DNA of 64,000 bases, from the NCBI GenBank assembly GCA_950295325.1, contig OX485807.1, positions 46,426,796 through 46,490,795 of the forward strand. The letters run 5' to 3'. The stretch is from Polytrichum commune (Eukaryota; Streptophyta; Polytrichopsida; Polytrichales; Polytrichaceae). Below, in pieces: positions 1 through 64,000 of this stretch. Every line of letters begins with the position of its first letter. The stretch's first letter is position 1. Position numbers and translations under genes: made by a program. Under the pieces are notes generated by a model. That model did not search any database and was not told where the DNA came from. It saw only the letters and a program-made list of their open reading frames with translations.

Positions 1-1241
1 AGGATAAAATTTATAATTTTGTTAGATCTACCATAGCATTGGAAATATGACCCTACATGATTATATGTAAAATAGGGTGGTGGATAATTCCTTCATTTAA
101 GTAATCAGTAGAAAAAAATTAGGGTCATAGACATAAGATCTCCCTAAAGTGTGTAGTAGGATCAGTATAATAATTATGGGTTTGACTACTTGGATGAAGA
201 AGTGTGTAGTATGAAGGGAAATGTTGTGGGATTTTTTGGAGGAAGACAAGGTGGAGTCGTTGGAGACTTTGAAGGTTGCCCCCCCCCTCATGCCATCATC
301 TAGTTTTAAATATTCGTCATCATTGATGCTAAACCTCTCACAATTTATTAATTAAAACCAAATGAATGACAATTTGAATGGTACGGAATATTTGTTTGCT
401 CACATAGTCGATTTGTATTGCTATAATATTCCGTCCACTATTTGGTTTGTACAATATATATTTATATATTTATATACATTTGTTTATTTAAATGTGTACC
501 AAAAACTAGTCCCTCTAAAAAATTAAAAATAAATATAAGATGTTAAATAATACGTCTAAGTATATATTTTATCTATAAATAGGGAGGGAAAAAATATTGA
601 GAAGTGCATAAATATCCCCCCATTAAATACCCCATTATCCCATGTGATTACAAAACATAAGGGGGTGTGATCGCCCCGAGCTTGCAATATCATGTTAACA
701 TCTGTTCTTTGTGATGACCAAGGATGACTTTAAATATAATGTAAACCCCTCCTCTACATAGTACCTTATATTGGATTATTAACACCACATAAGCTTGTGT
801 AGAGTGAAAACCTACCATGTTTTCCCAAAAGCATAAGACGAATTAAAGTAATTATGATGAATTGTGTCTAATAGTTTCATAATAATCCAAAATTCATTTT
901 TATAATTGTTTTCGTGTTAGACTAGCCATCAACCTACACTATGCATATAAGGTAGAGAGTGCTTAAACTAACACTTTAAGCTATTATGCAAATATATGGC
1001 TATGTGGTTGATATCTATATCTATATATATATATATGTGGGCTAAAAAAAGGTATAAAGAAAAGAAAAAGAAAAATTTGCCTAAATTAAAAATTTGATGA
1101 GTAATCAAAGTCAAAATCACTAGCTTCCTTAAACCAATCCCTAGGCCCTACGTATGGTGACCATGCATATGATGAGGACCACAACCTTTATTGCCTAGAA
1201 CCGACACAACATAGTTGGGTACTAGACCAAAGCTAGATCAG
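1..1241. other. AT-rich intergenic stretch, no gene seen
   Basis: No reading frame here resembles a known protein, and the only frames are short and stop-interrupted. It contains an uninterrupted C run near 281-289, a TA-rich stretch near 1014-1036 and generally AT-rich sequence. I see no terminal repeats or RNA gene. It is probably degenerate repeat or plain intergenic DNA. Confidence 0.5.
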
Positions 1242-1249
1242 AGCCCAAC

Positions 1250-2005
1250 CACGGGTAGGTCACTCTAAGGCATTTTTGTGCACCACGTGTGGCTGGGGGT
1301 TTTTTTGTTTTGGGGCTATTTACCTTCAGAGGCTGAATTAAAGCCTCCCTATAATTACTTAAATTTAAAAAATGGCCCATTTTTTGCACCCTTTCATTAC
1401 TTATATTGTCCAAGTCACTTTAATTTTTTGTACTCTATATTCTTTTTAAGTAATAAAAGCTAATCTACTTCCTAACGCAATTGATGAGTGTTGAAGGAAA
1501 ACATGAAAACAAAGAAGGGTGCAAATAATAATACCATTGCAAACAAAGTTATGAAGAAAACACATAGTGTTTGAGAAAACACTCCTCCGGTGAGTGTGTG
1601 AGCACTTTGTGATGAGAACGGACAAAAACGTGAAGCAAATTGAAACCCTAGCCATATGCAAATGGGCGTGGGGAAGACGATCCCAACGACGGCCCGTTCC
1701 CTTTTCATCCATTTTTGGACAAACGGAAATCCCAATTATCATCCATCCCCGTGAGTCCTAAACCCATTTATAGACCATACTAAACATACCTTCTAGGATC
1801 CTTATCTTCAGCCCCTGTATTAATTTTACAAAAAAATAATGACCCACGTTTTATGTCTATCTAACTTACTTATAATGGGATTGTCTACATTTAATGGCCC
1901 CTTCATTATTTGGAATTCCTTTATAATTTTTATTTCAAATGATTTTAATCCTCTCTATATTATGCCGCACGTCGTTTTTAAAATGCACTAAGTGACCCAC
2001 CCGTG
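1250..2005 (+). mobile_element. hAT-like MITE, copy 1 (longest, 756 bp)
   Basis: Both ends carry the same inverted repeat: CACGGGTAGGTCACT at the left and its near complement ending in ACCCGTG at the right. The 8 bases AGCCCAAC flank it on both sides (1242-1249 and 2006-2013). An 8-bp target duplication is the hallmark of the hAT superfamily. The interior shares long blocks with the copies at 5389 and 20176 but keeps a segment of about 260 bp that copy 2 lacks. It encodes no transposase, so it is non-autonomous. The short frames inside it are not protein-like. Confidence 0.85.
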
Positions 2006-2013
2006 AGCCCAAC

Positions 2014-4690
2014 TAGTAATGGTGCGCAACGCCACATGGCCACCGTCATGATCATATATGGTTAAGTTGCAAAATCGTCACCTTGGATCTTGGGTATTGT
2101 AGTTTAGAGTTTGGATAAGACAAAAACCCAAGAATACAATCAAGGATGATTTAAAAGATGATTCTTGTATCTTCTAGGTATCTCAAATTATAATAATTGT
2201 AAGTTTATTTAGATGGTTTAGGATTTGGATTGACAATTCATTCATTTAAAAATATATAAGGTGTGCAAAATCTCTCGATTTCAGTACATGCATTTGTGAC
2301 TATCACACACACCTTACTTTATTTATCCAAGCATGAGTCTGACAATAGGTTCATTTTAATTGGACCTTGTGCAATGCTCATTATAGCACATGCATCGACA
2401 ATAGTCTTGCATAAAGTATCTCATTTTAGTCTCATTACCAAAGCCAATGGCACTTTGGTAGAGTCAATTGTTTCATATCGATTAATCCATTTCAATGAAA
2501 CTTGAAATGATAATGCAGTACTCACCGGAGGGTGACAATGTTCTTTAGTCAATCCCTCTATCGTGAAGCAACTGTAAGGCTATTATCTTTTGTTGATGTT
2601 CAGCCGCTTCGTTCACACTTGTTCCAAACATCACTATAATCCCAAACACCATCATGATTAAAAGACAATAGACTTATTCGTCGGACTATCCTTCTTGGTT
2701 CTTAGGTGCAAATTATGATCTCTCCTTCCATATTTAATATTTCAACTCAACAAATGTAATCTTCAGTTCCTAGGATTTAGTTTATTTTTGTTTTAGAATT
2801 AACTAACCATTCAAATTAAATAAATCTCGTTAATGTAGAAAAATGACTAGTAACATCTAGTCATCATATATCAAAGTTCAAATTTTAGCTCTTAGGCAAT
2901 TAGTCCACTCAAAGTACCAAAACTTATCTTTCCATCCAAGTTTTTATTTTGTCTAGTTACCATTTCTCCTTAGCAGTCAATGGTCTTTCTAGTCTTATCC
3001 CTTCATTTTCCTGTCATTTCAAGGATTACGATATCTCAACCGTGCTTATCCTTTCAGCTGAGACTATGGCATGTTCAACTTCAACATTTTGTTAACAAGA
3101 CTTCATGTGTAGACTCAATTGGAATCTCTAGATACTACAATGACAATCTACTCTTCCTTTGATCAATTCCTATTCGTTCTTCTTATTCACTTGGAGACCA
3201 TTGTCTTTACAAATGGTTAACACATCCCCCTAATGATATACACAAACAATCAACAATTGATACTCGTGAGTTGTGGATAGTAATGGAGTTAAAATCTTCA
3301 CTTCATCATCCCAAGATCCTACATTATTCTTCCCATTTGATTTAGACCTTAAGTGGAAGGACATTCAATCTCAAAGTTATCTTAAACATAATTCATGATC
3401 ACGCCTTAACTTCACTCACCGCATTAATGAGGGACTTATCATACTAGCACAATCACACTAATAGTTAAGGATTCAATTATCCTATTGATCAACAATGCTT
3501 TAGACAACTCGCTTCATGATTTATTTATTTTTCGTGACTCTCACAAGATCACTCACACATCAAAAATTGAACCAATATAGTTGAACGCTCCAATCTAAGT
3601 AACACTTAGTTCATGGACTCTCATACTTCATCATCAACAATTTCCCTTGCAATCCCATGCAATTTTGGATACATACACACACATAGGGATCAAGAATGGT
3701 TCCACCCTAACTTAACTCATAATTTATGCTTTTAACCAATACAAAGCCCATGGTTTTACACAATATAGGTTTGCAACCTCTACCTTAGACCTTATTGAAT
3801 TTAGAAGTGAATGGATGTACAAAGCAATTCCAAAGCTATTGATTTCCAATGACGATCTTAACTCTTATACATAAGCACATACAAATCCAAGATCATCTTT
3901 ATAACCAAGTACAAAGGGATACTTTAGACATTAGTTTGTGACATCAATCCTTGTGACTAAATCATTGAAAATACTTCCAACAATCACAAGCTAGAACAAA
4001 TTCAATTTTATAGGGATCAATCACTGATCCTAATTTAAAGTTGCCAATAAAAAATCAACAAAGGGTCAATGCAAAGACAACAACAAAACCAACTCCCATA
4101 GAGTATTAACATGACACTTAATTCCTAGATTTATCAAATAAATTCGAAGTTTAAAGTCACAACTAAAATTTGATAATTGGATGGATAATGGACCGAAGAA
4201 TCTCTCCCCTTCCAATACTTATAAAATGATACAAACATTCACAATATGGGATAAACCTACTTGCAAAAGATCAATCCCTAATCCTATATTTATGTTATCA
4301 ACTCTCCAAGACTATTGCCAAAAAAAAACTCAGAAGTTCGAGATGACAACTTAGAATATTATTCTCTCCTTCTCTTGAAGAAGACAACCTCCTTATTCAA
4401 GCTAGCGCATGTCCTAATCTCTAAGGATGCACCTTCCCCAATTAGACCATAGTCCCTTCAAATCCTTCTTGTTTCCAATCTCCTTGACTATGGTATTCCT
4501 CATCACATGTCAATCAAACATCTAATGTAGACATGCCAATGACCACACAGGCATGATTCAAAACCTTCCCAACAAAAATCTTGTGAGATTGTAATATGTG
4601 AGATTGGGATTTACCTTGAAAAAACCACATTCAAAACTTTTTGACACAAAATTTTTTATCGCATGTTAAAGAGAGAGGGTTATAATTTTA
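2014..4690. other. Repeat-like intergenic DNA, unclassified
   Basis: The stretch is AT-rich and stop-dense on all frames, with no domain that I recognise on either strand. The texture is that of old, mutated repeat DNA, but I could not assign it to a family. No tRNA, terminal repeat or promoter signal was found. Confidence 0.4.
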
Positions 4691-4984
4691 TGTGATAACT
4701 AGTCTCAACCCTTCACCGCACAGTGTGTGGTATCTGTCTGGTATTTGTTCGGTAGCGTTCCCGGCACGTTCCCAATGCAAATTCTCATTGTTCCCACGAC
4801 GACATCGTTGGATGATACCCGTTCAAAGAGGATGTTTTCCGTTAGGTCGTCTCTCCAAGTGTGTCCGTTAGGTCGTCTCTCCCAGTGCAGGTTTGAGTCT
4901 GTGTGTGCTTGAGGCCAGCGGCGACACTCGCTTCTCCCACACCTTCGCAACCTCTACATGCTCTGTCTGAGTGCAGCCATAGCC

Positions 4985-5080
4985 ATGGAGCAAACCGACA
5001 AGGCCGTCAAGAGCCTGTGCAAGATTGGCACACAGATGAAGGAGCGCAACGTTGTGGAATGGTTCATTCCGCTTGTCAAG
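4985..5080 (+). pseudogene. PP2A scaffold subunit A exon fragment
   Basis: The translation MEQTDKAVKSLCKIGTQMKE followed by RNVVEWFIPLVK matches one HEAT repeat of the protein phosphatase 2A 65-kDa regulatory subunit A (plant form: EKAVESLCRIGSQM...HFIPLVK). The fragment ends exactly at a GT splice donor after the LVK codons, which is a real exon edge in plant PP2A-A genes. No other PP2A-A exon is recognisable nearby, and what follows at 5296 belongs to gyrase A instead. It therefore looks like a captured or stranded exon, not a working gene. Splicing it to the following gyrA exon would put the second exon in the wrong frame. The bases just upstream (4958-4984) may also derive from PP2A-A, but weakly. 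Confidence 0.75.
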
Positions 5081-5295
5081 GTCCGTCAGCAGGGGTTTTT
5101 GCTCGTCTTTCTGTGGCTTGTTTGTTTCGGCATTTTGATTAGGGTTTCTGTTCTTGAGAGATGAGTGCGGAAGGTTCGGTTCGGAGGAGAAAGTCGTGGT
5201 TTTTAGGGAGTTTTTAGGTTTTAGGTTGTTGATATGTGTTTAAGGGTTTTGATGTGATCTTAATTTTGGATCCATGGATCGTGATCATGTTGCAG

Positions 5296-7190
5296 CAATG
5301 CGCTATACAGAGTGCCGCCTTCAAGTAAGATATAGCGTCTCATTTCACATGGTGTTAATATTGCTTTTTGGTCTTTAGAAACTCCTCACACGCGTAGATC
5401 ACTCTAAGGCATTTTTGTGCACCACGTGCGGCTGGGGGTTTTTTGTTTTGGGGCTATTTACCTTCAAGGGCTGAATTAAAGCCTCCCTATAATTACTTAA
5501 ATTTCAAAAATGGCCCATTTGTTTGCACCCTTCCATTACTTATATTGTCCAAGTCACTGCAATTTTTTGTACTCTATGTTCCTTTTATGTAATTTTGGAC
5601 AGACGGAAATCCCAATTATCATCCATCCCCGTGAGTCCTAAACCCATTTACATATCATACTAAACATACCTTCTAGGATCCTTATCTTCAGCCCCTATAT
5701 TAATTTTACAAAAAAATAATGGCCCACGTTTTATGTCCATCTAACTTACTTATAATGGGATTGTCTACATTTAATGGCCCCTTCATCATTTGGAATTCCT
5801 TTATAATTTTTATTTCAAATGATTTGAATCCTCTCTATATTATGCCGCACGTCGTTTTTAAAATGCACTAAGTGATCTACTCGTGACTCCTCAGATATTA
5901 AAGGAGTCTGTTTGTGTGCATGAAGTTGGTGTCTGGAATCAAATTGTGACCATTTTTAGACTAGTGTAACTACTTCACTGTTTTTAAGGATATTTGTTAT
6001 TGAGGATATCACTCAAGTTTTTTTCTTTGGTTTAGAGGTGCTGACACTGCCGTTGGCAATAATCTCCTTCAGGCACTCTCTGAAGCCATGCTGCTAGCAG
6101 ACCTAGAACTTGACACGGTATGTGATGAGTCACTTCCAATGGTTTTTGAGAGTAGTCTTCTGCTTTTGTAGATCTGCTTGAACTGGAAATGTTTACAAGA
6201 TGTGTTGTTTGGTAGGCTGAGAACTTCTTGTCCTTCATAGCGTTTTGGTAATTTTTGCATAATTTTGTCAAGAGTCTAGTGTTCTTTTGGGGTTATAGCG
6301 CCCTTGAGCTGTAGTTTTTGATTTATATATTACATGACTTATATGTATCTACTATGTATAACAGGGTTCTGGTTTCTTAACAGCTCCTAGTATGTGTTAA
6401 GACATTGTAGTGTCATGTAGTTTAAACAAATATATTTATGACTTGAAAGAGGTCCTTTTAGGTGTCCTTTGTGAGTCTGGAGGAGCCTGGCATGATGTCT
6501 TCCTGACATCCAAGTTGATATGTTGTGAGCAGGTGGACTTCAGTCCTAATTTTGATGGTTCACAGGATGAACTTGTAGTCTTACCAGCCCGTCTACCAAA
6601 TGTTCTTCTCAACGGTGCTTCTGGAATTGCGGTCATCACTTCTATCTCAACTCCAATCTACATCTTGAAGTGACAATCTGTGTGATTTGTAATTGCTAAT
6701 TCTCTGATTATGAGTGTAGGCTTGGGTGAAGCTATTTTCAACTCTGTTTATCCCTGTTGTATCTCTTGTGTTTATGTTTGCATGTTGTTTCTGCAGAGAT
6801 TGTAGATAAGTACCCCTCTACTGGTTCATGTGTATGTGCTTCATTTAGGCTCTGTATGGATGGGGAAAACTTGTAGGTTGAGTTAGTGGAGAGTTCTTTC
6901 CTAGTTATTGCTAAAGCTTCAAAGTGGAGGTGAATCTATCATTATGACACTATATATGCCCACTTAGCACATCCAGGTCAGATTGTGCTTTTTATTACCC
7001 AGACCCGAAAAAAAACAATGTGGTGCAAAATTTTCTGAGATGGAACAATCTGGATATGTCTTATGTGTGGCAGGATTCTAGAGGCATATCGGACTGGGCA
7101 TGGACAATTGACATTCAAAGGCAAAGTCTCTATTGAGCAGTTGGACAAACGAAGTGCTTGTTCGTCTCTAATAATATCTGGACATACACA
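5296..7190 (+). pseudogene. DNA gyrase subunit A gene fragments
   Basis: Four separated exon pieces match the plant nuclear gene for organellar DNA gyrase subunit A. They are 5296-5334 (MRYTECRLQ), 6073-6117 (ALSEAMLLADLELDT), 6533-6631 ([20 protein letters not shown] then [13 protein letters not shown]), and from 7074 (ILEAYRTGHGQLTFKGKVSI). The first three keep AG/GT borders, are collinear and join in frame. The exon that should follow GASGIA (motif VGMATNIPPHN up to PDFPTGG) is missing from 6632-7060, and the last piece has no proper donor. The catalytic-tyrosine region and the C-terminal propeller are absent. This is a truncated, broken copy of one internal part of gyrA. A hAT-like MITE sits in its first intron. 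Confidence 0.75.
5389..5885 (+). mobile_element. hAT-like MITE, copy 2 (497 bp)
   Basis: It starts CACGCGTAGATCACT and ends AGTGATCTACTCGTG, flanked on both sides by ACTCCTCA (5381-5388 and 5886-5893), a perfect 8-bp target duplication. Compared with copy 1 in the same orientation, about 260 bp of the interior is deleted. It lies inside the intron between the first two gyrase A fragments, so it inserted after that exon block existed. Confidence 0.88.
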
Positions 7191-7317
7191 CATGTTATTC
7201 TCTAACAGGTCAGAGGCAAAAGATATACTCGGAGATGACTAGGTTCAAAGACAACGACGTATTGTCTAGCAACATGCAAATACGTATCAGCGTGCCGCCT
7301 GGGGCAAGGTGACCAGT

Positions 7318-7357
7318 CTGAAGCCTGAAGTAGCAGCCTGAAGTAGCAGCCTGAAGG
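7318..7357. repeat. Short 13-bp tandem repeat
   Basis: The motif AGCCTGAAGTAGC is repeated about three times in a row just upstream of the transposon remnant. It is too short to mean much, and may be slippage at an old element edge. Confidence 0.5.
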
Positions 7358-7415
7358 TATGTCAGTCAACTTTCTTCTCCATCTCCTTGATCCACCTCTT
7401 CACCATAGCATCAAC

Positions 7416-9743
7416 TCAAATGTTCTCTTTCTCTTTTTTGTTTTCTGCCCTTGCTTTCCTCTTTTCCTCAAGTGCTGCATCCTTTGCATTGTTAGCATCT
7501 TCTTTTTCTTTGTTCTCAGTTAGAAATCCTATATTTGTTATAAGCCTGCCATGAAAATAAAGGGCGTTGGTTCTCTTCCTAGATGTAGAAGTATGGAATT
7601 TAGGGATTGCTAGAATCTGTGATAGTGTCTGACCTTTGTTCCTCTTTGTGCTCTTTGATCTGTGTGTAGGAGCAGGAACATGAGGCTGATGGATTGGTGT
7701 AGAGATTGGAGAAATACCATGGGGGGAAGGAGCTACTAGTGGGACACTAGGCTGTTCATGTGGGATACTAGGTTGCACAGATGGAAGAAGACTAGGCTCT
7801 CTTGAGATTAGGTTTTCTTCTTCCATGTAGTCACAATATTATCCTTGGTAGTGGACAAAGATATCCTTGGTAAGATCAATTATTGCCACATCTCCTTGAG
7901 CTTCATCATTGTTGAAGCTACACACATAATATGATCACAATGAGATGACAATAAAAATCAGCTACATGTCTCAATAATACTTTTCACATTCCAAAATTAA
8001 CATAGAAAGGATTTGGTGTTATTAGCTGACCTTGAGATTTTGTACACCACATTTGTTGGTGAAATTCCTTGAGTCTCTAGGATGACAAGTTCTTCCTCAG
8101 CCAATGATAACTGTGACAATGATTGTGTTATATCTTGAGGATCCTCCTCAATAGGGACAGTTGTTATCAGCTATGCTGCAAAGGACCCAAGTCCTACATC
8201 AATCAATGGTGATTGAATCTGTGATAGTCCAGGCTGAAGTGGCTAGGTGGGGGGGGATCAACTTAAGGAAGCTGAGGAAAGAGGTTGGGTATAGGTGACA
8301 TAATGGGGGGGTTTCCAAGATGGGAGAAAAAGTTGGGCATGGGTAATTGCAGGTCTGGAGGTGCCACCTCATCTTCTGCTTCAGGTACCTTATTCCTCAC
8401 ATATACTTGATCTGCACCTAGCTTTAAGTCCATTGCTCTTTTGTCAATAGGGTATAAACATGTTGTAGAGAAACCAACCTTAATACTTTCTGGTTTTAGT
8501 GCCTTTGCAAGTGCTCTTGATGCCATTTCACCTAAGGTAGTCTTCATAGTTAATCCCTTTGCCCAATTGGGATCCTTCCTCATCTTCTCCATTTTCTCAT
8601 GTGCTAGGTTCAGTTTGATGGGATGGAAGATGGCTACATCAAGAGGCTGCAATTCATGAGTTGAATGGGCTGGAAGGGTAAGAATCTCTAAGCCAATTTC
8701 TAGCCCAAATAAGACAGCCTCTCTTGTCACATGGCTACAATGTCCGTCTAAAATTAGTAGGTTCTTGTTTTCTCTAGAGATTCCCCCTGGAACATTGTTT
8801 TAAAAATGTTGCAGCCAATCCAAGAAAATTTCAGATGTCATGTACCCATTCTCTTGCCATGACATTGCAGCATTGGGTTCACAATTCCTTATGTAATCAA
8901 TGATGGGCCTTGTTTTCTTCTTGAATATATACAGGTTGGGGATGGAGGACCCTGCTGCATTTACACAGGTCATAATGCTCATCCACTCTCTGTCATCAGC
9001 TATGGTATGTCTCACTGACTTGCTGCCTTTTTTGGCTACCACTTTGATTGAAGAGTTGCCCCCCCATGCACTCACTCCAGTCTCATCTGAGTTCCAGATG
9101 TGGTTGGGCTGAAAGTCATGTGCAGAGTATACCTGCTCAAGTAGGTTGTAGAAAAAGGTAGTTGATTCCCTATTTAGCCCTAGTGCTTTCTTCATTTCTA
9201 GACCATCTACACACCTTAAGGTAATACTTGGATGTCTCTTCTTAAATCCATCCCACCATTTTTGACCTAGAATACCATCTCTGAGTGGATGTTGCCTTGG
9301 TGCATTCTTTAGAATGGTTTGGATGGTGCATTTGAGCATGTTTAATGTCACACACACAAGGCCACCTTTTGCATAGAGAAGCACCATTCTACTAATGCTA
9401 GTTCTTCAACTTCAGTCAGGTATGTTTGATGTCCAATCTTCTTTGTAGATGTCTTGCCATTCTTCCAATCCTGTATGCTTGATGGGGGGATTCCATACAG
9501 CTCTGTAGCTTGTCTAATTGAGAGCCTTTTAAACCTCATTGCATCTAAAGCAAACCTCATGGACTCTTCTGACCAGGTGCCCCTTGTGCCATATGTCCTC
9601 TTTCTTACAGGTTTGCAAGGAGCAAGGTTCTCTCTAGGGTTTGGTGGAGCTAAATTTCCTTGAGGGCCACTTCTAACCTTCTTTGGGACTTGCACATTCG
9701 TCCTTAGCTGCTGCCAGGGGTGTTGAATGGGATGCCTAGCCAT
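7416..9743 (-). mobile_element. Decayed pogo/Tigger-type transposase gene
   Basis: This is a Tc1/mariner-superfamily transposase of the pogo/Tigger/Jerky (CENP-B-like) group. In order on the minus strand are a basic N-terminus with a psq-type helix-turn-helix (SIRQATELYGIPPSSIQDW), a second CENP-B-like helix block (GQKWWDGFKKRHPSITLR), and a DDE_1 catalytic domain. The catalytic domain shows WNSDETGV, NLLILDGHCSHV and ELQPLDVAIF, so three Asp residues are visible with 35 residues between the last two. A Pro-rich segment and a Lys/Glu-rich tail (7416-7826) close it. An intron probably splits the tail (donor near 7.98-8.04 kb, acceptor near 7.92 kb). The copy is dead: the frame shifts near 9360-9387, an in-frame TAA lies at 8800-8802, and the frame is lost again around a C run near 8250. 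I could not find the terminal inverted repeats. Confidence 0.85.
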
Positions 9744-9749
9744 CTAATA

Positions 9750-12297
9750 GTAGAAAAATTACATTAGTTCAAGATTAAGGGTTTGAGTGTGAAGTTCTTA
9801 GGGTTTTAGGAGTAGAATGAAAGAATGTGTGCAAACAATGGCAATGTTAAGGTTAGGATCACACCTTGCCGTTGAAGCATTGATGAAAATGCACTTTTGC
9901 CCTCAAGCTTGTGAAATCATGCACTGCTCCACAGGTTCAGTTGTGCAGCAACGCTCCCCGTGCCACCCCCCGCAACTCCTCACAGCTCAAGAGAAAAGAC
10001 ATTCTCCTCCCGCAGTCACGGTTTCACTCTGAAGTTCATCCGTTTAAAATTTTCATCCGATCAATTAAGCATTTGTCGTTCATTCAACATCGTAACGTTT
10101 AATGGATGTATTTCTTGATATGCTGCAAATTTTCATCCAATTATGAAATCCTCATCCAGTCTATTGAACGTGTTCCCAAAGAAATTTTCATGCGAGTGTT
10201 TTGTCCGGTTGTTGTCCGGTCCGTGGGCCGTGGGCCGTGACCGGTCATTGGCGTGCTTACCTTAGCTCTAATTGAACTCTTTTTACTTTACTTTTTACTT
10301 TCTTACTTTTACTTTTTTGTATCTTCCTTAAGTTTACCAAAAAATTCGCTCCACATAGCCCCCAAAAAATCTTGTTGCCAGCCTTGACAAATTATATTCT
10401 TAGTTGCTTGGAAATTGTATCAAGACATGCGACAACTTCCAAAACTCTTTTTTATGGTATTTTGGTTTCATCTTTTCAATGGCTCATTCCAAGTCTTCAT
10501 CTTGGACCACCAAGTCATAAGCATTCAAATGCTACCACTTCAAAAATATTTTAAGGGGTCCGGCTCTTGTATGAAGGAACTCATTAATCAAACACTTGTG
10601 AGCCCCTATCATAAATTGTGTAATGGCCATTGCCTCCACCATTCAAACACATCTAGTCGGTCTATATTGGAGTTTCAAAAAGAGGAGGAACTCATGGTAA
10701 ATCTCCGTAAATTTATTCACATCAAGAATCGCATTACATTGGCCACACCAATATGCGAGAGTATTACCAAAAAAAACACTGGCTCAAAAACAAATTGGGT
10801 CCAAATGATGGACATGAGTTTCAACAACCTTTGGTAAGTCAATTTACATTCAATCGTTGTTAACTTAAGGCATCAAATTAATAGGCAATTGTACTCAACA
10901 CTGGCCAAGGTAGCTTCATGATCCCACTAAATTACCTTGGGCAAGGACAAAAATTTGGATGGTTGGCAAATGTTGGAAGAGGATTATGGAACCATTGTCT
11001 AGAAGTCTTCTAGTAATGGATATATGCATGTATATCTTCCATTCTAGATAGTCCATACCCTTCCAACAACCAAGAGATAGCCAACTAAGTTGGCACTAGT
11101 TCCTTTCATGAGGAATCAAACATTTGCACATACTAACTCAAATATCTTAAGGTGAGGGGACTTTCCACCAAGGGAAAATCTACAATAGGATGAAAGATAG
11201 AAAAATGGGAGGAGGCAACTCCAACTATATTTGTCCATTAAGGCTAAGAAGGGGACGTTTTTGGACTGACATCTGTCGGGTATACCTCTCAAGTCTATTG
11301 ATTGTCTTGTCATACCAGAACATGTAATGAGCCCTTGTTAGATTCATGCTTGGGAAAATTGATAGTCTTGGGCCTTATTGGACAACATGGTAGAGAGGAA
11401 ATTATGGTGTTCCAATTGTTGGTAAATATTTTTTAAGTTACTTTTCCACCCTTGTAAATTTAAAAATGATTGACCACGAGATTGAGAAGAAATATGAGGA
11501 CTATTATCTTGCCAAGATACTACTCTTTTCTCAGTCCTAGTGGATAGATGATGATGAAACAACCACTGACTCTCTAAAGATAATTAATATAACAAGACAC
11601 AAGCTTCCATGTCCCCTATGACCATAAAAATTAAATGAGGGTTAGACAATTGGATATGTTAACGAGCCAAAATTTTAGCAATGTAGTTTTCTACACATAG
11701 CTTACTACTTTGCTACCAATCATTTTAAAATTGACTATGAATTATCTCCATATTCCTAAGTCAATCTCATTGTAAGAAAAAATAATCCCACTGGTACTCA
11801 TAGAGTTGAAAAAACTCTCGGGGAGCTGAACCTTTAGTTTCCCAATTTCACGAGGCGGTTAAGAAGTCTAAAAAAGGAGTGACCACATGTACATGATTAG
11901 AGATGGTTGAAGTAATAGAGGGTTGGTCCACAGTGCCCTCATGGCTAACCATAGCCTTTTGTTGCTCCATGCCCAATTGTTGTTGTCGAAGCTTATCCTT
12001 AAATTGAGTACTTTCTTATCGGGCATGGTGCAACTCCTCTTGACAAGTTTTAAAGTTGCTTTAATAATTGTGAAAAGACTTAGAGTTGGGCCTTTAAAAC
12101 TTGATTCTCTCTCCTTCAATTCCACTTGGCCCCTACTTGCCTCCAAAGCCCTCTTGTCCTCTTCAAATTCTGCAAAATTTTCCATCTTATCCTTCATTGA
12201 TTGACCCAATTCGTAAAGATTTTTTAGTGTTTGGTTCGGCAACTAATCAAAGCTAAATTATTTTACACATTAGCTTCTCCTACTTCTCGTTGGCAAT
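9750..12297. other. Unclassified repeat-like region with a coiled-coil remnant
   Basis: 9750-10260 is the untranslated flank of the transposon. From 10300 to 12240 the DNA looks like an old decayed coding repeat. On the minus strand around 11880-12200, pieces such as LYELGQSMKDKMENFAEFEE and, in another frame, HHAR and QQQLGMEQQKAM have heptad-like charged composition, as in a coiled coil. I cannot name a family. No intact frame exceeds 140 codons. Confidence 0.35.
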
Positions 12298-13243
12298 TAC
12301 CGTAGTTTAATAACAGGTTCGGCACAAAATAATTCTAAAAGTAAATGCCTAAAATGTTGGAATATTATTGGCATTTTTTGCTGAATATCAAATTAATTGT
12401 TTTTCAAAATTGCCGAAAAGTGAGATATTTTTACTTCTCATTGGATTTTTACTTACAGTGGAAGCATATGTGAATTTTGAAGGAGAGAAGGTGCTCGTTT
12501 TGTAATCAAGCTCACTTACATTAGTCCACAAAGAATATGGGTTAAGAAGTAGCAAGACTCTAGGTGAGGCTTTTCAAATGTGTTGTACACAAATTTTTGG
12601 AGTCCAATTGAGCATAGAAGATGAAGTTTTATAGAATTTTGTCCAACTCACAAAAGTTGAGAAATCAATCCTTCTTCCACCTCCAACAAGTTTTGTGTCA
12701 AAATAAGTCTTTATGCAAAAGATATGGACAAAATATTGCAGCCGTGTAAAGATCAAAAAATTAAAATGCGTTCATAACAGTTTTTCGGAGCTCATTTGTG
12801 CATAGAAGATCAACTTTTTTGGAATTTTGTTGGTCTAAGAAAATTTTAGAAATCAAGTAATCTTTCACCTCCAACAAATTTTATGTCATTTGAAGACTCT
12901 ATGCAAAAGTTATGCTTGTTATAAAAATGAAGTCTAACTAGGTGCTTCACCTCAAAGTTTACATATCCCATATGTATTGTTGAACACAACTCCACTCTAC
13001 TTGCATAAAGCACAGAGCATTCTCAACTCTTCACTCACATCTTACTTGTCATTCAATGCAAGAGAGATGTACAAGATATAAGCTTAAATAGATAATTAAA
13101 AAAGAATTTAAGCCAAAATTTTGAAAATTAGAAGAGAAAATTGTTGAAAATATGAATATACTATTTTTAGGTGCCGACCTACTTGTTGAACTTTAATTAA
13201 ATATTAGGTAGCAAGTTGCCGAACCTGTTAGTAAACTACGGGT
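12298..13243. mobile_element. Non-autonomous element with ~28-bp inverted ends
   Basis: The left end (12298-12325) reads TACCGTAGTTTAATAACAGG and continues TTCGGCA. The right end (13216-13243) is its inverted complement with two or three differences. The 946-bp interior has no coding capacity. The same short motif TACTTCTC(A/G)TTGG occurs just outside the left end (12281) and inside it (12430). I could not define a clean target duplication, so the superfamily is left open. Confidence 0.6.
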
Positions 13244-16188
13244 ATTTGGATCACCCTCAATTGCAAGCATCTCTGGTTGTCCTCCACGTCCTCCACATGT
13301 TTCTTAGGACTAGACAATGGACTTGGTATACACCTTGACGACGATAGCATCCCAACTACAAAAGTAGGTGGCGGAAGGTCTTGACAATAGATTGAGATAT
13401 ATAAAGTTGAATACAACTCCATTGTCATAGGCCTTCCAACCAATTTAGTTGCAAGCTCCTTCCACATCTGTTACTACACAGTCTTGGCCCAATTAATTCA
13501 TTTGCCCTCCCAAGTGTTTATGGCCCCAATTATGATCTTCTAGGTCATCATATTTATTTGTGGCCTTGACACCAAATAATCATTGACAAAATTGAGTCAT
13601 AGCCTCCAATGGTGTCAGGCTTTGTCGAGTAGACAACCCTCACTAGTTCGAGGTTATTCACCTTCAAAACTTTCCTCATGTTGTGCTTGAGTCAAACCAT
13701 GGATATTCTAAAGCAACAAACCATTCGAACGTAGTTTCAGGTGTTTGCCCGCCATCTTGATTGAGAAGTCTATAATCTTGTCATTCATCCGAGTTGTTTA
13801 TGTGTCCATTGAGTACATTTGAAGAAACTTAGTGACCCTTTCAGCATAGGTCACTACAATTATTCTTTGGATCCAACAAAGGTAGTTAAACACATTTGCC
13901 TTCTCCAAGTTAGCCTTCTTATGTGTCATGGTCATAGGATGTAAGACAATAGGCTTAATGGTCATCACATGCTCCTCCATTTCAATTTTTTTGCTCTACA
14001 TGGTAACCAATAAGACAATTAGACTAAGGACTAGAGAAACAATAGATTTAACTCCAAATACCAAGGTAATAGATTCAAGAAGAAAGACAAGTTGTCTATG
14101 CTATCCTAGTCCTCCTAAAGTTGTAGACAAAAGAAGCGGTCTCCTAGAAGAGACTTTAGTAGTAGAACATAGTCCTACACATAATCCACATTACACACTT
14201 CCAATAAATATGTTCTTCTTTAACCTACAGTAACTCTCGACAGACAATGGTATGAAGAAATGTCACTTCCTTTAGTATCTTGGTAAGACAAAGAGACCAT
14301 AGACTCTCAAGAGATCTTTCAACCATAAAAAAATTAATCTTCCAATAAAGCCTCATTCTTTGTCGAATGGGGGCATATCCAAGACAATCTTCTTCTTGAG
14401 ATGGTAACTTCCTCCTCTTAGACTTAACTAACATATAATCACTTTGGGTTGTTTCTCAACCAATCCAGAGCTCATGCCATAGGCTCTTATAATGTAAAAC
14501 AAAAAAATTGTACCTAAGTTCACTTTCCCGATAGGAATTGACTAGAGATAACATATAAAAGTCTATCTGATAGCAATGGCCATAAGAATGAAAGAAGTTT
14601 CTCCCTTTCCTTTCTCTCTTTTTCTTTCCAAATGATCTATTTGACCCGACATTGTAGTTGATGATTCCCTTGTTATAAGTTCCTTATTCCTCAAAGGATT
14701 TGTCATTTTGCCCCTCCATAGTCTCCTTTTGGTCTCCTATCATCTGATTTCTTCATCCAAGATCTTTATCCGACTCATGCTTTGGACTCTTCTAGGTTAT
14801 AACACTTAGTTGAATATATCAGCAAGGAAAACTTTCTCAACCATCACTTCAATCTTCTCACAATTGTTGGATATCACTAATAATTATTTAGGGTATGATA
14901 ATTATTTAGGGTATGACCAAAGAGAGCCTCAACTTCTTTAAAAAAAAATGACTATAGCCTTTTCACAAGGACCCTCTCTCTCTAGACTATAGTCTATGAC
15001 AACCTTTCAATCTTTTTCACACCTTTCTTCACAACCTATTCACTTTCTCTCCTATTCCTACTTTCCATAGTTTCTTGCATGTCGTCTTTATTTTATGTAA
15101 TATGAATCTTCACTAAGAAGGAGTTCCTAACTCATGTTCTTCAACATCTTCTTTTTTTCCACTCGGCAAACTTTTCTTGGTTGTTTAAACTCAAACATCC
15201 TAACTTTGTCATGTGGAAAGGCAATAGTTTGAATTAACATGTAACCGTTAACCACCTCCAAAAAATCCATAGTTTTCATGTTTGTAACACAACATATAAC
15301 GTTATCAAAGCATAACATCACGTAGTCATAGAAATCACAAGTCTTACTTGCCACCACGCACATGCAGCTGCTCAAACACTACTCCCGTAGCCTGCACTTG
15401 CCAAAATGCCACTTCCTCAAAGTTGCTAACAAACTATGGCCTCTCACAATATTAGCTAACCACTAGAGTAACTCATTGGGTTGTTGCCCAAGTGGATGCT
15501 TATAATGACAACTTCTTATGATGACGGCTTCATGATTTCAACTGAAAGATGGTTACTAAATGATGGCTTGAAGCAATAAGTTGGCCACTAATTAAGAGCC
15601 AACTACCAGTCCGTCGTCACGTAGCCCACATAGTTGTTCTCATTAAGTCTATTGTCTAGCCCCATTTTTAAATCATAAACTTAGACTACGGTCTAGGGCA
15701 TTAATTTAATAGGACATTGATTCACAAATGTTATTATGGTCTTTATGATAAGTTTTGTACATCCATCAAACTAATTACAAAAATATTCATTTTCAAAAAC
15801 ATGGATGTTTTGATTTCTAAAATTAATTATATTTTTTGTTTGATGTTTGCATAAAAATCCAAATGTGCAATGTGCTACAATATTTGTTAAAGTGTGTGTA
15901 AGAATATTTTGAAGGTGTGTTTATGTATAAATTTGAACTTATTTTTTTGAGATTTCAATATATACAATGGATAAGGTAAAGGCCCTAAATTTAGTTACAC
16001 ATAAATCACCCATGTAGATTGAATTGAAGGTCCAATTTTTTTTTTGTTAAATGTACAACATAACAATGAAAATGAAACAAAACCAACATGTAGAATTTAG
16101 GACAGATGTATCTTTCATAAACACTCCCAAATGACCAAATCTACATGTGCAATCACCTTGAAAAATAATTGCTAATGAATAGAGATTG

Positions 16189-16190
<2 letters not shown>
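13244..16190. other. Long AT-rich stretch, no gene recognised
   Basis: Both strands are stop-rich and the longest frames are under about 105 codons without any recognisable domain. A 19-bp direct repeat containing AATTATTTAGGGTATGA occurs near 14880-14920. The composition resembles old repeat DNA. I see no RNA gene. Confidence 0.4.

Positions 16191-16192
<2 letters not shown>

Positions 16193-16221
<29 letters not shown>
16193..16221. repeat. (CT)n microsatellite
   Basis: About fourteen CT dinucleotides in a row, followed by a short TATCTATATATA stretch. Confidence 0.9.
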
Positions 16222-16227
<6 letters not shown>

Positions 16228-16439
16228 ATATAGTACGGTTGAGAAATAAAATATAAGCAAGTCATTGTTGTTGGCTCCAATTGTTTTCATGAGCACATGG
16301 CTTGAGCTAGTTGTGCATGACATGAGATCCCAACTATTCTCTATAGGGGACACAGTGCTTTGCTACAAACGCCAAGGTCAACAAACTTGTCCATAGCTCC
16401 TACAACTTGTTTTTCTTTGATGCCAATATGCTCAAGTGG

Positions 16440-16695
16440 ATTGAAAATCATACCTCTCTTGCTTTGGTTACGGCTATCAAAAGTGCATGTTTGTTGCTTT
16501 CTTAACTGAATGCATAGGTCCTCCCATTTTTGTTCATTATTGAGTGTAGAGTGGTTATTGTTATTTGAAGACGTACTCCAATCTCTTTTTAAAGATGTGT
16601 GTTTACAATGATTGCTCTTTGATCCTCACCAAACCACATACCAACCAAATGTAGGGGCCCGATTAAGAAAAGTAACCGCATAACACCCGCATACC
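16440..16695 (+). repeat. Dispersed ~300-bp repeat family R, copy 1
   Basis: It shares an ordered series of short blocks with copies at 19111, 31319, 48193, 50550 and 57090: GGTTA..G.TAT...AGTGCATGT, then ATTGAGTGTAGAGTGGTTA, then TTTGAAGACGTA, then GATCCTCACC, then CCGATTAAGAAAAGTAACCG. Copies are diverged, perhaps 70-80 % identical by eye. It is not coding. It may be a SINE or a short non-autonomous element, but no tRNA-like promoter boxes or poly-A tail were identified. Confidence 0.6.
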
Positions 16696-16870
16696 TTATG
16701 TAGTGTGCTCTCAATAGAAACCTTCAAGCCGAGGCTCAACACATTTCTAATGCTCGCCAATGTAAGCAACAAGTCCACCTTATTTCTAATAGACGACCAT
16801 GCATTTCTAGTATCCACCCAATTATGCTCGTTCAAGAGACAATCCTTCTCATGCGCTAGAACGTCTCTTA

Positions 16871-17021
16871 ACATTATTCAGATCCATGACAGTGTTGTAT
16901 GGGACTGACAATATTCCAAGGAATATTCCCTGTACTTTTCACGGCCGATCTTCAAAATACAAGGAATATTCCCTATAATATTGTCAGTCCCATACAACAC
17001 TGTTATGGATCTGAATAATGT
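16871..17021. mobile_element. Foldback MITE, copy 1 (151 bp)
   Basis: The element is almost entirely one inverted repeat: ACATTATTCAGATCCATGAC at the left is mirrored by its complement at the right, and the match extends inward for about 60 bp around AAGGAATATTCCCT. It is flanked by TA on both sides, as for mariner/Stowaway-like insertions. A second copy with the same ends lies at 29099-29247. The RNA would form one long hairpin. Confidence 0.85.
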
Positions 17022-17023
17022 TA

Positions 17024-18060
17024 CGCTACTCACCAAATACCTTAAAAGTTGAATGCCTCTTATGTTTTCGAACTCTCTTTTGTAGCTTCACTCATGGCCT
17101 TCATCTGTTGCCTGATTTCCTCATGTTGTGCCTTGTGTAGCTTCCACCTAGGTAGCTGACCAATTGGATTTTGACCACTTAGAATATCCGACTGTGTTAC
17201 CTATCATCCTGTTCCCAGAACTAGTACATGATGAAGAAATGCAAACAATGTTTGCATTTGGAGCTATGATATCATAGGTGAATTAGGAGCCCCACACGAG
17301 GGACTTTCTTCTCACACCTACCACATGATGGAAAAATAAAACTCTATTGCAATAGCTACACTATTTTGTCTAATTAGTGTGGGTTCCCATTTGGTGTTAC
17401 GCAATGCTATACCATTATACAAAGAGTATAATGTTCACGCAAATAGCATAAGTAGGTAGTATGCACGCCGAAGAATATGATACAATTTAGTTGGCAAAAC
17501 ACAATAATGTTGGTAAAAACAATATGATAGCAACATGTAACTATGAAGTTAACCCCACACCGACTAGATAAAATAGTGTGGTCATATAGGAGAGGTCAAT
17601 TGCGGTCAGGCAAACCCTAGTCGACACTTTGAGTCAAATTTGATAAATCAATACTCCCTCCCCCCCAAGGAAGTCTTTCACCTTTGTCAAGCATAACTCT
17701 TGATAAACTTAGTTGCTTTGAGTATTTGAAATCCTTTAATCCTCAAATGTCAAAGAGGCCCATTATGGACCTTAAGATGTCATACAAGTCATAATGTTAC
17801 TCAATGTGCAACTCTTTGTTTTGTGGACTCTCATAATTTAACAACAAATGCTTGAAAAGTTGCACAAGGAGACTCATATTTAGACTGAACTCCTAGCATC
17901 CCTTTATTATATTATGAGGGCCCACGTCGTTGAGTAATGTTATAATAGATCTAAGATTACTTATTGATTATTCTTATGTGGATTGAAATGTAGAAAGACT
18001 TCAAACCTTATACCACTAAACCTGTAGTCATCACTAAAGTGGCACTAATTACACTAAATG
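17024..18060. other. Intergenic, nothing recognised
   Basis: AT-rich DNA without a coding signature, RNA gene or repeat structure that I can support. Confidence 0.4.
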
Positions 18061-18063
18061 GGG

Positions 18064-18770
18064 TATAGTGGTGCGAGAAACATCGCCTCAAAAAAGCTAG
18101 TTAACTATAGTGGTGTGAGAAGTGGCACCTCAAAATAGTTAGTTAACTATAGTTAACTATAGTGGGTGGACTATATGGTAATAGTGCCCTAATCATGCAG
18201 ATATCCCTGCCTTATGCGACTCTGTCACGGAATTGCCAAATGTCTTAACAACTTTCCTTCTGTCATGGACATGGATTGTCGTTTTCCATCCTTAAAAATC
18301 ACAAGGGCCCATAGGCGAACCCTGAGATTTGAAGAAATCGAATTATCGGGGACAGTAATAAAGGCAAGTGACGCTTATATGAACTAGAATTGATAAAAAG
18401 GTGATACTCTGTATTCATATTATCGGTCGAACATGGTAACGTCCGGAAATGGACTTTCACCGTGCAATGGTTCAGTTGGGTTGTTTGTTGTGGATTCGTT
18501 TGGATTCGAGTCCCTCGATGGCATTGGTATTTTTTTCCTTGTAGCCTGTTGATGAGAGTCGGCATCGTAGTTAACTATAGTGGTGCGGTAACAGGTCGGC
18601 CTCGTGGACCTATTTAACTATAGTGGTTGCAGAAGCGGGCCATGTTGTGCAATAGTTAACTATAGTGATGAGCAATCGGATCGGCCTCGTGGTCTAGTTA
18701 ACTATAGTGATGCCCTAAACCAAGTACAAGAAAAGTAGTTAAAATAGTTAACTAGCGTAGTGGTATAAGG
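18064..18770 (+). repeat. Degenerate 42-bp minisatellite with conserved core
   Basis: The core TAGTTAACTATAGTGGTG recurs with TATAG starting at 18064, 18106, 18148 (plus a 10-bp echo at 18158), 18576, 18619, 18661 and 18703, and as a weaker version at 18753. Spacing inside each block is 42, 42 and 43, 42, 42 bp. The roughly 25 bp between cores differ strongly from unit to unit. The two blocks are separated by about 410 bp of unrelated sequence (18165-18570). The core contains the palindrome TAGTTAACTA. Confidence 0.8.
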
Positions 18771-19110
18771 TCTGAAAGACTTGCTCACCAACGACCTAGA
18801 CTAACAGACATACCACATATATCTAATCAGTACCTCTTTCCACAAGTTGTGCTAAATATGGACTCAATACCATAGACCAAGTGAAATATTCTCTCAATAT
18901 TTGTTGAGGGTCCATATCATGTATAAACTCATTCCGCTCCTTTAATTTTGGGGTTAAACTTTGAATAAACTCAAGCTTTGGATGACATTTAATCTCCACC
19001 AATTTTTGGCTTTGGAAAAGTCCCACATTTATCAACACAATTCCCACTTTCACAATAGAGGTGAGAGATCTTAGTAGCATCAGTTAAGGTAGATGGGTCT
19101 TAAGTGGCTC

Positions 19111-19400
19111 GTTTTCTTAATTGGACCCCTATATTTGATTGGTATATATGCAGTTTGGTGAGGATCAAAGGAGCAAACATCGTAAAGACACATGTTTAAA
19201 AGAGAGTGGACTATGTCTTCGAATATTAACAACTAGTCTACACTCAAGTGAACACGATTAGGAAGACCTATGTATCCAATTTAAAAATCAACAAACATGT
19301 ACTTCCAATAATCATAATTAAATCAAGGGAGATTTGATTTTCAATCCGATTTGTGCAAACATGTTTCCATGTAGATAATGGCAATGCAACACGAGGTTTG
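19111..19400 (-). repeat. Dispersed repeat family R, copy 2
   Basis: On the minus strand it carries the fullest version of the family's ordered blocks: CTCGTGTTGCATTGCC, then TGATTATTGGAAGTACATGT, then TTCACTTGAGTGTAGAC, then TAAACATGTGTCTTTACGAT, then GATCCTCACC, then ATAGGGGTCCAATTAAGAAA. It is non-coding. Confidence 0.6.
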
Positions 19401-20175
19401 TTGAGTGAATCTTATCAGTAGAAGTTGGAGCATTGGATTGGGGGTAGATCGAACAGACACTTAATTCACGTCGGTCTCCCCGGAGACTGAAGTTTCTCTC
19501 TCTCTAGAAGTTGGAGAACATGAAGAATAAACCAAATGTTATTGGACTGTACGTACCCATTGGGTTTCTCACTGCTGCAAAAGTGGTTTTCTGATGCTTA
19601 ACAAAGTCTAGCAATACATCTACTTAGAGAGAGAGAGAGAGAGATCACATGCAACCCTACATCTAATCCAACATAAAAGTACTGAAATAGTACGCGGCCT
19701 GAAGATTGTTGTTCTTAGTTGAGATGACATCAGTATCAACTCAAAGCATCTCAAATCACAGTTGGGGCGTTCATAACTGATCACTTAAGAGATCCAAATA
19801 TGGAGAAGTTTAAGGCAGTGCAAGTTATTCTAGTGCATGAAGATAGAAATTAGGACGATTGCAATTTTTATGGTAATTTGATTCCTTAAATTTAAATTAC
19901 TATGATTGTTTAAAGCCAAAAGCGAGCTCGAACATATTAAAAGTCTACAATCTACCATAACCACTCATTTTAACGCTCATTCCTCCTCTATTTAGCATTC
20001 AGAACCATGATACGTGTCATGACACTATTGGTTGTGGCTTGATTGAAATTGAATCCCAACTTGATCAAACTTCTGGTACCCTATAGATTGCCGATGGGGT
20101 CCTCATTGGGAATAGGCACCTCTCCTATAATGTATCCAAGTCATTTGAGAGTAATCAGCTACAAACCTATAGGGG

Positions 20176-20766
20176 CACGGGTAGATCACTTAGTGCATTT
20201 TAAAAACGACGTGCGGCATAATATAGAGAGGATTAAAATCATTTGAAATAAAAATTATAAAGGAATTCCAAATAATGAAGGGGCCATTAAATGTAGACAA
20301 TCCCATTATAAGTAAGTTAGATGGACATAAAATGTGGGACATTATTTTTTTTGTAAAATTAATATAGGGGCTGAAGATAAGGATCCTAGAATCCTATATG
20401 TTTTCATCATAACAGTGTTTGCAATGGTATTACTTTGCTATGGTCTCCTATGTGTTTTCTTCATAACTCTATTTGCAATGGTATTATTGTTTGCACCCTT
20501 CTTTGTTTCCATGCTTTCCCTCAACACTCGTCAATTGCGTTAGGAAGTAGATTAGCTTTTATTACTTAAAAGGAATATAGAGTACAAAAAATTGCAGTGA
20601 CTTGGACAATATAAGTAATGGAAGGGTGCAAACAAATGGGCCATTTTTGAAATCTAAGTAATTATAAGGAGGCTTTAATTCAACCCTTGAAGGTAAATAG
20701 CCCCAAAACAAAAAAACCCCCAGCCCCACGTGGTGCACAAAAATGCCTTAGAGTGATCTACCCGTG
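20176..20766 (-). mobile_element. hAT-like MITE, copy 3 (591 bp, inverted)
   Basis: It starts CACGGGTAGATCACT and ends AGTGATCTACCCGTG, a perfect 15-bp terminal inverted repeat. TATAGGGG flanks both sides (20168-20175 and 20767-20774). It is reversed relative to copies 1 and 2, carries its own internal deletion, and has a tandem duplication of about 55 bp near 20400-20510. Its clean ends suggest it is the youngest of the three. Confidence 0.9.
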
Positions 20767-20774
20767 TATAGGGG

Positions 20775-21231
20775 GTCCAAAAAATTATGTTAGATGGATG
20801 AGAGATACCTCTGACATATTGTATGTGATAATTTTCTAAAGTGAGCACTTTTAGCTTTGCATCCAATTCTCCTAGGACATTAATTTGCAATAAGTGTGAA
20901 ATGATGAAAGGCTTTAATCATGTCCCTTGTAATTTTTAGAGCTGGTGTGAACATCTCATTCATATCAAAGTAAAGATTCGCAAACAACTCTTTCAAATGT
21001 CCATAATGGAGTTGGATGTGCCAACAATAAGGCCACGTATGTTTAAATTAACCCTTTTCTTCATTAGATGAGTCTGAATGATCATCCTTGAAAAGGAAAA
21101 CTAAAGAATTGATTGCAAAACAGGATCCACTAACATAATAAGTGAAGAATTGACAATTTGACACAAAACAGCATCTCCTGTGTGAGTGCAGCATGGACAC
21201 AAAAGACATGAGTATCATACTGTAGACTGAG
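20775..21231. other. Flank between MITE and CDKB1 copy A, nothing recognised
   Basis: No coding or RNA signal is seen. It precedes the GAGT microsatellite upstream of the kinase gene. Confidence 0.4.
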
Positions 21232-21296
21232 GAGTGAGTGAGTGAGTGAGTGAGTGAGTGAGTGAGTGAGTGAGTGTATGTATGTATGTATGTATG
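21232..21296. repeat. (GAGT)n then (GTAT)n microsatellite
   Basis: About eleven GAGT units run directly into about five GTAT units, ending just before the point where homology with the inverted duplicate begins (21303). The array is absent from the other arm, so it marks the edge of the duplication. Confidence 0.85.
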
Positions 21297-21322
21297 CTAG
21301 TGTTCAAATTTGAACCGGAGAG

Positions 21323-21333
21323 AGCCGTTGGGC
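21323..21333 (-). promoter_or_regulatory. MSA-like (MYB3R) site, CDKB1 copy A
   Basis: The reverse complement reads GCCCAACGGCT, which holds the AACGG core of the mitosis-specific activator element bound by three-repeat MYB proteins in plant G2/M genes. It lies about 300 bp upstream of the ATG and is conserved in the other copy at 35121. Function is inferred from the motif and the gene's known G2/M role. Confidence 0.55.
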
Positions 21334-21354
21334 TCACACAGTGGGTTTCCATGG

Positions 21355-21362
21355 TTGGCGCC
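21355..21362 (+). promoter_or_regulatory. E2F-like site, CDKB1 copy A
   Basis: TTGGCGCC is one base short of the plant E2F consensus and is conserved in the inverted copy (35091-35098). CDKB1 promoters are known E2F targets in Arabidopsis. Whether this site is used is inference. Confidence 0.4.
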
Positions 21363-21626
21363 TCCGCTAGCTGGCTGCCCAGCCCAGCCCAGCCTCGCCT
21401 CGCCTCTCTGCTCTCTCTCGCGCACGCTCTCTCTCTTCTTGTGCCAGCCTCCCCTCGCTAGCTTTCCCTAACTTGGCACCACTGTTCCGCCATCGCCGCT
21501 AACTTAGCACACTCTTCCCAAACAACCACCTCTCACTCTCTCACTCACTCACTCACGCACTCACGCACTCGCACAGATACACTGCGGAGCTGGCTGCTGC
21601 AGGGCGGTCGACGCAGCGGAGGAGCA

Positions 21627-23640
<2,014 letters not shown>

Positions 23641-23859
23641 AGAAGGCGTGTGCACAGAACAGGGATATTAGCCAATCATGCTGATTGGGTTTCCAGTAGC
23701 GACAAGGGAACAGTTTATGGAGCATTTGATTGCTATGAATGCAGATGGGCATGATAGCAATCCATTCTACAAATACTCCAATGTCAAATGACAGCCATTG
23801 AAGTTCAGACCCAAGCAACCATTACTGTTGCTGAGGGAGAGCAGACTCTTATTTTACAT

Positions 23860-25506
23860 AGTTGCTGCGGCTTTTTACATTGCTGTCCCTACATGCGTCC
23901 ATCCTCATCTATACCTGACAAGAAGTTTGATCTCGTTGAGGCATGGCTAAACAAAATTGGCACGAATTTAAAGCAAGTGATGGACAGCAGTTTACAACGT
24001 ACTGGAAGACATATGTGAGGAAGAGTTGAAAGATCTGACAACTCTTGCCGTTGGATGAGTTACACTAGTACTAGACTACAATTACAATTTAGGTGCTCAA
24101 TATGTAGTTGAGTGTCAATCTTCAAATTTTTGAGGTGCTGGACTTTGTAGTCCCACTTGACCGTCATTATTGAGGAAGTACTCAAGATCCTTGTGCTCAA
24201 ATCTGTTGAGAAAAATTTACAAATGTGTACTACATTGTGTGCGTACATATATACATGGATTCGAATATTGTTTAGAATTTTGCCACCGATATAGCGATTT
24301 ATATGATGTTATAGGAGTCTCAAACGATTGTGGAAAGTAATTGCTTGTGTAGATTATGCAGGCATGTAGGATTCTTGTGTTTGAAAAAAGATAATGTTAT
24401 GATTCCCTAAAGTTGGAATTGGTAGTTTATGCTAATGTTCAGAGTAGGTGACCGACTCCCCACATGATGGACCCCTAAGCTATGGTTGGAATGCTTGATG
24501 ACAAAGATGACGGGCATTTGGGCAATGCACCCAAGTTTGGGAGTTTCTATGTTATTCGATTCTAGTTGTTCGCTACTAATATTGGCTAGTATTTGTGAGT
24601 ATTTATTGAAGTCTGGGAGCTACTGCAGTGGCAAGCTAACAAGCATGTGATTGTGTTTAAAGGTTTAGGAAGTGACTCCAAGGTTTAGGCTGAAGTAGGT
24701 GAGATAGTTTGAATGAGACAAATGTGCCGAAATCTACTCCCACGATGCTTACTTTTACTGCATCAATGTTTGAATCCACATGGTTAATTTTGTTTACTCC
24801 AACACATATTTGACTGCACTTCGTAAGTCTTCCATGCAGACATGTTCATGAATGTGAGCTGAATTATGTTGTAATGTGCAATTAGATTAGCTCAAATTAC
24901 ACAGAAAACCAACTTTCTTTATTCATCCTCGTGTCAACCACAATAAAACAAATTTGGTTCTTATATCAACCACAGGAGAACCCTAATGTTTCACTTTTGG
25001 TAATGTGGGTAATTAGTGGATCTATGCACAAACCTCATCCTTATATTAACCATAAAACCAAAATGGCGATGCTTTGATATTGTGATAATAAATGCACAAA
25101 TGGGCTTATCTCATCCTTATATGAACAACATTAAAACCATAAATATTATGTCTTGTTATTGTAGTAATCAACCAACTATTTAATGTTTATTATCGATAAT
25201 TAGTGTGCCTAAGTTCACATGTAAGTGTACTTGAGTTGCATAATGCTACAGAGATTGCCCATGCCTAACAAAATTGAGATGTTCAATATAGTAACTTGGT
25301 AATGGGTTAACTTAGCTACTGAAAATGAGTGAGGGTGTACTACACGTTGTTGGGGGGTATTTATTTTGCTTTAACCTTACTAATGTTATGAAATTTTATG
25401 TAACACAAGATATTTCTGACTTGTTTAGGGCTCATCCATCTGCAACTTAATGTCATGATTCATAGGGAACTTGTTAAATACCTAGGGTTGATTCACTAGA
25501 AACTTA
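23860..25506. other. Spacer DNA, nothing recognised
   Basis: After the CDKB1 3' flank the sequence turns AT-rich without coding signature. From about 25440 on, it resembles the unit of the minisatellite that resumes at 25972, so that array probably began before the MITE insertion. Confidence 0.4.
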
Positions 25507-25951
25507 GGGGCGGTTTACACTATGGACCATGAAGTCGTCCCACGTCTGTCTAAGCGATGTGATTGGACGTTGAAGTCGTCCCAAGACGACTTGGGTTTAC
25601 ACCAAGGAAAAAATGGCAGAGTGACCACGGAGGTTGAGGTCCACAAAATATTATTTTTTAAGCCTACTCTATCCACTGCCATGGTCCAACGGGTTTTCCG
25701 TTGGGACAAGCAAAAGAGGTGGTCCGGGAAAAAGAGCAAGGGCCCATGTCAGAAAATTGCCGTTTTAAGCCTTTTTGGTGCATGGTCATTCTTCATGGTC
25801 CACATTCGGTTTACACCTAGTGAAGGGCCCATGAACCATGAAAACTAATATTTTAGTAACTCGGACCATGGAAGTCGTCCCATGAAGTCGTCCCACGCAA
25901 AATAGGCCTCTTACGTGGGACGACTTCTTGGTCCATAGTGTAAACCACCCC
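25507..25951. mobile_element. PIF/Harbinger (Tourist-like) MITE, 445 bp
   Basis: Terminal inverted repeats of about 40 bp begin GGGGCGGTTTACACTATGG at the left, with its complement (GGGGTGGTTTACAC... read inward) at the right. The target duplication is TTA (25504-25506 and 25952-25954), as expected for PIF/Harbinger. The motif GAAGTCGTCCCA occurs five times inside (25531, 25572, 25871 and 25884 direct; 25916 inverted), so the subterminal regions are internally repetitive. It encodes no transposase. Confidence 0.88.
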
Positions 25952-25971
25952 TTATTGTCATTAGCCATGAC

Positions 25972-26246
25972 AAACTTGTTACATGTCATGTCATTATATA
26001 TGAGACACTTCTATCATGAGCCAATCCTAAACTTGTTACAAGTTATGTCATTATTCATAAGATACTTTGTGTCATAAGCCAATCCTTAACTTGTTACAGG
26101 TCATGTCAATATCCATAAGGAACTTTTGCCATGAGCCAATATTAAACTTGTTACATGTTATGTCAATATCCATAAAAGCTTTTGCCATGAGCCAAACTTA
26201 AACTTGTTATATGTTATGTCCTTATCCATAAGAAACTTATTAAACT
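25972..26246 (+). repeat. 57-bp minisatellite, about five units
   Basis: Units begin AAACTTGTTACA at 25972, 26029, 26087, 26144 and 26200 (spacing 57, 58, 57, 56) and run through ATGTCA..ATCCATAAG and TGCCATGAGCCAAT. Related sequence left of the Harbinger MITE (around 25440-25506) suggests the MITE landed in the array. Not coding. Confidence 0.85.
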
Positions 26247-26249
26247 TAC

Positions 26250-28620
26250 ACATGGACATGTTTCATAAGAAACAATCTTCTACTTATATGCTTCTAAGCT
26301 CATTTCAATTCGATGCATGCATGAAGGGTGCATGATCCTATGCAAAAAACTATGTCGCTAGTGTTGTTGATGAGAACTCCCAATATCCACTATACGTTCT
26401 AGATGCTCAAGTTGTTTCTAAATCCCTTGTGGACCAAGATGGACAAGGAGGTGAATCGGACAATAGTAGGAGGTATGAGTATGATTTTGATCCAAGAAAT
26501 GGTGATTGCTTTGCAAATTTGCCCAACTACTTGAATCTACACCCACAATAATATTTATACACAGGGATGTAACAAGTTTGTAACTTCAAACAATTAAGGA
26601 GTCTAAATTAAAGTTAATTAATGAATGATGAGTAATTTTGAGTTTAATTACAAATGGAAGCCCTAAAACATTATAGTATCCAAGAATGGGACCGAGGGCA
26701 CTCATGACGCCCAAAATATTCTTGGCTTCAATTAAAATAGCATTATTTGTAAGACATGAGAAACAATAAAGTATACTACAAGTTTCATAACAAATTATTA
26801 CAACAAGTTTGATCTCCAAGCACATTGGGAGGTCTCCCCATCTACAACACTATTAACAAAATACACTCAAAAATATATATAATATGAAGCACAAGTGAAG
26901 GATTAAAAATGGGATTTACAAAATACAACCTCAAACAAAAATCGCGCTTTCGCAATACATGAAATATTATAAAAAAATCATCAATCCAAAAATATATAGA
27001 AACCCTAGACTATATACTCATACTATATCACTAGAAGATTAGGAGGGCTCCCGATGGCTAAGTAGTCCTGAATCGACCACCATCTTAAAGGCCTCCTAAT
27101 GAGTTTCATGTCTTCTATGTGGAAGAAGAAGTCGACCAGGAGAGCTCCCAATGTCTTGGTAGTCATTAGTGATTCCTCTCTAGAGTTGGCTCTTATGTTT
27201 GGGCAAAACTTGGAGGTGAGGGAAGCACATGCGAACTCATAAGGAGATGAGTTGGTTGAACCTACAAAAGAGAGATAACAAAAGATGTGAGCTTGTATCA
27301 ATATATTGACAAAGAAGAGAATATAGAAAGTGAAGATTTACAAAATGAAAAATCAAACTACCTCCCGAAAGTTGTAGACATCATCTAACACGCAACCTCT
27401 TGCATTGTGGTGAGGAAGAATTAGCTGCAATGATTTGCCTAAGGCGGTAAGGAACATAGGAGTTACACTTCGATAGCTTCGTGGGTCACAAGTCCACATG
27501 CTTCTTTGGAGATTTTATAGGTTTCAAAAACATGGTGCCTAACAATGCCACACTCATAGATACTTGATACAAAAAGAAGAAAAAGATTAGAGTGTGTCAA
27601 TGCAATTAAATATATAAATTATAAATCATAGAAATGATGGATTGGGAGACCTCCTAGACCCCAGTCCATTGTAGTTACTAAAAGGGAAAAATCAAAACTG
27701 AATAGAGAGATTGGGAAGTACTCACTCATTGTGTTGCAAGATTTTGTTGAGTTCAACAAGCAATTATTGGTTAACAACAACCCAAACCGTTTATGGTAAT
27801 GAGGAGTTGGGGGTTCTACCCTTGAACTAGCCACAAGGATGGTGGTTGAGACATTCCACATGCTAATCTAGCTTTGTAGAAATTTTTCATAGCTTCATAT
27901 ATATAGTTGGGTGATCAGTGCCAAGTGTCAATAATTGATTTTAGATGATGTTTTGGTGTGCTCCTTTCCAAGAGGATTCATGTGAGGGTTTTAAAGGAGT
28001 CAATCAAATGTAGTGTAACTTGTTTGATCAAGCATGCATGTGATTAGTTGGTGTGTCTTGAATGTTTGAGTAATTGTAATCCTCCAAAAAGCGAAGCAGA
28101 CCAATATGTGAGTGTTTTTGTGAGAAGATCAAGTAATTGGGCTTGTATTGATCACATATGATTGGAAAAAATAGATGAGCAAGAATGAAAGTTAATGGCT
28201 ATGAGCGTGGGGATTTGTGTGATGCGCATGAGAGGCATTTAATGCATGAAGGCCGTCCCATGTAGAATGCAAACGAAGCCCAAAATTGGGAATGGATCGA
28301 ATAAATCCATTGGTATAATAGAACATGGGGGCTATGTTTTGTGTGCAATTCAAGTGAACAATTTGCATAAGGGGCAGAGTTGAGCATGTGTGTTTGATGA
28401 GAGATCAAAGGGAGATTGGTCTAGGACGTGAGGGCTAGCTATTCCTATTTGCTAGATCATATTGATGACGTGAATTGAATTAGATAGCAAACAACCTCAC
28501 TAACTTATAGGCAAAAGTCAAGATTCATGGACCCGTCCATCGCGTCCTTGTCCATGTGGTATTCCAAGGAATATGTATCCCATCCAACATAACTATTCTT
28601 GACCATATCAAGTGCTTGAA
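26250..28620. other. Intergenic, no gene recognised
   Basis: Frames on both strands are short and carry no domain that I recognise. No RNA gene or terminal repeat was supported. Confidence 0.4.
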
Positions 28621-28621
28621 A

Positions 28622-28755
28622 TTAAGGTAAGGTCAATTTTCATGTAGGTCGCTTGTCCACAAATTTCTAATTGAAATGTAAATTCAACCACGCGTTTCAT
28701 CTAAATCTGTACTAGATTCTGCTGGGCGAGCGACCAACATGAAAACTAATCTTAA
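28622..28755. repeat. Small imperfect inverted repeat (MITE-like)
   Basis: The left side contains TTTTCATGTAGGTCGCTTG and the right side contains its near complement, each set inside TTAAG/CTTAA. Arms are about 35 bp with a few mismatches around a loop of about 65 bp. It could be a tiny MITE, since both outer edges read TTAA. Only one copy is visible. Confidence 0.45.
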
Positions 28756-29098
28756 GCCAATCTAGAAGTCGGCTATTTATCTTAATGTGAACCCTGTACT
28801 TGAGTAGTGTGTGGGTAGGTGTGGATCTAAGAAAGGACACTATAAAGATATGTGTTTAAAAAAGATGGACTCTAGAATTGTTATCCATTCTAGGTTTAAT
28901 AATCAACATAAGAGTGGAGTTGGGGGGAGGTCCCTTAAATTATCATTCAATAAGAAGAAAGCAGATCTTCAATGTGATAAATCAATGAAGACATTCAAAT
29001 ATGCCCAAAAAATAATGAGGAAAACGGTTACGATTTATTAATCATCTCACATGGATCACATATTGCATATCCTAAAAGAAATGTCTATGTTTTGCATA

Positions 29099-29247
29099 AC
29101 ATTATTCAGATCCATAACAATGTGCCACATGAGTGGTAATATTCAAGGGAATATTCCCCCCACATTTAGACTGAATATAAAAATACAAGAAATATTCCTT
29201 GGAATATTGTCAGTCCAACAAAACATTGTTATGGATTTGAATAATGT
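29099..29247. mobile_element. Foldback MITE, copy 2 (149 bp)
   Basis: It has the same ends as the copy at 16871 (ACATTATTCAGATCCATAAC and complement) and the same TA flanks (29097-29098, 29248-29249). The inner part around GGAATATTCC is also shared. Left and right arms are less perfectly matched than in copy 1. Confidence 0.82.
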
Positions 29248-29687
29248 TATGTGGATTCACTTGTGTTATACATTAAAAAACTAGATAACCAACAAGAGGA
29301 GAGTGGATGGTGAGTCATAAAATGGATGAGTCATCCACCTATTTGAGTTGGTTATGAACATGTTTATTGTGAGATTGGATGGGTGGAGGGGTCCATGGGA
29401 TTCGACCCTGTGCCGAGAGCGCGACAGGTGTGGCCTGGCCATCGACCTAGTTGAGTCTCAAGGGTAGGCAGGCAGGCGGGCAGGTACCACCTGGCAGTGC
29501 AGCTGGGTAGGTAGTAGGGGAGGGAGGGAGGGAGGTCGCAAACGTGGAGTTGTGGAGAGTTCGGCAATCTCCAAGGAGAGCGACGGTGCTTGTGGCTGAT
29601 CGCCACCGAAACTTGCATATACTCACTGACAAACGTTTTCGTCACGGATGGCGGTGTAGCGAATGACATGCAGGTAGAATAGGAGAT

Positions 29688-30692
29688 ATGGAAGACATGG
29701 CGGGAGTGCCGGCGGATTCTGAGTCTGTTCCTTCAGCTGACCTAGTGCTCTTGGTGAGGCAGGGCGCATTCGGTCTGCCAACAGCGTGCCCCGCATGTCT
29801 GCCTGCGTATATCTATCTGAAGCTCGCGGCGATCTCGTTCGAGCCGCAATTCACCGCTGTGGAGCCAGATTCCGAAGACCTGCCGTTGTTGGAGTATGGC
29901 GACCGGGTAGGGTTTGCGAGCGACAATGGTGGGATAGTGGAGTTTCTTCGGAGCGAGAAGATTGTAGACCTAGATGCGGGGCTGGACGAGAACGAGAAGG
30001 CGGAGCTGGAGACGTGTAAGGCGATGATGGGGTCATGGGTGGCTGATGCGAGTGCGTACGAGCTTTGGATGCGGGACAACGATAGGGCGGCGAAGGCTGT
30101 GTATTTCTCTGAGCTTCCGATTGCTCTGGTGCATGCGTTGGATTGGAAGCAGAGGCTTGCGGTGATGCAACGGCTGGGGATTACAGCGGAGAATGTTACG
30201 GCTAGATCGGAGGATATATTCAGGAAGGCGAGTAATGCCTATTCTGCCCTATCTGTGCTCCTGGATGACCATAAATTCTTCTTCAATGGTCGGCCTACGA
30301 GCCTCGATGCTCTTGTGCTCGGTCACCTTCTCTTTCATTTACGCGTGCCGTTTGAGCTTTCTACCCTTAAAGGAGAAATTCTGAAGCACGAGAATCTAGT
30401 TAATTATGTGGAAGAGTTGAGCAAGGAGCTCCTAGGTGGAGGGGAGACATCTCCTGACAGTGAATTCTTTCCCAAAGCCCCTCCTGCGCCTATTCGCATC
30501 AAGAAAGCTGCCAAGGTGCCGCCGCCCAAGCCAGTGAGGACCGAAAAGGACAATAGGATGCGAAAGCGGGCCAAGTACTTTATCATCACGCAATTGGTGG
30601 CTGTGTTACTGTATGTTGTTTTTGCGGGAATCGAGGTTGATGAGTCTGGAGATGGCGCTGGAGAGGACGATGAAGGTAGTTTTGATGACTGA
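29688..30692 (+). CDS. Metaxin, mitochondrial outer-membrane import protein
   Basis: Metaxin belongs to the sorting and assembly machinery (SAM/TOB) that inserts beta-barrel proteins into the mitochondrial outer membrane. The 334-residue frame shows the hallmark FGLPTACPACLPAYIYLKLA (about 29-48), a GST-like fold with YFSELPIALV and the family block KASNAYSALSVLL...FFNGRPTSLDALVLGHLLF (about 180-225). A basic Pro-rich linker follows, then one C-terminal membrane segment YFIITQLVAVLLYVVFAGI (about 297-315) and an acidic tail. Length and layout match plant metaxin (about 315 aa in Arabidopsis). The coding region is a single exon. The second Met (29697) could also be the start. It is the only host gene between the two CDKB1 copies. 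Confidence 0.93.
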   Translation: MEDMAGVPADSESVPSADLVLLVRQGAFGLPTACPACLPAYIYLKLAAISFEPQFTAVEPDSEDLPLLEYGDRVGFASDNGGIVEFLRSEKIVDLDAGLDENEKAELETCKAMMGSWVADASAYELWMRDNDRAAKAVYFSELPIALVHALDWKQRLAVMQRLGITAENVTARSEDIFRKASNAYSALSVLLDDHKFFFNGRPTSLDALVLGHLLFHLRVPFELSTLKGEILKHENLVNYVEELSKELLGGGETSPDSEFFPKAPPAPIRIKKAAKVPPPKPVRTEKDNRMRKRAKYFIITQLVAVLLYVVFAGIEVDESGDGAGEDDEGSFDD

Positions 30693-32585
30693 GGGGTCCA
30701 GTTTTAGGGTTTTCTGGTAAGAGGTTGGACGGACGTGGAGAATATTGTCATTAGCCTACTTGGTAGGGTGTATGTATCGATCAATATTTTCATTCGGTCT
30801 TGGGAATGCAAGGTCGCAGGTAGCTCCGGGCTCACAAAAAGGTTGGCCCTTTGTGAATGACAGGGTGAATCAGATAAAGCATACAGTAGGATCCATACGT
30901 TGAGACAACTACTTATGTTTTGTGCCGGAAGGTACAAATCATGCACGGTGTTATTCGGAATTCATATGGTGTTTGGAATTTTAGTAAAACACCTGAAGGT
31001 GCTCTTTTCCCATTCATGTATGGTCTGGAGACTTCCTTGACAATCTTGCGTGTCTGCATTGTCAATCCTTCTAGAGCAATGTCTTAAGTATTCTCGGCAC
31101 TGTCCAGTTGGAAGTTGTGGACCATTGCTACGTAATAGTTTTGGTAGATTTCTACGTGTTTCTGTCTCGCCACTGTGTTAGAACGAGGTGCCAACATAGA
31201 GAGAGAATAAGGAGAGTTTCAAGAATTGTTAGGTTCGACTGCTAGTTTGGAGATTGGAGTTTCAAGTATGTAGGTGTTATTAGGTACCGATTTCAACTTC
31301 TACCTATTAGTCACAATACAATGAAACTTGTTTTGCATTTCGCAAACAACGGACTAAAAATGAGATCTCCCTTGCCTTAGTTATGGTTATTGGAAGTGCA
31401 TGTTTGATGATTCCTTCACTGAATATACAGATTTTCCAAATTGTGTTCACTATTGAGTGTGGAATGCTTAATAAAATTTGAAGACGTTCTTTGAACACGA
31501 ACGCTCTTTCATCCTCGTAACCACTCACCAGTAAAATACAAGTGTCCGATTGAGAAAGTAACCGAATAATATCCTTAGTGTGCATGTTTATACATGTCCT
31601 ATGCATGACTCCAGTTTGTCGACAAATTTGGAATTTTTATGCGCAGCAAGTTGTGAGTAATCCATCGTGGATGAAGAGACTCTATTAATAACAAGTCCCC
31701 AATAAGGTCTTGGGCCGACTCATTCCAACCGGACCCAGTAAGTTAAGTGAGCTTCTCTGATGCTATTGCCGGAGAAAAGTATCCTACATGTATTCATTAA
31801 CAGGCTATATGTATAATTCACCACGCAGTGAATCTCCCAGCCGTTTAAGACATCCGTCACAAGTTGTCTCTGATAAAACAGTTTGAATCGAAATGGATGA
31901 AATAGTCCGGGAAGCTAGCAAGCTTATCAGACTAGACCTGCTTGCTAACATGATCGAGCGGGCTTAGGGTTAATTTAACTACGCTTGTGCCATTAGAGTG
32001 GAAAACCACACAAATTTCAGGTCACAACTGTCTCCACGAAATGTTTGTGGAACACAACGGCAAATGCCACCTCGCAACGCAGGTATAAAATACAACAAAT
32101 TGTATGAACTGCTGTGACGATCAAAATGATATAATCATAAAACCGTCGAAAAGTTACAATTGCTTTAATACATTATGATACAACTGGTATATTTATCTAT
32201 TAGCTGCACACATTTTCAGACATTTTCAAGAGTACTCAAATTCATCTATCACATAGACTAAAATGCAAGATTATGAAATTGAGCCCCAAATCAGCACAAG
32301 CAGAAGCAGCAATCTGTGAGATATGCTACGTACGCTAATTAGCACAAATTCGCTCCGAACTTTGTGTTCTCTAGATGATTCTTCTCGGCTGATGTATCCA
32401 AGGCTTTTAGGACAGGGACAATCATTCCTTTATAAATAACCTACGGAGAATAGAAGATGAGTAACCTTCGCAAAAGTACAAGAGTGCAATAAAAGTGCAA
32501 ATGCAAGAGTTTGTCAAGATGCTGATATGAGAACGGATAGCTGTACATATGAAACGCATATAGCAATAGAAAAAGTCAGCATTTT
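30693..32585. other. Metaxin 3' flank and spacer
   Basis: It contains the metaxin 3' untranslated region, one copy of repeat family R (31319-31577) and otherwise unremarkable AT-rich DNA up to the right arm of the inverted duplication. Confidence 0.4.
31319..31577 (+). repeat. Dispersed repeat family R, copy 3
   Basis: The same ordered blocks as copies 1 and 2: TTAGTTATGGTTATTGGAAG, then TTCACTATTGAGTGTGGAAT, then AAAATTTGAAGACGTTCT, then GATTGAGAAAGTAACCGAAT. Confidence 0.6.
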
Positions 32586-32823
32586 TGTAAAACAAGAGTC
32601 AGCAACGGTAATGGTTGCTAGGTTCTGAACGTCTTTCAAGGGTTATCAAATGGTATTGAGGGCACCTAGGTGCCCCAGTCAGAGTAGTTTGCTGAAGAGT
32701 CAACTGCTATCATGCCCATCTGCAATCACAGCAATCATATTCTCCATAAACTGTTCCCTTGTCGCTACTGGAAACCCAATCAGCACGATTGGCTAATAAT
32801 CCTGTACTGTGCTCAAAACCTCT

Positions 32824-34832
<2,009 letters not shown>

Positions 34833-35090
34833 TGCTCCGCTGCGTCGACCGCCCTGCAGCAGCCAGCTCCGCAGTGTACCTGTGCGAGTGAGAAAGTGAG
34901 AGAGTGGTAGTTTGAGAGGAGTGTGCTAAGTTAGGGGCGATGGCTGAACAGGGGGTGCCAAGTTAGGGAAAGCAGGGGAGGGGAGGGGAGGCTGGCAGGA
35001 GAAAAGAGAGAGAGAGCGTGAGAGAGCGTGCAGAGAGCAGAGAGGCGAGGCTGGACTGGGCTGGGCAGGGCAGGGCAGCCAGCTAGCGGA

Positions 35091-35098
35091 GGCGCCAA
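35091..35098 (-). promoter_or_regulatory. E2F-like site, CDKB1 copy B
   Basis: GGCGCCAA on the plus strand is the inverted counterpart of the site at 21355-21362. It was retained although the surrounding leader has gained and lost CT-rich repeats. Confidence 0.4.
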
Positions 35099-35120
35099 CC
35101 ATGGAAAGCCACTGTGCCAG

Positions 35121-35131
35121 CCCAACGGCTC
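35121..35131 (+). promoter_or_regulatory. MSA-like (MYB3R) site, CDKB1 copy B
   Basis: CCCAACGGCTC carries the AACGG mitosis-specific activator core at the position equivalent to 21323-21333 of copy A. Confidence 0.55.
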
Positions 35132-35157
35132 TCTCCGGTTCAAATTTGAAAGCCCAT

Positions 35158-38100
35158 CTGGACTACTACTCTTCTACCGTATGTACAGTATTCTAATAAT
35201 AAGTCTCCAAATGTCCACACACTGACGTCGTCTACTTGCGCTACTAGACTCACTCACGCCGTGTGTCCTGTGCTCCTCTCACACAGGAGATGCTGATGCT
35301 CACGCAGTTTTCCTCCATTCATTGGATCAGTAGAAAGAATTGACTTCTTGGTTACAAAAGGCATTGCACGTCTCTACAAAGTTGTGGATGATGAATTGTG
35401 TGCCGAACTAATGTGGTTATAATTCTCATGACTTTCATAATTCCAAGTTAAGAGAATTGCCTTGAAGAATTCATATGATAATGACATAATATAGTTGGGA
35501 TCCTGCCAAATAACCATCTTGCCCAAGTGTTTGCAAACCACCTAACTTGTAAAACTAGTGCCCCATGATTTGTGAAACTGCTGAACAGACCAATACCCAT
35601 GTGGGGGTGGAAGAAAAGAAAGAAGAAGGAACATTAGTGTTTTATACTGTTCTGCAATGTTTGTGCACCAACTGGCATGGGGGTTCTCACATGAGGCTAG
35701 ACTTGATGTATTGGAGCTTGCTTCCAAACTAATCCCCTAGAGTTGTTTTCACACTATGATGTCCAATTACCAACACATGCCATGCTTCGTGATTAAAGAC
35801 TTTGCCATTCTGGCGAAGCCCGCATACTATGAACATGATGCCACAGATCGAGAAGATGTTGAATGTCAATAAAATTTGTTAGTCCATGGGTGGCTTGTCT
35901 CCAAGAACGCATTGTTTGCATGTCAAGTTCTTCGAAAGACCTCCCCAGGAAGGCCCAACAAGCATCTTGTAGATGTTGTTGTTCCTCATCTTATGCCCCT
36001 TCCCACATGGCTTTAGCTTAGCCTAAAAGTTCGTTCTAAAAACATAGCCTTCGTATCATCAACACTATCTAATCCCGAGCCTAGTTGGCAAAGGACGTGG
36101 CATGGTTTAAAAGCCTCAAGCACTTACCCTCCTATCAATACCTAGAGATGAGGCAAGAATGTAGAACCTTGAAAAGTGTCGCTTCTGCCCTTGTGATTGG
36201 TTGTTTTTAGTCTTAGCTATGAGGTTACAAGGAGCTCTATTTAAAAAACACTAATGGTAAGATAAATGAGTGGTAAGACATTTAGGGATGGGACAAAAAC
36301 TATCCACACATGTCATTGGTCGGTAGATAAGTTACTTAACGAAAGGCTACTCAAAAATCTTTGGAGCAAGTTCTTGTAGGTGTACCAGAATAACTAGGTA
36401 CTTGCACTATAACTGAGAAAGCTTTAGCTGATTTTAGGAAAGACTTTGGTTATTTGGTAACACCTTTACATGGTGAGATTTTTTTGATGCAACTTGCACA
36501 TCCCTTTATCGCATTTGCCAATGACATCATGCTCCTCCTTTGACAGTGCAATGCTCATTGGCTCCAAGAGAGCTTCAGTGTGGGCCTAGAGAGTCATCCA
36601 ACCCATGGTGCTCTAAACATGGGGGTTGGTCAAGTGCCCAAGCGAAGAGCACATGCAAAGTGAAGCCGTTCAATTGGTGTTGGAGTTGCTCTAAGGACCA
36701 ATCAAGCCCACGAATAACCCCGCTAGCCATGGCACGTGCACATCCAACATTTGGCGGGCTGGAGGACTGGGATGGGGTAAAACTAACCCTTGTTTATTGT
36801 ACTCTATCATTGACTCGGGTCTATGCATGAGGGTGGATCATCTCTCATTCACACCACTTGTCTCTCTCTTTCCCATTTGGAGCTATTCCTTCAAGCATTA
36901 GGCAACAACAACTGGCCATCATCATAGGTTAAAGATTTTAAATAAGTAGATAGATGATTGAATGGTTTCTGGTCTAGTCAGAATTGGCTTCCAGTCTTGT
37001 GCCCCATTTTGAAGGTTTTTGTTCTTTCTTTCATGATGGAAAACATACATTCTGCTTCAATGTAATAAAACTTCAGTCAGCCAAAAAATTGCATATTTAA
37101 GTTTCAAATATGGCACTCAAGTTTGGATGTTATTGTGAATTTACTTTTCCAAAGGATAGGTAATGTAGGTTAGTCTTACAATCTATTGATCAAGTGAGCT
37201 CAACCAAGGGTAGAGTGACACATCAATCGATCTCATCCAGCAACCGGCTGTCTATAGGATAAGTTGTTTGAAGAAACTGGGCTTCAGGTTTTTCTCTTTT
37301 TCGAGCCACCTTTGCACAAAGTGCAGATACATTTGTGTCTCATTTCTGTATCCTATCAACTTAATATCAAGCAAAGAGTAATACACAGCTAAACATTGAA
37401 AGAGTTCCTTGATAAAATAGCTAACCTCTTTCTTGGCAATTTTCATCAGTAAGAGCCTCCCATATTTCAAATACAGTATGACATTGCACCACCATGGAGG
37501 ATAACTTTATAGGGTGTGAATGATACCAACATCTTGAATCAACCCGTTAGAAACATTAATGTTAAAGACTTCAAGTACTTGCAAGTTTTAAGGTTGCAAA
37601 AGTTCTGTTGAAACATAGGGCTTGTAGCCTGAGAAAAAGGCTTATTTGGAGAGGTTAATGTCACCATGTGAGAAGGTGCGTGACTGATAAAGAACTCGAA
37701 AAAACTTCAACAGATACTATTTATGGGTACCCAAAATGTGTAAACATTTGATTAAATTCTAGCAAACCTCATAATTGAGCAGAGACTTTTGAATCATTGC
37801 CACAACCAACTGTGAGAAAGATATGTGAGAAAGTTATGATGAAGGAACATCAGTTGCTTGGGTTGGTAGGACTTCTTTGAGAGGTCAAAGGTTGTTGACA
37901 AATCCCAATCTCTTGGAGAACTGATTATAACACAAATGGCTTCAATCACAGCTGGAATGATGCCAATCCTGACTAAACTACTACTCATGAGTTCCCCTAG
38001 GCACTTTGTCAGCCGGAACTTCAGGTCAAAATTATCAACAGACTTGAACAGGTTGTTTCTCAGAGGCGATTGTATGTGGAAGATTCACTACACCAATTAA

Positions 38101-38326
38101 GTGCATGAAATTCCGTTTGGCATGTACAGTACACATGTGCATCACCTCTGCAGGAAGTCTTCCTTGCAAGCCCAACAAGTGAGGACTGCACCTGACGTCC
38201 TTTGAGAAACCTCACCTCATTAGCCTTTTGAGAATGTGCATAATGCTTCTTGTTGTGAGCAAGACATATTGCCGCTTCCAGAGACCAAACACACAAAAGG
38301 TTGAGTACCTTGAATAATTGCAAATA
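35158..38326. other. Intergenic between CDKB1 copy B and RPAC1
   Basis: About 3.2 kb with no frame of recognisable coding nature and no structured repeat. The last part contains the 3' flank of RPAC1. Confidence 0.4.
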
Positions 38327-41300
38327 CTAAGAGAGTTCTGTAAGGATCCTTTGACATTTATCTGTTAAGATTTTGACTGCCTCTGTAAAGAGAACCTCTG
38401 GACGTAAGGCCCCAGTAGATTCAATAGAAACTGCACCAACCAACCCACAACCAAAAGAAGCGTCAGCAGATTGCTGAAATAATGATCCAGAAGGATGCTT
38501 TTCTGGCTAACATGTATGGAGCACAAAAACAATACCCTCAAAATTGCACTATCTTAAACAATTCCGACCTCAAAGGCTGAAGATTAATATCCCTCTGACC
38601 AGCTTAGAATTCACATGGAAAAAACTGCTTACAAAAAGCTTGTTCAAATGAGGGTATAAAATAGGTTTTTGTAAAAGGGTCATTTTTGAAGTAAAAACCT
38701 AACGTACTTGTACATCTGCAGAAAATATCAGGAAAAATCAACTCACAAATGAAATGGTCTTTAACTCGACACAGCTGCACTCGCTTGTCCCAGCCATCTC
38801 CCCTGACACATTCACGGCACAGAGTGCAGTCTCTTGACCTTGCCACCTTGGCCTTTTTCACTGCACCATTGCGAAATATCAATACAAGGAACAACATGCA
38901 CACAACCTGACTCACCCACGACTATGTAGTTATCACAGTTGTCTGAACAAAGTCAGAGCCAAAGAAATAAAGCACCAAAAGTTGTGCCCACAACTGGTGG
39001 GATTTCCAGTAAACCTGTAGAAGAGACGAATACCTGAGCCCATGTCCTCAATGTCAAAAACATTTGCAGGGCATTTCTGAACAAGCTCCTCGGCAAGCTT
39101 GCCTTCCACATCTTCCAACATATTCACCTTTCAAGAAACAGCACACAAGCATTCTAAGAAAATGGAATTTAAATTTAAAGCTTCATACTGCACAGAGCAC
39201 AAACACATTAAATAATTTGCAACTTCCGATAATATCAAAATAATGGGTGCGATGGTTGCCAGATAGTAAAGAGTGTCAGGTTCAGGGTAAAACCTTGCAA
39301 TCAAGAAGACAAATTTAAAGAACCACTATGTTTCCTTCTATACTCACAATTGAAACATATTTATTTATGTCCTAGCATACCTCAGGAAGCATCCTATACT
39401 TTGCGGTTGCAACAGGAGACCACTTTGCATGAGTCTTGCCAATCCCTTTTGTTGCATGTGCTTCAAGTTCCATAGCCTGCCATTAAAGATTGATACAGAT
39501 TCAGCAAAGCAAATAGGTTCACTTCTGTAATAGAAAAAAACCAAGGGATTCTACAGAAAATGTCCTACAGAAAAAATATTCTAAACATGCCACAAAATTG
39601 CAAGCAAAATTGTATAATATATAGACTCCATAATATGCAACTGCAAATTATAGAATTATGCAGGACAAATCGATCATTCATACCTGACCTGGCCTAAGCC
39701 TTGCAACAATGATGTCAGGGTACTGACAAGCTATGCCTTCTTGGGGTATACCAGGCAAAGTCTCTTGGCTAGACCCATAAGATGTGAACTTTGCCCTTGT
39801 ATCAAACGGCATCTCGCTACCTTCAGGTAGCCACTTCAACTGATCGGACTTTACTGCAATAATGAATTGAAATGATCACTTCAAGAATTGCCTCACCAAT
39901 TTCTTCATGCTTGAGCTTAAAAGACTTCTACTGAAAATCATGGACTAGAGAACTGCTGCCAATAAAGAACATAAAATCTGTAGTCCTATGGTCTAGCAGA
40001 ATGCAAATGAAAGTATACCCTGCAGTTTCAAGTTCCATCCCAACTCATGAAAGTGAGCTCATAGAGCTAAACAAGGACAAGTCCTTATGGAAAAACAATA
40101 CAAAGTAGTACCAAGTAGTGAGAGAAGGCCAACCAGTGCCATTGACAAGTCGCTCCCCTTGGCGAGTACACACCACATCAAGTTTGAACACGATCGTGTT
40201 TTTCTCATTTGCAGTTTCCTCCTCTACATATACAATGAAAATTGTGAGTATTGGACCTTAAGTTCCAGGCAGATATGTATTGAAATGATAAGGGAAAAAT
40301 CTGCACAAGTAATGGGAGCCTTGAGCATGCCAGGTAGGCATCTTAAGTGCAATCCTAACCCAGATATGATCATCAGTAACTTTGCAAAGTGAACCACATC
40401 ACCACTCCCTCATCCCCCTATTCATGTCAAGGTCGCTATATTGAACAAACTTTGACGACAGATGTTTATGTGAACTAATTTGGAAACAAAAGTATCAGAG
40501 AAGAAAAAAAAAAAGAAAAAAAGAAAAAAAAGGTTTTGCTGCATACCACTTTTGTAATCAAAGAGCCTTGGGTCTACTTTGATGGGCAGCAATCCAAGGC
40601 GGTGAGCAAGAACTTCATCCTGAATAACAGACGTGTTGTTTGCAATGTATACCTTCTCTATTGCCATTGTCGGCACCTGCAAGTATAGTGAGAAGGGTTA
40701 GTGAATGCTCCTCAACCTTCAGAGCAATATAGGCATTCTGTGGTGGTCCGAAATAGGTGGGATGCTTAAGCCCCAGAATCATTGAAAAAATTCCCCTTCT
40801 AAAAAACTGTGCTGCCCTGATGCATGTAATGCATGTTAGACTGCAGGTTAGGAATCCTGTATCACTTCAGCCTTCAGATGTACGTAAGCTCTCTCTCTGC
40901 GTTGTAAACAACTGAATCGCCAACCTGTTATCCAACCTATATCCCAGTTTCAATAGTCCACTAGAATTTCACTGGAAAAAAAAACAAGGTCACTAGAAGT
41001 CGTGGCTATAACCTAACATCTAAACTCTAAACAGAGATAAGAGGCTACAAACCTCAGCGATGAGAATCCGCCGGAAAGCATTGGCAACAGCAGCATCGAT
41101 ACCAATAAGGTCAAACTCGATGTCCTCCTCATTCAAAGAAATAATTTCCACTCGTAGGTTCTTGCAAAAATCTTCAAGACGCAAGCTGTTGTCCACACCA
41201 TAAGCCATGTATGCACCAGAATACTGCACCGAGTCTGTCTGTTCCAAAACACACAACTCATTCGCCAAATGAGTCCAGGAACTACGAGGACGGGGGTAAC

Positions 41301-42296
41301 ATTGTACTTATTGAAAGATGAAGAGATCCTCGAAACTGCTACAACTCTTGTAAACATTTCAATTCTTTCTGGTTCCCAGAGACCGGAATGAGTGATTAGT
41401 GGCATCTGCGCTTGCTTCAGAATATGTGTACGCTTACAAAATTGAAGACTATCCAAATTTACACATAGTAAGTTTCCTATACCGAGTAACGAATTTGGAT
41501 GTCCCGGATACAAATATTTCTACCTCCCTTTCTTCCTGAAATTTCAACATGAAGATTCAAGATCGCAGTTCTGGTAAACTTGGCCTACTCTCTCCACTGG
41601 CTGTTGGTGTTTGTGTAATACGACAGCTTCTCCAAGCAAGTCATGCTAGTTTGCGAGCACACTTGTCCAGGAATATCCTCAAGGTTCATCCATGCAGGAG
41701 TCCAATTCACATCACGAACCCAGGGGTACATATTACTCTACACGATATAATGTCCGGCCAAAGAGGTTGAAAATCCTTTCCCTTCATCAAGTGGTGCTAC
41801 AGTAATAACATCCCTCCAAACTACGCTGCAGAACCCTCTGTGTTAGACTCAGAATCTTCTGGGCCCTTCTTCAAAACTTCAAATGACTTATAGCATCGGT
41901 TGTGTACCATTAGTCCCGTAGAGACATTAAAACAACTTCAATCTCCCACCAGAAAAATATTTCAAGCAACTCATCCCACAAATTCCCAGCGGCTATCCGT
42001 ACCCACTGCTCATGACAGAACATCTAATTCCCAAACCCTGCCAATCTAGCTGAACCTTGGACCACTATCAATTTAAGACAATGCCAGGCCCTTCAATCTC
42101 GATTGCCTCCCATGATGCGCAGATGAATTCTCCTGAAAATGCAATACAGCTGCAATCGAAACAGAAAAAAAAAAGACGATGGTGATAAAAAATAACGCAC
42201 ATATGAAGGCGCATCAACCGCGCACACCACCCTTGTGCGCTGCAGCTCCAGGTTAGCGGGCAGTTTGGGTGAAGCTCCAGAGGAAGAGTCCGCCAT
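38327..42296 (-). CDS. RNA polymerase I and III subunit RPAC1 (AC40)
   Basis: This is the alpha-like subunit shared by RNA polymerases I and III, pairing with AC19 in assembly of both enzymes in the nucleus. Nine minus-strand exons are 42296-42201, 41238-41053, 40676-40547, 40223-40134, 39853-39684, 39476-39381, 39127-39034, 38860-38747 and 38430-38327. They sum to 1080 nt, or 359 residues, close to the human (346) and Arabidopsis (about 385) proteins. Signatures in order: [129 protein letters not shown], and [19 protein letters not shown], ending TELS. The CxxCxxxC-like motif lies in exon 8. The donor of exon 4 was chosen because only that GT keeps the frame. It is divergent from IMPDH. Confidence 0.93.
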
Positions 42297-42828
42297 GATG
42301 TCTTCCGCCGCAAACCCACCCCTCCGAATCCCGTAACAGAACAGAAATACTCGCACAAGTCAGGTCTCACAACTACCACTCTACCAACATCAACAACCAC
42401 TTGCAATGTCTCCAATACCCTGAACTCACAATGTGGGAGATACAAAGGGTGTGCACAACCCTAACCCCAAACCCTAGCTATGGTGAGGGCAGTTTTGCAA
42501 ATGAGCAGAGAGCAGGGGAGGCCGAAGGGCAAGGAAGGTGACGGCAGTGACGGGCAGTGACGGGCACCACTCTGTCCTGTAAAAAGTAAGTTACGACTCC
42601 ACTTGCTAGGGTTTAGGGTTTTAGGAGCTTGGATGACCCTGGGAGGAGAAACCCAAACCTCGTGGTCTGTGCCGTAATTTGTGGACTGGTTGTGCAGTTA
42701 GATGATGCCAAGGACACGAGATTAAGTTAGTCTTGGCAAGAGAAGAGAAGGGCAGAGGTCAAAGCGCTCCTTCATTGTTATCGCCGAGACAAAGGAAGTT
42801 CTCGTAGTTTGGGCAGGAATTTGCAGGC
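42297..42828. promoter_or_regulatory. Divergent RPAC1/IMPDH promoter with telo boxes
   Basis: Only 532 bp separate the two start codons. Telo-box sequences lie at 42469-42477 (AAACCCTAG) and 42606-42622 (CTAGGGTTTAGGGTTTT). Such boxes are common in plant promoters of ribosome-biogenesis and growth genes. The pair would suit coordinated expression of rRNA/tRNA transcription and GTP supply. Shared regulation is inference. Confidence 0.6.
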
Positions 42829-45261
42829 ATGGCGTCTCATGGACATGATGGGATGGACTCTTTGAACGACGGATTCACGGCGATGGAGTTGTTTAGCCAA
42901 GGTTTCTCCTATACTTATGATGATTTGATTTTCCACCCAGCCTACATTGGATTTCCAGTGGATGCTGTGGACCTGTCCACCTCTCTTACGAAAAACATCA
43001 AGCTGCGAACACCATGTGTGTCATCACCCATGGACACTGTGACGGAGGCTTCCATGGCCGCCGCCATGGCAGCCGTAGGTGGGATTGGGTTCATCCACTA
43101 CAACAATTCACCACAGGAGCAAGCAGCTTTGGTGAAGAAGGCGAAGAAGCTCAGGGTGGGATTTGTTGCTGACCCGGTATGTGTGCAGCCATCCGACTGT
43201 GTGGCCGACATTGACTCTTTGAAGGCCAGGAAGGGATTTTCGTCGGTACTTGTAACACAGGATGGTACACTCAAATCAAAGTTAGTTGGAATCGTCACAA
43301 GCCGGGACATAGATTTCATCCGAGACCGCAACACCGAGGTAAGCGAGGTGATGAGTCGTGACCTCCTTACCGCCCCCTCAGGTTCCACATTGGAGGAGGC
43401 TGCCAAGATTTTGATACAAAGTAAGAAGAGTTTGTTGCCACTGGTGACAGACAGCGGAATTGTAGAGGAGCTTCTATGTCGAACAGACTTGAAGATGCAC
43501 CATGAGCTTCCAGCATTCGGAGCACCTTCTCTTGGCTCAGACTCCAAGTTCCTTGTCGGTGCTGCAGTGGGTACCCGCGAAAGTGATAAAGCACGGTTGC
43601 AGGTGCTGGTAGAAGCAGGTGTCAATGTAGTCATCCTTGACAGCTCTCAAGGGGATTCGATATACCAGAGGCACATGATAGAGTATGTGAAGAAGGCTCA
43701 CCCGGGATTGGATGTCATAGGTGGCAATGTTGTTACAGCATACCAAGCTAGGAATTTGATTGAGGCTGGCGTAGACGGCTTGCGAGTCGGCATGGGTTCG
43801 GGCTCTATTTGCACAACTCAAGAAGTTTGCGCAGTTGGAAGGGGCCAAGTATGTTGTCTCATTCTTCTTACTACCTGGTTCACGAATGCATCCTGACTGT
43901 ATATATGCTAGGTACCTTCCCTTCAGGAGATTTTGTTGGATTTCTGGACATTAAAGGGACATTGGGAGTTGAAGGTAATGTGAAAGGACAATAGCTGGGG
44001 TTTATGAATATATATGCAATTGTGGGGATCGCACTTTAAACTTCCTGCACAGATGGTGGGCACACTTGTTTTGTGCAGGTTTTCAATTTTATATCTGATA
44101 TATATGCTGCCTCCACTATTTATTTTTGCCATCAATCTTGCTTGATCATGTCGATTTATTTATGGGTGGATGTGCCTGTCAATGAGTTCAGGGCACGGCC
44201 GTGTACAAAACAGCAGCTGTGGCAAATGCTATGGGGGTTCCTATTATAGCTGATGGTGGTATCGCAAATTCTGGACACATAGTGAAGGCATTATCCTTGG
44301 GAGCGTCAACTGTTATGATGGGCAGCTTTCTTGCGGGCACAGACGAGGCCCCAGGGGATTTCTACATGCAGGTAGTACCCGATCTGCAAAAAGATGTTGC
44401 TATTGTATTTTGAGTCATCTACTCTGGGAATTTGCCTCCTTGTACCTCTGGCCTCCAGTAGAATATAGTTTGGCCATGTAATACAACCAGGTTGATATGT
44501 CAGACGGAGTGCTTTGCAGTCTGTATGAGGGAAATGTGGGGCTCCTGGTCCCAGCTGGAGAACTCTCCAATTCATTTTTATGCATCGTCAAAATGCTTGG
44601 ATGTGTAGTAGAGCTCACATTACACCATGCAATGTGATAGTTGTTTTACAGTTTACTCTATGCTTAGGTTCATTTACATATTATTCATTATTGAGAGGGT
44701 TTGGACTGGTAAATCATTTTTTTAACCTTGAGTTTCTTGTGGTCATATCAGGATGGTGTCAGGCTTAAGAATTATCGAGGAATGGGTTCTCTGGAAGCAA
44801 TGGCAAAGGGCAGCGATGCCCGCTACCTTGGTGACAAATCTCGCTTGAAGATTGCACAAGGTGTTTCGGGCTCTGTTGCTGCAAAGGGTTTGGTGTTGCG
44901 TCTCGTTCCTTATACTATGCAGGCTGTGAAGCAGGGATTGCAAGATCTTGGTGTAGCCTCAATTCATGCTGCCCATGATGCGCTCAAATCTGGAACTATT
45001 AGATTAGAGGTGCATATTTCATCTCCTTGTTCATTGCTCGATTTGTTGAGGAAGTTCAATTCAAGATGTTTATGCAGCTCATTTGACAAGTTGATCAATA
45101 TGAATTTATTTTCCTTAAGATTGTCTCTTCTCCATTTAGAACTATTGTTCAGTAAATGTGGCTAATGGATCATGAATTGTTGTTGGCAGGTGAGAACTGG
45201 GGCTGCACAAAGAGAAGGTGGAGTACACGATTTGGTATCGTATGAGAAGAGGCGATTTTGA
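42829..45261 (+). CDS. Inosine-5'-monophosphate dehydrogenase
   Basis: IMPDH oxidises IMP to XMP with NAD+, the committed step of guanine nucleotide synthesis in the cytosol. Four exons are 42829-43848, 44192-44371, 44752-45009 and 45190-45261, for 1530 nt and 509 residues, the normal length. Visible features are the N-terminal block [25 protein letters not shown], two CBS domains (about 110-230) inserted in the barrel, and DSSQGDS. The catalytic loop [11 protein letters not shown] has its Cys at about 328. [30 protein letters not shown] and the flap [10 protein letters not shown] follow. The C-terminus lacks the SKL-like tail of animal forms. The start fits the family and has no better upstream Met. 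RPAC1 lies head-to-head upstream. Confidence 0.95.
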
Positions 45262-47037
45262 GGCCTTCGAGACTAGCGTAGGAGATTGTAGTATATGATA
45301 CCGTTGAGAGTATTCTTATTTGAGTGCTTACCCTTGTTGTTAAGTCCTGACTCAGTTTCTTGAGCTTTTTGTACCAAGAAGGGTGGCACAAGCCTCTAAA
45401 CTTCAATTCCAAATTTCTACAGATGATTTACATCAGCCAGGTTGAGCTCCCACATCCTGAGGTTTAGAGTCACTCAAGCATAGCAGGGTTTTATAACTCC
45501 AGAGCTGTGTGTTTCTGTGAACAACTATTTGAAGCTATCAAAGAATAGGATCTTCAGAGGTGGCTAATCAGTTTATGCTTGTTTATGCTCTGAAGTGTAA
45601 CTTTAATCCGGCTGCATCGTTCTTCAAAATTAGGGTTTGACTCTGAATCAACTTATTGGAGGTCATTACTTTGCCTTTGGGTACCAATTTTCAACACCTA
45701 TCAGTTAGCAATTCAAATCAATCTCCCTAATGTATGAAAGAGCACATAGCAATGACTGAGAAAACATCGTTCTCTGATTTGGATTGATGTGGAGAAATGA
45801 CTTTGAAAGAATTGCTTCAACTTGCATAATGATCTTGGCACCAAGGAGATTCAACCGTCAGGAAACTCAGAACTGAAAAATCAATGCAAGTGGGAAAAAT
45901 CTCTTACAAGTAACTGCACTTACTTTATCAAAGACTGGGATGCAATAAGTCTTCCAATTGATGTACATTTAGGTCCATAAGCACTTTGGCTTCCCGGACT
46001 TTAAAATCGATTTCATTTCATTGTGGTGCAGTGGGCTTGGTGCAGATTCTGTGTAACGTACCTTGCATGAGTAGGGTTAAATTCCGTGACCAGCTTGTTA
46101 GAGCTCAATACCTTCTCTCTCTGGATGCCAATTTCCAACTCCTATCAGGCATCAATCACTGTGTAGTTCAAGAGAGAATACACGGCACAAACATCTCAAT
46201 GATGGTGAAATAATTCCAAAAAATATCTCTTCAACTTGCACAACATCTTAAGGCGATTCAACCTCCGGGAAGTATGCGTGGATAATTCACCCTACTCCAC
46301 GTGATCCGCAGCAAGCCACGTCTAGCAGACCCGGGCAGCTGATACTGTAGATTTGCGACTATCGGATGTTTCAAAGGCGTAGATATTGCCACGTAGATAT
46401 CGAGGGATGCAAACTTTAAAGTCCAAAAGATACTTTTGGCTTTCCTTTACCAAAAAGCGTCGTCATCGAGAGCAATCGACTGTCCGGATGCGCCAATTCC
46501 TGAATGAACTTTCAACTTGCAATTTATCTGTCTTATATGGAAGCTTGATGATTATATGTCCAGTTAGGTCCACGCAAGTCGAACAAGAATCAACCGCGGA
46601 TAGGTTAGTACTGTTCTCATTTCTCACAGCCCGGTTGATGTCGGCTCATTTTCGCTGGGGCTGGGCCTTTATTAGAAATTTGAGTTCTTCGTTTGTAATA
46701 TGTGAATCTTTGTAAGTTTCTCTCCATCTTGTTCTTCGGTTTAGGGTTTTAGGGGTTGTAGGATAGTCTCCCTCGAAACTTGCCAGTATTTGACCACCTG
46801 GATGTTCTGGTCTGTTTCTTGGCCTGTCATTTGGATTGAGAAAGTGGCGAAAAACCTGGAGTTGGGTCGGTGGGTTGTCATGTCAATAACTATGTGCAAA
46901 TTGCTTCTTTAAGTACACGGGCTTTGCATCGGTTTAGGGCTGTAAGAAGAATCAGAAGCGTTATTCTCACAATCTATTCATGTGAAGGCCAAGGCTGACA
47001 AAATTGTTGAGATACTCGGTCCCTTGAAGATTCATCG
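45262..47037. other. Intergenic IMPDH to invertase
   Basis: It holds the IMPDH 3' untranslated region and the invertase promoter. Two loosely similar segments of about 180 bp (around 45681-45870 and 46129-46285) share CCAATTT.CAAC.CCTATCAG at the start and GATTCAACC.. at the end, suggesting an old tandem duplication. A telo-box cluster GGTTTAGGGTTTTAGGGG lies at 46739-46755. Confidence 0.45.
46739..46755 (+). promoter_or_regulatory. Telo-box cluster upstream of invertase
   Basis: GGTTTAGGGTTTTAGGGG lies about 290 bp before the start codon. Similar motifs occur in the RPAC1/IMPDH promoter and in intron 2 of the invertase gene (48489-48508). The role is inferred from known plant promoters. Confidence 0.4.
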
Positions 47038-50000
47038 ATGACTTCGACTTTACATTGGGTAGAGTCTTTGGCAGCTACGAGCTGCCAATGCACCTCTTCC
47101 CCAGGTCCCATTGCTCGACACAATCGCCTCGAGTATCGGAATTCAGTTCCGTTGAGACGAATATCGTCAACCTTTCCATATTTGCGAGGTCAGCAGCTAG
47201 GCAGCCAATTAAAGAAGAACTCGCCAATTGTTCAAGGAAGGAGGGCTTTCGATATCCACAGATGCGTCAAGTGCGAACGAGTGGTGGCAGGACAAGGGGG
47301 AGGAATCGAAGAGGGGGGTGGGATTAAAGCGCTTAAGACGTTGCAAGAAGAGATCAAGCTGGTGGCATCATCGTCGTCTGTAACTGCGATTTCGGAAAGA
47401 ACGACTGTGAATTTTCCTGCTGCAACCTCCGCAGATGAAATTCTACGTGAAGTTGCGAGTAAGCCCCAGAAAACAATGTGGTCACGTACTTCACAATGTT
47501 GTACAAGATTAAGAACCTTCTTATGTGGTGCTCAAATCACCAGAAAATAAAAAGGAATCAGGCCAAATATGATGGCTTCAGCAGCTCTCACACATCCAAA
47601 TAATTAGTTGGCCTCACTTCATTTTATGAAAAAAGCTGCACATGGCATTCTTTTAGCAAACACATGGCAATCAATGACAAGCTTACCATACCAGGCCAAG
47701 GTGATGCACAGACATGTTGATGAAGGACAGGCTGTTGTGTCATAGCAGTCTCAATTAGATCAATCATTATTTCGCCTTTTTCTAGGTTTTGCAAAGGTGT
47801 AAGTTGGTTCTTAATACTCTTGATGATTGTGCAGCCTCAAGGGAGAAAGAAGTTCCAAGCTCTTCATGTGTAGCCCCCATCGAGAATGCTATGGAGAAAG
47901 AGGCATGGGCATTGTTGAAGGAGGCAATTGTCACTTATTGTGGGGAGCCAGTGGGCACAATTGCAGCCAATGACCCAACCGACCCCCACCCATTAAATTA
48001 TGACCAAGTCTTCATCCGTGACTTCATTCCATCCGCTGTTGCCTTCCTACTCAAAGGAGAACATGAGATTGTTCGCAATTTTCTCCTCCACACCTTGCAG
48101 CTGCAGGTATGATTGTAGGATTTATAAGGTATGCGGGTGTTGTTTGGTTAGATTGCCCTTGTTCTCCATCGTCTATTGATCACATTTACGTCTTGAAGTT
48201 TGTGTTGCATGAGCAAATCTATGTTGAAACATCAACAAAAATTGGTTTGAAAACTGGACCTCATTTGATTTAGTTATGGTTATTGAGAGTGCATGTGTGT
48301 AGATTCATCAATGAATACATAGGTCCCCCCAATTACGTTGACTATTGAGTGTAGAGCAGTTAATAAAATGTGAAGGCATAGCCCAATCTCATTTAAACAT
48401 GTATCATTATGGTGTTTATTCTTAGATCCACACCTAAGCACACACAATTTATTCGGTTAGTGTCTTTTATGTCTTTCTATCGAGGGTATTAGGGTTTAGG
48501 GTTTTTGGGTGCATGATTGTTGTGTTTGTGTTTCTCAGAGCTGGGAGAAGACAGTGGATTGCTACAGTCCAGGGCAAGGGTTGATGCCAGCCAGTTTCAA
48601 GGTTCGAACGGTATATCTGGATGGAAATCCAGAGAATGGCACTGAGGAGATTTTGGATCCAGATTTTGGGGAGGCAGCTATTGGTCGGGTTGCTCCTGTT
48701 GATTCTGGTAATATGTTAGTTCTTACTTGTTGTATTGGTATTGTAAATTTCAGCTAGGACCATTGCAGCCTTTTTTGAAGAATTGTTATGTGTTGTGTGG
48801 GTGGGAAGACCACCCTTGTTTATGTTCAAGAGTTTATGTTGAAACTTTATTTAGTTCATTCTTTTATGTCAAGAAGAAAAGAAAAAACTACTCATATGTG
48901 ACATTGATGAGCAAAGTACTATGTATTTGCATCTGAGGGCAACCAGGCTGTATCTTTGAATCCCAACTCTTCAATGATGATATGATATGTAACCGATATG
49001 AAAATTACTCCTGAAAAATGAGTTGATTTTAAGTAGGGTCATGTCAGTTCAAAATGGAAGCATGTAGCTCAAATACATGCTTTTGTGCATAGAGATTGGG
49101 CCTTCTCGACACTTAGGGGTTAATTTTACTGTTACACTGGTGTGGCAGGTCTTTGGTGGATCATATTATTGAGAGCATATGGCAAATGCACAGGAGACAT
49201 GTCATTGCAAGAAAGAGTCGATGTGCAAACGGGCATGAAGATGATATTGAAGGTTTGCCTAGCAGATGGCTTTGACATGTTCCCCTCTTTGTTGGTGACG
49301 GACGGCTCTTGCATGATTGATCGACGAATGGGCATTCATGGACATCCCCTTGAAATCCAGGTTTGTACATGGAATTGTTTGTTCCTTTGTTAGACTAGAA
49401 AGGTTTACATTCCCTGCTGTTTAAAATTGGAATGAAATACTTCCTCTAGTACATTCCTCTTTGAAAGAACCTTCTCCACCTTTGCTATTTAACCAAGTCT
49501 TCCTGCCTCAAATCATAGAAGATCATTAACAAACAGTTGTTTGATGAGTATGAAATTTGATTATTTGTCCTCCATGGAAGGGATGTTTCAACAATGCATC
49601 GATATTGAAAGCATCAACAAATTATATGTGGTGCATATTATTATACAACTGTACATTCTTCAGTCAACGTCAACTTCCTGTTTCTCTTGATACACCAAAA
49701 CAAATCAGAGCTGGTTATCCTTCCTAAGCAGCTCTTAAATCACAATTGTGTAGACCACATAGGTTTAAACCGTTAACACATTGATGTGGTTGAGAAGGGG
49801 TCACAAACTAAGATATAAACATTTAAAGAATGTAGGAGATTGCTTCTCAAAGGTCCTCTCTCTGTATAAATATTGATCTTGACTTGGACAGCATCCTCTC
49901 TGCAGGCTCTTTTCTATCAAGCGTTGCGATGTGCTCGGGAGATTCTTTTGGCAGACGATGGAGCACAAGAATTGACTAGAGCAATAAACTCGAGATTGGC

Positions 50001-51372
50001 TGCCTTATCATTTCACATCCAAGAATATTATTGGTTAGACCTTCGCAAGTTGAATGAGATTTACAGATACAAGACTGAGGAATATTCAACTGAAGCTGTA
50101 AACAAGTTTAATATCTACCCAGAACAGGTGTCACAGTGGTTACTGGAGTGGATGCCTGAAAAAGGTGGCTATTTCATTGGAAACCTACAACCTGCACATA
50201 TGGACTTTCGGTGGTTTACTCTGGGAAATGTTTGGACAATATGTGGGGCTTTGGCTACAAAGGAGCAATCTGAAGAGATTTTGGAGCTCATTGAGGCAAA
50301 GTGGGATGATCTTATAGGAACTATGCCTATGAAGATCTGTTTCCCAGCCCTCACGGAAGATGAATGGCGCATCATCACGGGTGCAGACCCAAAAAACACG
50401 TAAGGATGTAAATTCAACCTGCCTTCAGATGTGTGTACAAAATAATCCATCCAATATTGTGTCTTTAGGCGAAAGAGGTGCACTATAAGGTAAATGTGTC
50501 TTAAATGGTTAAGATCTCTCAAAGTCAGAAGTGCCAGAGTCATGAAATGTCCAAGTAGACCCCCTATTATGTTAACTATTGAGGCGCAACTCATCAACAA
50601 ATTTTAAGCACGCAGCGCAGTCTTCTTAAAGCACGTGTTTTTGGTGTCCATTCTTAGATCCACACCTACCCACAAACCATGCAAATATAGGGTGTCTGAT
50701 AAAAGATAAGTAACCGAATTAGGCACATTAATCTTAATGAAAACAACTTTTATCCTCTAGCTTGGGTCTACACACAAGACTGTTGCAAATTGCATCAGAG
50801 GAAGTCTAAATTATATCCAATTTTGTTTGTTATTATGTTTGGTGTCCACCTCTATTGGCACAAATGGACTGTCAACAGTTTGGGAGTGGATTTTCTGTTG
50901 GTGGGTCTCGTAAAAAAATATTTTGAATTTGCATTGTCAATGTTTGTATATATACAGTGATTTTGTTGCAGACGCTAATGGCATGGGTGACCTCTGCAGA
51001 GCCTGGTCTTATCACAACGGAGGTTCATGGCCAACCCTTATATGGCAATTTACAGTTGCATGCATAAAAATGAATCGCCCCGATCTTGCGGAAAAGGCGG
51101 TCTGTGTGGCTGAGCAGCGTCTTTCACGGGACCAGTGGCCAGAATATTATGATACAAGATCAGGCCGTCTTATTGGGAAGCAAGCCCGGCTGTACCAAAC
51201 ATGGTCCATTGCAGGCTATTTAACTGCGAAAATGATGTTGAAGAATCCTGCAGCTGCAACCTGGCTAACCTGTGAAGAAGAAGATGCTTTTGCTTCAATG
51301 TCATGTGGAATTGAGATGAACCCTCGTCAAAAACCAAGATTCAAAGCATCAGCAAAATCCTTTATTATATAG
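47038..51372 (+). CDS. Alkaline/neutral invertase (GH100), organelle-type
   Basis: Cleaves sucrose to glucose and fructose at neutral to alkaline pH. Six exons are 47038-47458, 47835-48106, 48539-48707, 49149-49360, 49906-50399 and 51000-51372, for 1941 nt and 646 residues. The first ~140 residues are Ser/Thr/Arg-rich without family similarity, as expected for a plastid or mitochondrial transit peptide (alpha clade). The GH100 core follows: [18 protein letters not shown] (about 187-204), [84 protein letters not shown] and [15 protein letters not shown]. It ends with an [10 protein letters not shown] tail. Exon 6 was placed at the AG before AGCCTGGTCT, which restores the frame. Copies of repeat family R lie in introns 2 and 5. 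The targeting is inferred, not shown. Confidence 0.94.
48193..48466 (+). repeat. Dispersed repeat family R, copy 4 (intron 2 of invertase)
   Basis: Contains GTTTGTGTTGCATGAGCAAA, TTAGTTATGGTTATTGAGAG, TGACTATTGAGTGTAGAGCA, TTAATAAAATGTGAAGGC and CTTAGATCCACACCTA in family order, on the same strand as the gene. Confidence 0.6.
50550..50730 (+). repeat. Dispersed repeat family R, copy 5 (intron 5 of invertase)
   Basis: Partial copy. It keeps AACTATTGAGGCGCAACT, CATTCTTAGATCCACACCTA and AGATAAGTAACCGAATTA. The block CTTAGATCCACACCTA is shared only with copy 4 in intron 2, so the two may form a subfamily. Confidence 0.5.
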
Positions 51373-52682
51373 TAGAGCTCCTACACAAGATTGGAATAGT
51401 GCATATGATAGATGAGGTACACTCCTTTGTGTCAGATTAATGTGGGCCACACTAATTCCCGATTGCCCACACTATTTTTTAATTTGAACAGTAATCCTTC
51501 ATAGAGCCCTACTATTCCCGAAATTTACCACACCTACACCTACAAAGGAGTACCAAGTCATCGTCCCACAAGGTTTACCAGAATTGTACTCTAACATAAG
51601 GTTAGCCAATCTTATTGTGTTCAACATGTGGTTGTCCCTCTGATTTCCTATTCATGATAAAAGCTTCTCCGAGTGTATTTGGGCAATATATCTCCATGTT
51701 CCATGTCAGTGTAATGATTATATATTATTGTTTGCATTTCTCATATTTTTAATAGTTGTTTCTACATCTAGGAATGAATGCAGAGATCCAACTCTATGCT
51801 CATACAGTTACAAATGTATGTAATATCTGCATATAGCATAATCATGCAAACACCAAGAAAAAGCCAAAAGTATGTAGACCCTTCGTCTTCTCTTATGTCA
51901 ATCCATGATGATGACCTTTGCTGATAATGAAGAACACGAAGAGGTATATAAGCTTACATGAGAAGCCTGATATGATTAAAATGTAAGAAGTTCAAACATA
52001 TAGATACTATTCCATAGGCCATTGTGAAGGTCTCTCAACTTGGTGCAAACAGTATATCATGTGTACAAAATATTTGCATTTCGAATGCTTCAACTTCAAA
52101 TCCTCCACCAGTTTGCTCTACAGGGTGGGTGGACAATAATTGGACAAACTTATCCACCGCGTTCACGAGCCAAGTGGAAGTCCTCAATCAGCTTGAGGCA
52201 ACTGTCATACCTCAACAGTATACTAAGATCTTACAGCAATTAAACCACAGTATGATCAGAAATTAAATTCCATAACTACCACACCATATTGCAGCGAACG
52301 TTGCTGTATAATGGACATATAAGACAGCACATTTCATGATATTGTTGCCATATTTGGTAAACCAACCCATTCTTATGCTTCTAGACGAAATCAAACACCA
52401 ACAAACAATAGCCATAAAAGAAGATTCACTCATTGCAATATTTATTTCTTGTGTGAATAACATTAAAATTTTAAGTATACCATTAACATTTTCAATTAAC
52501 AACACATGACTGAAAACCATACTGATAATTGACCTGCACATTTGATATTCTAACAAACTACAACAACTATAAGAAACTATTTTAAACTGTAGGAATCCAA
52601 TTCAAACGCAGAGTGGGAGTCCACTAATAAACTAGTTAGCAAACCTAGATATGCAAAGAGCCGTGAACTACTTCAGCATAAC
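51373..52682. other. Convergent intergenic region
   Basis: 3' flanks of the invertase (plus) and the LRR gene (minus) meet here. No further gene or repeat is seen. Confidence 0.45.
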
Positions 52683-55600
52683 CTAGATATGCAGAGAGCC
52701 ATCGCTTCTTACTCGTGAGATGCGAGCCACAGAAGTCTTCCCGTCTGCAAGATGTCCATCCTTCTCTGAAACATGCAAGGAGGTTTGGGCCAGGGAAACA
52801 AGCGAAGTGTGGCTGCGGCGTTGGTGTGGGTGATCCTTAACAAGGCCGATACCTTGACCAGAATTGCTGCGAGGATGTCGGTGATGAGAGGCCAATTCTG
52901 AGGGGGCTCGACTCTTACTTGTACCAGTATGGCCTCCATGTGTGGTAGTGGCCTTATGCCGATGATGTGATGATGAGTGTGATGTGGGGCCAGCAGGTAA
53001 GGCACACGGACCTCCTCGTCGAGTCTGGGTTTTGCCATGTGCAGATGATTTTCCTCGCTGGTGAGAATGGTGGCTGGTAGCCAAGGCAACTTTGGCAACG
53101 CTATCAACTAATGCATCTCGAGCAGACACGGACTTCAAAGCTTGCTTATTAAGATATAAAACATGAGGTGCAAGTCCAGACACCAGCTTCCGCAGAGGTT
53201 CTTCACCCAGGTTACTGTGCAATGGGTTTCCCAGGAGATTGATTGCCTGAAGAGAGTTGTAGTTGGCAGCCAACTGTCCAATCGACTTGGCTGATGTTAA
53301 CTTGTTGAAACTGAGGTCAATGTAGCTTACTTTCAAAAGTCGATGAAGCCCTTCAACCTCACTGATTTTATTCCCTGCCAGATGGAGTTCTCGGAGCGAA
53401 GAGCAGTTCGCCAAACCTGTTATAAATAGACATCAAGATTAGCTTAGAACACCCTTAGAATTTCAAAACAAACAACGTCTCAAAAAAATCACATCGTGAA
53501 AATGTCCATTCTATGAAGGCTAATGCAATTCTGGTTTCATGAGATTATCACCATCACAAGAATACTGACCATGTCCCATTCGTGAGATGCGATTGAAGGA
53601 TAGATTCAGCACACGAAGGCGACTAAGGTCATGCAGGCCTTCAAGAACAGCAATCTTGTTACGAGACAAGTCCAGGGAGTGTAGACTTTTCGGAAGATAC
53701 CCAGGAACAATCCGCACTGCAACACAACCACAACTTGATCAAACCATCTTCACCTCAAGTAACTTCAAGAGCCCTATTAGTCTTGATTTGGACAAACATA
53801 TGCAATAGAGATGCAATCTATCCGATGACTAGGTTACAACAGAATTCAAAAATGACCAGAACCACACACTCTTAAGTGACTGATCAAGACAAACCTAAAG
53901 CATTTGCTGAGAGATTGAGAGTCTTCAAATTGTGGTATGTGCCAAGATGTGGCATTAGTTTCAATCCCACGCCAGAGAAGTGAGCCACTGTTGATAGAGG
54001 ATTGACGGACTGAGCAATCATGCTAGCCATCTCACTGTCAGCATCCAATTGTACATCACCATGTTGGTCTCTGCGGTCCAACAAAGTTCCACTATCTGGA
54101 TGCACCTGGTTAGATCGAAAACCCTTTGTCCTAAAGAAAGAAGCTGCAGGTGCTGATGGTGAAGTGGGCTCTGCATCTAGCTCTGCTGTAATCTCAAACT
54201 CTTCCTCAGCTGGCAAGGCAATTGGATCAATGCTGCTGATCCACTCCTCCACCCTCCTTAAATCAGGCCTTTCATACTGAGAAGCTTTTAGTACTCTGCC
54301 TTTTCCTATTCCTTGGATGTGATGCTCTGGGGACATTGGTGAGGCAACAGACTGGACAGGCTGAAAGTCCCTGGTATTCACATTGTCTCCAGCAATGACT
54401 TTCTGTACGACCTCCTCATCAGTGGGCATGAGGGCCTCACCGCTCTTAACAGTAGGTCCACTAGCAACACTCTCAGGTTGAGGGACACCACTTGAAAAGA
54501 GAGGCGCACTACTGTAACAATCAGCATCAGATGAATACCCTGCAGCATTCAAAGGTGGTGATGCATCCAGCAACTTGCTAGGAGATGGGCTACATATTAA
54601 AGCATTTTGCTCCCGATGGATGTTTCGATGGGTAACAAGGAATACTTTCCACCAAGGTTTCTGTTTGAAGATTGGAACAACAACTTCCTCTGGATATTGT
54701 ACAGTACGAGGGAAACTGTTAGCAGCCTGGGGTGCATCTTCTGAATGTGAGCTTTCAACCATATTCTTTGGCAATGTCAAGGCCATCTCTTTACTGCTAA
54801 GATCCACTGACGAAGGGCTCTCTTGTGACATCACTGCCGCATCACAACCATGTAATTTGCTCGGATCCTGCTGAGACACAAGCTCCATGTCACTGAAACC
54901 ACCTTCACTGCGTGTTTCCTTTAAACCAAACTTCACATCATCTGATCGGCAGCCACAGTCACTCCCTTTTGCTTCTTTATCACTGTGCCCAATGCCCAGT
55001 TCATTATCATCATAAATGCCAGGATCACTCACATAATCACCACCAGCTTCCTCATCAAAGAAACGCCTAGCACCCACATCAGATGTGCAAGCCACATTGG
55101 AGTGAAACTCATAATAAGCTGCAGTTGCACGATCCACAGTGAACCCCGAACACTCATCATCAGGAGAGAGTTCACCACTGCCTGACCCTTCTGCATCATG
55201 CTCAGTTCCAAATATCTGCAAATCTGGGGCCTCTGCATTGAACAATAGGCATGATGAGATATGGTCTGAAAGTCCTCTTAAGCACTATACACTACAAGAA
55301 AGATAAAGGACGTCCAAAGAAATCAAAATCAGATAGCCAAAAAACAATTCGCATAAAACCAGACATCCAGAAGGTAATTTGATACATACTCTCAATGTCG
55401 TCGTCTTCATCCCCACCTTCATATGCTACTTCACCACCAGTATGCACAGGATCCTCATCTCCAGATCGAGAAACCAGTCCTCCCATGTTGTTTTCAGGCT
55501 GTATATTTTTTTCTTTTCCAGAAACTACTTTTTCATCAGACCCCACATTAACCAAGTCTGATGTGTCAAACTCAAACACGTCAGACAGAGGTGTTTTAAC

Positions 55601-56327
55601 AGGCTCAGCACTAGACAGATCAGTTGCTGACCAACATGCCACATTATCTTGCACTGCCCACTCTGCTATTGAAGGGACCGTGACCAATTTCTGTGGCATG
55701 CTTCCTACCGACGCTGTGACTGCTGAATCTGCCTTTGCAAAGAGAGTGGTATCTTTCTCAATGCCATGCCCTTTATGGATCAATTCACACAGTTTTTCAC
55801 CCTCTACGCCCTCAGCTGCTGTGACCTGCACTCACAAGGTGTTTAAGTCACAAACTTGTTCGCAAAAGCTAACCAGAAGCATTTTCTCTGGATAAAAGCA
55901 CCTACCATTCATCCACCTAAGACAAGATTAAAAGGAAGGAAAAAAATGCAAACGCACCAAGTTTCTACTTGATTAAGCTGGTGAACAAACTTTTCAAACC
56001 ACTTTCAAAAGAAAAATCAAATTAAAAGTTTCCACATGGAAATCATGTTTTTCTATTTTCAAGACATAGATGGATAAGACCCTAATCAGAAATTTGAGAA
56101 TAAGTGCACTATAAGTTATGTAAACCCAGTACACCACTTGTACAATACTACTGTGGACAGGACAGCTCCAACAACATCTCGCAGTCATGCATCTACAGAT
56201 ATCCCATGTGATTTTTAAGAATAAGGCAATATGGTTTCATATGTCAATGATCATGAAGGGAGAGGATCGGTACCTTTGTTTCCCCTTTCCGAGAAAACAT
56301 GGCTCTCAGACAAGTAATCTTTGCCAT
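52683..56327 (-). CDS. LRR protein, outer arm dynein light chain 1-like
   Basis: Member of a plant family annotated as 'outer arm dynein light chain 1-like' because of its SDS22-type leucine-rich repeats. Its cellular role in plants is not established. Minus-strand exons are 56327-56274, 55825-55390, 55232-53895, 53716-53570 and 53416-52683, for 2709 nt and 902 residues with all phases matching. The first exon encodes MAKITCLRAMFSRKGETK. A long acidic, low-complexity region follows, with IPALPAEEEF-like and RRVEEWISSIDP blocks. Then come five or six LRRs (about 575-720: LKTLNLSANAL, LHSLDLSRNKIAVLEGL, LRVLNLSFNRIS, LRELHLAGNKISEVEGL, YIDLSFNKLTS, AINLLGNPL). The tail is basic, His/Ser/Arg-rich (about 760-902). 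The 5' end is uncertain because another plausible coding exon, 57331-57276, also splices in phase to exon 2. Confidence 0.85.
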
Positions 56328-57089
56328 GTTCCCTCCAGCCACACTACTCACAGAAGAGAAACAACAACTTCAAGTTCCTCCCCTCCTGGTCAAAAAATTT
56401 CCGACCAACTTCGTTGCAGCCAAAATATTGCTCTCCAAACTCCACCAACATCTGATGGTACTTGTGCATGCCTCAAAGTTGGGAGGCAGACTCAAATAAG
56501 GTACAAATGTGTAAAGACCTCATGCGATGCAGTAAAGACTAATCTTCGAATTAGAAATCCTGTCTTCTATCAAAACCAGTTTAAGGTTTGCTTCATGAAT
56601 AGGAACTATAAACACACAAGTCTCTGGAATATGACGACCTAGGGCCTCTGTCTTATGACAAACGAGGAGAGGAGTGTCAACCCCCAACCCCAATCTGACA
56701 GTCTACATTGGTATCACTTAGTGTGGCATGTCTGAAGACTAATTAGCCGTAATCTAGTGCCAATCCCTGCACCATGCGACAAGCCCTCCAGACCTGCGAA
56801 TGTCTAGCCTTTTGATGTCCAGCAAGGGCTGGGCAGTAGCCAGCTCTGCCCCACACCTGCCCACCGGTGCGAGACGGGTAGGAAATAAAGGCGGCCAGAG
56901 TGAATCTTCAGTATAACAATTGGTTGATGGTAGCTCTCAAACCTCCTCTAATATAACCTGAAACATAACACATCTGATATCATAAGTGATAGGATTCATC
57001 TCTCTGAAATACTAAAATCATAGGACAAATTGTGCATAAAACAGAAATGCAAGGCAAAATCACAGGTGGAGGGGATTTCACTCCTCTGT

Positions 57090-57215
57090 AATTTAAGAAA
57101 TCAACGCACATGCACTTCCAATAGCAATCACTAGATCAGGGAGATCCGATTCTCTCAAACTTCTTTTTGTTTATGTTTCTTTATAGCATTGCTAATGCAA
57201 CACAAATTTCAAGGC
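57090..57215 (-). repeat. Dispersed repeat family R, copy 6 (partial)
   Basis: On the minus strand it reads TTGTGTTGCATTAGCAATGC, then GGATCTCCCTGATCTAGTGA, then TGCTATTGGAAGTGCATGTG. Only the 5' half of the family is present. It lies in the 5' intron region of the LRR gene. Confidence 0.5.
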
Positions 57216-57275
57216 ATAAATATAACCCATAGAAAATGAAGAACAGGAAACACTAATCGAATAACACAGGAATAC

Positions 57276-57331
57276 CTTACTAGCAGCAGGAGCTTTCAGT
57301 TTGCTAGAACCATCCGAATACTCAAAATCTT
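57276..57331 (-). other. Candidate alternative 5' exon of the LRR gene
   Basis: It has good splice borders (AG before AAGATTTTGAG, GTATTCC after) and an open frame (EDFEYSDGSSKLKAPAASK) that joins in phase to VTAAEGVEGEKL of the next main exon. It requires one more upstream exon ending in phase 1, which I did not find. It may instead be a 5' untranslated exon or a false exon. Confidence 0.35.
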
Positions 57332-58559
57332 CTGTGAAGCAGAGTGTTGGAGAAAAGAGTACTTTTCAAGAGACTAGAATTCCATACCCACATAGTTAAG
57401 TATTAGCAAGCTGGAATGCTAGCAAATGTTGGACTTCTGCCAATGTGATAGCAAACAATGAATTCCAAAGAAAGAGGTTGCCATCCACAAGGGTAAAATG
57501 CTTTGCACAGTTACAAGACTCCCTGTAAGCCAGCATATGCATAATCAAATATAGAACATATAGATGTTTAGCATTGAAACTGTTCTGCAAGAAAAATTGA
57601 AGAGTTGACAAGAGTTTGGCAATGAAAGTGCGACTCTGCAGATTCCATGTCAAAAGTAGGTGAAGAATTTGTGCTTGCTAAGAGTTATGTAGAGGAGTAG
57701 ACAGAGAGAAGGGGCACTTTGAAGGCAGTCTAGTAGTTCAGTATGTATATTTCTCAGCAGTTTCGGTATTACCTTGCTGTGTGGGTTGAAAGTTGGGAAA
57801 GTTGTGGTGTTTAAGAAGCTGGTGTTGATCCGACACCACCAAATGCCAAAGACTGCCAATATTAACACGGCAAACAAAAGAAGTTAGCGTATGGAATAAC
57901 ATTACATCATACTCAGAGGAAATCTCAATTAATGGGAAGGTAAGCACAAAATATTGTCGTTCCCTACTGAGGAAAAGATTCGTACACTGGTATATTTGAC
58001 AATGTTAAGTGATCTAATATTCAAATCTCGGCTACTTGTTGTCAATATTCTCTAGGACACGAAAAATAAACCAAGCGAATTTTCACTCAGGAATAATAAT
58101 AAAATCATTATCAAGGATGCAGAAACAATCTGAAAATCTCTCAGAAGACCTTGGCAAGTATTGTAAACCACTCACACACAGGATCAGTATAAGCCAGACA
58201 AAATTACTTGCTGCAGACACCAGAACTACCTGATTCTATTCAACAAACCAATATCAACACATCCCCTACCACTTCCAAGACCCACACCCGCCGGATATGC
58301 AGGTTAATAGAAGCTTGCTCGAATTTCAGAAAGTCTTCCAATTTGATATGTGACCAAAAGAGATAATGCAGAGCCCAAACAGACTTCGAAAGAAACCCAA
58401 TGCCACACAATCAAAAAATGCCTATTGCGTGCAGAAGATTGTGCCAATCCCGTTGGCGTTGTTTGCTTGCCCATCCAAAACCCTAGACTAAAACCTTCCA
58501 CCTTGCTTGCGTCATCAGATAACCCACCCATAACCCAAAGCAACAGGTTCTCCACGGAA

Positions 58560-59555
58560 GGGGGACGTCCCTCAAGTTAGACCAGCAGGGAATAGACACA
58601 AGAGTATCAAAATCGGAGAAGGAGAAGATGATAAGCAGTAACCACCTCGGCTTCAATCCCAATCAGATCCTCACAACAAGTCCTGATCCAGATCAACTTG
58701 AGTATCGATCAAATGGCATCCTTGCAAGCACCAATATGGGACTAGTAGCATAAGGGCTAACCCTGCAAGAGCTCGTCCACAGTCACGATGACTATTTCCC
58801 GAGACATGTGAGGGAGCCATTTCATGCACAGGATTTTGCTTCTCGTGAATGCTACGGAGAAGTCTCTGGAATTACAACCTACCTAACAGCTTCTTGAATT
58901 ATTGCGCGTTGTAAGCCAAGAAGCCCTAGCCTTCAGAGGCTTCACATGCATGATGATGTTCAAGCGGCGCCTTCTCGCACAGAAGGTCCAAGAAGACGTC
59001 GCTTTACCTACCGATTTGAACAACGCGCCTCTCCAGGCCTCGCCAAACAGATATCCATGCAATCTCCCGTTGCTTAAGCAAGCTGAACGGATCCACATCG
59101 ACTATAAAATAAAACAACGAAACGCAGATCCATAACGAACGAACGAACCGACCGACCTCCTCAATCATTTCTTCACGGAGCATATACTACCAAAACAAAG
59201 AAAACCGCATAACGCTCATCTTAGCTGGTAAATCAACACACTCCCAATCCTGCACAATCGATCTCGGACCTCAACCCCGACCACCTTCGCGGTGCACAGA
59301 TAAGATCCACAATGAAACCACATACCCTAGCGGCTGGGATGCACATGCCTCCCGGCACCTGACGACACAATCCTCACACCGTCATCATCCGCCAGCACAC
59401 CAAGAACAAGAAGCTCACACACACACGACCAACAGCCATCCGATCCAACAACCACCTAGCCCGCTGCAACGCTCAAGCATGTACACCTCCTACACCAAGC
59501 CCCCCTCGTTTGTCGCTTTCGTTCGTTTGTTCGTTCGATTATTCTCTCGTTCGTC

Positions 59556-59588
<33 letters not shown>

Positions 59589-60130
59589 CGAGGCTTCACA
59601 GCGTTGTACGTTGCTACGCACCAGCGGCTTGTTTCCTGGCGAGAGTGCACCCGTGCCGCGTCCTCTAATGCTCCCTGCTGCTCCTCGCCGCTGGCGATGG
59701 CGGTGCGTGGCGTGGCGATAACGATGCGACGCGAGAGATGGAGCTCGTCACGCGGCGGAGGCAACCCACAAACGCTCGCAAGAGCCACCATAGAGTCGCG
59801 CTTGCCCTTACAGCCCCCCTCCGCACCTCCCCCGCGCGTCTGCGTCCAGGCAGAGCCCACGTCACAGGGCTACCCTCCTGTCCTCAACACACTGGCTCCT
59901 CACACAGCCGCAGCTGCGGCCTGTGACGCGCGCTTGTGGCCGGTGACGGTGGCGGGCGGGGGCGGGGGCTTGACGAGTGGGAATCTCCGACGCCCATGCT
60001 TACCTGCGGGTGTCGAAAGGAATCTCACGTTTCCGTCTGCTAGCCTAGTAGAGCCTAGCGTCTTCCGAGCCTTTTTAAGTGGCCTCACTCAATCATCATA
60101 CTTTTTTATCTCTTGTCTCTCTCATATTTT
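58560..60130 (-). other. GC-richer upstream region of the LRR gene
   Basis: The base composition rises here, with CpG-rich patches near 59600-60030, typical of a plant promoter or leader. A (CTTT)n microsatellite lies at 59555-59586. No convincing coding exon was seen: frames of 130-225 codons in this stretch are compositional and lack domains. Confidence 0.4.
59555..59586. repeat. (CTTT)n microsatellite
   Basis: About eight CTTT units, next to GTTCGTTCG-type imperfect repeats. Confidence 0.9.
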
Positions 60131-60162
60131 AAGCTTATGTTTCCCCAACGCCATCTCACATT

Positions 60163-60195
60163 GCCTGCCCTGCCCTGCCCTGCCCTGTCCTGTCC
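60163..60195. repeat. (CCTGC)n short tandem repeat
   Basis: Five to six pentamers CCTGC/CCTGT in a row. Confidence 0.85.
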
Positions 60196-60349
60196 TTTGC
60201 CGGAATATTTGTACATACTCACATTCATTATTGTACAGTACATGTGTCCATTGTGGCCATCTTCTATTTGCAAGGCATTGAGCACATGTCATCTGGACTT
60301 TTTCAGAAACTAGGTTGTCGTTGTTTTTATGGGTTACAAAACACATTTT

Positions 60350-60799
60350 AATCTATCATAAATATTAATTTGCCATAACAGCATGTCTCTCATTTCTTCA
60401 CAAAATGTTCTTTAAGTATATTGGTTTTCTCTAGCTTCGTCATTATGTTTTCGTGACAACAGAGAGGGATCATGGGATGTAACAACGGGAATCTTTGTAC
60501 TATGTTATCTTACTAGTATCACACATAATATTACATAGTTCTTCATTGTTACACTCTTTCTAAATGGGATTTGCAAAATGAGAGGATGATAAGGTTGTGT
60601 TATTTCGCCTTGTTTATTCTTGGACTTGCTTATTTATGCCCACGGACACAGGCCCAATGGTTGGGTTGCTCCAAGTGGAGCCATCGGCAATGGCTACCCA
60701 ATTTCTACACCTAATCTCATCATCATTGTTAAGATAATGGATAAGCACCTAGGCAACCTAGGTTAACCGTCATCTAGCATGGAAGCTAATCAGTATTAA
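60350..60799 (+). other. Flank and possible 5' UTR of the LINE
   Basis: No coding signal is seen. The strand composition changes gradually to C/A-rich toward 60800, and the element's true 5' end is probably in this stretch, but I cannot place it. An in-frame TAA at 60797-60799 closes the upstream frame. Confidence 0.35.
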
Positions 60800-60883
60800 T
60801 TAGTCTCACATGGGCTCCCACCCAAACAAACAGGAATCACCATACCCGCTATACCTAACATTTTTACCACAACCAAATTTACA

Positions 60884-63800
60884 ATGATAATATATCTAAA
60901 AATACATATGAAAAATCCCATAACACTTCATTCCTACGGTTACTACTTCATTGACAAACTTGAATTGCTAAAAGGCGGAGACATCAAGCCCAACCCAGGA
61001 CCAATGCCTAACATCCTCCACACACATCCTACAACACACAAAAGAAGAGCAAACACTTACTTCATTCCAAACACCATAAAACTACAACCTGAATACCAAC
61101 ACATCGCAAATACATTTGCCCCCATTCTACAAAACACACACCCACTACACCCCCAAGCAATAACAACTTACCCGCATTTACACCAATATACACAAACACA
61201 AAGCCAATCACCACCCACACATATGCTCTATGCTCTCATCATCACCATCCACCCCTCAATAGACACATGCAATAACATACTAGCCCAACCTCAACATTAC
61301 CATTTTAACAACATTTGGACTAACACTTTGATTATCAGACTAGCTAACCTCAACAATCCACCTGAAAGGCACATATTGACACCTCACCCCTACACCACAT
61401 TCGTGGAAAATAATCAAGATATAATACACCCAAAAAATTCAATAAACACAGAATTATATGAATTCATACATAACCGAGATGTTACACCTACATTAGCCAC
61501 CCTTCAAAATAAATTTCCCTTCCTCCCAAGTCAATTGCTCAAGGAAGCACTCCGATGCCTAGAAAACATCAATGAATACTCACACCCACCACCACCATTA
61601 GATATTCCCGCACCAATTCCAAGAACCAACACCGACATCGAACACGAAACCAACATCATCACATGGAATGCGTCGTCACTCAACACATCATTGCCAAACC
61701 TACAAAATCTAATCAACAATTCACTAAATAACACAGCAATCATACATATTCAAGAAACCAAACTAACTGCAAACAAATCCACAAAATACATACAAAACTT
61801 ATTTCCAGAATTTAAACTCACTTTTAACAACACACATGCTCTTACAAGATGCATACAACAAAGAATGCCTTATACCCCCGGTAGAGGAGGCTTACTTACA
61901 CTCATCCACAATAAATATGCATTCCCTGGAAATATCACCAAAATTCCCACGCCAGCAAATATCTCTCCATATCTACAAATAATCAAAATAAATAACCACC
62001 CACTAACACCCTGGATAATCATACACATGTATATGCCTACACACTTAGAAGACACGTGTCTTATCCCACACCTTAAGAACGAAATCACTAACGAAATCAC
62101 TATCCATCCCAATCACATATATACATTATGTGGTGACTTTAACCGAGACATCGCACTTACGGGCAGACAAAATAACAACATTAACACCCTTCCACAAGAA
62201 GAAGACTATCAATGGAAAAATTTCACCGCATCACTCAACCTGGAATATATCCCAACTAACACTACTTTCTCTAGACAAAGAGGCTATAATTATACATCAA
62301 CAAGTCTAATAGATGGATTCTACATCCACTCGCCAGACAACAGCAAATTCATCTCTACTACTAACACCAACATGAATCTAAACTCAGACCACTACCCAAT
62401 TGTCCTACATATCCCCCATAACACCCTTATAGCCAGACCCCCGCCTCCCACAAACACGCCACCTACTAGAATCCTAAATCCAATCCCACCAGAAAACATC
62501 GAAAAATTCAACATAATATTCTTCGAAGAAAATTTCACACAAATCAAGACACTTACCACACTACTAGAATCCCACCAACACTTAAGTCCAGATCTATGGG
62601 CGGAAACTTGCACAATATTTGACCACATTGTACATAAAATCTCAGAAACAATTGAAAAAACTTGTAAAGCAGACCCACTACCCAATCTTACGAATAGAAC
62701 AACCCAACAAGGTGGATTTTTGCCACGAAAACTAGCCAGAAAATGGAAACAACACCTAAACACATATCACCTCATCCGGAAAACCATATACATTGCACAA
62801 CACGACCCACTTTGGCAAGCGCACCCCATCCTCAACGACATACGTAACCACCAAAATACAAACATCCCACTTCCACCCGTTACAATGATACCTCCTACCG
62901 AATGGATTGAAACCATTGCAACCATCGCCAAAAATGCAAATAAAGCAGCCAGAAAAATTACCACAAAATATACCAAAAATTGTATTCTAAAAGCCGTATC
63001 AAAATATCGTCAAATGTATGAAAAAACCCCCAAAAAGATAAATCGTAAAATCTTCAAGAATACTGAAACCTCACCACTTGACTTCATCATGGATAGGCAA
63101 AATAACATCCTAACTAACCCAGAAAATATCGCATCAGAAATTTACATGCAACAATCCATTAGTAACCGCCCTACAGTCCCCACATGTCACTATAACAATA
63201 ACCACCCACTACACTGCACATGTGGAGTCCGGCAATACCCATGGCACGATTTAGACGGATACACAATCGACAGACGAGGCGAACCCCAAACCCCCTTACA
63301 CACGTACTTTGACCAACAAACATACGACCTCTGCCTTAAAAATCTAAGTAATAACAAAGCCCCCGGCCCAGACAAAATACCCAATTCCATTCTAAAAAAC
63401 ATGCCGCCACGCTTTCACAAATTACTCTTTCTATTCTTTAAACAATGTTATAAACAAAAACAAATCCCCGCATCGTGGAAAACTAGTCTCACAGTTTTAC
63501 TATACAAAAAAGGTGACCCGTCACAACTAACAAATCACAGGCCTATTGCACTAGCTAACACCATATATAAATTCTACACGAGTACACTAACATCTATCCT
63601 ATCAGCATATGGAGAAAAACATCAAATCCTACACGATAGTCAAGAAGGGTTTAGAGCTGAGAGAAGCACTTCTAGACAAATTCAATTATTAATCGCAGCG
63701 CTTGAAGACGCACGATTCACGAACCAAGATATATACATTCTCTATATTGACTTCAAAAATGCCTTTGGCTCTATTGATCACGCCAGACTCTTAGCAATCA

Positions 63801-64000
63801 TGAAGGATCTAGGCTATCCTACTGACTCCATAAACCTCATAGGAAACATATATTCACAATCATCAACCATATTCATTGGAGAACACTTCGGCAAAACCCT
63901 ACCAATCCCCATACAAAGAGGCACAATACAGGGCGACACACTAAGCCCGTACCTCTTTATCATATTCCTTGAACCCCTCCTTCGATGGCTCCAACAAGGA
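60884..64000 (+). CDS. LINE polyprotein: 2A-like, endonuclease, RT (partial 3')
   Basis: At least 1039 codons without interruption from the first in-frame ATG (60884). A second ATG lies at 60908. Residues 31-40 are GGDIKPNPGP. Residues 41-255 form an Asn/Thr/Pro/His-rich region with no recognised domain. The endonuclease spans about 256-510 with TWNASSL, the metal-binding Glu in IHIQETKL (about 290), IIIHMYMPTH, LCGDFNRD (about 416), TSLIDGFYI and LNSDHYPIVL (about 500). A linker of about 300 residues follows. RT begins near 815: NKAPGPDKIPNSIL, LYKKGDPSQLTNHRPIALAN, QEGFRAERST, LYIDFKNAFGSIDH (catalytic Asp of motif A) and RGTIQGDTLSPYLFIIFLEP. All catalytic residues that fall inside the window are intact. 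No zinc knuckle precedes the endonuclease. Confidence 0.92.
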   Translation, partial: MIIYLKIHMKNPITLHSYGYYFIDKLELLKGGDIKPNPGPMPNILHTHPTTHKRRANTYFIPNTIKLQPEYQHIANTFAPILQNTHPLHPQAITTYPHLHQYTQTQSQSPPTHMLYALIITIHPSIDTCNNILAQPQHYHFNNIWTNTLIIRLANLNNPPERHILTPHPYTTFVENNQDIIHPKNSINTELYEFIHNRDVTPTLATLQNKFPFLPSQLLKEALRCLENINEYSHPPPPLDIPAPIPRTNTDIEHETNIITWNASSLNTSLPNLQNLINNSLNNTAIIHIQETKLTANKSTKYIQNLFPEFKLTFNNTHALTRCIQQRMPYTPGRGGLLTLIHNKYAFPGNITKIPTPANISPYLQIIKINNHPLTPWIIIHMYMPTHLEDTCLIPHLKNEITNEITIHPNHIYTLCGDFNRDIALTGRQNNNINTLPQEEDYQWKNFTASLNLEYIPTNTTFSRQRGYNYTSTSLIDGFYIHSPDNSKFISTTNTNMNLNSDHYPIVLHIPHNTLIARPPPPTNTPPTRILNPIPPENIEKFNIIFFEENFTQIKTLTTLLESHQHLSPDLWAETCTIFDHIVHKISETIEKTCKADPLPNLTNRTTQQGGFLPRKLARKWKQHLNTYHLIRKTIYIAQHDPLWQAHPILNDIRNHQNTNIPLPPVTMIPPTEWIETIATIAKNANKAARKITTKYTKNCILKAVSKYRQMYEKTPKKINRKIFKNTETSPLDFIMDRQNNILTNPENIASEIYMQQSISNRPTVPTCHYNNNHPLHCTCGVRQYPWHDLDGYTIDRRGEPQTPLHTYFDQQTYDLCLKNLSNNKAPGPDKIPNSILKNMPPRFHKLLFLFFKQCYKQKQIPASWKTSLTVLLYKKGDPSQLTNHRPIALANTIYKFYTSTLTSILSAYGEKHQILHDSQEGFRAERSTSRQIQLLIAALEDARFTNQDIYILYIDFKNAFGSIDHARLLAIMKDLGYPTDSINLIGNIYSQSSTIFIGEHFGKTLPIPIQRGTIQGDTLSPYLFIIFLEPLLRWLQQG
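60974..61003 (+). other. 2A-like ribosome-skipping motif in the LINE
   Basis: GGDIKPNPGP closely resembles the 2A consensus D(V/I)ExNPGP, with Lys where Glu is usual and the invariant NPGP intact. It sits at residues 31-40, preceded by the hydrophobic stretch YGYYFIDKLELL, as in 2A-like motifs at the N terminus of some animal and trypanosome non-LTR elements. If active, it would release a 39-residue leader. Confidence 0.65.

Follow-up and report, generated by a model that had tools for sequence, protein, structure and literature searches.

A conserved 2A-like motif in the reading frame of APE-type LINEs of the moss Polytrichum commune

The window, that is, the whole 64,000-nucleotide stretch of DNA analysed here (C5:46426796-46490795), comes from a 407.8-Mb assembly of 64 contigs, 406.1 Mb of which lie in seven contigs of 42-78 Mb. 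The assembly holds four matches to LEAFY (PF01698) above cut-off, with none in 14 control genomes, and one LEAFY DNA-binding exon was closest to PDB entry 4bhk (109.8 bits; 85.1 for 2vy1). The former is a Physcomitrella protein and the latter an Arabidopsis one; the LEAFY genes point to a land plant, most likely a moss. On its plus strand, the window carries a 5'-truncated LINE copy of subfamily A that begins at 60816 and runs off the window at 64000. Its borders are those of an APE-type LINE, with a (CTAT)n tail beyond the window and a 12-bp target-site duplication whose 5' copy (TCTCACATGGGC) lies at 60804-60815 (+) and whose 3' copy lies past the window end. A single frame at 60884-64000 (+), with candidate starts at ATG 60884 and ATG 60908, contains a 2A-like motif, an APE endonuclease region and the start of a reverse transcriptase (RT). 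The APE region (61631-62440, +; N, QETKL, GDFN and SDH motifs) was placed by comparison with L022:1980-2789, and the RT (63509-63997, +; cut by the window end) by its Pfam profile, RVT_1, at E 2.2e-19. A Pfam scan of the whole window ORF returned no APE family at E 0.1. At E up to 1, the APE regions of copies L029, L022, L039 and L051 matched both PF03372 and PF14529 in 4/4 cases, with best E values of 1.6e-9 and 4.9e-9, respectively; APE and RT share one frame, as in APE-type LINEs, with L029 alone under both curated APE cut-offs. The window gave no Rfam matches.

Over about 7 kb, the window copy is 99.3-99.7% identical to copies L021-L024, 96.8% to L025 and 87.9% to L029, a member of subfamily B; the older L039 is 82.5% identical to it over 4.6 kb. 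The RT is closest in the PDB to R2 proteins, and other copies encode an RNase H past what the window covers. Between RT and RNase H, at about residues 1586-1682 of the downstream protein in L029 and L022, we observed a PCIF1_WW Pfam match that is unexpected for a LINE (E 3.1e-10 and 1.2e-10, respectively). The C-terminal 341 residues of the same two copies show, by eye, CCHC and RPD...E...K motifs, which suggests a second, restriction-like endonuclease as in Dualen; a profile search of this part for such an enzyme returned no match.

The 2A-like motif lies at 60974-61003, where GGC GGA GAC ATC AAG CCC AAC CCA GGA CCA encodes GGDIKPNPGP in frame with the ORF from ATG 60884, which continues past the window end. 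Codons and open frame thus confirm the sequence-only reading, which had reported this peptide at these positions in a LINE frame. The core octapeptide DIKPNPGP (p12-p19) occupies 60980-61003 (+) and follows the hexapeptide ELLKGG (p6-p11; 60962-60979, +), which is of the L-rich class (as described in the available part of PMC12846837). The predicted skip point falls between Gly 60998-61000 and Pro 61001-61003, and an ATG directly after the core (61004-61006, +) offers an alternative start for the downstream protein. NPGP and D at p12, both required of StopGo/2A sequences, are present. The core consensus (D/G/C/N)(V/I)ExNPGP is not matched by the window copy, which has K at p14; it is matched by 13/13 fetched copies of the sister subfamily B, among them L038, with G at p12. 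The known upstream class, L-rich and ending in (A/S/C)G, recurs across the leader groups of these elements; the window copy departs from it at p10, where it has G instead of A, S or C.

Genome-wide, D[IVM][EK]xNPGP had 295 matches against 0 for the reversed pattern. Leaving p14 free gave 460 sites (reversed control, 5), with E in 273, Q or H in 156, K in 22 and another residue in 9, which amounts to 451/460 with E, Q, H or K and 178/460 with Q, H or K; the copies are related, so these counts are not independent, and the duplicated contig C24 is counted more than once. When N16 was freed with E at p14, sites rose from 273 to 334 (control, 8), and many of the extra sites among those listed read DVELVPGP, probably another repeat, or DIEPHPGP; freeing P17 gave 318 sites (control, 3). 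DIEPHPGP, with H at p16, was seen at C1:38517980, C1:51347369, C1:54958453, C2:38391824 and other places, and an H at p16 is reported to be active in viruses (PMC12846837, in part). The exact motif was present in 36/40 family copies that reach it, in a set that came from protein-similarity matches on C1 and on the part of C2 below 55.9 Mb and was thus not ascertained by the motif; two of the four misses read DIEPHPGP (C2:21066002) and DIELNRGP (C1:6089495). Lineage II showed lower retention, 28/44 with E, K, Q or H at p14, or 29/45 counting one further match. Conservation of NPGP in other copies, the check that the sequence-only reading had proposed, is therefore found.

At p14, all 13 fetched subfamily B copies have E and all six fetched subfamily A copies have K. 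K is therefore most simply derived, and the E-to-K difference remarked on from the window alone is sound as a sequence change. K also occurs at 16 sites outside subfamily A, including three DVKPNPGP sites that differ only synonymously, and the DVKPNPGP site at C7:30670506 adjoins a protein match with an open frame of 1,339 residues. Another of the three, L055, was considered as a K member of lineage II with an intact frame and rejected, its frame stopping 35 codons past the motif. As a separate observation, p14 and p10 appear to covary: where p10 is G (61 sites, with GG before the core), p14 is E in 10/61 and another residue in 51/61, against 263/399 and 136/399 elsewhere, kinship among copies being ignored.

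The sequence ahead of the core is likewise patterned. Across 28 leader groups the hexapeptide is roughly [LI][IL]L[LKQ][CSGH]G, with G at p11 in 25/28 and C, S, G and H at p10 in 12, 7, 5 and 4 groups, respectively; it lies outside the patterns used to choose the loci, and the region filter dropped 0/46 candidates. For viral sequences, this L-rich class has been described as going together with D at p12 and as being needed for activity (PMC12846837, in part). Directly after the core (p20), 12/28 leader groups have M, including those of the window family, and the remaining 16 have L, P or I.

In longer copies, the reading frame upstream of the motif stays open well beyond the candidate starts of the window copy. 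ATG 60908 is present in 19/19 compared copies and ATG 60884 in only the 6/19 that belong to subfamily A, and we therefore rejected the latter as the family start. In L022, the 1,299 nt upstream of the motif hold no stop in frame, against 28 and 26 in the other two frames and about 20 expected under a Markov model; the high counts in the other frames over the same stretch led us to reject base composition alone as the cause. L029 has no stop in 828 nt (21 and 20 in the other frames). The open frame upstream of the motif thus spans from about 278 codons (L029) to at least 433 (L022), and the first upstream stop lies at 834 nt in 7/12 subfamily B copies and between 213 and 843 nt in the rest. A 101-residue leader ending in NPGP found 150 scored matches that were 56-100% identical, 14 of them with an internal stop. 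Because of the stop-free frames and the leader matches, the region upstream of the motif is probably translated, with the motif internal in the longer copies. In the window the motif seems N-terminal because this copy is truncated at 60816. The sequence-only reading, which had placed the motif at the N terminus of a frame beginning with about 30 residues, thus describes the window copy and not the family; its wider interpretation, a conserved 2A-like motif behind an L-rich hexapeptide in an APE-type plant LINE, stands apart from that position.

Substitutions between the subfamilies indicate where this frame is constrained as protein. For L023 versus L029, dN/dS was 0.14 over the 30 codons that precede the motif, 0.06 over the motif's 8 codons (4 differences) and 0.10 over the 52 that follow; for L025 versus L029, the same segments gave 0.11, 0.12 and 0.07. 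At codons -110 to -30, these two A-B pairs gave 0.60-0.70, and the highest upstream value, 1.37, came from one pair with L039. The excess of third-position differences between A and B starts at about codon -40 and is absent farther upstream. The signal was weaker in comparisons with L039, an older copy with NLGP in its motif, at 0.40 and 0.29 before the motif and 0.14 and 0.41 within it. It is possible, then, that the true N terminus lies near the motif, at codon -24, or that the motif is N-terminal on a short transcript. The onset of strong constraint close to that codon agrees with this view, and the truncated copies L020 and L021, whose first bases are at most about 10 nt apart, might show where a transcript begins; the lack of upstream stops and the leader matches speak against an end at codon -24.

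Two further observations concern the 5' part of these copies. Beyond about 350 nt before the motif, L025 is unlike L022, yet it has no stop over 1,230 nt (17 and 12 in the other frames); a swap of the 5' module is possible. The window copy (from 60816) and L021 (from about 157-160 nt before the motif) are independent insertions whose 5' truncation points differ by no more than about 10 nt; both have a target-site duplication of their own, that of L021 being 13 bp and read by eye. Such near-coincident ends could reflect a transcript start or a preferred stopping point.

Several lineage II copies carry more than one motif. L042 and L050 have four motifs in one shared frame, which is broken farther down, and L052 has three in one frame that stays open for 532 codons. 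Two motifs each are present in L053 and L056, with one in-frame stop at the far 5' end and 18 and 21 (L053) or 21 and 20 (L056) stops in the other frames. L054 has two motifs and a stop 45 nt before the first, and the two motifs of L051 are out of frame with each other. Clusters within 1.5 kb were in frame in 14/16 cases on C1 and the part of C2 below 55.9 Mb, and in 8/13 on C3 and part of C4, where only the Q/H list was used; 5/7 of the out-of-frame clusters are one or two bases away from an in-frame spacing seen elsewhere. The repeated unit includes the leader together with the first stretch of the ORF2-like part (an N-domain portion).

Many viruses use this motif so that the ribosome releases one protein and starts the next. 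We favour the reading that the moss motifs are working natural StopGo/2A sites that part the upstream region from the enzyme, and give it a probability of roughly 0.65 on sequence evidence. The E members are probably functional, and the K subfamily of the window is a separate question. On this proposal, the nascent peptide [LI][IL]L-x-[CSGH]-G-DI-[E/Q/H/K]-x-NPG would stall the ribosome, the peptide would be released after the Gly, and translation would pick up at the Pro to yield a separate APE-RT-RNase H protein. Full-length copies would thereby part the ORF2-like enzyme from an upstream region that is low in complexity, evolves fast and resembles ORF1 only in its position; on a short transcript, the part shed would be a leader of 24-32 residues. 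That skipping happens, how strong it is and what the products do are what we infer here: E members would skip well, and the K subfamily may skip weakly.

The closest competitor overlaps with this proposal and concerns only the subfamily of the window copy. It holds that the E-type members are true StopGo sites and that the K subfamily has lost skipping, its protein being made as a fusion or from ATG 61004. K is the derived state and is absent from the enriched viral variants in the available part of PMC12846837, and an E14Q change retained 56% or 26% activity in earlier work cited there. Against a loss, H at p14 is more than 95% active in natural contexts (same source, in part), K recurs at the 16 sites outside subfamily A, and subfamily A, being young, with copies 99.3-99.7% identical, moved with K in place. 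We rate this alternative a little below even odds. We think it unlikely that the motif seldom or never gives two proteins and is conserved instead because it belongs to a folded domain or acts through the nascent chain in some other way, for example by pausing translation or stopping it under regulation. In favour of this view, termination of translation apparently occurs with some natural 2A sequences (PMC11512398, in part), and Q, H and K are common at p14 here; on the other hand, NPGP in an L-rich context is what is known to mark skipping, and activity of StopGo in plants is reported (both PMC12846837, in part). Still less credible is a start of enzyme translation at the ATG right after the motif, with the preceding part a short upstream peptide or untranslated: the 12 leader groups with M at p20, the window family included, would allow it, and the other 16, the protein-level constraint on the 30 codons before the motif and the far-reaching open frame speak against it. 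A chance match in a Pro- and Asn-rich frame, conceivable since an octapeptide is short, is practically ruled out by the 295 matches against 0 for the reversed pattern and the 36/40 copies that retain the motif.

If the motifs are working StopGo sites, as we favour, the tandem copies invite a bolder and more doubtful extension. Moss LINEs might run a serial StopGo programme in which between one and four 2A sites divide a single long frame, with strength set by p14 (E strong; Q, H and K weaker) and p10, releasing an ORF1-like leader, N-domain copies and an ORF2-like enzyme in graded amounts; if true, this would be the first natural case of its kind in land plants. More broadly, the 451 D[IVM][E/Q/H/K]xNPGP sites in one plant genome form a large natural variant set, in which the effect of p14 can be tested directly on members with E, Q, H and K, and from which 2A peptides of plant origin may be obtained. 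Should the sites work, ribosome skipping in one frame, and not separate ORFs, would determine in what ratio these LINEs make their products.

Sequences resembling 2A are said to occur in APE-type LINEs of animals (work by Odon in 2013) and, reportedly, in L1Tc of Trypanosoma cruzi (Heras in 2006), and the title of a 2025 work by Rao announces a survey of 2A sequences from eukaryotes and viruses. The moss elements share with those LINEs a 2A-like motif in frame with an APE-RT polyprotein and differ, as far as secondary references tell, in their land-plant host and in having tandem motifs in one frame. A literature search that did not include the works of Odon and Rao found no 2A-like LINE motif in land plants. 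According to PMC12846837, StopGo is active in plants and rare in cells, and its authors came across no plant virus that uses it. RNA-virus StopGo sequences of the L-rich class (same source, in part) resemble the E members in the D-I-[E]-x-NPGP core, and most leader groups in the L-rich hexapeptide that ends in G with C or S before it; unlike them, the moss motifs belong to a plant LINE, are known from sequence alone, and have K at p14 in the window subfamily and Q or H in many others. Dualen/RandI LINEs (PMC4640811 and PMC3636483, each in part) likewise combine APE, RT and RNase H, and have a counterpart to the CCHC and RPD...E...K motifs seen here by eye, whereas our profile search had no match to a second endonuclease. 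In sea urchin NLR proteins with an N-terminal 2A-like sequence (PMC4981915, in part), a large protein is preceded by a short leader that has NPGP at its end, much as in the truncated window copy, whereas in the longer moss copies the motif is internal. Picornaviruses with several 2A sequences (PMC11512398, in part) offer the nearest parallel to the tandem copies, with several NPGP per polyprotein spaced by tens to about 150 residues or more; here, by contrast, the motifs belong to a LINE, and each repeat also takes in the beginning of the ORF2-like part.
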